Below are positions 1-64,000 of a stretch of 64,000 nt of DNA, piece by piece (the first letter of the stretch is position 1; each line of letters starts with the position of its first letter). The notes under the pieces are model-generated. The model had not been told where the DNA came from, did no database searches, and was given only the letters and a program-made list of their open reading frames with translations. The position numbers were made by a program, and so were the translations under genes. This stretch comes from Bolinopsis microptera (lineage: Eukaryota; Ctenophora; Tentaculata; Lobata; Bolinopsidae), in contig NC_087082.1 in assembly GCF_026151205.1 (NCBI RefSeq), positions 14,603,365 through 14,667,364 of the forward strand. Direction: 5' to 3'.

Positions 1-536
1 AAGGTGTAGTGAACCCCCCAGATCTGTATGGTGTTACAAGGTGTAGTGAACCCCCCCCCCACTTACACACTGACCAGATCTGTATGGTGTTACAAGGTGT
101 AGTGAACCCCCCCCCCCACTTACACACTGACCAGATCTGTATGGTGTTACAAGGTGTAGTGAACCCCCCCCCCCCTACACACTGGCCAGATCTGTATGGT
201 GTTAAAAGGTGTAGTGAACCCCCCCCCCCACTTACACACTGACCAGATCTGTATGGTGTTACAAGGTGTAGTGAACCCCCCCAGATCTGTATGGTGTTAA
301 AAGGTGTAGTGAACCCCCCCCAGATCTGTATGGTGTTAAAAGGTGTAGTGAACCCCCCCCCCAGATCTGTATGGTGTTAAAAGGTGTAGTGAACCCCCCC
401 AGATCTGTATGGTGTTAAAAGGTGTAGTGAACCCCCCAGATCTGTATGGTGTTAAAAGGTGTAGTGAACCCCCCCCCCATACACACTGACCAGATCTGTA
501 TGGTGTTAAAAGGTGTAGTGAACCCCCCCCCCCACC
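1..536. repeat. C-rich minisatellite, unit about 40-60 bp
   Basis: Repeated units contain CCAGATCTGTATGGTGTTA, then AGGTGTAGTGAA, then a run of 6 to 12 C. Some units add ACTTACACACTGA after the C run. About 11 units are visible and the array continues off the left edge. Units differ mostly in C-run length, as expected of slippage. The open frame through it is a by-product of the repeat. Confidence 0.93.
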
Positions 537-721
537 GATACCATTCCTAAATTAATACTTAACTTGAGGATGATAAAAACATCATCCCATTTACCTCCGA
601 AATTCATTTCTACGGTCTTGAAGCAGGATCTTGCAAGCATCGATACAGAGTCCCATATCAAACAATAAACAGTCCGTACTCCGTATCAAACAGGCCCATT
701 CTGAATTATCCTTTTTCTCAG
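537..721 (+). other. non-coding stretch ending in a splice acceptor
   Basis: No convincing coding frame is seen. The stretch ends in a pyrimidine tract CCTTTTTCTCAG (AG at 720-721), directly before the open frame of the next gene. It is therefore probably the 3' end of an intron whose upstream exon lies outside the window or was not recognised. Confidence 0.45.
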
Positions 722-3261
722 TCAGAACGAACAAAAGGAGACGATTTGTACACCCCAGTCCCTCATTCTGGGATACAGTATGATAAAGTTATCGGACAAG
801 ACGTAGACCAATTCGCTGAAGAACGTACAAGTGAAAAAAAGGCAATAGCTGAGCATTTTAGTGACTCGTCTACTTCTGTAACTTCTGTTCAGAGCAATCC
901 TAAAAAACCAAGACTCGTTGCCAATAACCCAAAAGTTAAAACTAAAAAAGGAAAGATCGAGAAAGGTACAGTGCCTGATTTACAGATTACAGCTTCAAAT
1001 GGTAGCGAAAGTAGCTTGATCTCAACACCACCAAGAAACTCGGACAACAAAGACAAAATTCTGACAGTTTCCAAAGATAAAGAATTAGAATTAGTATCTG
1101 ATAAAGTTGAGAGCGGAGCTTTGAATGAGCAAACAACCAAAACCACCTCTCCAGTATCTCACAGTGGTACCACCTTCTCCTTCTCCTCTTCTAATTCCCT
1201 ATCCACAAGTAGTTTTGAAAACTACACCACTTCAATGCTGGATGTCACACCGTCTAGTACAACAAAACTGTTTAAAACTGGCCAGCCTGCTGATCATGGT
1301 ATAACTGAGAGAAAACATCCTCAAATTACTCCTACTATAACTCAACCTCAGAAAAATAAGGAGGACAACCAGACGCAGGAGATTGATGAGCAGGAGATTG
1401 GTGAGCAGAGATTGGCGAGCAGGAGATAGGTGAGCAGGAGATTGATGAGCAGGAGATTGGTGAGCAGGAGATTGGTGAGCAGGAGATTGGTGAGCAGGAG
1501 ATTGATGAGCAGGAGATTGGTGAGCAGGAGATTGGTGAGCAGGAGATTGGTGAGCAGGAGATTGGTGAGCAGGAGATTGGTGAGCAGGAGATTGGTGAGC
1601 AGGAGATTGGTGAGCAGGAGATTGGTGAGCAGGAGATTGGTGAGCAGGAGATAGGTGAGCAGGAGATTGGTGAGCAGGAGATTGGTGAGCAGGAGATTGA
1701 TGTGCAGGAGATAGGTGAGCAGGAGATTGGTCAGCAGGATGAAGAGGGAGATTTTGTGAACTCTGATTTACTTAACAAGGTCACACCACCAGCAGCAACT
1801 GTAGATCCTAATAATTCAGCTGGCTCCAATGTCACTACCGCAAATAGTCGCAATCTGACCCACGAGAAATTGGTGACCAGCTTATCTGGAGAGAACAAAA
1901 ATCTGACTCAGAAACCTTCCAAGCAGAACACAACAAATGAGCCGTCCAATAATCGCAACCAGTCTGTTTCCACAGAAAAGCAAATAACTTTACCACTTAC
2001 TGAAGCCCTGCCTACTTCAACCGCACCTCCAGATGAAGCTCTCACCGAACATAGCTCAGACCTAGAGGCTGTTCCTGACCAGGCTGACGAAGACGATCAC
2101 ACGGAGCCCACACTAACAGATGATGAGGAGGAGAGCGGAGATTGTCCGGGGTGTGTCCGGATAGAAACAGAGCAGGGTTATCAGGAGATATGTAACATCA
2201 CCCAGTGCTGGGTACCCAGAATGGAGCGACATGTTGGGCTCCTCATTACTTTCTTCCCCGTCGGGCATGTCATCTCTCATCTCTCTATACGGACTGTATC
2301 TGCTCCTCCCTGGACTAAACAAGGAGTTCAGGAAGGGGTTCCCCACTTTCTCTGGGTCCAAGTTTGCTGTTTAGATGTCTTTGCAGAGTCCTCCTCTTTG
2401 CTTGGAAAGTCTCAGTTTTGTTCCTCAACGTTTACTTTCTCACGATATTTTCCACCTTGTTTGACGTGTTCGATGTCTACATGGACTTCCTGATGGGGTA
2501 TAGACTCGAGATGGGGGAAGTCATCAACAAACATATCTACCGCAACGAATGGGTCATCAACTTCATCTTCGCCTTTGCATTCTTGGGCGTGATAAAAGTA
2601 ATGATAAGTCTACACATCCTACGCAACAAGAGTGATAGAGTAACCCTATTTGACGCTAAAAACCTTTGTTATTGTGTTAGCTTCCTCTTGGAGGATTGCG
2701 GGGAGATGTTCCTTGAGTATTTCTATATCGAGAACTACCTCACCCAAAATTCCGGGACCCCTTGGTTTTTGTTAACGAGGAATACTATCTACTCCGTTCT
2801 TTCTGTCCGACTCCTGTTCTGGCATCTCGTGGAGATGATGAGGAAATGTTACTCAAAGGAATCTGATTCTTTTGGTTAGTCCGTTCTTTGATGCTTTCGT
2901 TCATGAAGTTTAACTTTAAGTTGTGCTTTTGAATTCAATATTAGTTAGAAGTTACCTTTCATTTTATAAATAAGGTTGAAACGCAGTACACTTTATTATC
3001 TAAATTGTTTAAACCACTGCTTTCCCAGCTATATCATTTTTCGGAACGTCAGTGATAATCGGGATTGTATCGCTGATGCGGACAGGGAGCGCGATATACC
3101 AAACGTTCTACGGGCATCTTGCCCTGCCTTGCTTGGAGGTTATAGACGGTAAACTCCTGCAAACTCCCTTTAGACCTGCCTGTATGAAACCTGTCAACTA
3201 TCCTATACTTGCCCTTAACTTCCTACCTCTTTTTATCTTACCAGGTACAATTTATTTATAG
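722..3261 (+). pseudogene. multi-pass membrane protein, XK-related-like, copy A (frame-broken)
   Basis: An acceptor at 720-721 opens a long exon (722-2874); an intron with GT at 2875 and AG at 3027-3028 joins in phase 1 to a second exon ending at a stop at 3261. The N-terminal half is Ser/Thr/Asn-rich and includes a (EIGEQ)n array. Then come a CNIT..W.PR motif, a membrane segment, and a core with LLEDCGEMFLEYFYIENY and LLQTPFRPACM. The same landmarks occur in order in the gene at 53000-55221, so the two are paralogues. The resemblance to XK-related scramblase proteins rests mainly on the LLED..E..LEYFY stretch and hydrophobicity, and is tentative. The reading frame must shift at about 1408 (one base missing in a repeat unit), about 2258 (CCCC run) and about 2350. 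It is either a pseudogene or carries consensus errors. The donor-like AG|GTACAA at 3244 could extend it. Confidence 0.5.
1378..1740 (+). repeat. 15-bp coding minisatellite (EIGEQ repeat)
   Basis: About 24 tandem copies of GAGATTGGTGAGCAG, with GAT or ATA variants. In the frame of the flanking gene each unit encodes EIGEQ or EIDEQ. The unit at about 1405-1412 lacks one G, which breaks the frame between the N-terminal part and the rest of XK-like copy A. Confidence 0.92.
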
Positions 3262-3757
3262 TATTAACTTTAAGTATATATGCAGAAATATATAAAACAG
3301 GAATATATAAAACAGAAATATATAAAACAGAAATCGCGATCGACATTATAAAATTAAATTTCGTCAAGTTGAAAAATAGTAAAGTTTGTACTACTAAACT
3401 ATATTTCAAACTTGCATTGAAGAAATTACACACAAAGTATCAATATGCGTTGATTGAATTTGATATATATATATATATTTGAGCCATACTGATGAGTCCT
3501 AATAGGACGAAACACTGTGTCTATATATATATATATATATTTCGTTGCTGTACTCCTACACATTAATATATATATATAATAGTTTATAGCCTGGGCCGGG
3601 TCCGGGGTCCGGTCCTAGAACCCTCACTCCTCAGGTTGCTATCTATCCAGAGCCCTTGCGCTTGCAGTGGCGCGAAAGCACATGGTATTGGTTAGGTTGT
3701 AGGTGAAGTCTTCAGGTAAAGTTTTTGATGCATCAATTTTAGTTGTAACTAGTACTA
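3262..3757. other. intergenic, AT-rich, contains the ribozyme
   Basis: Between gene A and the first dispersed repeat. Short repeats of ATATATAAAACAGA lie at about 3289-3335 and several (AT)n runs at 3463-3580. Apart from the hammerhead motif no gene is seen. Confidence 0.6.
3463..3540 (+). ncRNA. type I hammerhead ribozyme with minimal stem III
   Basis: All core parts are in order. CTGATGA is at 3489-3495. Stem II is GTCCT/AGGAC (3496-3500 and 3504-3508) with a 3-nt loop. GAAA is at 3509-3512. A tiny stem III (A3512-T3520, C3513-G3519, A3514-T3518) is closed by CTG, followed by the cleavage triplet GTC (3519-3521). Stem I starts ATA (3486-3488) with TAT (3522-3524), then an internal loop on the 5' side, then long (AT)n arms (3463-3478 and 3525-3540) that can pair. 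The predicted cut is after 3521. A very short stem III with an open stem I is typical of hammerheads in Penelope-like elements and retrozymes of animals. No reverse transcriptase lies next to it, so it is a solitary copy here. The motif is seen directly; activity is inferred. Confidence 0.85.
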
Positions 3758-4020
3758 GTACTACTGGCTTTTAATAATTCGTTCGCCCCAAAATTTATCA
3801 CGTGTCTTTGGTTTTTATGGCTTTTCAACCGAACAAAACTTTTTTAAATAAACCCCAATCCCAACCCTAACCCTAACCATAGGCATAACCATAACCTGAA
3901 CCATAACCCCGAAGCTATCGATCCTGTATCCACAACAGCTCAACACAATCCTAACCGTACCCGAGCCCTAAACAATCGAATTCGTATTTAACTTGCTTGT
4001 CACGTGACCAAAAGAGTTTT
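3758..4020. repeat. dispersed repeat copy 1 with telomere-like tract
   Basis: Shares blocks in the same order with 23464-23690: CAACCGAACAAAAC, a tract rich in CCCTAACC-like words, CCCTAAACAATCGAATTCGT, and TGTCACGTGACCAAAA. The middle contains CCCAACCCTAACCCTAACC, like degenerate telomere repeat. It is probably an old mobile repeat; no coding capacity or clean terminal repeats were found. Confidence 0.65.
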
Positions 4021-4083
4021 TTGCCCATAACTTTCCAGGGAAGCATTTTCAATGTTTACCCTACGTTGTACGTCATGAGCTGA

Positions 4084-4275
4084 GGGGGTGATTCGAAATC
4101 AGCGACCATAGATACACCGAATGAGATGACTTTCATGCCCTCAAGGCCTTTTTACAAGAATTTTCTGAAAATTTCAAAGAAAATTCTTGTGAAAAGGCCT
4201 TGAGGGTACGGTATGAATGTACTCTTGTTCGGTGTACGTACTATTTTTGAACGCTGATTCCGATCAATCACCCCC
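4084..4275. mobile_element. foldback MITE, 192 bp
   Basis: Nearly the whole element is one inverted repeat. It opens GGGGGTGATT and closes AATCACCCCC. Inside, CACCGAA, CCCTCAAGGCC and CAAGAATTTTC each recur as reverse complements around a centre near 4175. No target duplication was clear. Non-coding. Confidence 0.8.
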
Positions 4276-4534
4276 ATGGGCTCTTACTAATACGAAATAT
4301 GTTTTTAAAGTTTTACAAGGATAATGTCTTTTCGTAAAATAATTCACAGAATAGAAATGAATTCGAATATCAATCGAACAAATATCATTATTGTCATTTT
4401 AACAAATTTTGTCTCTTTCTTCTTTAAAAAACGTCAACAAAAATACATTATCTTAGCTTAATCAAATTTTCCCAGACTTTTTAATGTCCCTTAAATTTAA
4501 TCATTATAATCAATAATTAAAAAAAAAACGATTA
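4276..4534. other. AT-rich intergenic DNA
   Basis: Low-complexity AT-rich sequence with A and T runs. No gene, promoter or repeat was recognised before the left edge of the duplicated GPCR segment. Confidence 0.5.
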
Positions 4535-4882
4535 TGGATAATATTTTTTCTTTCAAATTTTTTACGATCAATCATCTTAATTAATTTTGTCCCACGCAGT
4601 GCACTTAAACTTGGGGGTGGCCTGTGACGTGAAGCAACAAAAAAAAGTTAACCAATCATCTTAATCATTGCAAATTTAATTATTCGCCTATAATTATATC
4701 AGAGTTATAAAACAAAAATAATTACTTTAATGTGGAAAGAGGGTCCAGAAATCAAATTGTCCAACCGTTCCTTATGTCATAAATGATCAACCATGTATGA
4801 GGTAGTTCTGATCAGATCTCTGTATATCCTATCATTCTTTGAGCCAAATAACAAATTTTGCCGAGTTTATAGGTAGTTCTGA

Positions 4883-5980
4883 TCAGATCTCTGTATATCC
4901 TCGTCTTCTTTGAGACAGATAACGAACTTTTCCATAGATGGCAAGTGGCAGAAGGAGGACTTTTGTTATGTAGTTTCTGTACCGTGCTCTCAGTTCTGGT
5001 TTACGAAGGATCAGGATGGTTGGGAACACTGCTGCGTTTATCAAGGGAAGGGTGAATTGTAACAATACAATGAGGGGGTATGGGACGTCATACCCCAACC
5101 AGATAGCGATTGTATTCACGCAATACAAAGAGACGCTAATCAAGTACAGTAACGAGATTAGAAACACTGTTAAGTTAACTTGGTTTGCAGTGTTCAGCTG
5201 TGGGTTTTCGTGACCTCCAAAGGCTTTCTTTATATAGATCATCTGAAGCATCATGCATACAAGCACAATCAAACAAGGCAAACCAAACTGAACTAAAGCC
5301 ACAACTACCTCCATGATATGGTACATAAGCGTTGCTGCACCATCAGAAAATCCAAAGTGACGCACCATCAACACTAATACACGGAGTGTTGTGCCATGTC
5401 CGATTGTTTCTATTTCAGTCATCACGTTCCATGGACCCAAAGCAACACCACATTTTGGGTTATCATTTGAACTAGTTGTGAGATCATTCCAGGCCCAAAC
5501 ATCAATAATGCACAGGACTAGGAGAATGGACAGGTAAATGAAAAGGAATATTGTCAAAACTCGGTTATTCAGACTGTAAAATGGACGCATTATGTTGATG
5601 GTCTTCACAACCGTTAGCGCAAGAACGAAATATGCGGAAGTAACGTAGCACAGTGTACCAAACAGTTGGCAGACCAGAAAAGTCCAAGGATGCATCCTCA
5701 AAGACGGGTCCTTCAAGCACAGCAGTGATATTGAGCCTCGTCCTATCTCTGAACACGCACTTCCAATATCCACAGCAGCAACCATAATGAAGAACAGGTA
5801 CGAAATCCTTCTCCAGTCCTTGTGGTAATCATATATGATCATTGCGTTCTGGATCATGATATAAACAGCTATCATGATATTGAGTGGGGATATATACTGA
5901 AAGCCAAAGTCATGACCGTCATAAACTAGAGAGGTACTGGGAGGCGAGTTTGTGGTAGTCATATTGTTTGTCCAGATCAT
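4883..5980 (-). CDS. rhodopsin-like (class A) GPCR, tandem copy 1
   Basis: About 365 residues with seven hydrophobic segments. Its role is that of a plasma-membrane receptor; the ligand is unknown. TM1 and ICL1 read MIIYDYHKDWRRIS, and TM2 has an Asp in FIMVAAVDIG. The TM3 end has KTINIMRPFY where many relatives have DRY. ICL3 has IYIKKAFGGHENPQLNTA, and TM7 has LINAAVFPTILILR in place of NPxxY. The frame is open upstream to 6088, but a good acceptor (TTCCCCGCAG, minus strand) ends at 5985, just before AAAAATG. The start is therefore put at 5980 (MIWTNN) or at MTTT (5962), which matches the paralogue's start. Residues N-terminal to that are probably intronic. It differs from copy 2 by roughly 15% of residues, concentrated in the extracellular half. 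Confidence 0.85.
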   Translation of the reverse strand: MIWTNNMTTTNSPPSTSLVYDGHDFGFQYISPLNIMIAVYIMIQNAMIIYDYHKDWRRISYLFFIMVAAVDIGSACSEIGRGSISLLCLKDPSLRMHPWTFLVCQLFGTLCYVTSAYFVLALTVVKTINIMRPFYSLNNRVLTIFLFIYLSILLVLCIIDVWAWNDLTTSSNDNPKCGVALGPWNVMTEIETIGHGTTLRVLVLMVRHFGFSDGAATLMYHIMEVVVALVQFGLPCLIVLVCMMLQMIYIKKAFGGHENPQLNTANQVNLTVFLISLLYLISVSLYCVNTIAIWLGYDVPYPLIVLLQFTLPLINAAVFPTILILRKPELRARYRNYITKVLLLPLAIYGKVRYLSQRRRGYTEI

Positions 5981-6870
5981 TTTTCTGCGGGGAATTAAAC
6001 AGGATTTAACTATTGAACATGAATTAAACATGAAATGACCAAGGAGAACCCCAACGAACTCGTCTTGGTAATACAACAATTCATACAACTTATATGACGG
6101 AGCTAGATCATAGATAGATAGATGATGACAGAAACTATAACATAAGTGATTTTAAATTTCCTTGAATAAAGCTTAATTAAGCTAGCGGGTGTACAGGAAG
6201 CCTATGAGCTAGGTAGGCAGATAACTTAGTGTTTACCACATTATAAGGTACAACACTCATACTCGAAAAAAGCTTTAAAATCGTACAAGAAAAATATATG
6301 GTCAGGAACAGGTTGTAATTATACGGAATATTGAAACTGTCCCTTTAATCACGAATCAATACGAACAAAAAGGTAGATTGATAACAGCGTGAATATGAGG
6401 TATATAAGATGAGCTATAGGAATGAATAGATATGTTTCGCTCTATAAGGCAGCTGACCCAGGCCGAGTCTATCGAGCACAAAATAAAAGGATGAAACATT
6501 TTTCCTGTAGGCTTGTAGTAAAAATATACTAGCTTGTTGAGGATTACAAGCGATGAGCTATTCTTACTTTATATCACAAGATCCAATCATGTCCTAACAT
6601 TCCCTACTCAAAGTCAATATCCCATTCACTGTTATTATTAAGCAAAGAAGGTACACGAAACGTGTGCGAACAATATTGCGTTATCGATCCAGCTATTGTC
6701 GTGCGAAATACCTACAGCTTTACACGTCACGAGGCACACTGTTCCTACTCAAGTATTGTATCCTACAAATCTTCTCTCCAGATACTACATATAATACAAT
6801 ATTTTATACTATATAATACTATATTTATTCAGGCAATACTATCAATAATATATATCTATTTATTTGACCA
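5981..6870 (-). promoter_or_regulatory. upstream region of GPCR copy 1 (5' intron/promoter)
   Basis: Non-coding DNA almost identical to 8292-9178 upstream of the second GPCR; only a handful of substitutions are visible over about 750 bp. It should contain the first exon and promoter of the receptor, but no TATA box or donor site could be fixed. A run of A lies at 6884-6899 at the duplication junction. Confidence 0.45.
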
Positions 6871-7211
6871 ATTTTGGATAATTAAAAAAAAAAAAAAAAT
6901 CAATCATCTTAATCAATTTTGTCCCACGCAGCACTTGGGGGTGGCCTTTGACGTGAAGCAAAAACAATAAGTTTTACCAACATGCATCTTAATCAGTTAA
7001 TCATTGCAAATATTCGCCTAACTCAGAGTTACAAAACAAAAACAATCACTTAATGTGGAAAGAGGGTCCAGAAATAAAATTGTCCAACCGTTCCTTATGT
7101 CATAGATGATCAACCATGTATAAGGTAGTTCTGATCAGATCTCTGTAATTGTATATCATATTATTCTTTGAGAAAAATAACAAACTTTGCCGAGTATGTA
7201 GGTAGTTTTGA

Positions 7212-8291
7212 TCAAATCTCTGCATATCCTCGTCTTCTTTGAGCCAGATAACGAACTTTTCCATAGATGGTGAGTGGCAGAAGGAGGAATTTTGTTACGT
7301 AGTTTCTGTACCGTGCTCTCAGTTCAGGTTTACGAAGGATCAGGATGGTTGGGAACAGTACTGCGTTTATCAAGGGAAAGGTGGATTCTAACAATGCAAT
7401 GAGGGGGTATGGGAGGACGTAATACACCCAGATAGCGATTGTATTCACGCAGTACAAAGAGACGCTAATCAAGTACAGTAACGAGATAAGAAACACTGTT
7501 AAGTTAACTTGGTTTGCAGTGTTCAGCTGTGGGTTTTCGTGACCTCCAAAGGCTTTCTTTATATAGATCATCTGAAGCATCATGCATACAAGCACAATCA
7601 AACAAGGCAAACCAAACTGAACTAAAGGTAAAACTATCTCCATGATAATCATCATAAGAGTTGCCGCGCCAGAAGACAATACAGTGTAATGCCTCATCAA
7701 CAGTAATACACGGGTTGTTGTGCCGTCTCCGATTGTTTCTATTGCAGTCATCACGAACCATGGACCATAGAAACCACTACATTTTGGGTTATCGTTAATA
7801 TTAGTTATGAGATCATTAAAGGCCCAAACATCAATAATGCACAGGACTAGGAGAATGGACGGGTAAATGAAAAGGAATATCTTCAAAACTCGGTTATTCT
7901 GCCTGTAAAATGGACGCATTATGTTGATGGTCTTCACAACCATTAGCGCAACAACGAAATATGTGGAAGTAACGTAGCACAGTATACCAAACAGTTGGCA
8001 GACCAGAAAAGTCCAAGGATGCATCCTCAAAGACGGGTCCTTCAAGCACAGCAGTGATATTGAGCCTCGTCCTATCTCTGAACACGCACTTCCAATGTCC
8101 ACAGCAGCAACCATAATGAAGAATAGGAACGAAATCCTTCTCCAGTCCTTGTGGTAATCATATATGATCATGGCGTTCTGGATCATGATATAAACAGATA
8201 TCGTGATATTGAGCGGGGTTATATACTGAAAGCCAAAGGGATGACCGTCCATAACTAGAGAGGTACTGGGAGGCGAGTTTGTGGTAGTCAT
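7212..8291 (-). CDS. rhodopsin-like (class A) GPCR, tandem copy 2
   Basis: 359 residues, intact, with seven membrane segments, paralogous to the gene 2.3 kb to its left. It starts MTTTNSPPST at 8291; a minus-strand acceptor TTATTCCCCGCAG ends at 8296, four bases before the ATG, so the 5' untranslated region is on another exon. KTINIMRPFY replaces DRY and LINAVLFPTILILR replaces NPxxY. The stretch from VQFGLPCLIVL through VNTIAIW (about 65 residues, TM5 to TM6) is identical between copies, whereas ECL2, upper TM5 and the TM6-TM7 loop differ strongly. Probably a chemosensory or peptide-type receptor; the ligand cannot be read. Confidence 0.87.
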   Translation of the reverse strand: MTTTNSPPSTSLVMDGHPFGFQYITPLNITISVYIMIQNAMIIYDYHKDWRRISFLFFIMVAAVDIGSACSEIGRGSISLLCLKDPSLRMHPWTFLVCQLFGILCYVTSTYFVVALMVVKTINIMRPFYRQNNRVLKIFLFIYPSILLVLCIIDVWAFNDLITNINDNPKCSGFYGPWFVMTAIETIGDGTTTRVLLLMRHYTVLSSGAATLMMIIMEIVLPLVQFGLPCLIVLVCMMLQMIYIKKAFGGHENPQLNTANQVNLTVFLISLLYLISVSLYCVNTIAIWVYYVLPYPLIALLESTFPLINAVLFPTILILRKPELRARYRNYVTKFLLLPLTIYGKVRYLAQRRRGYAEI

Positions 8292-9173
8292 TGTTCTGCG
8301 GGGAATAAGGCAGGAATTAAACTATTGAACATGAATTAAACATGAAATGACCAAGGAGAACCCCAACGAACTCGTCTTGGTAATACAACAATTCATACAA
8401 TTTCTATGACGGAGCTAGATCATAGATAGATAGATGATGACAGAAACTATAACATAAATTATTTTAAATTTCCTTGAATAAAGCTTAATTAAGCTAGCGG
8501 GTGTACAGGAAGCCTATGAGCTAGGTAGGCAGATAACTCAGTGTTTACCACATTATAAGGTACAACACTCATACTCGAAAAAAGCTTTAAAATCGTACAA
8601 GAAAAATATATGGTCAGGAACAGGTTGTAATTATACGGAATATTGAAACTGTCCCTTTAATCACGAATCAATAGAACAAAAAGGTAGATTGATAACAGCG
8701 TGAATATGAGGTATATAAGATGAGCTATAGGAGTGAATAGATATGTTTCGCTCTATAAGGCAGCTGACCCAGGCCGAGTCTATCGAGCACAAAATAAAAG
8801 GATGAAACATTTTTCCTGTAGGCTTGTAGTAAAAATATACTAGCTTGTTGAGGATTACATGCGATGAGCTATTCTTACTTTATATCACAAGATCCAATCA
8901 TGTCCTAACATTCCCTACTCAAAGTCAATATCCCATTCACTGTTATTATTAAGCAAAGAAGGTACACGAAACGTGTGCGAACAATATTGCGTTATCGATC
9001 CAGCTATTGTCGTGCGAAATACCTACAGCTTTACACGTCACGAGGCACACTGTTCCTACTCAAGTATTGTATCCTACAAATCTTCTCTCCAGATACTACA
9101 TATAATACAATATTTTATACTATATAATACTATATTTATTCAGGCAATACTATCAATAATATATATCTATTTA
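8292..9173 (-). promoter_or_regulatory. upstream region of GPCR copy 2
   Basis: Duplicate of the region upstream of copy 1, with very few differences (for example TTAGTG versus CTCAGTG near 8537). It should hold the promoter and first non-coding exon. No element could be assigned with confidence. Confidence 0.42.
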
Positions 9174-9477
9174 TTTGACCAAAACCCATAATCATGGGTA
9201 GCCGTAGAGTGGACTGCTGCCAGTGTCTCTCTTTCCTAAACAAAAGGAAATCATATTAATTTGATTGACCGTCTGCAAATGCAAAATGATACCTCGAATG
9301 AAATCGGTCGCTCGCTTTTCCCTTTCATTCACGGCTTACGAATTGTAATAAGTTTCAATTTATAACATGTAATCAATTACGATTGTGAATGAATGGGAAA
9401 GCGAGGTACCTATTTCATTCTCGGTATCATTTTGCATACCGAGACCACTCTACCCATGATTATGGGTTTTGGTCAAA
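9174..9477. mobile_element. MITE with 27-bp terminal inverted repeats
   Basis: The 27 bases starting TTTGACCAAAACCC at 9174 recur as a perfect reverse complement at 9451-9477. TAGAGTGG and CGGTATCATTTTGCA-like blocks extend the symmetry inward. The interior (about 250 bp) is non-coding. The element lies exactly at the right end of the GPCR duplication. Confidence 0.82.
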
Positions 9478-9753
9478 TATATTATACAATTTTGTGTGAA
9501 TTTTGATAGATCATAATACTGTTCATTTTTTAATTTGAGTAAACTACGGGCCATTCCCCAATCACCATTTCAAGTCTCTGGGAGATGTTCTGAACTGTTG
9601 GGTGACCGAATGTAACATAATTCGATAAAATTGTTGGATCTCCTAGCTGTGTCATCTGAGACCTTGTCAAATCATAATTTACAATTGTAGAGTCATTTGA
9701 CGTTGATAAAATTTAATGTTAAATATTTGAACAGTGGAAATATAACGTTTCAG
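9478..9753 (+). other. non-coding; ends in splice acceptor
   Basis: No frame with coding character. It ends in AACGTTTCAG (AG at 9752-9753), taken as the acceptor for the following exon because the open frame there begins without an ATG. Confidence 0.4.
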
Positions 9754-10696
9754 GGGCGATCATATACTACACGAGGAAAAACAAGGACGATTCAGAAAAG
9801 TACCAGCCGGTACCGACAAATAACCCAAGTCGGACCACTGACACGCAGCACATTTCTAAAGAGGAGGGACCTTCTGGTGCACAAGAGACAGCGCAAGCTC
9901 TGGAACCAACAGCACCACCTCCGCCACCTCCACCTGTCACACTGACAACCTCTATCCCACACCAAGTCCCACTCTATGTGAATATGGTGCAGTCTTCCGG
10001 TAGCCAGCCAGTACTAAACATGGTGCAGTCCTCCGGTAGCCAGCCAGTACTAAACATGGTGCAGTCCTCCGGTAGCCAGCCAGTACTAAACATGGTGCAG
10101 TCCTCCGGTAGCCAGCCAGTATTAAACATGGTACAGTCCTCCGGTAGCCAGCCAGTACTAAACATTGTGCAGTCCTCTTTTCAACCCCTCACCCAGTACG
10201 CTATCCCTCCCTTCCAGATAATACCTGTAGTCGCCTCTCCCGTCGTGACCCACTCTCATATCATCCAGGTATCTAACCACACTCCCCTTTACACTGCCTC
10301 TGAGTACAGTAAACTACCCACAGTGACAGAATCTGGGGGAGAAGAGAGCAGAACGGGGACTGCAACTCCACAGCTAGAGTTATGTGGGGGAACACGGTGA
10401 GGAGTGTGTTGGAGCAACATCAGGAACACCCCACTGGAGAGGAAGATACGAGCACTGGTCAGGATCCGGGGGACAGTTCGCCTGGAGAAGAGGAGCACAT
10501 CTACCAGAGTTTAGAAACTGAGACTAGTGGACCATCAGAGACAGTTGAGTCTACTAATGGTTACTCGGCTCCAGTAGGAGCTGCTCGTACTAGATCAGAG
10601 AGGTTTAACTCAGACCCTTCTCGTCTCCCTGGATCAGCGGAGGAGGGTCTACAATCAGCTTTTAAGTTCAGATCAGAACCCAATCTGCTGGAGTGA
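9754..10696 (+). CDS. 3'-terminal exon of a proline/serine-rich tail protein, unknown family
   Basis: The open frame enters from an acceptor at 9753, reading GAIIYYTRKNKDDSEKYQP. That could be the end of a membrane helix followed by a basic stop-transfer stretch. It continues through a polyproline run (TAPPPPPPPV, about 9918-9942) and five to six copies of NMVQSSGSQPVL, to an acidic Ser/Thr/Glu-rich C-terminus ending FRSEPNLLE at 10696. The frame holds except at a GGGGG run (10384-10388), where one base must be gained for the two halves to join. The stop-bounded halves overlap there, so this is a real frameshift or a homopolymer error. A possible donor GTGAGG lies at the same place. A polyadenylation signal AATAAA is at 11170-11175. 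Family not recognised; a cytoplasmic signalling tail is possible. Confidence 0.55.
9975..10166 (+). repeat. 36-bp coding minisatellite (NMVQSSGSQPVL)
   Basis: Five nearly identical 36-bp units and a partial sixth, each encoding the same 12 residues. Differences are mostly silent or single-base (TCTTCC/TCCTCC, CTA/TTA). The unit is a multiple of three, so copy number can vary without frame loss. Confidence 0.9.
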
Positions 10697-11741
10697 AGAG
10701 TGGACAGTAGGACATCATGATGGTCAAAAACTGAAGAAATCCGAACAATATCTTATGTCGCCATCAACCCTAGATACAGGGCTTTGTTCGCAGGGACTTC
10801 TGTGAAGAAGGGCATCGGAGACTAATGTACTAACTCTGGTAAAATTCAGCATTGTTTGACTTAATTTTCACCCCAAGATATTATCAAAAGAGCTAATACT
10901 TAATCGTCAGTGGAGCTATGTATTTTGCCATCATCTACCAGTTAAACTGACATGCTGGTCATTTATCCATATTCTCAAAAGACGTCAAGCGACAAGCATA
11001 TAATTATATATGACCACCATTACCAATGATCAGCGATACATTGGAGCATATTTTCAGAGAGATCTACGACAATGACTGAGATCTATTGTAAAGTTCTAAG
11101 CCTTTTATCAACATTACAAGACAATTAATTGCGTGATTGGAGATGGGCGAGGAATAATATTTCAATATCAATAAAAATTTACAAATTTTAACAAGTATGG
11201 ATTGTCTTAGAAAATGTTTTACAAGAAAAAGACAAAGATTTTATTTCAAAAATAATATTTTGTATTCGTATCATACATTTTATTTTACAAATTTTAAAAT
11301 GTAAAAACAAGTATAGTATCGTTATGTAGCAATCTGAAAAAGTAACAAAATCTCCAAACCATTATCAAATTGTCCTTCTTTCCGCACTACAATTGATCAT
11401 CAGTCTGAGTCATATACTACGTCTCTCACAAATCAACCGATAATTAATCTCAGCAACTACAAAACTAAAAGCATGATCAAGCCTCCTGAGTCCTGATCCT
11501 GCGGCTATCTCACTCACACACTCTCTCTCTTGTTGAAGAAGAGGTCACCAATTCATATTTAACAAAACGCGGAACAACTTTTTATGCTTTTACAAAACGC
11601 AAACTTAAAAGAAGTGAGTGTAATTTTCTTATAAATACATCATCAACACCATCTAATGAAATCAATAACATGAACGGAATGAAATAAAAATAAATTCTGA
11701 AGCAATAAAACACAATGGGTTGTCGTAGAGGATGGTGACAG
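10697..11741. other. convergent 3' untranslated / intergenic region
   Basis: Lies between the stop of the plus-strand gene (10696) and the stop of supervillin on the minus strand (11742). AATAAA at 11170 serves the plus-strand gene. TTTATT at 11250, 11279 and 11808 are candidate polyadenylation signals for the minus-strand gene; the last lies inside its final coding exon. No other gene is seen. Confidence 0.6.
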
Positions 11742-12741
11742 TTAGAAGAGATCGTGTACTTGCTTTAGTTTCCTCTGTTTCCAAGCCTGTAAGTCCAGAA
11801 ACTCTTTTTTATTCATGTTGAATATCGCCTGAGAAGGAGGAGGATGACGGTTAGCATCAGTATAAAATGAGGCGCATCAAAAAGAATAATTTAAATCACA
11901 TTAACTATAGCGAGCCGGGCCACCTTAATTATAAAAACATAGAACAAGAAGCTATTAAAATTACTTATATTATATAAGGACTTCATCTGAAACCCAGATG
12001 AAGAAAATTTCTCTAATTTTGTCCGTCAACTAACCATGAACTCAGTAACTGAGAGATATTGTTCTAGTCTGAGAGGGTCACATCCGACAGGAGGAGGTTT
12101 AGCCTGCAGTTCCTTCAGAGTAAACTCTGTCTGCAGGAACCTCTTCAGCTCCTGATCAAGAGGGGTTGGGCCTGGTAGGTCACTGGGAACATCCTGCCAG
12201 TCCCTCCACCAGGGGAACAAACATCTGGGAGATGAAGGGATTAGGATTATATTATTTAATTAGGAGTGTTAACAAAACTAATCAGTTTAATTTTAAACAA
12301 GAGTTTGAAAGTTAGAACAACAATATTTTATTTCCGATATATCAGCCGATGTTAAACTCACTTGAACTCTGTGGGCTCTGCCCCGGCGTTGACCACTACC
12401 ATATTAGGTGCCTCCTTAGTTTCCAGCTCAGAATAAGCGAGTGCGGTGTGAAGAGTCAGCTTGTACCGCTCCACAAAGTCAGTCTCAGCAGAGCCTGTGT
12501 TAGCGAGTACCTCTCCGTCAGGGGTGTGTGTGGGCCACCAACCCTTCCACACGTACACTGTGTAGACAGAGTCCAGGATAAAGAGGGCAGGTTGCTCGGC
12601 CTCATAGAGGTCGGATTGTAGGAACGGGTAGGGGGCAGCCACCTTAGGGGCGCGCGAATTGTACTCAATCTCCTTGTAGCAGAACTGCTTCAGATCCTGA
12701 ATATTAGCAGGGTTACCGACTGCTTTGGCAAATAGTTCCCC
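11742..12741 (-). CDS. supervillin exons 20-22: last gelsolin repeat and villin headpiece
   Basis: Exon 20 (12741-12362) has PALFILDSVYTVYVWKGWWP and ends AGAEPTEFK. Exon 21 (12224-12035) reads CLFPWWRDWQDVPSD...DPLRLEQYLSVTEFM. Exon 22 (11828-11742) reads AIFNMNKKEFLDLQAWKQRKLKQVHDLF and stops. Exon 21 would hit a stop after MVS if its donor ATG|GTTAGT were not used; splicing there supplies the headpiece C-terminus. The AWKQ..LK....LF ending is the F-actin-binding headpiece signature. Confidence 0.92.
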
Positions 12742-15700
12742 CTGTTAAAACTTTAAGAAGATGACAACTGTTCTCCGCTAATGAATTTATCATTTCTTCG
12801 AAGCCCTATTTCTCTGCTAACTGGTAGTGGTTTACTGAAAGTGTCCTGCACACAGCTCAAGTGCAGTACTATTGCTCAATAAATAAGATATCAGAACACT
12901 TATAAAACCTCGTATAAGTTGAAGAGTCTGAGAGATTTAGCGTATTTCCTGTCGTCCTCCAGCAGGCTAAAGTAGTCCTGCTTCCCTCCATCAAAACATT
13001 TCCAGAACTGCTTCCCCTCGCTTCCCTCCTGAACTTCCAGAACAGTAGGTTTATCATTACAAGTAACCCGCTGGGCCAGTTTGTTAGCAGCACTGAAGGA
13101 GCCGGCTACGGTGTGAGCTCTACTCTTACACCCGTGCCACACGTAAAACATCGTCTCTCCGTCCTGGATTATAAAGGAGCCTCGTGATCTCAGACTGGAG
13201 CTCCTGAGGAACAGACTGTTTTAAAGTTGTTAACTTGGGTACCTTACTATGTTGGCACACTATCTTCTTATCTACATTTGTTCTAATCATAGCTTCAACA
13301 TTTAACACTTGAATTGGGATGCGTAATAGTCACAATAATAATACACTCACGTAATGTTGGGGAGTTCGGTTAGAGAACCCTCTTTTTCCACTTCCCCACG
13401 GTACAGGAACATTCTCCTTCTCTTATCAGCGGAACCCTGGTCACTTATCTGCAATTAGTGAGACATAAAACTTAGAACTTATCTGTTATTAGTGAGACAT
13501 AAAACTTAGAACTTATCTGCAATTAGTGAGACATAAAACTTAGAACTTATCTGCAATTAGTGAGACATAAAACTTAGAACTTATCTGCAATTAGTGAGAC
13601 ATAAAACTTAGAACTTAACTGCAATTAGTGAGACATAAAACTTAGAACTTATCTGCAATCAGTGAGACATAAAACTTAGAATTTATCTGCAATTAGTGAG
13701 ACATAAAACTTAGAACTTAACTGCAATTAGTGAGACATAAAACTTAGAACTTATCTGCAATTAGTGAGACATGAAACTTAGAACTTATCTGTTATTAGTG
13801 AGACATAAAACTTAGAACTTATCTGCAATTAGTGAGACATAAAACTTAGAACTTATCTGCAATTAGTGAGACATAAAACTTAGAACTTATCTGCAATTAG
13901 TGAGACATAAAACTTAGAACTTATCTGCAATTAGTGAGACATAAAACTTAGAACTTAACTGCAATTGGTGAGACATAAAACTTAGAACTTATCTGTTATT
14001 AGTGAGACATAAAACTTAGAACTTATCTGTTATTAGTGATAGACTTAGAGAGACTTCCTGCTGGAGTGTAAAAAAAGAAATGTAAATATTTTAAATCCCA
14101 CATGAACAGTGTGTTGAGTATAGATGCGAGTTAACAGTACCTTTCCTTTGAAAGTAACCATAGAACCATCGAAGATCTGCAAGAAGGCTGGAGGTTCAGT
14201 TGACTGATCTAGTTGTATCTGAAATTGAAAACATTTAAGTTTACAGATAATTCTTGTACTTCTAGTGGATACTAATAATGATCCCGTCAGGTTGAAGAAA
14301 CGTTATTGAAGTTCAGCAAACATTGAGAACTAGAATTTAGCACCTTGTAAGAATGACAGATTCTTAACAATCAACACACCGTTAAAGTTATGTACAATTT
14401 CCACAGAGACTAAGGTAAACAGACATTACAGTACACCCTGTATTCACAGCAATATAATATAAATACCCAAAATAGCATCCCTTAACAATGCGCATAATAA
14501 AGACTTGTTTATTATAAGACAAATCGGCAGTCATTAGCATAATTAGCAGTCATTAGCATAATACAAAATTAAACCGTATGCTCTACTACTATTGCACTAG
14601 AAATCTATATAACCCCTCCTGGTCGTTCCTTTACAGCTATAGTTACACGTCCTATTAGCGATGCTTTTTGAAGTGACTTCAACACATAATTTCAACATTT
14701 TATAGAGCTGTTTGTTATGACCAATTTTCATTCCGATTGGAAGGATCTGATAAGAATTGTAATTCAGCTACTTTTGGTTTTAGTTTAATTACTAATTACT
14801 ACTTTTGGTTTTAGTTTAATTACTAATTACTACTTTTGGTTTTAGTTTAATTACTAGTTAGCTAGCTTACCTGTGGAGCTCTCTCGGAATCCACTCTGAC
14901 AGTAAGAAAAGCAGATTTTCCCTTTTCTTTGATTGAACAGTCTGCGCCTTGCCAGAAGAAGAATGCAGCCCTGTCTCGGCCTGTGTCGTGGTCTTGCTTC
15001 TTACCTCCTGAGTAGATAAGAGGGTTTAATAATAGTGTAATTTACTAGGAGTTAAATAGTACATTATTACTTCGACTCCAAGCTCTTTACTGAATTTTAT
15101 ACTGTCAGGAACATTGCTATATTATGTATCTTAATATTCATGAAAATTACTGCCATATATTTTCAGCTATAAGATAGGATAATATAGCATTATGTATCAC
15201 ACGCTCAGACACAAAACAAGATCAAATTCACACTGCATCAGAATCGTCTGATTATTTGTAAATAGTTTCAGTAAACAACGAGGTTAAAACAATTAACAAT
15301 CGATTGAAACTGTTATCAGCGGTTTCCTTCACAACTAATCTCACGGACATACGTCTTATCTCATTTTGAATGTATCTGACTCTCATTGAAGCTGACATGT
15401 CTACGTCTGCACAAAGATTTATGATTTTGTAGATGCCCTCGCTGCAAAGTAGCAGAAATATGCTAACCAATATCACTGTTTTATTAAAGTTAAAAGTTAA
15501 TATTACCTTGCATGACCCGGTAGGCCCATCTGATGATGAATGATTCCCCTGAGTACAGTTCACCGTACAGATCTTTAGGGTACCTGCAATTTAGCCGTGT
15601 TTATCAATTAATTAATCGATTATGTAAAATAGAGCGGGACGACTTTCTTAAAAAGGAGAATCAGACTCATTCAAGTAACAACCAAAAGGAGGGATACATT

Positions 15701-18700
15701 TGTTCTGATAATTGATATGTAAAATGTATGTATCCTGTCTGATTTTAGAAAGCGTGCGGGCTGTATTGAAGATGCCGATTGCCCTGGCATCCTTCTACTG
15801 ACCATTGAAACATGTCATGTGAAAATTAGAGAATTCGCCTATTAGAAATGGACTGAAGAAATTCTGACCACATTGACGAGGAATTTTCTCTTCCAAAATT
15901 ATGTGTAACACAGTTTGAAGGGGTATCAGTTAATTTGGCTAAAATATACTTTGTGATTTAAATGCGAGTGGTCAGATCACCATTTTGGGGCGTACGGTGC
16001 TAACAATACCGTCCTAGGGTTATATCTTCAGTATGAATATGATAACGGTACTTGTAGGAGTTTATATTGTAAGCAGAGTAGTTGACTCTGCAGGGGCACT
16101 CGGCTACTTTGGGTCTCTAAAGTTACTAAAGTTACTAAAGTTACTAAAGTTACTCACTCTTCGTAACTGTTATCAGTAATCCTCCACATCTCTACACTTC
16201 TGGTTTCCACATCGTGTCCAAATATGTCCTGCAACGATCACTTTTTATTAGAACAGGGGGGGGGGGGGGGTTCTTTAAACATATAAATAATATTTCACAA
16301 GCTTCTCAGCTTCTGTTGAAAGCTTCTGTTTATACTATACAAGCATAAGTAGCCTAGAAGCTTTTAAAAACATGTGTTTATCGTCTTCACCTTTTATTAG
16401 AGCCTATAATAATCTAGCTCACAGTATCTTATACGCCAAAATTGTAAAATTATTTTTAAATTGATTTCCCGAACGTTACTGTAACAGTTCAAAGTGATTC
16501 GTATAGTTGGATTTAAATCTTGTTAACGTGTTAGTATTTTGTAATTGTCGCTGTTTGACAGCGTATTCGGACGATATATCCTTCAGTCTTCACAAAGATT
16601 GATTGTTATTTGTAGACCACAATAAATGAAACTTCTAACTTATATACGTGAACTAAATTCCATGTTTCCAACCTTGAAAAGATCAGTAGGTACTCCGTCT
16701 CCTCTGCCTACATCAGTCATCTCGAGCACAAGCCCAGCAGGAGTCTCAGGAAGAGGGGCTCTCATCTGCTCAGCATCACAAGGTTCCATGTCTACAAATG
16801 TTATCGTGTCCTGGAATAAAGGCTCGTTAAGCAGACCAAACACAGGGGACAAATAAAGTGGTCGCAATGTAACTCCACACTTAAAACGCACCTCGAGCGA
16901 TGACAAGTTTAAACAATGATAATACTGTGAATGATAAAATTTGGTTTCAAGATAAATTGTCTGCACGAGTTTTTACAATCATTAAGTGGATTTTATTGTC
17001 CATGTGGAATTAATGGCGATTAGAAACGCTACGCATCTGTATAACTATAAATAAAACAAGAGAAAAATTCTGTCGCTTCACAATTCACTGCAAAGTACAA
17101 ATCAACACCCACATGTTCAATGTAAAAATTATAAGATACTGTGAGAACCGTTTATTAAACAGTTCCAACAATATTTCCAATGAAAAAACCCCACAATATG
17201 TCCAATAAGTACAATTCCCTCTTGCCCTACCATATACATACGGGCTCTCTCCATTTGACTCATCTCACTTTCACTCTAAATCATAATGTTCGCTATAAAA
17301 GCAAGTTTACAAAAAGAGTCTATCATCAAGGAGATAAATGAAAGTAGTTAGGTAATAGCTATTAGAAAGGAGACAAAAACCAAACCAACCTTCTTAGGAG
17401 CACAAGGGTTTTTAACCTTGAGCACATTCAAAGCGTTCACGTCAGGCCAGTCTTTGAACTTCTCCTGGGTTAGGGAATAATTAGGAATTGTATAATTGTT
17501 GAACTGTTTATATTTGAATTTATGTGCATATATCGACCTAACTTGATGCAAGTCTGACCTTTCGAGTGAGCAAATTGAATAAATTCATTAAGCTGGCAGT
17601 ACTGCTTTGAGTTTAGAGGCAATTTGTATTTTCTCAATATCTAACTCTACAAACCCTGAAGAGAGAGTGCTCCAGGCCCCCTGCAATCCTCTGGAATATA
17701 CCCCAGGAAGGTCTCGGCCTGGAATCCCAGATCTGTCGCCCGGCTATCATTGCGTTCTTCCTGGCACCCCTGTCTGCACTACGTCCGATCCAAACGTAAA
17801 CCTCTGGTCCGTAGTCCATGCAGTAGATCTGAAGGGCAAGGAGGGGTAAGATACGAGTAACTTTTAGAGGGGTAAGATACGAGTAACTTTAAGAGGGGTA
17901 AGATACGAGTAACTTTAAGAGGGGTAAGATACGAGTAACTTTAAGAGGGGTAAGATACGAGTAACTTTTAGATGGGTAAGATACAAGTAACTTTAAGAGG
18001 GGTAAGGTACGAGTAACTTTTAGAGGGGTAAAATACGAGTAACTTTAAGAGGGGTAAGGTACGAGTAACTTTAAGAGGGGTAAGGTAAGAGTAACTTTAA
18101 GAGGGGTAAAGTTGGTGCGAGTAACTTTAAGAGGGGTAAGATACGAGTAACTTTAAGAGGGGTAAGGTAAGAGTAACTTTAAGAGGGGTAAGATACGAGT
18201 AACTTTTAGATGGGTAAGATACAAGTAACTTTAAGAGGGGTAAGGTACGAGTAACTTTAAGAAGGGTAAGATACGAGTAACTTAAAGAGGGGTAAGGTAC
18301 GAGTAACTTTTAGAGGGGTAAGGAACGAGTAACTTTTAGATGGGTAAGATACAAGTAACTTTAAGAGGGGTAAGGTACGAGTAACTTTAAGAGGGGTAAG
18401 ATACGAGTAACTTTAAGAGGGGTAAGATACGAGTAACTTTTAGATGGGTAAGATACGAGTAACTTTAAGAGGGGTAAGGTACGAGTAACTTTAACCCATT
18501 AGGGACGACGAGTTTTAAAGTTTGCCGATTTTGATGCCGTTTAACACACTAGGTCACTTTACAGCAAAAATGAGATATCCAAAAAAGCTAATCTGTATCT
18601 CGTTTACTTTAAAAGATACAGCTATGGTCGCATACGACCCACTCGTCCGGGTCGCAAACGACCCATCACGGTTTTTCGGCTTTAACTTCTGAAACAAAGA

Positions 18701-19146
18701 CGTTAGGATAAAATAAAATAAAAAGCATAAGTTAAAAACATATGGTCAATACTGTGTGACTCTAACTTATTAAAAATAAAGAATTTGGGTCATTAACGAC
18801 CCACTCGGCTCACTTGCTTATTACTACATATGTCCATGTAACTTCTTGAATTCAGCCTAAAGCATGACATCATAAGTTCAAAATCGCCTCTCAGCTTCTT
18901 AGGGGCCGTTCATATATTACGTAATCACTTATTGGACAATTTTTACGCCCCCCTCCCCCCCCCCCCCCACCACATAGCTATTATGTCAAAATTACACAAG
19001 CTTAATCATTTGGAAACTCCCCTCCCTCTCGGCCGATTACGTAATACTTGTTTTCGTTTTGAAAGCTGCCTCGTTGTTGCGGGGTTTGTTACCCAAAACG
19101 AGGTAGTTGTCTGAGAGATTGCAGGTTGCAGCACCGCCAGCCAAAT

Positions 19147-19177
<31 letters not shown>

Positions 19178-22100
19178 CTTTTTCCTTGTCCTTCTTCACA
19201 GAGCTGTAGATGTAGCCATCTGAATGCAGCAGTTGTTTAGTTATTCTCGTACTTTCTAGGAATGAAAAAAACATATTGGCATGTTGGATTAGAATATGCA
19301 ATTTGACCACAAGGTTACATGATATCTCGTATACTTCGTTCAGGGGATTTTCTTGAGTGACATGATCTGATCACCGTGGGACCCTGGGTCTCAAGCGGTG
19401 GGTTGTAGCAGGTCGTTTACCAAGATTCGAAATTGACGAAAAAGGTAACAGAATCTAATAAGCAACAACAACAGCAAGGCTATTACCTAGCAAGTTAGGA
19501 ACGAGGGCCGATTCCTTTTCTTTTGCGGCACGGCCACGGTCCTTTCGGTACAGATTTCCACGCACCATAGTATTATAGTCAGGACGCAACTCCAGGCATA
19601 TGCAGTAGTGTTATTCTCGCAGCTCTTTGATGAGTGATGACGGCCCTTCAGTTGGCCCTGGATCTCAGAAGGGCTAGTAGTCAGCCACCCGTGGTTTGCG
19701 TGGAATTAAGACCTACGAGTGTCTTTCTTGATGGTGGAACAGCATGATACTGATAATAATTGATGAGGTGGTTCAACTTCCGAGTGGGTCGTTATTGACC
19801 CAGTTGATCGATTTTAAAAGTTAAATCAACGTACAGGAGTAATGACCAAGATATAACATGTTTTTATACTAATATTTTTAAAAGTTTGACAACATTATAT
19901 TTAATTAATCGATTTTGTGGTCCTAGTGGGTCGCTAATGACCCATTTAACCGATTTTTCGCAGTTTATGATGATTATCACTTGCTGAGAGGCGATTTTGA
20001 ACTTATGATGTCATGCTTTAGGCTGAATTCAAGAAGTTACATGGACATATGTAGTAATAAGCAAGTGAGCCGAGTGGGTCGTTAATGACCCAAATTCTTT
20101 ATTTTTAAAAGGTTAGAGTTACACAGTATTGACCATATGTTTTTAACTTATGCTACAGTTTTTATTTTATCCTAACGTCTTTGTTTCAGAAGTTAAAGCC
20201 GAAAAACCGTGATGGGTCGTTTGCGACCCGGACGAGTGGGTCGTATGCGACCGCAGTTAGTAAACAGCGTCTAGCTCTGTTTGTGAACATCTGATTATCA
20301 CGGGCTTTTCATATGTCTCAAGGAAATCGTTGCCCGCAACTATTTTGTCCTCAACAAAATAAGCCTACATAAAGTTTTAATGTCCCAATCAAGGCAAGAA
20401 GTAAAGTGAAATATTTTCCAATTATGACGACTAATTAGCCTAATTATTTAGTTGTTAGTAATTAATTGGGTCTCGACTGGAAAGTCAATAATGTAGCCCA
20501 ATAAATTTTGAGCATATGTGCGAAAGATTCGTTGCGTTTAGTATTATGGTTTGTCCTCTATAGCCTCTAGAAAAGGTGGGTCGTAAACGACCCTATCGTC
20601 CCTAATGGGTTAAGAGGGGTAAGATACGAGTAACTTTAAGAGGGGTAAGATACAAGTAACTTTAAGAGGGGTAAGATATGAGTAACTTTAAGAGGTGTAA
20701 AATACGAGTAACTTTAAGAGGGGTAAGATACGGGTAACTTTAAGAGGGGTAAGATATGAGTAACTTTAAGAGGGGTAAGATACGAGTAACTTTAAGAGGG
20801 GTAAGATACGAGTAACTTTAAGAGGGGTAAGATACGAGTAACTTTAAGAGGGGTAAGATACGAGTAACTTTAAGAAGGGTAAGATACGAGTAACTTTAAG
20901 AGGGGTAAGATACGAGTAACTTTAAGAAGGGTAAGATACGAGTAACTTTTAGATGGGTAAGATACGAGTAACTTTAAGAGGGGTAAGATACGAGTAACTT
21001 TAAGAGGGGTAAGATACGAGTAACTTTAAGAGGGGTAAGATACGAGTAACTTTAAGAAGGGTAAGATACGAGTAACTTTTAGATGGGTAAGATACGAGTA
21101 ACTTTAAGAGGGGTAAGATACGAGTAACTTTAAGAGGGGTAAGATACAAGTAACTTTAAGAGGGGTAAGATATGAGTAACTTTAAGAGGTGTAAAATACA
21201 AGTAACTTTAAGAGGGGTAAGATACGGGTAACTTTAAGAGGGGTAAGATATGAGTAACTTTAAGAGGGGCAAGATACGAGTAACTTTAAGAGGGGTAAGA
21301 TATGAGTAACTTTAAGAGGGGTAAGATACGGGTAACTTTAAGAGGGGTAAGATATGAGTAACTTTAAGAGGGGCAAGATACGAGTAACTTTAAGAGGGGT
21401 AAGATATGAGTAACTTTAAGAGGGGTAAGATACGAGTTACTTTAAGAGGGGTAAGATACGAGTAACTTTAAGAGGGGTAAGATACGGGTAACTTTAAGAG
21501 GGGTAAGATACGAGTAACTTTAAGAGGGGTAAGATATGAGTAACTTTAAGAGGGGCAAGATACGAGTAACTTTAAGAGGGGTAAGATAGGAGTAACTTTA
21601 AGAGGGGTAAGATACGAGTTACTTTAAGAGGGGTAAGATACGAGTAACTTTAAGAGGGGTAAGATACGGGTAACTTTAAGAGGGGTAAGGTACGAGTAAC
21701 TTTTAGAGGGGTAAGATACGAGTAACTTTTAGATGGGTAAGATACGAGTAACTTTAAGAGGGGTAAGATACGAGTAACTTTAAGAGGGGTAAGATACAAG
21801 TAACTTTAAGAGGGGTAAGATACGAGTAACTTTAAGAGGTGTAAAATACGAGTAACTTTAAGAGGGGTAAGATACGGGTAACTTTAAGAGGGGTAAGATA
21901 TGAGTAACTTTAAGAGGGGCAAGATACGAGTAACTTTAAGAGGGGTAAGATAGGAGTAACTTTAAGAGGGGTAAGATACGAGTTACTTTAAGAGGGGTAA
22001 GATACGAGTAACTTTAAGAGGGGTAAGATACGGGTAACTTTAAGAGGGGTAAGGTACGAGTAACTTTTAGAGGGGTAAGATACGAGTAACTTTTAGATGG

Positions 22101-25100
22101 GTAAGATACGAGTAACTTTAAGAGGGGTAAGATACGAGTAACTTTAAGAGGGGTAAGATACAAGTAACTTTAAGAGGGGTAAGATACGAGTAACTTTAAG
22201 AGGTGTAAAATACGAGTAACTTTAAGAGGGGTAAGATACGGGTAACTTTAAGAGGGGTAAGATATGAGTAACTTTAAGAGGGGCAAGATACGAGTAACTT
22301 TAAGAGGGGTAAGATATGAGTAACTTTAAGAGGGGTAAGATACGAGTTACTTTAAGAGGGGTAAGATACGAGTAACTTTAAGAGGGGTAAGATACGGGTA
22401 ACTTTAAGAGGGGTAAGATACGAGTAACTTTAAGAGGGGTAAGATACGAGTTACTTTAAGAGGGGTAAGGTACGAGTTACTTTAAGAGGGGTAAGGTACG
22501 AGTAACTTTAAGAGGGGTAAGATTTTGGTGCGAGTAACTTGTCTACTTCTAGTAGGTCTATTTATTGTTTCTTTATCTTTTTGCGGCCCTTTTCGCGGCC
22601 ACGGTAAAGAGAAAGCACGTTTAACTTTGTCAACTGGACACAACATGGTAAAATCTTAGATTAAGGTCAATCCTAGACAACTTTAATCATAAACATAGTT
22701 GTTGAGGTGCCCTAAAAGAAAGCACCGTTAGTATATATTTGCGGGTACCAGGGTGTAATCTTGATCTCAGTGTCTGTGCGAATTGAGCTGTAACTGTATG
22801 ACACTGATCTACCTTTGACAGTAAACCACGCGCATTCGAATGAAGCACTAGAATGAGTTAAAACCCTCACTTTTTATCAAAACTTATACTGGACCTCTAA
22901 ACTAACTAAACAATTCTACTCTACCGATTTGCTGATCTCCGGAGTCATGTAAACCTTGTACAGTTTGAAAAATTAAAGTTTTGTTGTCAATCGTTGATAA
23001 GATTTTAGAAATATAGAAATGTCTACTTATACTGTGGTTCTCGAGTAATTAGCAAAAATCTATATGCTTAAAACGCAAGTCAATCTACTGCAAATAAATG
23101 TAGAATTCTCTCGAAAATTTTACTGTTGAAGGCAATCATTATAACATTAGAGTAATTACTCTACAAACACTTTAATCGCCCGCCTGGAAATTGTCTATTT
23201 GTTTACACTCCCCGATAATAACTCTGCAATTTCTCTCTTCCTTTTCTGAACAGTCGTCATTCTTTGACAAAGATCTGGACGCACAAGTGCAAGCATTAGT
23301 GCCAGGATTTTTACTGGGAGTGCTATCTAGTTTTGCTTATATATCATTACAGCTGGCTGCCTCTGCTCTCCGCTTTTTTTCCGTTTCATTAGTTTATTTT
23401 ACATTTTAACATGCTCTCCGCTTTTTTCCGTTTCATTAGTTTATTTTACATTTTGCATGCTTTTACTAATTCACTCGCCAGTGCGCTGTCACGTGATTTG
23501 GGTTTTTACCGTTTTGTAACCGAACAAAACGGCCTCACGGCTCACCGAAACCCGAAACTCTAACCCCACCCTAAGTATAACACCAAAGCTAACCATACCA
23601 TTGACTGCAACTCTAACCCGAGCCCTAAACAATCGAATTCGTCTTTTACTAGCCTGTCACGTGACCAAAAATGTTTTTGTTCATGGGTAAGTTGTAATGT
23701 TAACATAAAAGCAGCATTTCTTTTCAGCTGGTCCCCTAACTTTTGGCCGTGGTAACAAGAGGTCAAGTCTGATGAAAAGCTTTTAAGAGGTATGTTTGGG
23801 TATAAAAAGTAGCCCAAAAGCTACTATATCAGATAGGGGGGGGGGGGGGGGGTTTAGCTGAACTGACCTGAGAATCCTTTAACCGGTGGTGCTTGAGTCG
23901 TTTACCACTGAGTTCAGGAACCATGGTAAAGTCCTTCATCTCCTCGTCCAACACGTACCCTACGTTAGCTCCGTTCTGTTCCTTTTCGTACTCTTCATCG
24001 TCTACTAGTTTCTCTGTGGAGAACATTGTAGAAAGGGGGGGGGGGGGGGGGGGGGGGGATAAGTTACCTTCCACTACCTGAGAATTCACTAAGGGAACTT
24101 TCACTTCTTAAATAAGAAGATAATTATGGCCAGCAAGTTTCCACGAAAAAAATTTTCTGATCAGCGTTGATAATCGCTTATTAAGCGATTCTAAAGCGCT
24201 TTTTTTAAAGATCAGAAAATTTCTTTTGTGGAAACTTGCCTTATATACCTGTACGTGCAAACCAGTTTAACGTTCAAAAAGTAAAGACGTTCCGGTGCCG
24301 GTCAAAATTGGCTACAATTGGAATCACAGTCCCGGTTCCAGCCAAAAAGCGGTCCCGGTCGATCCTTGATAGCGTTCTTATTATGACGTTATCCCCACTC
24401 CCCATTTCAAACTCTTAGATTTGGAAAGCATGAAGGGCGAGTAACAGATGTTAGGATTGCTCATTTTACTATTTCAACCGACCAGCTGGGGACAAAATGG
24501 GGAGATTGTTTTTTGTACACGGATACCATTCCACCACTGTTATTTGTTTTCTGTGTCATAACCACTACATAGCTCAACACTATTATATTATTCAATATGC
24601 CTCATACTAATGATACATTAGCTGGATCTTGTAAATGGGACACGTTAGTAGGAGTAGAAAGAGGGTAATATGTAATCAATAAATGTTTTTGCCATGAAAC
24701 GGACCAAACTGATCCTAACTCATATTCCACTCATCATAGCATATCGCTTCAGCATGTACAAAGGGCATTTAACCTCAATCAGTTTAATGTAGTGAAATGA
24801 CTGGTGTGAATGAAGTAGTGTACTAATACAAGTTGGAGAGGATCAGGTAAGCTTAGTCAGCATCCATGATGTTACAAACCCTCTGGGACATTACTGCGCC
24901 CAGTCTCCAAAGTTACAGTAAATTCCTACTACGGACAAACAAACACAGACAAAACACCAACAAGAAACTGATATACACTAGCTAGCTCAGAGAGGAAATG
25001 AGTACCGGCTCAGGAGGTATGTCAAAACAGGGCGCCCTTTCGAACACTACTCGGGCTAGAATCAGTGCAATTCGGACACTACTATGCAACTGAACCATGC

Positions 25101-28100
25101 AAAACTATATAAGTACACCTATGCTGGCAAGGCAATAGGTCAGACTGCCAGGGTAATATGTAGTATGAAGTTGCTTTCTAAGATACCTAAGAACTGAATT
25201 TTTCAGTTTTAAAAGATTTTTAGAATTTGAAAGCATCAGGTAAGGATACTTAGCAATCTCCGATATCAGATTCTAACTGAATTTGAAAACACGTTAATGT
25301 CCTTCATAAACTCACCGGAAACCTCTTCGTTTTCGTTTTGGATCTTGAGATGTTTATTGAAGTGTCTTATGAGATAACTTCCTCTGACTTGTTCCAACAC
25401 TGTTACCTAGCAACAAGTCTTTGTTAGGCTCGTAGAGTAGCAATTAATCACAATATTACCATTATCATCTTTCTTGTTATTTTGTGAGAAGTTCGTTAAA
25501 CTAGTTAATTTCCATTAGGTCTATCATATTATGTTCATTAAGTTGGTTAAATTAGTGTTAGGTTTACCTTATCAGCCATGCACTTGAACTCTCTAGCGAC
25601 GGTGATAGCAGTAACAAGTTCTGTTCCCTTGCTCTTCTTCAAGACGGAGGCGTGTTTACCATTGAACTGGTAGAGAGTGTTAGGGGTGATCAGTAAGAAG
25701 GTCTCATAACTATTCAGGGAGCTGAAGTGAGGGGCTACCAGCCGGGTCTGCATACTCTGCTTACCTGGAGAGAAGGGGGTATTAGGGGGTTATTGAGGGG
25801 TATAAGTAGGGTGTATAAAGGGAGCTGAAGTGAGGGGCTACCAGCCGGGTCTGCATACTCTGCTTACCTGGAGAGAAGGGGGTATTAGGGGGTTATTGAG
25901 GGGTATTAGTAGGGAGGGGGGGGGGGGGTATAAAGGGGGTTGTTGCTTTAAAGGTCAGGGTTACTAATACGATTCTGAGTAAAAGTTACGACACGATTAC
26001 AAATTAAAGTTTACAATTACACACTTGGTTTACACAAGTTAACTCTAGTTTACCTTTGATCTGCACTAAGACAGTATCATGGAGTTGTTCTCTCCCTCCA
26101 GCTACTTCTTTAACTGCTTTCTGTGTGTGTCCTTTGTTTAGTTTTACTTTAGAATAGTCCTCTGTTGCTTGTAATGCGTCTACTGCTTCGTTAGCAAGAC
26201 CTGTAGACGGAGAATGGTTCATTTTATAGTTAATCTACGTCAATCAAAATTCGTTAAAATGATTTATAAACATACGTTCATACACGACATATCCTCTGTG
26301 ACACGCGTTACTGATACTGTGACACGTCTACTGTCACTGTGGCACGTGTGACTTAAACCAATAAAAGTAAATGATCGTGGTCAATCATCGCACCTGTCAC
26401 TGTCACTACATGTAAGGTCCTAGTTGTCATGGCACCCTGCTCGGTCCGACCTATCACGTGACAGTTTAGTGCCGGTTTGACCTCCTCATTTCCTAACGGT
26501 CACTTAAAGACCGTTTAAGCAGGCCCCAGTTTTAGGTCTTTATAGAAATTACAGGGGGCTGCAATGCGAGTATGAAGACCCTGACATCTGAATTAGGACG
26601 GTCAGCTGGGTTTTGCTATATGTGGGGTCACTGAGCCGTGCACTGCAGTTCTAACAGCTCCTCGGAGTTCTGATCACTCCTTTCACCCAGTAAAACTAAT
26701 GGTAGGGATTCTGATAGATACAACGATTGCTAAGATGTTCGATGATGTTTCTCAGTGAACAGCTTATGTAATCCGAATATTAATCAAGAACCACGAATGT
26801 TGTTCGTTACAATCTATCTGGTCACCAGTTGCACATGATCATTACACAATATGTCATCTCACAAGTTGACAAGTTATCGACGTATCTTACATCAGAGATC
26901 ATATACAGTCTCATCTACTTTCGATATCTTTAATGAACCTGTCATAAATAACATTTCCCGATCACACAGGTTATCTTGCTCGGAGACTTACGTTCACAAA
27001 CATTTGCCTCCGATGTGTGTCTTCAATTTATCATTTGTTATCGATTTTATGATTGAAATGTCACGATCATTGCAGCTCATCATAGTTCACTACTTGTTAT
27101 GCGACTTCAACTTTCACTTTGTTGTTAAAACGTTTATTATTATTAAACGATTTAGAAACAGGATATTTTCGCGAATCGTCTAGGCCGGTTAGCTTAGTGC
27201 TTAAATAATGAGACTACCGAGTAAAGGAAAGCATGTAAATCTCCAATTTAACAATAATAACATCAGATAGCGGTTAATGGGCAGGTGAACCATACTGTTT
27301 TATCAGTCACGTGACAGAGGTTAACCGATCAGCTTCCAGCACGCTGACCAATAAAAACCCAGTATCTTTGTCACGTTTACTGGGCCGCGCTCAGCCTGTC
27401 ATTCCGCCTAATCTCTATTATGTTTGTAAACATGATAGCCTGAGGTCCCCAGGTAATGTCACGTGTAAGAACAAATACGGTTCACCTCGCCTTCAGTATC
27501 CAGATCTATTAAACTATCAACACTCAACTTTATAACTGGAATTTAACATTATCATAAAATTAATTCATCTCTTTGTTAAACATGGAAATCCTTGAAATCA
27601 GGATAATTAAGATAATTAGAACCCATAATTTTGCTAGAAATGTTGATAGTAGTTTCCAGATTTATATCTACAATCTCGTGACCTGTGACCTACAACAAAT
27701 ATAATGGTGCGCGTGATTGAGGTGAAAGTTTGTCACTTTGTGCCTGACAAGTGACAACTAATATAACTAGCTGTAAAATCGCTCTGTTATAGCAATCTCT
27801 CTTTGAGACCTTTCTCATGACATTTAATCATGAAGTGTCCCCGTTGTACCGCTCCTATAGGGACTTTATATAGGAACTTTGGAAAGGTTTATATTTCTTA
27901 TAATGAAGATCTGACAGTATTCTGCTGGTTTTAAACTGTGGGGCACTATATCATCATCCTGTAACGTCAATTCATCTTTGACATATCGATTAAATCTTAA
28001 TGTCCACCGCAACACGTGCATCCTAGTAAGAGTATAAGGGGACCCCGGTAATCGCCGCTTTCAAAACAACACTAGTCTGTTTATTAGTTGCTGAGGCCAC

Positions 28101-31100
28101 ATAATTTAGGATATTCTCCTGGGCACTCTGTAAATGACCCTATCTAAGTCTCATAGCTAAACCACTGCAATAATGTCCAGTCTTCTTCCAAGACAAACAT
28201 CAACAGACGATCCAATCTAGGCAGCATAGCTTTGAATTTAGCGGATACTTCACAACGTCAACATCTCAGTATCACACAGGCTATGTTCACTTAACCGTTC
28301 CTGTTTATTGATCCTAAAAGGTTTGGGACTCTTCATTGGTCGCATGTTAACAATAGTACGATTGGTAGAACGACTCGTATATTAACTCCTGCTCAGAACA
28401 GTCACGTACTAACGGAGTCCAACTCTCCGACATGCTAATTTCATTTCGAGAGACCCGCAGCGCGGAGGGCAGTGCTGACGTGCCGGCCCCGCGACGTAAG
28501 CCAATTTCATCAGTGGGATCGTATACGAACAGCTTTGTCTACTTTTATTGTTGTAATTGTTGCCAGTTCTTTCTCTTATATTTCCGGAAAATTAAAGAGT
28601 CGATAGTCATACTCGTACTCATAGCCATATGTAAAGAACTGTTAAATTATCTGACTGCCTATGTTTGACGTTGAGTGATACTGATGCTACGTAAAACTTT
28701 ACGTAAAATAGGAAAAAAATTGTTATTTTAAATGGCGACTTTTTCAGAAATATAACACGCCCATTTTCGTTTTCAAAATAAAATGTCAATAATAACGGAC
28801 GTCGGACCTCTACTAAGCTTTCTAGTCTTGTCCGGATTTCCACGATGCTTGGTTATTTAATTCTAAGACCATACACGTCAGCGTTATGCGTATTAACACA
28901 ATATTATGAATATATTAATAGTTGAGATTAATGGTAGAGTTCCCACCTTTGTTGTTGCTTGTATCTCTCTTCTTCCCCAGAGGTGTAGGACTAGGTCGGG
29001 GACTCATACCGTCTAGATCCGCCGCCTTCGAGAGTCCTGGTCCCAGATCTGAAAATATGTTTAGTTACTCGCTATTGCAGATTACGTGTTCTGGACTTAA
29101 GTAATATAATCTTTCGTTTTATGTTGTATGGTTATTGGAAAATTTAGTTGAAAGTTAGAATACGTTTTTACACCGTAATTTCTCTTAAATTAGGGAAAGT
29201 TTCACTGCGAATATTTTAATCGAAACACTTGATTATATAGAGTTAAATAGAAATACCAAAGCAATAAATTGCTCATAAGCTAAATTAAAATTGTATTTTA
29301 TCTTAGTTGCATCAAGACAACCTTTTAACACCACCAAAATAAAGTATTAACCGTAAGGATCACGACTGAGGGCATGCCTTCCCACCAGTTATATCATTAC
29401 TGAGAAACTCGTTATAAAACTTCAAATAAGCACCCCAGACATTTGACATGACGTCGCGAAGCATTATTACAGCAAATCAGCAGTGATATTATACGCTTCA
29501 TTTAAGTTCGAGGTAACTTTAGGGTGATCAGGTGCTATTGAGTACTACTGAGTGCTACTGAATGCTACAAAGCAGCTGATTTCTAGTTGAGAATTTGGAC
29601 CCCCGCGAAGGTGTGACCCCCCTGTACGTTTTCATTGTATTTTCTTTGTTATTAGATGCATATTATCAATATGCTTTCTGCTACGGTTCTGCCTGATAAA
29701 CGTTAATAACCATGAGTCAATAGACTTATTATCAGGTCGCATCTGTATTTAATGATCAGCAAGCTGACTGCGAGGTTTTTGATTGGATATATTTTGACCG
29801 ATTGGTTAGTATTTCTCCTAGTTTCATAGCAAGATATTCATTTTGAAGATAAGTAGTTGTTAGGTAAATTTTATCTAAAACATCATATTTTGCTAACTCT
29901 TACCTGATTGTGTTACAGAGATTGTAAGTGTTATCTTTAACAACATTCTAACAAACTGTTTAGTTCAATCTAACGGCGATGTCGAATATTTGTTCTATTT
30001 TCAATGAGGCACTACTGCTTCCACTGCGCACTTAAAAAAGAGATCACAATAAAAAGGAGGCTGCCCCTTATTATTAAAAGTTCTTATGGGGTAGAAGAAT
30101 ACACTGCAATAGTAAGGGCAGGGTATAAGTAAAGCTACTTATCAGCCCCGATGAAGCTGAACGAGAAGGTAACTATAAAACAGTCTACACAGACTATTTA
30201 AACGAGCTGTAGAAAGTGAAGGTGATTTACGTGTGATGTGGCTGACCTGGTTTATGTTATAGTGACGTGTCTCCCTAATAGCGATACCCTTCAGCACTAC
30301 CAACTACAAGCTATATATTGTCTTCAGTAGTAGTCATCACTAACTGCAGGCTAACTGCAGGCTAACTGCAGGCTAACTGCAGGCTAACTGCAGGCTAACT
30401 GCAGGCTTTATACATATTGTGTGTTATACTGTACAATACAGGTCCAAAATCTCACCATATCACTACAGCAGACTAAGCTATACACCTAGGTCCTATCTAT
30501 ATACATATATATATATACATATCACCGGAGACTCGCGGGCGGAACAAAATATTGCACGCGCACGCGCGTGCAATATTTCATATGTCCCCGAGGGCGCTAG
30601 CCCGAGGAGGACATATTTTCGTATAGCACGGAGGGCCCATCGGGCCCGAGTGCTATACGATTTTTCCGCCCGCAGGTCGAGGTGATGTGGATTATATCCA
30701 CCAGCGGGCGTTTTACAGTTAATATATAATCTTATAAATAAACAATGGAGCTTGTATAAAAGTCAACTCTAGAAAAGGTCACCACTAATTGTTGTGACCA
30801 TGGTAACACGTCACGTGTTCAATGTAAGCCAATCATAAAGGGCTGTGTCGTATATAGGGGCTGGAGATAAGAGATCCATACTGGAACTGCATTCCTGGGC
30901 CGTGAGAATAATGAATGTAATGTCAGTGACGATGAATATCAACATTCAACAATAGGGGGATTATTATAGTGCTGATGTGTATTATATGTAGTGTGTTATA
31001 ATAACTTTGATATAAATCAAAGTATCATGTCATCTGCTCACGAGCTGCATGAGCAGCCCTACTACCGGACACAAAAATAAAATATATATATCTCCGTGCT

Positions 31101-34100
31101 ATGAAAATATTTTAGAGAACTCCGGGCTATATTGCTACTGGTCAAATTAAATGTCACTTGTTAGCGGGCTATATCATGAGCAGGCTGTAGAGATATCGGG
31201 CCCTTCGACAGCGGGCTGGTGAGAGCCCGCTATGCGAAAAAGCGCACGCTGGTGGATATAATGCTATACAGTATAGACCTAGCTATACATACCATATAAT
31301 ATATTGCTATAAGGTTGACTACTTTTAGCACATAATGCTAAATATATAGCAGCATATCATCAAGATACGATCGTTGCATGTTCAGGGTTATTCACGTGCA
31401 GGACCTAACCCTGAATCTTGGATCATGTTTTAATAACACAGTCACGTGATGTGACGTCACGACACGTGTGATATTACAGGTAACCAGGTAACCAGGTCAC
31501 GTGATATAACAGTTATCCAGGTAACCAGGTCACGTGATATAACAGGTATCCAGGGTGACAAAACCGTCAGATATTTTCTATTTTTACCGTGATAGAAAGA
31601 GGTTTTTATCACAGCAATAAGAATACAGTGTAAGACTAAAAACAGACTAAGGGCTGAGTTACCTTTGTTAAAGCGCTGATCATGGCGCGGTTCTTTTCTA
31701 CACGTTTCTAATTGCTTTTGTAGTCCCAGTCTATTGAAGGGGTTGTCTGTCATTAACAAGTCCGCTATTTCATCCCCTAGCTCCTTAGTCTGTTTTAAAT
31801 AACCTTTTTAATGCTCAGCACTGTCCACAGTGTTCTAGCACCTTTTGCCGTTTCTGCATAATATAACGAACACATTCTATTGTGTACTCTTTTTGCCTAA
31901 ATCGATATAATATTTTAAACTATTTTCACAACTACGATTAGATACATTTATTGAAGAAGCGATGTAACAGAGTAGTCTGTATTTTTAATGTTGTTATGGG
32001 GTGGAAAGTCCCCATTCCGCCATTCGTCGTAGAGTTTCACCGCATCCTAATATCTAACCCCGTATAGCGCTATTATACCCCTTATGTTATACGTGCGCTA
32101 CACGAATTTGGACATAATTCAAAAAATATTTCTCAACCTTGCACACAAATTGTCAGATATTTAAGTATAGCTAGTTTTCAATCAAAATAACCTATATATC
32201 ACTTCGCACTTTCATCACAAATTAATCATTATATTTTTGATTAAACTTGAACCCTTAACCAAAAGGTCAAATATATTGCTAACGTCATTTAGCGAGTGAT
32301 TCTAAAGAACTGTAGCTGATAAATGAGCTTTCCTAACTTATGTGAGACTGATTGGATGAGGACGGTCTACTTTGTCAATAATCGGCCACATAAAAGGAAC
32401 AAATCACAGCAGTTGTAGTAGTAGTAGTATAGCTGGCACAGTAGCTGCCAGATAAGCTGGCAGAATGACAGAGTGCTCTCGTTATTGGACTTACCTACCG
32501 GACACGTGAGTCATCTAGCATTATTGACAAATCAGAGAGCTGATGAAATATAGCAGAAATCATCACGGACTTCCAATTTTTGAAAAATTGGAATTTCTAT
32601 TATTTTAATCTATCTTTTATATATTTCCAATATCGTGAAATAATAGAAGTGAACATACTTCCAGTCCAAATTCTTGTTTAAAGAACCTAAATATGACAGA
32701 TTTCTTTGTTTTACCCTATTGAACACAGTGTTACAAGATTCATGAAAATTCGATAATGCAGAACACCCGGTGACTGTATAGAATCTTAGGTGATAAAAGA
32801 AGAGATTTAGCCTGAAATCCGACCAGACCATTTTTATGGTATCTAGAACTGTGTCACCCATCTGATAGCCCGTTAGAGCCTAAGAATGTAGACAGTATCG
32901 GGTTTTATTGTAGACAGTAGCTAGTTTCTGTTGTAATTAACTGTAAAATAAATCGTTTTCTACTTTGTCTTGACTCCGTGTGGATTGTAAATTTGTCGTT
33001 ATACGTACAGTAAGCGCGTATGGGTGTGCCGTAAATGATTTGTAGCCACCCTATTTATTCATGATTTAATAATCGCATTTATTACCTGATTGTATTTATC
33101 ATTTAATAAATATAGCGACGATTGATTAGTGCTTGACTACAGTTGATTTTATAATATCCTTTACTTTAAAGAAAAAAGTTACTATCATCCCACCCTGATA
33201 TTTCATAAACTAATCCCGCCTGTAGAACTAAAAGTCGCGGCAGTGTTATCGCAAAGTGTAGCCACTCTAAAATGGAATACTGAGATTAATTATAATACTC
33301 ACAATCCTTTATGAAATCGTCAGTCATCTCCTTCATCTCCGAGGCAGCTCGATACTGAAACAAATGTTTGTTTTATTTATGAACTTATGATAATAGAAGG
33401 AGCATATGTTTTAATCAGAGATCAAGACGACAATTTATCATTGCTTAGACTCAACGACCAATGATAAATTGCTTTCGGCGAGCAGCTTAAGGAATAATTC
33501 CACATCACGATATAGACAATTTAATAAATCTCACGTGAAATTGCCTAAATGTTATAAATAAGTCAGAGTCTCTGTATAAAAGCGAGACATGGATGGGTGA
33601 GCATATTTTTTTAACAATATCATTTTATTGCTTAGTTTAAGTTATTACTTAGTTTTTATTCTGTGAGATTTTGTTGAAGTTTTATGGCATAAAAAAGTTC
33701 ATTTGGCCGTTCTTGCAATCACTTACTAATACAACTTCCAAAATCCCAACCAAACCACCATTATATTCTTATGAGAAAATGTCCTACTTTTAATATAATT
33801 ATAACGCCGCGCTACGCCTACTGCGCTAGACACATTTGCTAGAGACAATGACCCTAGTGGCTATTAAAGGTCGAGACAGCACTAGATTCAAGGACTACAT
33901 TAGCTGTTATGTGGCTGCGAGGCGTGCAGAATCACGTGACAGGAATTACGTACTGCACGGTCACGTGACACGTATAAATGGGATTGTGGGGTCACCCACA
34001 CGCTACTCCGCGGTGGAGTAATTACCACGGAGGGAGGCACAGGAACGCGTGACCTGGCTGATAAAGCAGCTCTTTGGGTAGAGGTGACTTGTCCGATTTG

Positions 34101-37100
34101 TTCGGCTAGTCCGGGTCTATCAGGGAGAAAACTGTTCTGATTTGTCAGGTGTCGTGGATATGGTACTCTACTGATATTCTTCATTCGCTTTTATCTATAT
34201 ATCTTTTCATCCTCCTTTCCTCTCGGCTCGGTAAATTTAATTTCTCTGATTTACTTTTACTAGTTACTAGGTTACTACCTGGTTACTAGGTTACTACCTG
34301 GTTACTAGGTTACTTTTACGAATCGTGGACATAATACTTAAATGGAAGATTCCCGAATGCACATATTTTGTTAAAATTTATCAAAAAGTGGGGATGATGA
34401 AATTCTAGGTTACAAACACACGGTACCACCACTTTGATCCACGAAATGCCTCAATATAACCGACATTATATTTTATTGGTTTCCTGTATCGTTGCTCTAA
34501 CACCACTACACACTAATGCCGCTCTGCCTGTGCACCTTATTTACTGTTTCCCCGAGCATTCTATTCAATGATTCGAGTCTGTGTTATTGTTACTCATCTC
34601 TCAAAAATTCCTAGTGCTTCTTTCAATCTTAGTTTTATTAAATGTTAATTTGATTGTCCACACAGCCTGTGTTGAAGGCAGTGGTAATTACAGTCGGTAG
34701 AGTCTAGAACCTATAGGATTTCGCTCACTTTTAGCAGTGGTTATTACAGTCGGTAGAGTCTAGAACCTATAGGATTTCGCTCACTTTTAGCAGTGGTTAT
34801 TACAGTCGGTAGAGTCTAGAACCTGTAGGATTTCGCTCACTTTTAGCAGTGGTTATTACAGTCGGTAGAGTCTAGAACCTATAGGATTTCGCTCACTTTT
34901 AGCAGTGGTTATTACAGTCGGTAGAGTCTAGAACCTGTAGGATTTCGCTCACTTTTAGCAGTGGTTATTACAGTCGGTAGAGTCTAGAACCTGTAGGATT
35001 TCGCTCACTTTTAGCAGTGGTTATTACAGTCGGTAGAGTCTAGAACCTGTAGGATTTCGCTCACTTTTAGCTTTTCAGGATGTTAAGTTTTTGAGATGTT
35101 GGTTTCGCATCTTGGCAAGGCTTCAGTGTTAAAACTTTTCTAGTAGGCCGCGTGTTTTCTCGAAGATAAGGCACATATTAAACCCTAAATATTAACAGAT
35201 AATAGTACTGTAATATCAACAGCTAATACTACTGTAATAGTACTGTGATTTGTTCCCTTACATCACCGTGTCGACTCCCCCAGTTGGGAGTGCTTCTCCC
35301 TGACCAGGGTCTTTTCCAGCCCCTCTCCAGTCCTGAAGTTGGGCGCTCTAGTCCCCCAGATCTACTACCAGGTCTACTACCAGGTCTACTACCAGGTCTA
35401 CTGCCAGGCCGCTCTAGGGACGACTTGCTCCTCCAGTTATTCACCTTCTCGAAACTAGTCCACCTGTAGAACACACTGGATCACGTTAAGGGCTCTTATT
35501 AGGGGCTCTTATTGGGGGTCCACATTAGAGGCTCTTATTAGGGGCTCTTATAAGGGGCTCTTATTAGGGGCTCTTATCAGGGGTTCACATTAGAGGCTCT
35601 TATTAGGGGCTCTTATTAGAGGCTCTTATTAGGGGCTCTCATTAGGGGCTCTTATTAGGGGCTCTTATTAGGGGCTCTTATTAGGGGCTCTTATTAGGGG
35701 CTCTTATTAGGGGCTCTTATTAGAGGCTCTTATTAGGGGCTCTTATTAGGGGCTCTTATTAGGGGCTCTTATTGGGGGGTCTTATTAGAGGCTCTTATTA
35801 GGGGCTCTTATTAGGGACTCTTATTAGGGGCTCTTATTAGGGGCTCTTATTAGGGGCTCTTATTAGGGGCTCTTATAAGAGGGTCTTATTAGGGGCTCTT
35901 ATTAGAGGCTCTTATTAGGGGTCCACATTAGAGGCTCTTATTGGAGGGTCTTATTAGGGGCTCTTATTAGGGGCTCTTATTAGGGGCTCTTATTAGAGGC
36001 TCTTATTAGGGGCTCTTATTAGAGGCTCTTATTAGGGGCTCTTATTAGGGACTCTTATTAGGGGCTCTTATTAGGGGCTATTATTAGAGGCTCTTATTAG
36101 GGGCTCTTATTAGGGACTCTTATTGGGGGTCCACATTAGAGACTCTTATTAGGGGCTCTTATTAGGGGCTCTTATTAGAGGTTCTTATTAGGGGCTCTTA
36201 TAAGAGGGTCTTATTAGGGGCTCTTATTAGAGGCTCTTATTAGGGGTCCACATTAGAGGCTCTTATTGGAGGGTCTTATTAGGGGCTCTTATTAGGGGGT
36301 CTTATTAGAGGCTCTTATTAGGGGGTCTTATTAGAGGCTCTTATTAGGGGCTCTTATTAGGGACTCTTATTAGGGGCTCTTATTAGGGGCTCTTATTAGA
36401 GGCTCTTATTAGGGGCTCTTATTAGAGGCTCTTATTGGAGGGTCTTATTAGGGGCTCTTATTAGAGGCTCTTATTGGAGGGTCTTATTAGGGGCTCTTAT
36501 TAGGGGGTCTTATTAGGGACTCTTATTGCAAGTACAAGATCTGTGATAAAACTAGACTCTTATCTCAGACGAATATTAAGTTCACCTGCCGGAAGGAGGG
36601 GCTTGTTCTGAAGGAGCTGAAGAGAGCTTGATGAGGGGCACCTTCCTGCTCTCCCCTCCCAGGTCAGCAGGTGAGGGTACTCTGGAGGGGAGACTCTCCA
36701 GCTCCAGCTCACTACACATGCTCTCCAGGTCGAACTCTGTGGTGTCATCTCGTGGTGTGGTCGGAGGTAGGCTCTCAGTTCCGAGGTTTGAGAGTAGGCT
36801 CTGGTTTTCTGTATCTAGGTTTGAGAGTAGGCTCTGATTCTCAGTTCCGAGGTTGGACAGCAGGCTCTGGTTCTCTGTATCTAGTACGGGCAGTTCTAAC
36901 TTCCGTTTATCAGGCTCCTGCTCTTTGGATCTCTTATCAGGTGACTTGTGGTTACTATGGTTACTCTGCTGTTTTTTAACTGGTGTCTTGTAGGATAGTT
37001 TAGCAGTGAACCTCATGTTGTTCACATAGAACTCCAGATTATAGGAAGGTTTAGGAGCAGGAGGTCTAGGTCTGAGAGGGATTAGAAAGGTGCTACCAGC

Positions 37101-40100
37101 TCTCTTCACAACATCAGGTACCTCCACATCTACTACAGCTGGGGGTTTGGAGGTCCTGGTCACGTACACAGTTCTTTGTTGGTACTTGCTGGGTCGGGTG
37201 TGACGGACCGTCACCTCCACCTCTCTTACCATCACCAGCTCTGATGTCAATGAAGGTTATGTGGAGTCAACCAGCTGAATCTGTTTCAAGCTTAATAAAC
37301 TTACTTCAAAAATACCTGATCTACAAGTTCTAGTTGATATTCTCGTTTGGATTGCCAAATTCGTCTAAAATGGCCACAAAAGCAAATTAATCACGACACT
37401 GTTTGGCAATTTTGATCTGAAATTGCTCGTAATTGTTTTTTTGTCTTTATGGTCATCTTAGCCGAAATTGGCAATCCATAGGAGCAGTTGGCTGATAAGG
37501 TAGATTTTAACATGAAGTGGAATAAGCTATCACAATATCATGGAGATATGATATCATTCAGGGACTGGAAGAAAATTGTCCGATTAGTCACGCTGATGAC
37601 GTCTTGCTCAAGGCTATCCAAGATCTGACTGATCAGTAACGAAGAGCAGATAACCTTAGGTGTGCGGTTCTTTATAATCTAATTCTTATGAGAATGGAAA
37701 TGAAAATGGAAATGGAAATGAAGTCATCGTGACCAGTATCCTTCAAGTCCCTACTGATTAGTCGCCAGTCTGATAGTCCAGCGATATTGCGATCTAGCTT
37801 ATTCCATTTCTTGTGACAATTCAGTTCCGAGCGACAAATCGGGATTTAAAAATTCCAACTATTCGAGCGAAAAGTGACTATAGGTAAGTGACTACGTAGT
37901 AAGTAAGTGACTACAGGTAACTGGAACCGACTACGTAAGTGACTACAATACAACACAGCAATAAGTAACATAACAACAGATGGAGGAGGAGGCGGGGGGA
38001 AGTAACAATTATCAAATGTGTGTAGACTAAACCGGGTACACTCCCGCGTGCGTGTGAGTGTAAAACTCAGGTCAACTTGATAGAAGCTGCATTATCTTAT
38101 CTTATTGTAGCAATTAACAAAACATTGATTTGATAATTCATTGTTAACTAACTGTTCATTTGATATGTGTAGTTTATGCTCATAATATCGTTCATTATGC
38201 TTTCAGAAACACTCACTTTTAATTTTTATATATTTAGCAATCATAATTAATCGTTTAATTGTAGGACCGTTGGATCACCAATTTTAACTGCAATATTAAT
38301 TAAACCCAATTATTTTGTGACACTGCCACGCTTGGCCGGTTTGTCTTCGTTGAAATTTAATGGGACTGCAGTTATGGGATGGATACTTCATACTGCCGAA
38401 TATTTCGTACTGGCCACCTCATCTCATAATTGTAGACGCTATTTTGTTGAGAACTCTGGAACTTCCGTATATTATTAAATTGACAGGGCTATAGCATATA
38501 TGGCGAAAATTGTCTTTGATCCTCGTAGTAGCCGTGGTAGTAATCATATTAGACGACCTAAAGGTGGGCTGGATTTGTAACGACCTTTTGTATTTCTTCT
38601 AAGTTGCCCTTTTCTTAATGATTGGTTTGAACCTAAACACTGTCGCAAGCTCTTAAAACACAAATTTCACATCGCTTTCAAATTAAACTGCCAGCTAAGA
38701 TTGGATTGCTGAATAGGTGAATTGCGGAGGGATGTTGTCTCAGACTATGGTTTAAGAGTTTTAGGTCGAATTAATTTGAAAACTTGATTATCCAACCCAG
38801 AAAGTTGGATGATCCAACTCCTGGGTGCTCAATCAAGCCAGCGAGGTAACGCGTTTTAACCCAATATCTTAATATGTTACCCTGTAAGGAGAAATGAACT
38901 GTCGAGCAATTTTGTTACCCTCATTGAACTTTGAACAAAAGTCAGATCGACTAGACTGATAGCCTTCAAGTTGTGTTACCCTCAGTTGAGTTGTCACAGT
39001 GTTTTCCTATAACATTAGTCACAGTGAGGTCACAGTAAGGTCAAATTAAGGTCAAATTAAGGTTCTCGAGTCCCCTAGAAGAAACCCCTAAAGCCTGCAA
39101 CAAGTGACAAGTAAGATAACATTGTGTTGTCCTCATCCCTGAGACACAACCCTGTGTTGGGACCTGATCTGTGAGTCAGAACATGTGGTCTTGTGAACAG
39201 ATGGTCTAACTGTTTAGTGTACAGTGTGTTGGTTAACATATTCCGGGCATCCTTGTTGCTTGTACCATATTGTACCATATTGTACCATATTGTACCATAT
39301 TACCTGTGCCAGGATCAGGACCTTATCTGCTGTGTTATGATTCGTATTTCTACTTGGTATTGCAGATTGCTTGCTGTCTTGATACATACTCATTTTAGAA
39401 ATTGTCCCCTAGTCTAACATTATCGTATAAGATAGATATTTTAAGATGGACAATATTGAATATTGAATATTCATCATTCATCATTCAATATTCATCATTC
39501 AATATTCATCATTCAATATTCTACATTATAAATTCTACATTATATATTGTACATTGTACATTCTATATTGTACACTCTATATTGTACATTGTACATTGTA
39601 CATGCTATATTCTACATTCTACATTCTACATTCTACATTCTACATTCTACATTCTACATTCTATATTCTATATTCTATATTCTATATTCTATATTCTATA
39701 TTCTATATTCTATATTCTATATTCTATATTCTATATTCTATATTCTATATTCTATATTCTATATTCTATATTCTATATTCTATATTCTATATTCTATATT
39801 CTATATTCTATATTCCACATGCTACATTCTATATTCTATATTATGCATCATATTTACGTGACCAGAATAAGATACCAGACAGTGGCAGATAGTAAGAGTA
39901 GTTCCAGATCGCCCATTGGCTGCATCGTAAAAACCAAAAGGCTGAGCAAGCCGTAAAACTATACGTTGTTGACAAAGAGGATTATATCAATTTTCTTCTG
40001 ATGAGCCATCATCGCATGAAAAGCTTTATTTTAGTAGTCAATACCATTATCACTGCTAGAACCCGGTCACTACCATTTCCTAAATTCTTTGACTGGGCGT

Positions 40101-43100
40101 TTTCTTTTTAATGGACTTGATTTTCTTGAAAGCTATTACTTTACGAAAGCGTGCGTTTTTGTCCATATCTGCAACCCTTATCTTCCATTGTTGCAAATTA
40201 CGTATTTTACGAAATTTTCGTCCACTACATGACTATAAATTACTGACTTGACTTAAGGCGGCTTCAGCGTCCGAGTATTGATGCGCTGTCTCCATAATAC
40301 TCTTTCCGCCATAAGTCCGCCCATTTCTCCAGTGTCGTTGAGACCCGTGTCAGCTCGTAGGCTATCAACATAGGTCATGGCTGGTCTCCCCCTACTCCGC
40401 ACCCCATGAGTTGGTTCCCAGAGTAGCAAGCGGTTTGCGACTAGTTCTGGGTGCCGGTGGATATGGCCTGCTAGTCGCATCCTGCGCTCTTGGATCTTCA
40501 TGGTTGCTCTCGGTAGGTTGCCATAGACTTCTTTGTTGGTTTTTCGCTGCTTCCAATCCACATTAAGTGCCATCCTTAGCATTCTAGTGTAGCAGCCATC
40601 AATGCGTTTCTTCAATTGCTCTGTCAACGTCCAGGTTTCAGAACCATAAAGAAGTATTGACTCCACAGTAGCAACAAATAGACGGATCTTTAGTCCTCTT
40701 CTAAGGTCAGACTTCCACATCTTCTTTAGCTTGTGGCAGGCTGCCCAAGCCTTAGCTTTTCTGACCCGCAGGTCCCTCTCTGTTGTTGCTATCCAAGCTC
40801 CAAGGTAAACAAAGTCTGTCACCTTTTCCAGCTGGTTTCCAGAACAGCTATTAAGACTACTCGCCTCCTCTGTCATGTTCAGAGTCATGAACTTAGTTTT
40901 AGAGCCGTTCATGGCTAGCCCAACACTCAGTGCTGCTTTCTCAAGCCTGTCCAGGAGTAGTTTTGCCCCTTCAATGGTATCAGTGATAAGGGCAACATCA
41001 TCTGCAAACTCGACGTCTGCGATCTTCTCGGCACCAATCCTTCTACTCCGTGCAGGCCTGAGGGTAAACCCAGAGTCCGAGTCATCATCGTCTATAGTCA
41101 CTGTCATGATATAGTCAATCACGATAATGAACAAGTACGGGGCAAGAGTGTCTCCTTGCAGTACTCCAGCCAGGATATCAAAAATTTCTGTTATACCATC
41201 GGCTGTAACTACTTTAGCCTTTGTGCTCGTATAGATACCCTCAATGAGCCGCACTATGGCTTCTGGTATGCCATATGCTTTTAATATCTTCATGAGCAAA
41301 CCTCTATGCACACTATCGAACGCCTTTTTGAAATCAATGAAAACCATGGTGGCCTTAAGATTTTTGGCTCTAGCACCCTCCATAATTCTTCGTAGAGCAA
41401 GGATGTGCGATGTTGTAGAGCGCCCAGGTCTAAAGCCATTCTGGTTGTCCCTTAAAACTTCCTCAAGACTTGGCTTCATCCTGTTCAGCAACATTTTGTT
41501 CAGAGTTTTACTGACTATCGATGTCAGAGATATTCCTCTGTAGTTGTCGGTCTTAGTGAGGTCCCCTTTCTTTGGCACAGGAACAATATTACTGAGCTTC
41601 CATTGATCGGGCATGAGACCATCACATAATGCATCGTTGCAGAACTTCAGGATGACGTCATCGATGTCCACCCTCTTCATCACTTCAGGTGAGATACCAT
41701 CATCACCATAAGCTTTGCCTTCTACTATCTGCTTTTTGGCAAGACGTAGTTCCTCAATGGTGAACGGGCCATCCTCTATATTCAGTGGAGGGTGTATATT
41801 CCTGATCGGAATACTATTGTCAGGGACTGTGGGTGGCTGTCCAAGTAACCCAGAGAAGTGCTTCCTCCAGTTCTCAAGACGTTCTGTTGAGCTACCCCCT
41901 TCCACGAGTCCACAGCTGGGATTTGTCCTCCCTGAAATATCGTTGACAAGCTTCCAGGATTCCTTGTTCTTACAACGATCAGCAGTATCCTCAACTTTCC
42001 TGATCTTTCCTTTCAGGATCTCCTCCTCTACCTCTTTGTAGCAGGCCTTTAACAAATCCTTTTTAGTGGCGACTTCCTCTCTCTTCTCCTCACAAGGCTC
42101 CTGATGGTATTGGTCCTTGGCCAAGAACAGTCCCCTCCTTGCACTGTCCACTCTTGGGTCACTTGAGGGGTCAATCTGCTTTTGTCGAGTCTTCTTTGGC
42201 AGAAGGCTCTTGTTTGCCGCCTCAATAGCAACCATAAGCTTCCCGTAGCTTTCAGTGGCCCCATCATCCTCCTCTACCAGGCCAGAGAATCTATTCCGAA
42301 CTTCAATTGCATACTTTTTTTGAAGCTCACCATCCGACTTCAGGGCACTATAATCATAGTTAACTTTTTTCGGAGGCCTGTGTCCTTTCCTAAAGCTAAC
42401 TTTGATCTTACACACTACAACTCTGTGATCAGATCCCAACGACTGAAAAGTGTTGTAAACTTCAGTGTTCTTTAATGAGTTTTTCCACTTCCGCCGTATG
42501 AGGATATAGTCAATCTGACCTTTGTTAAGTGTCCCATCGGATAGTCTCTCAGTAGCTCTCCATTCCGATTGGTACGAGTATGAAAGTACCAACGGGAATC
42601 TTCTTCACTCTCCTTTCCAAGCCGGGCGTTCATATCTCCCTCTGTGATAAATTAAAAAGATTTTAAACACATTTATACCAAACTTTACAAAACTGGTACC
42701 CTCACAGGATGTGTAACAACGAGACTCTAGAAGAACAGAGGTTATGTATCCTAGCTGCCTCCCACCATTTCCTACCCCTGGAACTCTTCTACGGGATGCT
42801 GAGTGTGGTCTGCTTTATAGGGGGCACTCTGGGCAACCTGGTAGCCTTCTCCTACTTCCTCCACCAGAGGAAAGATAACAGCACTGTTATCTACATCCTG
42901 ATAACAGCAGTGGACGTGCTGGTCTCCATCTCCCAGCTCCCAGTGGGTATCAGCTACCTTCAAGACCGGAAACCAGCTCTATTCGGCAGCGACCTGTTCT
43001 GTAACGTGTGGCACTTTATGTGGCAGATCCTGAGCAGACAGAGTGTAGCTCTGGTGGCAATCCTCTCCATCACCCGCACCCTCTCCATCCTCTTCCCTCT

Positions 43101-46060
43101 GAAGCTGCGGATCAGCAAGAGGAGTATCATATTCCTGCTGGTAGCCACCTTCCTGCTCCAGACCTTCACAGGGACTATCATGTACTGGTTTGGAGGGTCG
43201 GGGGTGTACCAGCCGGGCAATGTGGACTGTTCCCTGCTCAGTATTAACTACACTTATTACTACTATCACGTGGTCCCCACCATGGTCTGGTATTGGCTCC
43301 CGGTCCTGCCTGTCATTGCCAGCTGCTTCGTCTCCCTCTACGTCCTGCAGGCCTCCAAGCGCTTGCAAACCCAATCCGGGAGCGGGTTGGAGAAGGGGGG
43401 AAGCCTGAACAAGGCTAAGGACAGTGCCACAATGACTATAGTTCTCCTCACCAGCCTCTATGTCATCTTTAACATGCCTATGTGTGTTCTGAACATTTTC
43501 TGGACAATACAGGACATGGCACACGATGAGAAAGATCAGCTGATATACGACTTCTTCCGGTTTGATAGACCCACGTATTACGTGAACAACTTTGTGTACT
43601 GCTTGTGTGTGCCGCTAAACTCTCTCGCTAACCCCATCCTATATTTCTGTCGTATCAAGAGACTGAGGGAAGCTCTGGTAGTGAAAACCATGAGACTATT
43701 CGCGAGCAGCTCTTCGGGAACCCACATGCAACTCCACTCCGTGACCCACACCAAGTACAACCACCATGCGAAGCACCAGCATACACAACTCAACCACCAA
43801 GCGCAGCACAACCACCAAGCGCAGCACAACCTGCTCGCACAGCCCCCGCACATCCGGCGCAGCACTACCTCACACCAGCGCGCGGTCGCAACTCAGCGGG
43901 CCACCAGCCAGAACCAACCTAGGAACAACAGCGTGGATCTGGGGATGATGAGACGGAGAAGTCTGGAGTTATAGGACTTTAGGGCGGAATGGTTAGGATT
44001 TATAGTTTACAACGGTTTACAGGATTTGTTATGGGGTGCGAGTGCGATAGTTACCTTATATCATTATTATCAACCCTTTATTTTAATTAAATAATATAAG
44101 TTTTGATAGTGTCTTTTGAAATGACTTACAGTGTAGAGATCAATCGGAAGAGTGGGTTGGAACGGCATGACGGTCAGAACGAACAAAACAAATGTAGGAC
44201 TGGTAGGTTTGCTGGGATTGTCTACTCGGAATCAATGGTGGTTATACTTTAGATAATTCATAATAATAATGACAGTTTATTAATATTAATTACCTGTGGC
44301 CTCTAATGCTGATTAGTGTGTTCATTTATTGTATTATTCACATAAGACAGATAGAATACAACTACTTGGTATAAACGTGCTAGAAACCCTAGTTTTACTA
44401 ATCCTTGAGTTTTAACAATTAATGTTAATGAAGTATTATTATCTGCCGCCTACTCGATGAAAGGATTTAAAAGTCGGGGAACAAGAACAACAAAGTTCAA
44501 TTAACTCAAACAAATCTTAATAAAATACAGACTCCAACTACTCATTGCATACTCATATATATAGTGCTGCCAGTACACCAGTGCCTTTAGATCGGTACAC
44601 CGCAATTACATAGCCCTGTAATCTGAATATCATTAGTGACAGAACAATGATGAGCTAGTATACTAGAGCAATGACCCTCACGCCTGCACGCCTGCACACC
44701 TATATCATCAGAATACTGCCCTCCTTGACTCTCTGAAACACTGCTCTCCTCAGAATTGGGCGTGTTTTGACACTTTTCTGTAACGGTCCGAACTCTGAGT
44801 TGCGTAATCGTCATTTCAACGCTGCACTATGTATTCTATATGGAGCTCGTGAGTCCACTTAGCACTCACGATAAGTAACTAGGGTTAAGTAACGAGAGTT
44901 CCATTCCAAAGTTAAAATGCCGCTTTGCCTCTATTAAGATTGGTTCCCAAAATTTCTTAACGTGGACATCCATTAAATATACAAATAAACTTTGCAATTA
45001 AAACTTCTAAATTATGATACATATAATTTTCGTAATTGATTGATAACGTATGATAAAGCTCGGTTTACAGTATTCTAAAAAACAAAATAAATTACCTGAA
45101 TAATGTGTGCGAAACAGATAAACAGACAGACAAACAATGAGACAGACATGAGAACAGACAGACATGAGAACAGATGGACGGACAGACATGAGGACAGACA
45201 GACAGACATGAGAACAGACGGACGGACAGACACTAGAACAGACAGACAGAAATGAGAACAGATAGACAGACACTAGAACAGACAGACAGACATGAGAACA
45301 GACGGACGGACAGACATGAGGACAGACAGACAGACATGAGAACAGACGGACGGACAGACATGAGAACAGACAGACAGACATGAGAACAGACGGACGGACA
45401 GACATGAGAACAGACAGACAGAAATGAGAACAGATAGACAGACACTAGAACAGACAGACAGACATGAGAACAGACGGACGGACAGACATGAGAACAGACA
45501 GACAGAAATGAGAACAGACGGACGGACGGACGAACAACCAGCACCTTGATTCGGATAGGGGCGTGGGCGGATCCAATAGAAGAAGATCTGGTGACTTTAT
45601 TGCGAGGTTTTATCTTGAAAGAGAAGGTGGTCGTGTACACGGAGTTAGACCGCCTGATGGGCACTCTGAACTTCACCGGAGCTGTATTGTTCCTGGGTAT
45701 TGGGCACTCATCATTACTCCTGGGTATTGGGCACTCATCATTGCTCCTTGGGGGAGAATTGGCGGGAAACTGGTCATGAAACTCCGGTATCGAGTGCACG
45801 GGCTGTTGTACAGTTTGTTCAGATGCAGAGATATGACCGTTATCCTCAGTTAGCTCAGGTCCTGATATATTACTATTACTTGATAACTGTCTGTGGGGTT
45901 GCCCAGTAGATGATGTGTTGCTGTTAGCAGAGGACTGACCGGAAGTGGTGCGTCTGGATCTGGAACGAGAAGGTCTGATAGCAGGACGTTGTGGAGTCAG
46001 GAGCTCAGGGAGGAGCTGAAGTAACGACTCATCCAGTTCATCCACAGTGTAGTCTGTCAT
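11742..46060 (-). CDS. SVIL-like: supervillin-type protein: gelsolin repeats plus villin headpiece
   Basis: Twenty-two coding exons join in consistent phase into about 1343 residues: 46060-45545, 37238-36586, 35463-35262, 33354-33303, 31776-31663, 29048-28947, 26200-26054, 25764-25568, 25406-25316, 24013-23868, 17828-17655, 17464-17390, 16810-16673, 16228-16158, 15583-15507, 15007-14871, 14218-14141, 13448-13351, 13215-12909, 12741-12362, 12224-12035, 11828-11742. The first 500 residues are low complexity. Gelsolin-type repeats follow (TRLVAPHFSSLNS; DYGPEVYVWIGRSAD; FFFWQGADCSIKEKGKSA; MFYVWHGCKSRAH; PALFILDSVYTVYVWKGWWP). A headpiece closes the protein (LEQYLSVTEF ... AWKQRKLKQVHDLF). The order and linkers match supervillin rather than gelsolin or villin. 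Supervillins tie F-actin and myosin II to membranes. Least certain are the exon 1 donor, the exon 2 acceptor (37238 or 37240) and the exon 5 acceptor. Confidence 0.88.
12909..14218 (-). CDS. supervillin exons 17-19, fourth gelsolin-like module
   Basis: Exons 14218-14141 (PPAFLQIFDGSMVTFKGK), 13448-13351 (ISDQGSADKRRRMFLYRGEVEKEGSLTELPNI) and 13215-12909 (LFLRSSSLRSRGSFIIQDGETMFYVWHGCKS...AANKLAQ...EGSEGKQFW...RLFNLYE). The VWHGC string and AANK helix are supervillin hallmarks. The acceptor of exon 18 (AATTGCAG|ATAAG) is itself the seed of the 34-bp array in the upstream intron. Confidence 0.9.
13449..14040. repeat. 34-bp intronic minisatellite made of a splice acceptor
   Basis: About 17 copies of a 34-bp unit (CTTATCTGCAATTAGTGAG, then ACATAAAACTTAGAA). 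On the coding (minus) strand each unit reads CACTAATTGCAG|ATAAG, which is the acceptor and first bases of supervillin exon 18. Variants include GTTATTAG in place of GCAATTAG, and CTTAACTG. Confidence 0.95.
14763..14868. repeat. 28-bp repeat, three copies, next to exon 16 donor
   Basis: TACTTTTGGTTTTAGTTTAA then TTACTAAT recurs three times and ends within 5 bp of the exon 16 donor (GTAAGC at 14870). The unit also occurs in part at 14790. Confidence 0.85.
14871..16810 (-). CDS. supervillin exons 13-16, third gelsolin-like module
   Basis: Exons 16810-16673, 16228-16158, 15583-15507 and 15007-14871. They read DTITFVDMEPCDAEQMRAPL...GVPTDLFK, DIFGHDVETRSVEMWRITDNSYE, YPKDLYGELYSGESFIIRWAYRVMQG, and KKQDHDTGRDRAAFFFWQGADCSIKEKGKSAFLTVRVD in two stretches. 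The W.I....Y...LYGELYSG.S.I..W pattern is the start of a gelsolin fold, and FFFWQG...S..EKG.SA its centre. All four introns are short. Confidence 0.88.
16113..16157. repeat. 9-bp repeat next to exon 14 donor
   Basis: Four copies of TAAAGTTAC ending in TTACTCAC, the reverse complement of which contains the exon 14 donor GTGAGTAAC. Confidence 0.8.
17390..17828 (-). CDS. supervillin exons 11-12, second gelsolin-like module
   Basis: Exon 11 (IYCMDYGPEVYVWIGRSADR...PSWGIFQRIAGGLEHSLFR) and exon 12 (EKFKDWPDVNALNVLKVKNP...KK) join in phase 0 through weak donors (GTTTGT, GTTGGT). Y-V-W-I-G is the core gelsolin strand, and W.IF.R...G.E...F..KF.DW is the usual repeat end. The intron upstream of exon 11 is 6 kb and holds the minisatellite and the piggyBac-type element. 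Confidence 0.87.
17844..18492. repeat. 26-bp minisatellite, left block
   Basis: About 25 copies of GAGGGGTAAGATACGAGTAA then CTTTAA (26 bp), with variants (ATGGGTAAG, GGTACGAG, AACTTTTAGA). It begins 16 bp from supervillin exon 11. On the coding strand the unit gives CTTACCCCTC, matching the pyrimidine tract of that exon's acceptor. It continues at 20614 after a transposon insertion. Confidence 0.95.
18495..20609. mobile_element. non-autonomous piggyBac-type element
   Basis: Flanked by TTAA on both sides (18491-18494 and 20610-20613). The ends are CCCATTAGGGACGA and its exact reverse complement. Inside, blocks of about 270 bp (18628-18896 and 19984-20253) are nearly perfect inverted repeats. 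A 16-bp imperfect palindrome of the form GGGTCGNNANNGACCC recurs about ten times. TTAA target duplication plus a CCC-starting terminus is the piggyBac signature. No transposase frame is present. C and G runs lie at 18950-18968 and 19147-19177. Confidence 0.85.
20614..22545. repeat. 26-bp minisatellite, right block with higher-order structure
   Basis: About 74 copies of the unit seen at 17844-18492. A block of 14 units (364 bp) recurs: rare variants GATAGGAG and GAGTTACTTT at 21585 reappear at 21949. The last unit (GATTTTGGTGCGAG) is degenerate. Confidence 0.95.
22546..23463. other. intron 10 interior, no gene
   Basis: AT-rich non-coding DNA within the 6-kb intron. A CTCTCCGCTTTTTTCCGTTTC block is duplicated at about 23368 and 23412. 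No exon was recognised. Confidence 0.5.
23464..23690. repeat. dispersed repeat copy 2
   Basis: Second copy of the repeat at 3758-4020, with the shared blocks AACCGAACAAAAC, CCTAAACAATCGAATTCGT and CTGTCACGTGACCAAAA and a CTAACC-rich middle. Confidence 0.65.
23868..26200 (-). CDS. supervillin exons 7-10, first gelsolin-like module
   Basis: Exons 26200-26054, 25764-25568, 25406-25316 and 24013-23868. They give GLANEAVDALQATEDYSKVK..., then HDTVLVQIKGKQSMQTRLVAPHFSSLNSYETFLLITPNTLYQFNGKHASVLKK (spanning a junction), then LEQVRGSYLIRHFNK and EKLVDDEEYEKEQ...LKDSQ. The QTRLV.P..SSLNS string is characteristic of the first supervillin gelsolin repeat. Exon 9 uses the acceptor TTGCTAG to stay in frame. 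A 22-base G run (C on the coding strand) lies just upstream of the exon 10 acceptor. Confidence 0.85.
24036..24058. repeat. G run of about 22
   Basis: On the coding strand this is a C run 22 bp upstream of the supervillin exon 10 acceptor, so it may serve as its pyrimidine tract. Similar runs lie at 16256-16270, 19147-19177, 23837-23852, 25918-25928 and 54183-54197. Confidence 0.85.
24131..24240. mobile_element. foldback element, 110 bp
   Basis: Arms 24131-24162 and 24209-24240 are inverted repeats (GCAAGTTTCCAC ... GTGGAAACTTGC; TTTTCTGATC ... GATCAGAAAA), with a GCTTATTAAGC palindrome at the centre. Non-coding, inside an intron. Confidence 0.8.
24241..25315. other. supervillin intron 9, no gene
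   Basis: Non-coding DNA. No repeat array or open frame with coding character was recognised. Confidence 0.5.
25718..25915. repeat. 103-bp tandem duplication of an exon start and its acceptor
   Basis: The block beginning GGAGCTGAAGTGAGGGGCTA at 25718 recurs at 25821. On the coding strand the second copy, which lies in the intron, contains the acceptor CTCTCCAG (about 25868) and the first 47 bases of exon 8. GGGGTATTAGGGGGTTATTG follows in both. Confidence 0.93.
26201..28946. other. supervillin intron 6, no gene
   Basis: 2.7 kb of non-coding DNA. Several CACGTG motifs occur (26346, 26456, 27308, 27462). The open frames present are short and not conserved in character. Confidence 0.5.
28947..33354 (-). 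CDS. supervillin exons 4-6 (33354-33303, 31776-31663, 29048-28947)
   Basis: Exon 4 is YRAASEMKEMTDDFIKD with a strong donor GTGAGT. Exon 5 (DEIADLLMTDNPFNRLGLQK...RFNK) needs the acceptor AGCTAG at 31777-31778 to keep phase. The better-looking AAAACAG 13 bases upstream would give a stop, or would need an unseen exon. Exon 6 (LGPGLSKAADLDGMSPRPSPTPLGKKRDTSNNK) leads directly into the first gelsolin-like module. All junctions are phase 1. Confidence 0.62.
29049..30534. other. supervillin intron 5, right part
   Basis: Non-coding. At 30344-30407 there are six copies of the 11-bp unit CTAACTGCAGG, then (AT)n up to the structured element. Confidence 0.55.
30344..30407. repeat. 11-bp tandem repeat
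   Basis: Six copies of GGCTAACTGCA. Short and regular, and it contains PstI-type CTGCAG in every unit. Confidence 0.9.
30531..31262. mobile_element. GC-rich foldback element with a three-armed structure
   Basis: The left part (30535-30673) is closed by GCGGGCGGAA/TTCCGCCCGC and encloses three hairpins: 30548-30577 (13-bp stem, AATATTGCACGCG), 30580-30616 (ATATGTCC/GGACATAT) and 30620-30659 (CGTATAGCAC/GTGCTATACG). The right part (31080-31262) carries a diverged inverted version: CTCCGTGCTATGAAAATATT, GCGGGCTGGTGAGAGCCCGC, and CGCTGGTGGATATA opposite TATATCCACCAGCG at 30693. Non-coding; family not recognised. Confidence 0.65.
31443..31468. promoter_or_regulatory. CRE flanked by two E-boxes, near-palindromic
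   Basis: CACGTG at 31443, TGACGTCA at 31452-31459 and CACGTG at 31463 form an almost symmetrical 26-bp site. Two more TCACGTGA sites lie in a short repeat just after it (31497 and 31530). It resembles a bZIP/bHLH binding cluster inside intron 5; function is inferred. Confidence 0.45.
31475..31556. repeat. 33-bp repeat with E-box
   Basis: About two and a half copies of a unit holding CAGGTAACCAGGTCACGTGA then TATAACAG. Confidence 0.8.
31777..33302. other. supervillin intron 4, no gene
   Basis: Non-coding. A TTCCAATTTTTGAAAAATTGGAA palindrome lies at about 32571-32593 (written here as two arms, TTCCAATTTTT and AAAAATTGGAA). A GTAGTAGTAGTA run lies near 32415. A donor-like GTAAGT on the minus strand at about 32488 has no matching exon in phase. 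Confidence 0.5.
33355..34258. other. supervillin intron 3, right part
   Basis: Non-coding. Two TCACGTGA sites lie at 33932 and 33961. No exon is seen. Confidence 0.5.
34259..34314. repeat. short tandem repeat
   Basis: Units of CTAGGTTACTACCTGGTTA repeated about three times. Confidence 0.8.
34677..35071. repeat. 56-bp minisatellite, seven copies
   Basis: Each unit contains GTGGTTATTACAGTCGGTAG, AGTCTAGAACCTATAGG (or CTGTAGG) and ATTTCGCTCACTTTTAGCA. Copies are nearly identical, differing mainly at ATAGG/GTAGG. It lies in supervillin intron 3. Confidence 0.93.
35262..35463 (-). CDS. supervillin exon 3
   Basis: Reads RWTSFEKVNNWRSKSSLERP, then four GSRP units (12-bp tandem repeat), and ends in a Trp/Arg-rich stretch NWGSRHGD. 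Acceptor TGTTCTACAG at 35464-35466; donor GAT|GTAAGG at 35261. Both are strong. The whole intron to exon 2 is filled by a 13-bp minisatellite. Confidence 0.78.
35485..36530. repeat. 13-bp minisatellite filling an intron
   Basis: About 80 copies of GGGGCTCTTATTA with A/G, C and insertion variants (TCCACATTA, GAGGGTCTTATTA). It occupies nearly the whole 1.1-kb intron between supervillin exons 2 and 3. Confidence 0.95.
36586..37238 (-). CDS. supervillin exon 2
   Basis: About 217 residues. It opens LVMVREVEVTVRHTRPSKYQ after a phase-0 acceptor ATCAGAG (CAG two bases earlier is the alternative). The first half contains PSYNLEFYVNNMRFTAKLSYK, which could be a small folded part. Then follow a Lys/Glu/Asp-rich stretch and three 11-residue repeats TENQSLLSNL(G/D) at about 36780-36885 (33-bp unit). 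The donor CAG|GTGAAC at 36585 is in phase 2 and joins exon 3 to give an Arg codon. Confidence 0.78.
37348..37478. mobile_element. foldback MITE, 131 bp
   Basis: TGGATTGCCAAATTCG at the left end matches the reverse complement of CGAAATTGGCAATCCA at the right end, with GTCTAAAATGGCCA and TGGTCATCTTAGC continuing the arms. Non-coding, in intron 1. Confidence 0.78.
37479..39240. other. supervillin intron 1, no gene
   Basis: Non-coding. A short repeat of GGAAATGAAAATGGAAATG lies near 37695 and a GGTCACAGTAAGGTCAAATT run near 39027. No exon is seen. Confidence 0.5.
39241..39850. repeat. ATTCTAT / GTACCATATT repeat region
   Basis: Four copies of CATATTGTAC (39262-39300) are followed, from about 39437, by TATTCATCATTCA, ACATTGT, ACATTCT and then about 27 copies of the 7-bp unit ATATTCT. 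Open frames through it (YSIFYIL and similar) are repeat artefacts. Confidence 0.93.
39851..40252. other. non-coding, 3' flank of the retrotransposon
   Basis: No coding frame. The retrotransposon's 3' untranslated part may reach into this stretch, but no poly(A) tail or target duplication could be fixed. Confidence 0.4.
40253..42592 (-). CDS. reverse transcriptase ORF of non-LTR retrotransposon
   Basis: About 779 residues in one open frame. Endonuclease C-terminus with SLGSDHRVVV; then a charged linker; then reverse transcriptase blocks NYRGISLTSIVSKTLNKML, NQNGFRPGRSTTSHI, MVFIDFKKAFDSVHRG, GVLQGDTLAPYLFIIVIDY and the catalytic FADDVALI (the YADD box); then DFVYLGAWIATT and RIDGCYTRMLRMALNVDWKQR. 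The product would copy its own RNA at a nicked target (target-primed reverse transcription). It has no normal start codon here because the 5' part is lost, so it is a dead-on-arrival copy despite the long open frame. The clade is not assigned from sequence alone. Confidence 0.9.
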   Translation of the reverse strand: MVLSYSYQSEWRATERLSDGTLNKGQIDYILIRRKWKNSLKNTEVYNTFQSLGSDHRVVVCKIKVSFRKGHRPPKKVNYDYSALKSDGELQKKYAIEVRNRFSGLVEEDDGATESYGKLMVAIEAANKSLLPKKTRQKQIDPSSDPRVDSARRGLFLAKDQYHQEPCEEKREEVATKKDLLKACYKEVEEEILKGKIRKVEDTADRCKNKESWKLVNDISGRTNPSCGLVEGGSSTERLENWRKHFSGLLGQPPTVPDNSIPIRNIHPPLNIEDGPFTIEELRLAKKQIVEGKAYGDDGISPEVMKRVDIDDVILKFCNDALCDGLMPDQWKLSNIVPVPKKGDLTKTDNYRGISLTSIVSKTLNKMLLNRMKPSLEEVLRDNQNGFRPGRSTTSHILALRRIMEGARAKNLKATMVFIDFKKAFDSVHRGLLMKILKAYGIPEAIVRLIEGIYTSTKAKVVTADGITEIFDILAGVLQGDTLAPYLFIIVIDYIMTVTIDDDDSDSGFTLRPARSRRIGAEKIADVEFADDVALITDTIEGAKLLLDRLEKAALSVGLAMNGSKTKFMTLNMTEEASSLNSCSGNQLEKVTDFVYLGAWIATTERDLRVRKAKAWAACHKLKKMWKSDLRRGLKIRLFVATVESILLYGSETWTLTEQLKKRIDGCYTRMLRMALNVDWKQRKTNKEVYGNLPRATMKIQERRMRLAGHIHRHPELVANRLLLWEPTHGVRSRGRPAMTYVDSLRADTGLNDTGEMGGLMAERVLWRQRINTRTLKPP
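40253..42650 (-). mobile_element. 5'-truncated non-LTR retrotransposon
   Basis: Carries the end of an apurinic-type endonuclease domain and a whole reverse transcriptase. At the 5' side (42650-42590) GDMNARLGKESEEDSRW and NRNGELL are readable in another frame. The usual stretch between that and QIDYILIRRKW is missing, so there is an internal deletion as well as 5' truncation. It lies in supervillin intron 1 in the gene's own orientation. Confidence 0.85.
42651..42708 (+). promoter_or_regulatory. splice acceptor and leader of nested GPCR
   Basis: ACTGGTACCCTCACAG|GATG: AG at 42706-42707 sits one base before the ATG. The remaining space to the retrotransposon is under 60 bp, so the promoter must lie beyond the retrotransposon, or the transcript is trans-spliced. 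Confidence 0.5.
42709..43974 (+). CDS. rhodopsin-like GPCR nested in supervillin intron 1
   Basis: 421 residues, single coding exon, seven membrane segments. TM1 has GGTLGNLVAFSYF. TM2 is DVLVSISQLPVG. TM3 ends AILSITRTLSILFP, with ITRT in the place of DRY. ECL2 has a Cys (GNVDCSLL) that can pair with FCNVWHFMW. TM6 is TIVLLTSLYVIFNMPMCVLN, and TM7 has NSLANPILYF (NPxxY variant). The C-tail is long, basic and His/Gln-rich (HHAKHQHTQLNHQAQHN). It is markedly more GC-rich than the surrounding DNA. Unrelated in detail to the tandem pair at 5-8 kb. A plasma-membrane receptor, probably peptide or amine type; ligand unknown. It is transcribed opposite to the host gene. Confidence 0.92.
   Translation: MCNNETLEEQRLCILAASHHFLPLELFYGMLSVVCFIGGTLGNLVAFSYFLHQRKDNSTVIYILITAVDVLVSISQLPVGISYLQDRKPALFGSDLFCNVWHFMWQILSRQSVALVAILSITRTLSILFPLKLRISKRSIIFLLVATFLLQTFTGTIMYWFGGSGVYQPGNVDCSLLSINYTYYYYHVVPTMVWYWLPVLPVIASCFVSLYVLQASKRLQTQSGSGLEKGGSLNKAKDSATMTIVLLTSLYVIFNMPMCVLNIFWTIQDMAHDEKDQLIYDFFRFDRPTYYVNNFVYCLCVPLNSLANPILYFCRIKRLREALVVKTMRLFASSSSGTHMQLHSVTHTKYNHHAKHQHTQLNHQAQHNHQAQHNLLAQPPHIRRSTTSHQRAVATQRATSQNQPRNNSVDLGMMRRRSLEL
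43975..45100. other. non-coding, 3' of nested GPCR
   Basis: AT-rich. No clear AATAAA close to the GPCR stop was seen. No gene recognised. Confidence 0.5.
45105..45543. repeat. GACA-rich minisatellite next to supervillin exon 1
   Basis: Units of about 28 bp built from ACAGACAGACATGAGA and ACAGACGGACGG. It ends one base from the exon 1 donor, so translation can read through it (PSVLMSVCLFSCLSV), which is not taken as coding. Confidence 0.92.
45545..46060 (-). CDS. supervillin exon 1 (N-terminus)
   Basis: Begins MTDYTVDELDESLLQLLPEL and is rich in Ser, Asn, Arg and Gln. It holds a nine-residue tandem duplication (RSNDECPIP twice, about 45700-45750). The donor AAG|GTGCTG at 45544 is weak; CTG|GTT six bases on keeps the same phase. 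A repeat array begins immediately past the donor. An AG lies 11 bases before the ATG (TATCAG|TAAGTACAATG), so the start codon may sit on a spliced or trans-spliced exon. Confidence 0.7.
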
Positions 46061-46075
46061 TGTACTTACTGATAC

Positions 46076-46116
46076 TGGAGACTAGAGACTAGAGACTGGA
46101 GACTAGAGACCCTGGG
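46076..46116. repeat. short GAGACTAGA repeat upstream of exon 1
   Basis: Five copies of GGAGACTAGA or AGAGACTGGA, immediately 5' of the supervillin start exon. Confidence 0.8.
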
Positions 46117-46163
46117 TATCAGATACTGAGGGGGAGCGAGGAGCGGGAGGGAGGATTACTGCA

Positions 46164-46190
46164 GGGGGCGGAGCTCTATATAGTGTAACA
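46164..46190. promoter_or_regulatory. TATA-like and GC-box-like elements upstream of supervillin exon 1
   Basis: CTATATAG (46176-46183, palindromic) lies 116 bases upstream of the exon 1 ATG, with GGGGGCGG next to it (46164-46171). The GC box is on the downstream side for the minus-strand gene. The pair would look more canonical for a plus-strand transcript, but no plus-strand gene follows. A core promoter role is plausible, not shown. Confidence 0.35.
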
Positions 46191-48180
46191 CTGTAAAACT
46201 AGCTGAGTAGAGGGACTACAGAACGGTAAATTATTACAAGTGCTGAACTGAGAGAGAAGCAGAACAACTGCAGCAGATGTCAGGGGAGAGAGGAGGTGTT
46301 TGTGAGGGGCGTGGTCTCTCCTCAAGCTCACATCACTAGATCCTTCTCACATGTAACCTGATGTGAACGTCATTAAACACGATATCATTCAAGCCAAACG
46401 GTGTCTGTTTGATCAATAAAAGTTAAAGCTAGTTGGAAGTAGTAAAGTGCAGCTATCTGGTAAGTAACGGGAAATAACGAGAGGAATTGTACAGAAGGAG
46501 AGAATCTGCTGATTTACAGTGTACACTGTACATAATATATATATATATACGGGAGAAGCTACATAGTTTCTATTCTATCTGTTACCACAACCCAACTATA
46601 AATTACACCTTAATTAGCAGCAATAATGTACGCGGAGAAACAGAACACGTAATCTACAAGTAATCAGGATAACCTGTATATTACAAGTAGTAATAGCGCA
46701 ACTAATGGAAGCTGTATGTAATCTGACTGCATTACACGAAATACAGCTTGTTCCCATGGTTACATGTCTGTTAACACCACATATCAGACGATGGGACACG
46801 TGATAACAATTCACTGGGCCTGTCAGAATACAACTAGTTTGCAACTAGATAGGAAAATGGAATCTATTATAGATAGCGGTGCCGACTTGTTTTAAATCGG
46901 CGACGGCTTGAAGGTCGAAAATACCCGGAGGCTAAACCGCGGTTTGTGAGTTCAAAGTTTGAACGGAATTGAACATGTTTGTATCACGCGTATTTTGGCT
47001 CAGATGGCTATTGGCTTTCTTAGCTCAAGGATGAAGTTGCACGTCGAAAAAGTAAAAAATATCTATTCGAAATATTCCCAATGAAATGTGGAACTAAAGG
47101 AAAATGTATGAATTAATGAAAAAAAGGGGCGTCGTGTGCTCTAGAATTAGCTTATTTTCAGTAAACTGCCCAAAAACCGCAGTTTTTTTTTCTTCAGCGG
47201 CAGCGAGTTCGTGAAAAGGGCGGGGACACCAAACTGCGACAGCTATAGACCACTTAAGACCACTATAGACCACTATAGATCACTATATACCACTACGGTA
47301 CACGGCTCTGGACAACTGAGTGCAACAACCAAACTACCACTGAGCCCTCCAAGTATAACAGTTAATGGGAGTTATCAGTTTCAGTACATTGACAATACTG
47401 CTCTGTTAAAAGTCCTGACAGAGGTTCACTTTGTCACCTTGCTGGGTATATGCAGAAGAATACCCAGCAAGGTGACAAAGGTTGTGCAGCACTGATCAGT
47501 ACCCAGCAATGTTTCAACTTCTTAGATTATTACTGTCTCGGACGTTGCGGAGGCTTGTCGTTAAGAATAGTAACACTGGTAAAAATGTTAATAAGTAAAA
47601 ATAAGTAATAATAAGTAAGACAGATAAATAATGATAGGTTCACCACTGAAACTTAATGAAGGAAAGCCGGCAAAGTGACGAACGTTTGAATACTCTAACA
47701 GCAAGCAGAGTCTTTGAGCTTCGAGCAGCATAGTTGCAATTCTCATACTTCAACACCGTGACCCGGGCCCATTCCACGTTCCTAGCCCTCACCCGTGCTC
47801 CACTGTGATTCTTATCACACTAAACTCTACTTATCAGCTCCGAAACCTTTAGAACGACACAACGTTTTCCCCAGAGATTGGAAATTTTAACCATGGGGTT
47901 TCGTAACAACACACAACGAACACGTAAGATTAGCTCGGTGCCTCTCTACTGTGAAATGTCATGACTATGAGGACACGCGTTAAAGAAAAAAGAATTCCAC
48001 TAATTCCAAGAACAGCTATATCATAATTTACAGTTCTCCTCCATAATAGGGAACTGTGGTCTGATAAATCACGTACAGGCTATCTCTTAGCCGCTCTTAG
48101 CACATGGTTAGTGAGATATTAATCTGTAATGTTACCAGTGTTGATACCGCCAGATGGTAACTTAGTGACAGGACCTCGAA
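46191..48180. other. non-coding, upstream of supervillin exon 1
   Basis: No gene seen. It contains ACCACTATAGA repeats at 47237-47290 and a perfect 21-bp hairpin at 47429-47480. Confidence 0.5.
47429..47480. repeat. perfect hairpin, 21-bp stem, 10-nt loop
   Basis: CTTTGTCACCTTGCTGGGTA T (47429-47449) recurs as an exact reverse complement at 47460-47480. The loop is ATGCAGAAGA. It could be a small-RNA precursor or a template-switch duplication. Confidence 0.9.
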
Positions 48181-48184
48181 CCAG

Positions 48185-48275
48185 GATGGGATAACACGTG
48201 CAGGATGGGGTTACACGTGCAGGATGGGATAACACGTGCAGGATGGGGTTACACGTGCAGGATGGGGTTACACGT
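48185..48275. repeat. 18-bp minisatellite with CACGTG
   Basis: Five copies of GGATGGGGTTACACGTGCA (ATAACACGTG in alternate units). Confidence 0.9.
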
Positions 48276-48361
48276 GCAACTTATTGTTGAAGTGAGCTGG
48301 AGATTAAATAGATTTAACGAGGAGTGGGAGGGAATGTTAACGAGCCATTCGGTATGTCAGA

Positions 48362-48542
48362 GGCAGCGTGCCACTAATGTGCAACTAGAGTACCACTAGA
48401 GTGCAACTAGAGTGCCACTAGAGTGCCACTAGACTGCCACTAGAGTGCAACTATAAGAGTGCCACTAGAGTGCAACTAGAGTGTCACTAGAGTGCAACTA
48501 GAGTGCCACTAGAGTGCCAAAAGAGTGCCAAAAGAGTGCCAC
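48362..48542. repeat. 11-bp minisatellite
   Basis: About 16 copies of AGAGTGCCACT with CAACT and CAAA variants. Confidence 0.9.
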
Positions 48543-48545
48543 AAT

Positions 48546-49695
48546 GTGTATCCTATTTTTGGTTAATACTCAGATAAATAAGGAATGCTTTCCTCCTCCT
48601 TTGTGATGATGTATGTAATTGTCGGTTAAAGTATGCAAGTAATGCTCCACGAATAAAATAGAGGGAATTTGACCAATAGTAAAACTTATTATTACACAAA
48701 TGATAAAACTTACATTTACACGAACAGTAAAATATAGCCAGCAAAACAGATTTGTCATTTCAGAAGCCGGATAGTTTTCTCACTTTCTCAGAATATACCC
48801 AGTCTAGGGTAAAATTACGTGTGTACTGTGTAGGGGTAAGAATAAGATACCATCTGCACATAATCAACAACTGAAGAGAAATGACCATTAAACATCAGAC
48901 GAGATGAAGGAAATGCTACTCTAAGTACAAGTTGAATTACTGCCCATTTTAATCAAAACATTTCAAATTCTAAAAGAACTGTTTCAGACAGTTTAATGTA
49001 ACTGTATAGTTGCTAGATACACCGCACTCAAATATGTGTTAGCGTCAGGAGTGACACACTTCACACAATTTGAAACATGAACACCAAGACACGATCAATG
49101 ACCTGTAGTTACACTGTGTGACGTCTGGTTGATCGGGAGATGCTGAATCTGTCATCAGAATAGAGCTTCTCAGTTGGGGTTCACAGCTCACAATTCTCAG
49201 GAGTCCAATAGTCTGAACAACTAACAGGGTTCTAATGTCCTGGGTTTTTGGTGTCCGCTACAATGGCAGAATGGAACGCATGCGGAGTTTATCAGAATAT
49301 CTAAAATCACCTGGTCATGATCCCTCAATTCATACGCAGTAGAGTGCCTTATAAGGCAGCTAACATGATACATCTACTCAAGTACTCAGAGCAGGAAACA
49401 CTAGAATTGCGGGTACGAATATAAAGTTACGTAAAATCAGCCCAGTGTAGGAGGATGACTGTTTTTAAAAATGTTAAGCGGGTTTTAAAGCTTTGCACAT
49501 CATTAAAAGGGAGACAGGGAGAGTCTTATTGATATCTGGCTACTTTCAGATTCCTCTAGTTACTGTTCAAGCTACTCGGCTTCCTAGAGAATCCTAACAT
49601 TATGTTCTTATTGGGGTTCAGTAAGGCGACGCATTAGGCTCGTTATCTACTCTTCCTTGACTTCGTCTTGACTCCTCAGTCCTCTCACTGATTAA
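48546..49695. other. non-coding intergenic or intronic DNA
   Basis: No gene, repeat array or RNA recognised. Confidence 0.5.
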
Positions 49696-49904
49696 ATGTC
49701 TCTGGATAACAGCAGGCTTGTTCGCCGTGGCTAAACCAGTTGGCGTCGGCGTGGGCCCGAAACCTACCGGCGGCGGCGTACGCCGGCGTGAGATCGACCC
49801 TAAAAGACATAAATTTGGTCAATTATCGTGCTTTTTTCCGACAATTTGAGTAAATTTGAGCTGTGAAAAAATTTGATTTTAATTTTTATGTCTCTGGATA
49901 ACAG
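49696..49904. mobile_element. SINE-like insertion with 17-bp target duplication
   Basis: ATGTCTCTGGATAACAG occurs at 49696-49712 and again at 49888-49904, flanking 175 bp. The insert has a GC-rich head (TGGCTAAACCAGTTGG resembling an A box, GAGATCGACCC resembling a B box) and an AT-rich tail ending in T and A runs. A tRNA-type SINE is the best fit; the boxes are loose matches. Confidence 0.5.
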
Positions 49905-52900
49905 ACTAAGTACAAGGGTGAAAATATTTGTTAGGTTTCTCTGGTTTTCACCGCTACTTCACCTATGGAAGCAGCATTACTCCCTACAAAGACCTTACCA
50001 CACAGTTCAAAAGCGAACCTAAATTCTGTGAACTAGGGATTAGGTAAAACAACGGCAAGTAATGATCCAATAAACTTGTATAATACTCTTATTTTGACAT
50101 ATAATAACTATATGTACCTACTTAAGTTAAATAAATGACCATTGACCATTGACCATTGACCTATTGACCATTGACAATTGACCAATGACCATTGACCTAT
50201 TGACGAGTTGGGGTGCGCGGTATAACGGGGCGCACTTTGTCGCGGTTTATCTTGAAATGGGTGCCCTCCTCAGTTGCTACTGCCTCCAACTATCAACAAC
50301 GCAATCTGGAATTCGCCGATGACACTGTTGACAACAGTGATGACTTGCTCGCACGAAGGATCGGTTGGTCCAGCACAAGAAACAGACAGTAAAAGAAACT
50401 TTTAACACCAATAATCTATTCTAAACAGCTGCCCATCACATTGACGCAAGTTTAGAACTTCCAGAACCGTTACAGCGAAGGCTGTAACGAATATCAAAGA
50501 TAAAATGCTTGGTATCGAGCTCAGACTAACAGCGCGTGGCACCGCATCCACTGGTACACAAGATCGGACCAAAAAAGGTAATAAAATGAAACGATTGGAA
50601 TGGAAAATATAGCGCCACAATCCTTAGAAACATGTCAAGAAATTAAAAATAAAAGGTTTATTGTCAATTTTTATTCGCCAATAAACATTTATGAAAGGAT
50701 CTTGACAAACGCATTATAAAGATCATTTTACCATAGTAATAACTTATACCTTTTGTGTCGCAGAGACATCAGCGGTTCAAGAAGGTATTGCAACTACAAT
50801 CTAGATAACGTTTGATAGAAGAAATTGCTTCTACATTCTAGATCAATCGCGAATCCCCCGCGTCCGGCCTTCACAAGATCTGATCAAACGCTAACTATTT
50901 CTTCACCTTAGTGGCCAAAGTATTTTAGAACTATCAAAGCTCGTTATTTCGATCCATTCACATTTCAGTTCAAACAATAAGCATACTGATACTGATACTG
51001 ATACTGATACTGTTCAGCAGATGACACATGTATGATGTATGGCATGAAAGAGCGTTGTGTAGCGATTAAACATAAATACAAATTATGTAAAGTGGTATGC
51101 AGGATATGAATGAGTCGCAATCCCCATCCACCTGTTCAAGGAGCACTATTTCGTTAGATCTTCACCCCATTCAAAGATTGAAGAACACTGCTGTTTCCAG
51201 ATGATCCACATGGAAATGGAGATTCTTTGCTTGACTGGAGTATGAACAAGGCAGCAGCGATGCTGGACGGACGGTCGAACAGTAGAGGAATCTAAGTTGT
51301 CTAAGTAAGTACCGTCTTTAGTGACCGTGCTTTTTAGTTGGAGCTTACACTAAGATTATGTAATTAGATAATTTACTGGGTTGAATGAAAGTATAACTAT
51401 AGTTCAAAACAGTTGACAACTCTTCAGAGTCTCGTTATTCAAGCTGAAATTTGGGGATTCCAGGTTCTCTTGAAGTCTTGGGTAATTAAGCATATACACT
51501 TTTTTTGAAAAGAGCATCAAGTTACAAACTTATATTATGGGGATTAATAGAATTAATAAGATAAGATGTGTAAGTTTAGATATTTATGTTGTGTCATTTA
51601 CTCGCCTTTCTTTAATTTTGTCAATATTTATGTTTATGTTCATGATCGGTGTCCCGTTACCCATGTGTTTTACCATTTTTGCATAATTTCTACAGTCGTA
51701 CTTTTTTATGCATTTTTCCTTAAATTGGATGACAATAAAAGATTTTCATTCATATTAATTTTTACGTAAATTTTGGGATTCTTGTTTTTAAGGCTGTTTT
51801 GTTCCACCTAAGTATGAGTCTAACTTAATTCTATTCAGGAGGTTCTCTAAAGATGATATTTTATTTGAAGAATTCAAGAGCCTAAACTGTGCATGATTCG
51901 CCTCTCCAAACAAATCTAAAGAAACTTATATTACAGCACGGCTCTATACACGTGGTATCCGAGTGACGTAGTCACGAGGTACTGTCACGTGGTATGACCC
52001 GTAATAGTTCTTAGCCATTTAGAGGGCTGATACAGTATACACCCTTGTGTATCAGTGTTTTTTTTACTTCCTTCCACGCTTCAACCTGGAGCTCGCCTGT
52101 CATTGATACTTATGAAAATACAGTACGTTTATAAGGGAGGTCACATGAACAACACCAAGCATCCATTGATATGTTAAAAAATCGCCACATGATACCCAGA
52201 TGTCCTGCACGCTACCTGTCAGATGGAAGGCCTCTCATTGGACAATGAACACTTTTGTAGGTGTGAAAAATCAGTTTTTCGGTAGTTTCGACCTCTTAAT
52301 TAACTCCAAATTTGGTCGCAAACGGTAAGTATCACCGCGATCTTGAGCCGTGCTGTAAGTAAATTATAAAACTGCTGACAAAACTCGTGCCTTCGGCACT
52401 CGTTAGGTCAGCAGTTCTATAACTAACCTTATGCCCTCGGAAGTGGCATTGTTGCTTGCAATCACATATATTTTCATACCTAAAGAAAAAACTGGAGACT
52501 TTTGAGTTATATTAACTTCCGGTATCTCCTTTCCCAAATATTCGACAAATTTACACACGATAAGATAATGCTGTAGATCTTAAAGTTCGGGCTATTTGCC
52601 TGGAATTATCTTGATATCGAGTTTTGTGGTCCTAGCTTTGATGATGGCAAGTAGAAAACATTATGCATGCTCCAAATTTGTTAACTTCTGCCATCGATTA
52701 CAATCGCTCCTTCGATGGAGTGGGTACTGCCTCTCCAATGTAGAGAAGAGTTTAGGTTAGAACTCAAATGTCCATACTTTGTCAGTTTAAATAGTTGACT
52801 GTTGGTTGTATAGATTGCTTTATTTACACTCATTTCACCGGTGACGAGCGTCACACTGGCCATGAAGAACCACCCCGTATATTAGGGCTTTCAAGATGGG

Positions 52901-52999
52901 AATAAAAAATATGATTTTAAATTTTAAATCCTCTTTAAATGTGCATTTCCGTTCTCTATTAAATAAATCATCGCGTTCTCATTATAGGTTTTCCCTACC
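49905..52999. other. non-coding, no gene recognised
   Basis: It contains a CCATTGA repeat at 50138-50206, a TACTGA repeat at 50983-51013, and small hairpins at about 52027-52055 and 52372-52420. An acceptor-like TTCTCATTATAG ends 12 bases before the ATG of the next gene. Confidence 0.5.
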
Positions 53000-53399
53000 A
53001 TGATTGTTTTGAAGATCGTAAAGCTACTAGTCATATCTACTATTTATGGTATTGTAGCTTCAAACAACAGTGAAGGTAAGTGAGCTTGGATTACAGTTTA
53101 TTGCATATCTTTTCAAGAATGTTTTGCGCTTTTACTGTAACGAGCAGCTTATTAAACCATACAAAATCCATCCACGATCTATTTTTGTTTGACATCCAAT
53201 AGTCGATTGTAAAAAATTGGCAGGGAAATAATTAAATTTACTATCATTCACTGCTCAGGTAACTCTACAGATAAAATAAAATGTGAAAAGGTAGCTGGAC
53301 AACGATTCTGCAACATAACAGTCATTTGGAAACCGCGTGTCAGTAAAACATGGGGAATGCTGGCTATGATTCTGCCAGTTCTCTATGCTGTATTGATGA

Positions 53400-53725
53400 T
53401 TTTGTATTTCTTTGTTTCCGTAGCGTCCAGTTGTCCGTCTTCTGTCTGCATCTTTGCTATTTTCACAGAAAGTTCTTCGTCTTCTGTCTGCACCTTACCA
53501 TCTATGGTAAACTTACTGCGACCTTTTTTTCTTTAACAAGAAATTCCGATTTTTCATCCTCTATTTGACACTCTCTATTCTTTGCCTCCATTGAACAAAG
53601 TTCTTCGGTCTCTCTCTGGACCTCGTAGGATATATAAAATTTAGTGTACTTTTTAGATTCTTTTGCAGCGTGCAATCTGGCCTTCCTCTGCACCATCGCC
53701 TGGTGTTTATCCTTCATATTTGTCC
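53400..53725 (-). other. apparently inverted coding segment within XK-like copy B
   Basis: On the minus strand this segment reads KARLHAAKESKKYTKFYISY, EVQRETEELCSMEAKNREC, then (after one base in a run of A near 53525) SKFTIDGKVQTEDEELS and MQTEDGQLDATETKKYK. The SKF.IDG pattern is the same repeat found on the plus strand at 53730-54110, so the two parts belong to one protein but now face opposite ways. Confidence 0.5.
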
Positions 53726-54660
53726 AGAAGGTGGCGATAAGTTTCTTATAGACGGTAACCAACAAATAGGAGACGAAAAGGTTAAGCATCACAGTAAGTT
53801 TCGAATTGACGGTGAATCTCAAGTAATCAAAGTAAAGGGAAGCAAAAAGAAGATAAAGAATGCCATAATAGAAAGTGTCCACCCAGGGCGCAAAACAAGT
53901 CCCTGGGAGTTCATAAGGAGCACCTATAGGACAAACAACCGTTTGTTGTACGCAAAGAAATATGACATCATATATAACACAACATCCGAAAGCATCGAGT
54001 ACGAGCAGGTGAAGAAGAACATCAAGGACGGGAAACGTGCTGTAAAGCTGGGAGTAAAAAAAACACAGCAAATTTGTTGACATTGAAGGGCAAAAATGTA
54101 CAATATCTACAGAAGGTAAGGTATATGGGAAGAATATAAAGGAGGAGATGAAAGAGGAGTTATTGGGTAAAAGTGTGACTGTGGGGGGGGGGGGGGGACT
54201 GACAGATCTGGTCGTGAATTCAAAGAAGAGGCAACATTAGCTGATCTACAAACAGTAAATAAGCACAAGAAACTTCTTTGTGGACTAATAAAGCTGCCGC
54301 TAATTTGCGCAAATTCATCACTTGTTGCAAAGCTTATAATGGCACCACTTTTTGCTATTGTATGGGATGTAGTAGATATTGGTTTTGACACAAATTATTA
54401 TTACCGCCTAGAGCATGGTGGACTAGTGCATCCTTCTATATTCCTGAACACCACGGTTATTGATGGTATACTAGTATTTGCTTGTGTAGGTGCCATCAAA
54501 AGCACTTTACTTGCTTTTTGTTATCTTATTGTTGTGCAGAATAACGAAAGGGAGAGAGAGGCTCACAGCACTGTGCTGTTAGCTTCTATGTTTGCAGTTT
54601 CAATTAAATTACTGCTAGAAGACGCTCCTGAATTAGTGCTGGAGTATTTTTATGTAGACA

Positions 54661-54707
54661 AATACATTGTACATTGTACATTGTACAAATACATTGTACA
54701 TTGTCGA
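54661..54707. repeat. ACATTGT repeat inside coding sequence
   Basis: Five copies of ACATTGT, with an AAAT spacer, interrupt the conserved EYFYVDKY...PPWSYVF stretch of copy B. The 7-bp unit is not a multiple of three and shifts the frame. Confidence 0.88.
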
Positions 54708-55221
54708 TAAACCTCCTTGGAGTTATGTTTTTAAAGACGCAATAACTGCATTGATTTACATTTTTCCTTTGGTAAAGATTATATTCTCAGGTGTTAAAGA
54801 TTTTAATACAATTAAAGATGATAAGAGTAAAATGGTTTATTTTATTTACATTCCGACGACATCCGCAAGAGGATTTATGAGTCTAGCAATGATATTTAGA
54901 ATAATTGGGATGATTATCCAGTACATGGGTATCACTGTTGAGAGACGATGTTTTGTTGAATCAAATAACATGCTACAACAAACACCTTTTGAAAAAGGTT
55001 GCTTAAGCTGGTGTGATTGGCTAATACTTGTCCTGATTGGGCTAACTATAATTTCAGCAATACTACCAGCTATATATGGTCCTGCTTCCATATTTCTTGT
55101 TATTTGTGATCTTAATCTGGCCAATTTAATGATCCGATGTGATTGTTGCAAGAGAAAATACAGCGAGGACGTAGAAAGTATACTGCCGCTAACTTCTCCT
55201 ACTTTTATTTCTCATATTTGA

Positions 55222-56749
55222 TGACATATTTGATGACATCATCATTATAATTCATATTTATAATTCATATTTATAATTCATATTTATAATTCTATCATTT
55301 TTTGGATAGATAGTTGGATCCTCATACTATGATGTCTACTATTTTCAGATTCAGTTCATTATGTGGGTGTGCTGTTATTAAAAGTTTGATTTTTTCAAAA
55401 ATAATTTCTATTCTATTATTCACTAAGTCAACTTCAAAAACCAAACTCGTTAAAATCAAAATACGACTGTAGAACTTTGTTTGCGTTATTCAGATAAATT
55501 ATCCGTGATATGGTTTATACTATTAAATACAACTGTAGAACTATGCGTAATTCAGATAAATTATCAGTGGTTTTATACTATTACTTATACTGAGAGATTA
55601 CTGAGAAATTACTGAAATCTGATAAATGATAGTTATAAAAGCAAATATCACCGAACGTAACCATGGTAACGTGACGTCTGACCAATGTAAAGATTGGTAT
55701 GGTGGCTCGCTAGTACTGGAATTTGGACAATTGACAACAGTTAAATAAATACATAATTAAATTCTGATTTGTTATTATTTAATTGGTTTTTGGATTGCTG
55801 TTTTTGGGTAAAATTTCTTCAGACATCCAAATAATTTAATGTATAGTTTTTGAACGAGATTATCATCTGTTATCTATCTGTAACTCGCACGTTTTTACTT
55901 TTTCACATTCATTCCTCACATTTTACAAGCAGTTAAACACGCATTATAGACACTCCAAGTAAAATAAACTGTCTCTTATAATGTCACGTCAGGTTTACTA
56001 AGAGCATAAATATACTTAACTATGTACACTCACCTGTTAGAAATATACACACATTTTCATCAGGTCAAATCAGATGCTCCTAGCCAAAAAAACCATCAAT
56101 GGTTAACAAAAAGATTCCTATATTACAACAAAAAACATGCAAAATATGATACATCCGGGCTTAAATTAAATACAGTTCAAGAGTTGTGTAACCCCTCGTT
56201 TTGTTATACAACCAAATATAAACTGTCAACAAAAATAAAATAAAATTGTATATAAAATTCTCGCAAAAAGTTTCTCAATTAATTTTCTCTCTACAATTCA
56301 CACTGGTGCGCGCTTGCTTTTTCTCCCCTCATTTTCCAGCAATGTATTCTGGAGTAGTTTAAACCTCACACACATCATACTATCACGTGACATGCACGCA
56401 CTGTAGCACTGTATCACGTGACATGCACGCACTGCAGCACACTGTTAATTCTGACACACTCTCATTCGTGCTCTGGTTTAATCCTAGAAATAGGTTCACT
56501 CTAGGGTTACAATTACCAGGGTTACAGTTACCAGGGTTCACTCTAGGGTTATGTCCACAGGTTTGCGTATTAGGCTATATTGGCTTTTTGGAGTCGTGTT
56601 TGGTTATCAAGACAATAATGTTAAAATTATGATGCTCACATATGGTAATCCTAACAAGACGTGATCCTAACAAATACAATTATGTATAAATGAGCTCACT
56701 GAAAGTGAAACTACTCACAGAAAGTGAAAGTGAAAGTGAAACTACTCAC
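55222..56749. other. non-coding DNA 3' of copy B
   Basis: TTCATATTTATAA repeats lie at 55252-55290. Two TCACGTGACATGCACGCACTG blocks lie at 56384 and 56413. CAGGGTTACAGTTACCAGGG lies at 56518. No gene seen. Confidence 0.5.
56705..56749. repeat. duplicated splice donor
   Basis: On the coding (minus) strand GTGAGTAGTTTCACTTTC follows the exon ending at 56750. A second copy of the GTGAGTAGTTTCACTTTC block follows 30 bases on (TGTGAGTAG at 56711-56719), the copies separated by CACTTT repeats. Confidence 0.8.
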
Positions 56750-56855
56750 GTCTTTGGAAACATCCTTCCTCTTCTCCAAGTTCTTGACCGGGTTAGACGA
56801 GGGTGCGCGTCTGTTAGGACCTCGCACAGAGCGCTTAGACTCCGTCATACTGCTC
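56750..56855 (-). CDS. exon of N-terminal basic region (third of three linked exons)
   Basis: Reads SSMTESKRSVRGPNRRAPSS then NPVKNLEKRKDVSKD. Acceptor CTCCTCCCCACAG at 56856; donor GAC|GTGAGT at 56749. It accepts the upstream exon in phase 2 (giving KSSMTESK) and leaves in phase 0, which matches supervillin exon 2 (37238). The in-frame ATG (MTESK) could also be a start. Basic, probably disordered; family not recognised. Confidence 0.6.
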
Positions 56856-56867
56856 CTGTGGGGAGGA

Positions 56868-59625
56868 GAGTGTTAATACAGTGCAGTGTTAATACAGTGC
56901 AGTGTTAATACAGTGCAGTGTTAATACAGTACAGTGATAATACAATGCAGTGTTAATACAGTGCAGTGTTAATACAGTGCAGTGTTAAGACAGTGCAGTG
57001 TTAATACAGTGCAGTGTTAATACAGTGCAGTGTTAATACAGTGCAGTGTTAATACAGTGCAGTGTTAATACAGTGCAGTGTTAATACAGTGCAGTGTTAA
57101 TACAGTGCAGTGTTAATACAGTGCAGTGTTAATACAGTGCAGTGTTAATACAGTGCAGTGATAATACAGTGCAGTGATAATACAGTGCAGTGATAATACA
57201 GTGCAGTGATAATACAGTGCAGTGTTAATACAGTGCAGTGATAATACAGTGCAGTGTTAATACAGTGCAGTGATAATACAGTGCAGTGTTAATACAGTGC
57301 AGTGATAATACAGTGCAGTGTTAATACAGTGCAGTGTTAATACAGTGCAGTGTTAATACAGTGCAGTGTTAATACAGTGCAGTGTTAATACAGTGCAGTG
57401 TTAATACAGTGCAGTGTTAATACAGTGCAGTGTTAATACAGTGCAGTGTTAATACAGTGCAGTGATAATACAGTGCAGTGTTAATACAGTGCAGTGTTAA
57501 TACAGTGCAGTGTTAATACAGTGCAGTGTTAATACAGTGCAGTGTTAATACAGTGCAGTGTTAATACAGTGCAGTGTTAATACAGTGCAGTGTTAATACA
57601 GTGCAGTGTTAATACAGTGCAGTGTTAATACAGTGCAGTGTTAATACAGTGCAGTGTTAATACAGTGCAGTGTTAATACAGTGCAGTGTTAATACAGTGC
57701 AGTGTTAATACAGTGCAGTGTTAATACAGTGCAGTGTTAATACAGTGCAGTGTTAATACAGTGCAGTGTTAATACAGTGCAGTGTTAATACAGTGCAGTG
57801 TTAATACAGTGCAGTGTTAATACAGTGCAGTGTTAATACAGTGCAGTGTTAATACAGTGCAGTGTTAATACAGTGCAGTGTTAATACAGTGCAGTGTTAA
57901 TACAGTGCAGTGTTAATACAGTGCAGTGTTAATACAGTGCAGTGTTAATACAGTGCAGTGTTAATACAGTGCAGTGTTAATACAGTGCAGTGTTAATACA
58001 GTGCAGTGTTAATACAGTGCAGTGTTAATACAGTGCAGTGATAATACAGTGCAGTGATAATACAGTGCAGTGTTAATACAGTGCAGTGTTAATACAGTGC
58101 AGTGTTAATACAGTGCAGTGTTAATACAGTGCAGTGATAATACAGTGCAGTGATAATACAGTGCAGTGTTAATACAGTGCAGTGTTAATACAGTGCAGTG
58201 TTAATACAGTGCAGTGTTAATACAGTGCAGTGTTAATACAGTGCAGTGTTAATACAGTGCAGTGTTAATACAGTGCAGTGTTAATACAGTGCAGTGTTAA
58301 TACAGTGCAGTGTTAATACAGTGCAGTGTTAATACAGTGCAGTGTTAATACAGTGCAGTGTTAATACAGTGCAGTGTTAATACAGTGCAGTGTTAATACA
58401 GTGCAGTGTTAATACAGTGCAGTGTTAATACAGTGCAGTGTTAATACAGTGCAGTGTTAATACAGTGCAGTGTTAATACAGTGCAGTGTTAATACAGTGC
58501 AGTGTTAATACAGTGCAGTGTTAATACAGTGCAGTGTTAATACAGTGCAGTGTTAATACAGTGCAGTGTTAATACAGTGCAGTGTTAATACAGTGCAGTG
58601 TTAATACAGTGCAGTGTTAATACAGTGCAGTGTTAATACAGTGCAGTGTTAATACAGTGCAGTGTTAATACAGTGCAGTGTTAATACAGTGCAGTGTTAA
58701 TACAGTGCAGTGTTAATACAGTGCAGTGTTAATACAGTGCAGTGTTAATACAGTGCAGTGATAATACAGTGCAGTGTTAATACAGTGCAGTGATAATACA
58801 GTGCAGTGATAATACAGTGCAGTGTTAATACAGTGCAGTGTTAATACAGTGCAGTGTTAATACAGTGCAGTGTTAATACAGTGCAGTGTTAATACAGTGC
58901 AGTGATAATACAGTGCAGTGATAATACAGTGCAGTGTTAATACAGTGCAGTGTTAATACAGTGCAGTGTTAATACAGTGCAGTGTTAATACAGTGCAGTG
59001 TTAATACAGTGCAGTGTTAATACAGTGCAGTGTTAATACAGTGCAGTGATAATACAGTGCAGTGTTAATACAGTGCAGTGTTAATACAGTGCAGTGTTAA
59101 TACAGTGCAGTGTTAATACAGTGCAGTGTTAATACAGTGCAGTGTTAATACAGTGCAGTGTTAATACAGTGCAGTGTTAATACAGTGCAGTGATAATACA
59201 GTGCAGTGTTAATACAGTGCAGTGTTAATACAGTGCAGTGTTAATACAGTGCAGTGTTAATACAGTGCAGTGTTAATACAGTGCAGTGATAATACAGTGC
59301 AGTGTTAATACAGTGCAGTGTTAATACAGTGCAGTGTTAATACAGTGCAGTGTTAATACAGTGCAGTGTTAATACAGTGCAGTGTTAATACAGTGCAGTG
59401 TTAATACAGTGCAGTGTTAATACAGTGCAGTGTTAATACAGTGCAGTGTTAATACAGTGCAGTGATAATACAGTGCAGTGTTAATACAGTGCAGTGATAA
59501 TACAGTGCAGTGTTAATACAGTGCAGTGTTAATACAGTGCAGTGTTAATACAGTGCAGTGATAATACAGTGCAGTGTTAATACAGTGTAGTGATAATACA
59601 GTGCAGTGTTAATACAGTGCAGTCC
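56868..59625. repeat. 16-bp satellite, about 172 copies
   Basis: Very uniform units of ACAGTGCAGTGTTAAT, with one frequent variant (GATAAT for GTTAAT). It begins 13 bp from an exon acceptor on the minus strand, where each unit reads ATTAACACTGCACTGT. It is the largest array in the window (2.76 kb). Confidence 0.97.
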
Positions 59626-60394
59626 GTGCCTGGTGTTAGAGCTTTAGAGTATTTCCAAACACAGTGGCTACTCACTACCATCTTTATTTGTACTGTTAAA
59701 TCTACGAGCAGGCTGTTTGAATAGTGAATATTGGCAATGTCGAGACAGGGACAAGGATTGATACACAGCGCTATAACTTAGGGAGAATCACCTCTTTTCA
59801 CAGACCATGACTTCTCCGAATACCACAACTAAATCTGCCGAAAGAAAAGGTTCCTGAACGAACTCTTATCAAACGAATAGACAGCTAACTAGAAACAATA
59901 TACAGAATTAACACTGCAGTTGATGAGTAGATATCCACGATGAGAGCTAACAAACAGTTCACTAATAGTTCATAACAAGTCTGCACGTGCAACTAAGTAG
60001 GATGTGAGACTACAATGGTAGCTTGGTTACCAGTCTCTCTATCTCCAATACACCAGTACACATAGTGAGCATGCTGCTATTGGGTGCTTACTTCCTGCTA
60101 GACAGTTTGAACCAGACAGCTTTCTATTTGTACACCAGGGTAGAACCTATAACCTCAACAATTATAGCGTGTTCTAGGTGTTGAGTAGCTGAGTGTTGTC
60201 TGTTCTAACACTACAACACTACAACACTACAACACTACAACACTCAATAAAAACAAACTTCCTTTCGCGTGTTTACCCCCACAGTACACTTAAGACACGT
60301 ATTTTATAGGATCAGGGGTCAAATTATAGCACAGGTTATTCCATTTTATCCTATTAACCCCCGGGGTAGTAGTTCACAGTAGTTGTCATGAGAA
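59626..60394. other. non-coding DNA
   Basis: CTACAACA repeats at 60205-60245. No gene recognised. Confidence 0.5.
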
Positions 60395-60772
60395 CCAGTT
60401 ACCAGGGTTACAGTTATCAAGGTTACAGTTACCAGGGTTACAGTTATCAGGGAGTCAGGGTTACAGTTACCAGGGTTACAGTTACCAGGGTTACAGTTAC
60501 CAGGGTTACAGTTACCAGGGTTACAGTTACCAGGGTTACAGTTACCAGGGTTACAGTTACCAGGGTTACAGTTACCAGGGTTACAGTTACCATGGTTACT
60601 GTTACCATGGTTACAGTTACCATGGTTACAGTTACCATGGTTACAGTTACCATGGTTACAGTTACCATGGTTACAGTTACCACGGTTACAGTTACCATGG
60701 TTACAGTTACCATGGTTACAGTTACCAGGGTTACAGTTACCAGGGTTACAGTAACTAGGGTTACAGTTCAAG
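60395..60772. repeat. 15-bp minisatellite GGTTACAGTTACCAG
   Basis: About 25 copies in two variants, CAGGGTTACAGTTAC and CATGGTTACAGTTAC. Open frames on both strands (GNCNPGNCN and VTVTRVTV) are artefacts of the multiple-of-three unit. Small patches of the same unit lie at 61664-61700, 61884-61914 and 62409-62512. Confidence 0.95.
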
Positions 60773-62408
60773 TAATAGAACAGCATCTTCTTCTATTTCA
60801 TGTTCTATAGTGATCCAATCTGTACGTGTTTATTCAAATTTTCCATTATGCACAATATGCAGATATACTGATTCAGCTCCCAGTTTTACAGTTTCCTCCC
60901 AATGTTATCAGCATATATTGTGACAGAGCTGCTGACATATCGCACCTATCACCATCAGGTTTGCAACTTACTTACAGTGCATGGAACGTATTTCTCACGT
61001 ACTTCATACTACCAAATAAGGTAACGTTGTCATGACTACACTACCATATAAAGTAAACACTGCCATTTATTTCAATCTTACGTACTTTGCAGGCTCAGCC
61101 GGGGCTGGGCCACTCAAGTATTTCGGTGGCATCCGCATCTTGGCAGCTGATTAGTCAAAAGTGAACCACAAATATAGCAGCTACAATAGAACACAAACAA
61201 CAGTAACAACAGTAACAACAGTAACAACGATAGTAACGATACAACTACTCAACTTGTCACTATAAGTGAGGGTAATGTTACATGTGTGGGGCGGCAGTAC
61301 AGACGTAACCCAAACAAATGCTGAACTCGTACAACATACTTCATACAGATAGAATCTAGTTCACACGTCACTACGTACCATAGTCGCCTTGGTGTGTGCG
61401 TGTATGGGTTACTTGTTCACCACACACAGTAATCCTTGCACGTGCACAGTAATCCTTGCACGTGCACTAAGAATATTGGCACCTTGCACGTGAGTACTGA
61501 GTACGTACATCTGCATGTGTAATTGTGCTCTTATTCTCCACGACGTGGAAGTTAGACATGTGTAGACATTTCAATCGAGAACACATTGGGGTAAGCTAAT
61601 AAGTTGGAAACAAAAATTCACAATTTGCCTTGAGATATAAAACCTAGTATATAAGAATAAGGGAAACAGTTACCAGGGTTACAGTTACCAGGGTTACAGC
61701 TACTTGGCAAGACATTAGGAAACTTACCGTGTCTAGTGTTAACAACAGATAGCCATACGACCTTCTCCCACCTAAACCATACAAAAACGTTATATGAACT
61801 CCTGCGGAACTATAGTGATATCTAGCAAAACTACTATCTGCAAACAGCACTGTTTCAATATCGCAACACTGCACTGTGACACCGGTTACCAGGGTTACAG
61901 TTACCAGGGTTACAACACTGCACTGTGACACCGGTTCCGGGGAAATACCAGGCAATGCTAGACTGGTAGGCTCACATCCCTCTTATGGGATAATCAATCT
62001 TGCTGCGTATTATAGGGCGTGCACTTCAACATAGAGGCTAGGGTGCACTTCAACATAGGGGGCACTTCAACATAGGGGTACTTCAACATAGAGGCTAGGG
62101 GGCACTTCGAAATAGGGTGCACTTCAACATAGGGGCACTTCAACATAGGTAGAGAAACTAAAAAGATCTACGTAATGAAATAAAAAACAAAGCTAGAGCT
62201 GGTGTAGCACTATGGACTATGGAGCTTGGAGCTGCAGGTGCATAGGCTCTGGTGTAGTACCAAGTGCTCTAGTAGTAGTGTAGAGACCTTACACCCTAAA
62301 TCGTGCACTGCATGTCAAATTATCAAACTATCAGACTGGAAGAGGACTGCTAGTATAATGTAGTAATAGTACTACCACTACTACTACTACCTAGCCCCTA
62401 ATATCCGG
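60773..62408. other. non-coding DNA with small repeats
   Basis: ACAACAGTA repeats at 61195-61230, a CACGTGCACAGTAATCCTTG duplication at 61430-61465, and an ACTTCAACATAGGGG repeat at 62024-62150. No gene seen. Confidence 0.5.
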
Positions 62409-62563
62409 ATACAGTTACCATGGTTACAGTTACCATGGTTACAGTTACCATGGTTACAGTTACCATTGTTACAGTTACCAGGGTTACAGTTACCAGGGTT
62501 ACAGTTACCAGTGGTAATAGTACTACCACTACTACTACTACCTAGCCCCTCATATCCGGATAA
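62360..62563. repeat. direct repeats around a 15-bp repeat patch
   Basis: TAATAGTACTACCACTACTA, CTACCTAGCCCCT and ATATCCGGATA occur at about 62363-62411 and again at 62514-62562. Between them lie seven GTTACCATGGTTACA-type units. Confidence 0.85.
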
Positions 62564-62974
62564 CAAATAATTTGAGATGATGAATATGATGCTGTTACAT
62601 TGAAACGTATAACAATTCCTTATAAGAGCCTTTTCCTTGTCGCAACAAACGGGAACACTACAAATTTTGCCCCAGAATCAAGACTACTTTTACTACAAAC
62701 TACTCGTACTACGAATGACCACCCAATCTGGATCAGATAAAACATAATGGTAAAAGCCAGTTCCTCTCGTCTCAGTTACTGTATGCACTAACATAATATA
62801 ACGCACGGTAATATATGTGGTAGTGCAGTCTGTAGTCTGTAAACTAAACTAATTGATCCAACTAACTGAGGGCTACTGACTGTTTTAACTGCTAATTAAT
62901 CTCTGATTAACAACAAATTAGTTGAAATTAACTTCTAATTAACTGGAAATTATTCTAATTAGTGGGTTACTAAC

Positions 62975-63056
62975 TTGAGGATCTCGCTTCCACCGTCATT
63001 CTGAAGACCGCTTCCTCCGAACTTGCTTCCAAATCGTGAGGAGACCTTACCGGTTC
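62975..63056 (-). CDS. exon of N-terminal region (second of three linked exons)
   Basis: Reads TGKVSSRFGSKFGGSGLQND then GGSEIL. Acceptor GTACGTTCAG at 63057, donor CAA|GTTAGT at 62974. Phase 1 in, phase 2 out, both matching the neighbours. The protein is Gly/Ser-rich and basic. Confidence 0.62.
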
Positions 63057-63288
63057 CTGAACGTACTATTTTAGGCGACCAATTTAATACCATATATGGT
63101 ACCCGGCACGAAACCCACGGAGATTTCAAGAATCCCACACATTTTTGAACTTCAAATTTTCCATCACTAGATTACATTCTTTAAAGTAAAGCCTGTTTTT
63201 GGAAAATTTCCGGGAGCAACGAGCCTTGGAGGTCAAATTGGCACACAAATATCCATCTACTTATTGCTAGGTTTCTGTGGTTACTGAC

Positions 63289-63388
63289 CTCGCCTGGCGG
63301 GAGCAGGTGAAGATTTTCCTTGTTTCTCCGCGAAGGGATTGTTAAGTTTTCCAACTTTCTTCGCCGGCTTGGGTGCAGCTTCGTCTTT
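63289..63388 (-). CDS. exon of N-terminal region (first seen of three linked exons)
   Basis: Reads KDEAAPKPAKKVGKLNNPFA then EKQGKSSPAPARR. Acceptor TTTCCTCTCAG at 63389, donor CGAG|GTCAGT at 63288. It enters in phase 0, so more exons lie further upstream. The Lys/Pro-rich start with a KLNNPF core suggests a cytoskeletal or scaffold linker. It may belong to the supervillin gene's distal promoter form or to a separate gene. Confidence 0.6.
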
Positions 63389-64000
63389 CTGAGAGGAAAG
63401 TTTGGTGTCAGAAGAAGAGCTACACATTAACACCACGTGTTACCCACGTGTTGCCCACGTGTTACCCGAATATGGCTATATCTCTCTCACCCCATGATTG
63501 TGTGACTTATTGCAAATAGGTTTTTGACGGATGCTGGGTGCTTGAACCAAATTATGCCATTTAAGGTCCCTTGAAAAATGTTCTTGTCGCATCAATTGGG
63601 TATCAAAAGGATCTGTATCTAATTTTAGATTTTTGGGAATAGATTTAAAGCAACCCCGGCGTATTAAAATTGATTTAAAGTGTAAATAATTTTAATGATC
63701 AGCAATGAATAGCTGATAAAATTGAAACTGATGAATGCTGTTTAACAAACCACTGCTTCTTTAGGTTTGCCGAATTTTGTATTTAACTTTCCACTCTCCT
63801 ACAATTGATTATAAATTGAAATAGGGAATTTTAGTTGGGAATCGAAGGAAGCTGTTTTTAGCGATTAAAAAAATATATTTTGATGAATGAAAGCGCTTAA
63901 CTTTGTTCGGCTATTGAATGAGAGCACCTAAAGTCCGTTAATGGTGCTGAAAATGCTGAAAATGTGAACAAACCCGTCTCTTAAGTGCAGCTTTAGGTTC
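63389..64000. other. non-coding right end of window
   Basis: CACGTGTTACCCACGTGTTG-type repeats at 63435-63465, otherwise AT-rich. No exon was recognised before the window ends. Confidence 0.45.

Follow-up and report, generated by a model that had tools for sequence, protein, structure and literature searches.

The Window Locus

The window analyzed here is a 64,000-nucleotide stretch of the Bolinopsis microptera genome (NC_087082.1, positions 14,603,365 to 14,667,364, forward strand) and forms part of contig C11 of the 264.65-Mb assembly that we searched. Plus-strand open frames reach up to 2876 and match no Pfam model at E 0.01. An ATTAAA at 3353 lies between this upstream gene and a hammerhead ribozyme motif, which sits within a series of short, adjoining features:

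3464 to 3477, unstranded: 5′ (TA)n run of the insertion site, pairing as the 5′ arm of outer stem I
3477 to 3524, plus strand: 48-bp retrozyme remnant holding the whole hammerhead core (blastn to the L001 unit)
3489 to 3521, plus strand: hammerhead catalytic core with stems II and III (RF00163 alignment, 32.6 bits)
3522 to 3539, unstranded: 3′ (TA)n run that separates the retrozyme from the PLE remnant and supplies the 3′ arm of outer stem I
3540 to 3566, minus strand: 27-bp inverted 3′ terminus of a Penelope-like element (PLE) of family A, with C-terminal GIY-YIG, tail to tail with the retrozyme
3567 to 3578, unstranded: outer (TA)n run beyond the PLE remnant

Three other features of the window were recorded. 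A plus-strand reading frame contains a long tandem repeat encoding EIGEQ-type units (1405 to 1760), and a near-perfect inverted repeat at 4131 to 4218 resembles a small palindromic repeat element and scores far under the thresholds of several miRNA families. Two very similar hydrophobic frames, probably membrane proteins, lie in tandem on the strand opposite the ribozyme's (4883 to 6151 and 7212 to 8321, minus strand); neither matches a Pfam model at E 0.01.

A Hammerhead Core Completed by (TA)n Arms

An earlier note on this DNA had claimed a complete hammerhead core, and such a core is indeed present at 3489 to 3521 (plus strand). It is of type I and complete, with the motifs CTGATGA and GAAA, a 5-bp stem II (GTCCT/AGGAC) and a 3-bp stem III (ACA/TGT) with loop CTG, and cleavage is predicted between 3521 and 3522, after C3521 of a GTC triplet. 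The Rfam model RF00163 aligned to 3486 to 3524 (plus strand) with 32.6 bits, 1.4 short of the gathering score of 34 (E 6.5e-7 for the 131 bases searched, 3.2e-4 for the whole window), and a scan of the window with Rfam at the gathering threshold gave no match. The score deficit sits in stem I, where three of the six model pairs align. Stem I is CCATA/TATGG in the family described below, and the window copy misses its GG side: GGATA is lacking and (TA)n follows TAT directly, which leaves the CC on the 5′ side of the stem unpaired. As the GG of stem I is lost and the score is under the Rfam threshold, self-cleavage by the window copy itself is doubtful, judging from its sequence.

The earlier note was right that (AT)n arms complete stem I as a fold. 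The outer arms of the window copy pair (minimum free energy −25.2 kcal/mol, z −4.19), none of 200 shuffles was as stable, and this stability is owed to the arms; an array copy of the family has ordinary stability against its own shuffles (z 0.53). Unconstrained folding favored a nonhammerhead structure in all three sequences compared, the hammerhead fold and the predicted minimum being −13.7 vs. −25.2 kcal/mol in the window, −7.5 vs. −11.7 kcal/mol in the array copy and −17.7 vs. −22.6 kcal/mol in L014. Energy models leave out tertiary contacts, and folding therefore leaves ribozyme activity undecided.

The 48-bp remnant corresponds without mismatch to positions 233 to 277 plus 1 to 3 of a repeat unit and is identical to an array copy; blastn against the L001 unit gave 45 of 45 identical bases up to the cleavage site, then TAT. 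The 3′ (TA)n tract (3522 to 3539) occupies the place that TATGGATA has in the family. Beyond it, 3540 to 3566 equal the PLE end in L013 at 26 of 27 bases (by visual comparison; a blastn search at E 1e-4 misses this piece), and 3′ ends of the L013 type close GIY-YIG PLE copies. The statement of the earlier note that no reverse transcriptase (RT) is adjacent thus stands as regards RT coding parts, of which none was seen, but overlooks the inverted PLE 3′ end adjoining the ribozyme.

The Core Belongs to a 277-bp Retrozyme Family

The earlier description of the hammerhead as standing alone fits the window, which contains a single RF00163 match even at E 10, but not the genome. At E 0.001 or better, RF00163 found at least 69 matches, 67 of them above threshold, a lower bound as the best 74 of 35,411 first-look candidates were scored (the other profile counts from genome searches are likewise lower bounds from the best candidates). 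The covariance search that the note had suggested as a check finds nearly all of the listed family copies above threshold and leaves the window copy below it (32.6 vs. 34), the lowest score among the genome matches listed. Allowing up to three mismatches, we found 84 genomic occurrences of the 36-nucleotide core, 62 of them exact, and 0 of its reversed control, which places the window core far beyond chance.

In arrays on C1, C6, C9, C12 and elsewhere, the hammerhead copies lie about 277 bp apart. The unit is 277 bp long, with 45.1% GC in one L001 unit, and occurs as single or tandem copies, the longest array (L002) having about 6.5 units. As a retrozyme we counted a type I hammerhead in a short noncoding tandem repeat of 150 to 450 bp, with low GC (<50%) as a further mark; the family shows both, and the window contains a single piece of one unit. 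The 277-bp family is an animal non-LTR retrozyme and fits the published description. This longer tandem family bears out the suggestion of the earlier note that the hammerhead is a remnant related to retrozymes.

Upstream of the ribozyme, the unit contains motifs resembling the A and B boxes of Pol III promoters, 42 to 51 bp apart. With patterns written after inspecting the sequence, we found 37 such pairs in 19 fetched loci (L076 among them repeating L030) and 0 in 20,000 shuffles of one unit. The A and B boxes expected of a tRNA-derived SINE are therefore present as motifs. ARAGORN found 0 tRNA genes in seven loci and Rfam gave no tRNA match in seven loci at E 0.1, so that no recognizable tRNA fold accompanies the box motifs there.

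Two loci show unusual arrangements. In L028 (607 to 3573), about 3 kb of other DNA split a unit within its ribozyme, and beyond them the array resumes with TGTGTCTATGG. In L021 (454 to 573), two retrozyme ends stand face to face with a short piece of another repeat between them and (TA)n on both sides, forming a large inverted repeat.

Most Insertions Share a 3′ End in (TA)n, and Their 5′ Ends Vary

We compared 61 entries and reduced them to 53 insertions by merging two L028 pieces and dropping probable duplicates (L008, L032, L035, L044, L056, L058 and one of two L013 copies). TATGG directly follows the cleavage site in 50 of the 53 (L004 and L048, reading TATGGAT, included), or in 50 of 55 if the degenerate arrays L052 and L055, which have other ends and stand outside both sets, are added; the three copies lacking it are the window copy, L057 and L059. 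Within 45 nucleotides 3′ of the cleavage site, 43 insertions have A and T alternating over 8 nucleotides or more, and 10 have no such run; a run of this kind is found at the 5′ end of 32 and at both ends of 25. The background frequency is 0.56% of 5,000 random positions, drawn from this window only. Together, the recurrent TATGG (50/53) and TA run (43/53) identify the (TA)n arms of the window hammerhead as DNA of the insertion site.

The 5′ ends vary along the unit, with 10 of the 53 insertions starting at unit positions 228 to 242. Nine copies are single and contain the ribozyme only (the window copy, L005, L015, L016, L017, L018, L050, L051 and L054); L003 starts within the same interval but runs on into a further unit. 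Four insertions start at positions 3 to 6 and comprise one or two whole turns (L009, L025, L030 and L040). The nearly constant 3′ end, the variable 5′ ends and the head-to-tail multimers fit target-primed copying, and we infer that copying starts just 3′ of the ribozyme on a circular or multimeric RNA.

Two PLE Families End in the Same Kind of Site

We located PLEs by their GIY-YIG domain and distinguished four families. The PLE-A and PLE-B proteins are 89.8% identical over 1,000 residues and have the domain at the C terminus; in PLE-C and PLE-D it is N-terminal. GIY-YIG was the only Pfam domain above cut-off in the four families. No Pfam RT model matched PLE-A, B or D even at E 10, and a PDB search with PLE-A returned only two unrelated matches (E 0.67). 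Across 445 aligned columns (E 3e-9), PLE-A and PLE-D are 22% identical, and LRDD in A faces the YQDD of D; the motif [YFW]xDD is present in PLE-C and D and absent from A and B. From these alignments, a distant RT in PLE-A/B is likely.

In the fetched PLE-A/B copies, A/T alternation of 10 to 42 nucleotides follows each of the 18 distinct outer 3′ ends (the end common to L068 and L069 enters a single time, and an L063 end truncated at the border of its locus is excluded); the loci had been picked with a query reaching into (TA)n (L060 to L068), by GIY-YIG (L069 to L072) or by nearness to retrozymes (L075 to L077). At the two internal tandem junctions of these families, the alternation extends over 9 nucleotides and is followed by GCAC. 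Comparison of copies allowed us to place the 3′ boundary in five PLE-C/D loci (C: L078, L079 and L083; D: L080 and L081), and in all five the longest alternation is 3 to 5 nucleotides. No (TA)n longer than 6 nucleotides was found in eight PLE-C/D-type loci, of which L073 and L074 stop before the 3′ end and L082 is a UTR piece only. Ends in (TA)n are therefore not common to all PLEs of this genome, the comparison among retroelement families covering PLE-A to D. The (UA)n end of PLE-A falls within the loop of a predicted hairpin, and the corresponding A/U-rich stretch of the retrozyme, where copying would start, lies beside stem I. RF00163 gave no match at E 1 in three PLE-A/B loci scanned.

As a separate observation, the UTR or pLTR of the PLE families with N-terminal GIY-YIG contains motifs resembling the Twister-P5 ribozyme (RF02684):

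L080, 674 to 718 and 3989 to 4033: RF02684 motif in both pLTR copies
L078, 3899 to 3956, and L079, 3816 to 3873: RF02684 motif
L074, 1499 to 1543, minus strand: RF02684 motif
L081, 4708 to 4752, L082, 2057 to 2101, and L083, 958 to 1006: RF02684 motif

The scores in the PLE-C/D-type loci are 26.8 to 34.3 bits, under the gathering score of 37.6. At least 42 matches were found in the genome at E 1 (best E 0.002), and 8 of 14 control genomes also matched at E 1, none of them over the cut-off. The P1 stems differ in sequence between the two families and keep their pairing in the alignments; in L083, the inner stem has broken pairs. If the motifs are real, PLE-C/D carry a twister where other PLEs carry a hammerhead. 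Among titles and opening lines of abstracts, no report combined Penelope-like elements with twisters or Naiad with ribozymes; excerpts of a review mention twisters in RTE elements (PMC7761336).

Retrozymes and PLEs as Neighbors

PLE-A/B sequence lies within 300 bp of the retrozyme ends (blastn) in 12 of the 61 entries, or 10 after merging of duplicates. Retrozyme and PLE stand tail to tail in L013, L014, L056 and the window, and the remaining pairs have the same direction or an inverted PLE upstream, giving mixed orientations. The loci L054, L056 and L058 contain the same ribozyme-only remnant within related flanks, and L056 alone of them has an inverted PLE-A end in (TA)n beside the remnant, the layout of the window. 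The presence of the PLE end in L056 and its absence from L054 and L058 indicate that such pairs can be built stepwise and support insertion of the PLE into the (TA)n tracts of the retrozyme. A PLE end and a retrozyme can thus arrive, or be lost, separately, and we rejected one-event coinsertion as a general reading since these three loci differ.

For 4 of the 61 retrozyme positions, an A/B-type GIY-YIG match is found no more than 2 kb away, against a mean of 0.09 and a maximum of 2 in 2,000 random sets, and for 0 of them a C/D-type match; this count excludes C70 and C162 and keeps duplicates, arrays having been merged manually, and the labels were assigned by eye, the A/B set possibly including other GIY-YIG genes. 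The expectation assumes random positions, and a common liking for (TA)n may by itself explain all of the adjacency. The retrozyme unit gave no blastn match to the PLE library at E 1, and in the absence of such similarity the case for a partner is built on the shared site.

Interpretation and Alternatives

We consider the feature in the window very probably a strongly 5′-truncated, 48-bp copy of a SINE-like non-LTR retrozyme within a (TA)n microsatellite, next to an inverted PLE end of similar shortness. As such it is an ordinary remnant, and its interest comes from the family to which it belongs and the site which that family shares with PLE-A/B. We infer a circular template, priming by (TA)n and cleavage activity of the retrozyme from the anatomy of the copies. 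Transcripts of tandem copies would cleave themselves at the hammerhead and a host ligase would close the circles, steps described for retrozyme RNA of other animals in excerpts of PMC7229834. A partner enzyme would cut (TA)n DNA and leave an end that primes reverse transcription on GGAUAAAUAU, the A/U-rich sequence immediately 3′ of the ribozyme. Because copying would begin beside the ribozyme, even very short copies would keep a hammerhead at their 3′ end. More than one turn of copying would give tandem copies; in the window copy, copying would have halted just past the ribozyme. Since (TA)n is self-complementary, the insertion site would supply a long outer stem I to even the shortest of copies.

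The most likely partner would be PLE-A/B, which end in the same kind of site, and on the strength of that shared site we give this assignment roughly an even chance. The A/B enzymes would use (TA)n ends to begin copying retrozyme RNA. According to excerpts of PMC11167929, both strands of AT-rich DNA are cut and extended by PAc, the PLE protein of a lizard, which begins reverse transcription within a stem-loop of its RNA, where homology to the cut DNA is lacking; the priming by (TA)n pairing proposed here differs from that of the lizard enzyme. More broadly, and with a confidence falling slightly short of even, animal retrozymes could be parasites of PLEs that target (TA)n. The PLE enzyme would open a (TA)n tract, the ends of which would prime on either retrozyme RNA or PLE RNA, and since (TA)n is self-complementary the site could be reused in either direction, building tail-to-tail pairs such as those of the window and L056 step by step. 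If this is true, each insertion, even one of 48 bp, plants a hammerhead whose outer stem I comes from the target DNA.

A serious competitor, tentative but plausible, is that another enzyme (that of a LINE or an unsampled PLE) moves the retrozyme and that PLE-A/B merely share its liking for (TA)n. The lack of common sequence between retrozyme and PLE-A/B speaks for it, as does the PLE end of L056, separable from the ribozyme remnant. On the other side, the PLE-C/D boundaries lack (TA)n, which is hence not a trait of every retroelement here, and the retrozyme and A/B ends share a site type and are neighbors more often than random positions would be.

Another source for the 3′ tract would be a tail made by the reverse transcriptase rather than target DNA, which would suit its greater frequency compared with the 5′ tract (43 against 32 of 53). 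We regard this as unlikely, for tracts flank 25 of the 53 insertions on both sides and PLE ends occupy the same tracts.

The earlier note had linked the short stem III to PLEs as well as to retrozymes, and a PLE 3′ end does adjoin the hammerhead, so that a minimal hammerhead of a PLE, carried in its pLTR, might be suspected. The short stem, however, is a trait of the whole retrozyme family, and in the genome HH9 matched twice at E 10, reaching 25.1 bits at best where the cut-off is 52, and HH10 gave 0 matches, neither model having any match above cut-off. RF00163 found nothing at E 1 in five PLE loci of families A to D, the hammerhead is part of a 277-bp unit having no sequence in common with the PLE library, and the window has a 27-bp inverted PLE end in place of a pLTR around the ribozyme. 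A PLE ribozyme is accordingly very improbable. The same low standing applies to the domestication suggested in that note, here taken as a ribozyme that would trim the mRNA in the 3′ UTR of the upstream plus-strand gene: the hammerhead shares the strand of the gene, follows the end of the frame by about 610 bp, and has a fully intact core, but eight sister copies, likewise single and truncated in a similar way, lie elsewhere, the ATTAAA at 3353 separates gene and ribozyme, the upstream frames (up to 2876) are without a Pfam match, and an intact core is common to 62 copies and needs no local selection.

Comparison with Known Systems

Metazoan non-LTR retrozymes are described, in excerpts of PMC7229834, as tandem, noncoding units of 170 to 400 nucleotides with a type I hammerhead and less than 50% GC. 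The Bolinopsis family is like them in its type I hammerhead, 277-nucleotide unit, tandem copies and 45% GC; it is unlike them in its pair of motifs resembling A and B boxes and in its nearly constant 3′ end in (TA)n, and the window copy differs as a single truncated fragment. Lone animal hammerheads can arise without host function, and the truncation seen here is one route.

A 2020 review, in the excerpts considered, states that animal retrozymes have no conserved motif that reveals their autonomous partner and names PLEs/Terminons as likely candidates (PMC7761336). Within the searches made, titles and opening lines of abstracts reported neither (TA)n targeting by animal retrozymes nor a partner proven to mobilize them. 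The about 60 listed retrozyme positions, the nearly constant 3′ junction, the unusual target that retrozyme and PLE have in common, and the long open frames of the two (TA)n PLE families make the question of the partner directly testable.

Promoter-type motifs and a hammerhead are also combined in the SINE-like repeats Sm-alpha and Sj-alpha of schistosomes, which hold a Pol III type promoter and a hammerhead in one short repeat; the Bolinopsis unit is likened to them by description. Penelope-like elements with minimal hammerheads have been described (excerpts of PMC7761336). PLE-A/B resemble these hammerhead PLEs and the lizard PAc in their GIY-YIG endonuclease, AT-rich target and tandem/pLTR structure, and the start of reverse transcription by PAc in an internal stem-loop has a counterpart in the PLE-A end within a predicted hairpin loop. 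Unlike in the hammerhead-bearing PLEs, the PLE-A/B loci scanned here are without a hammerhead, and the ribozyme is found in a nonautonomous element instead.
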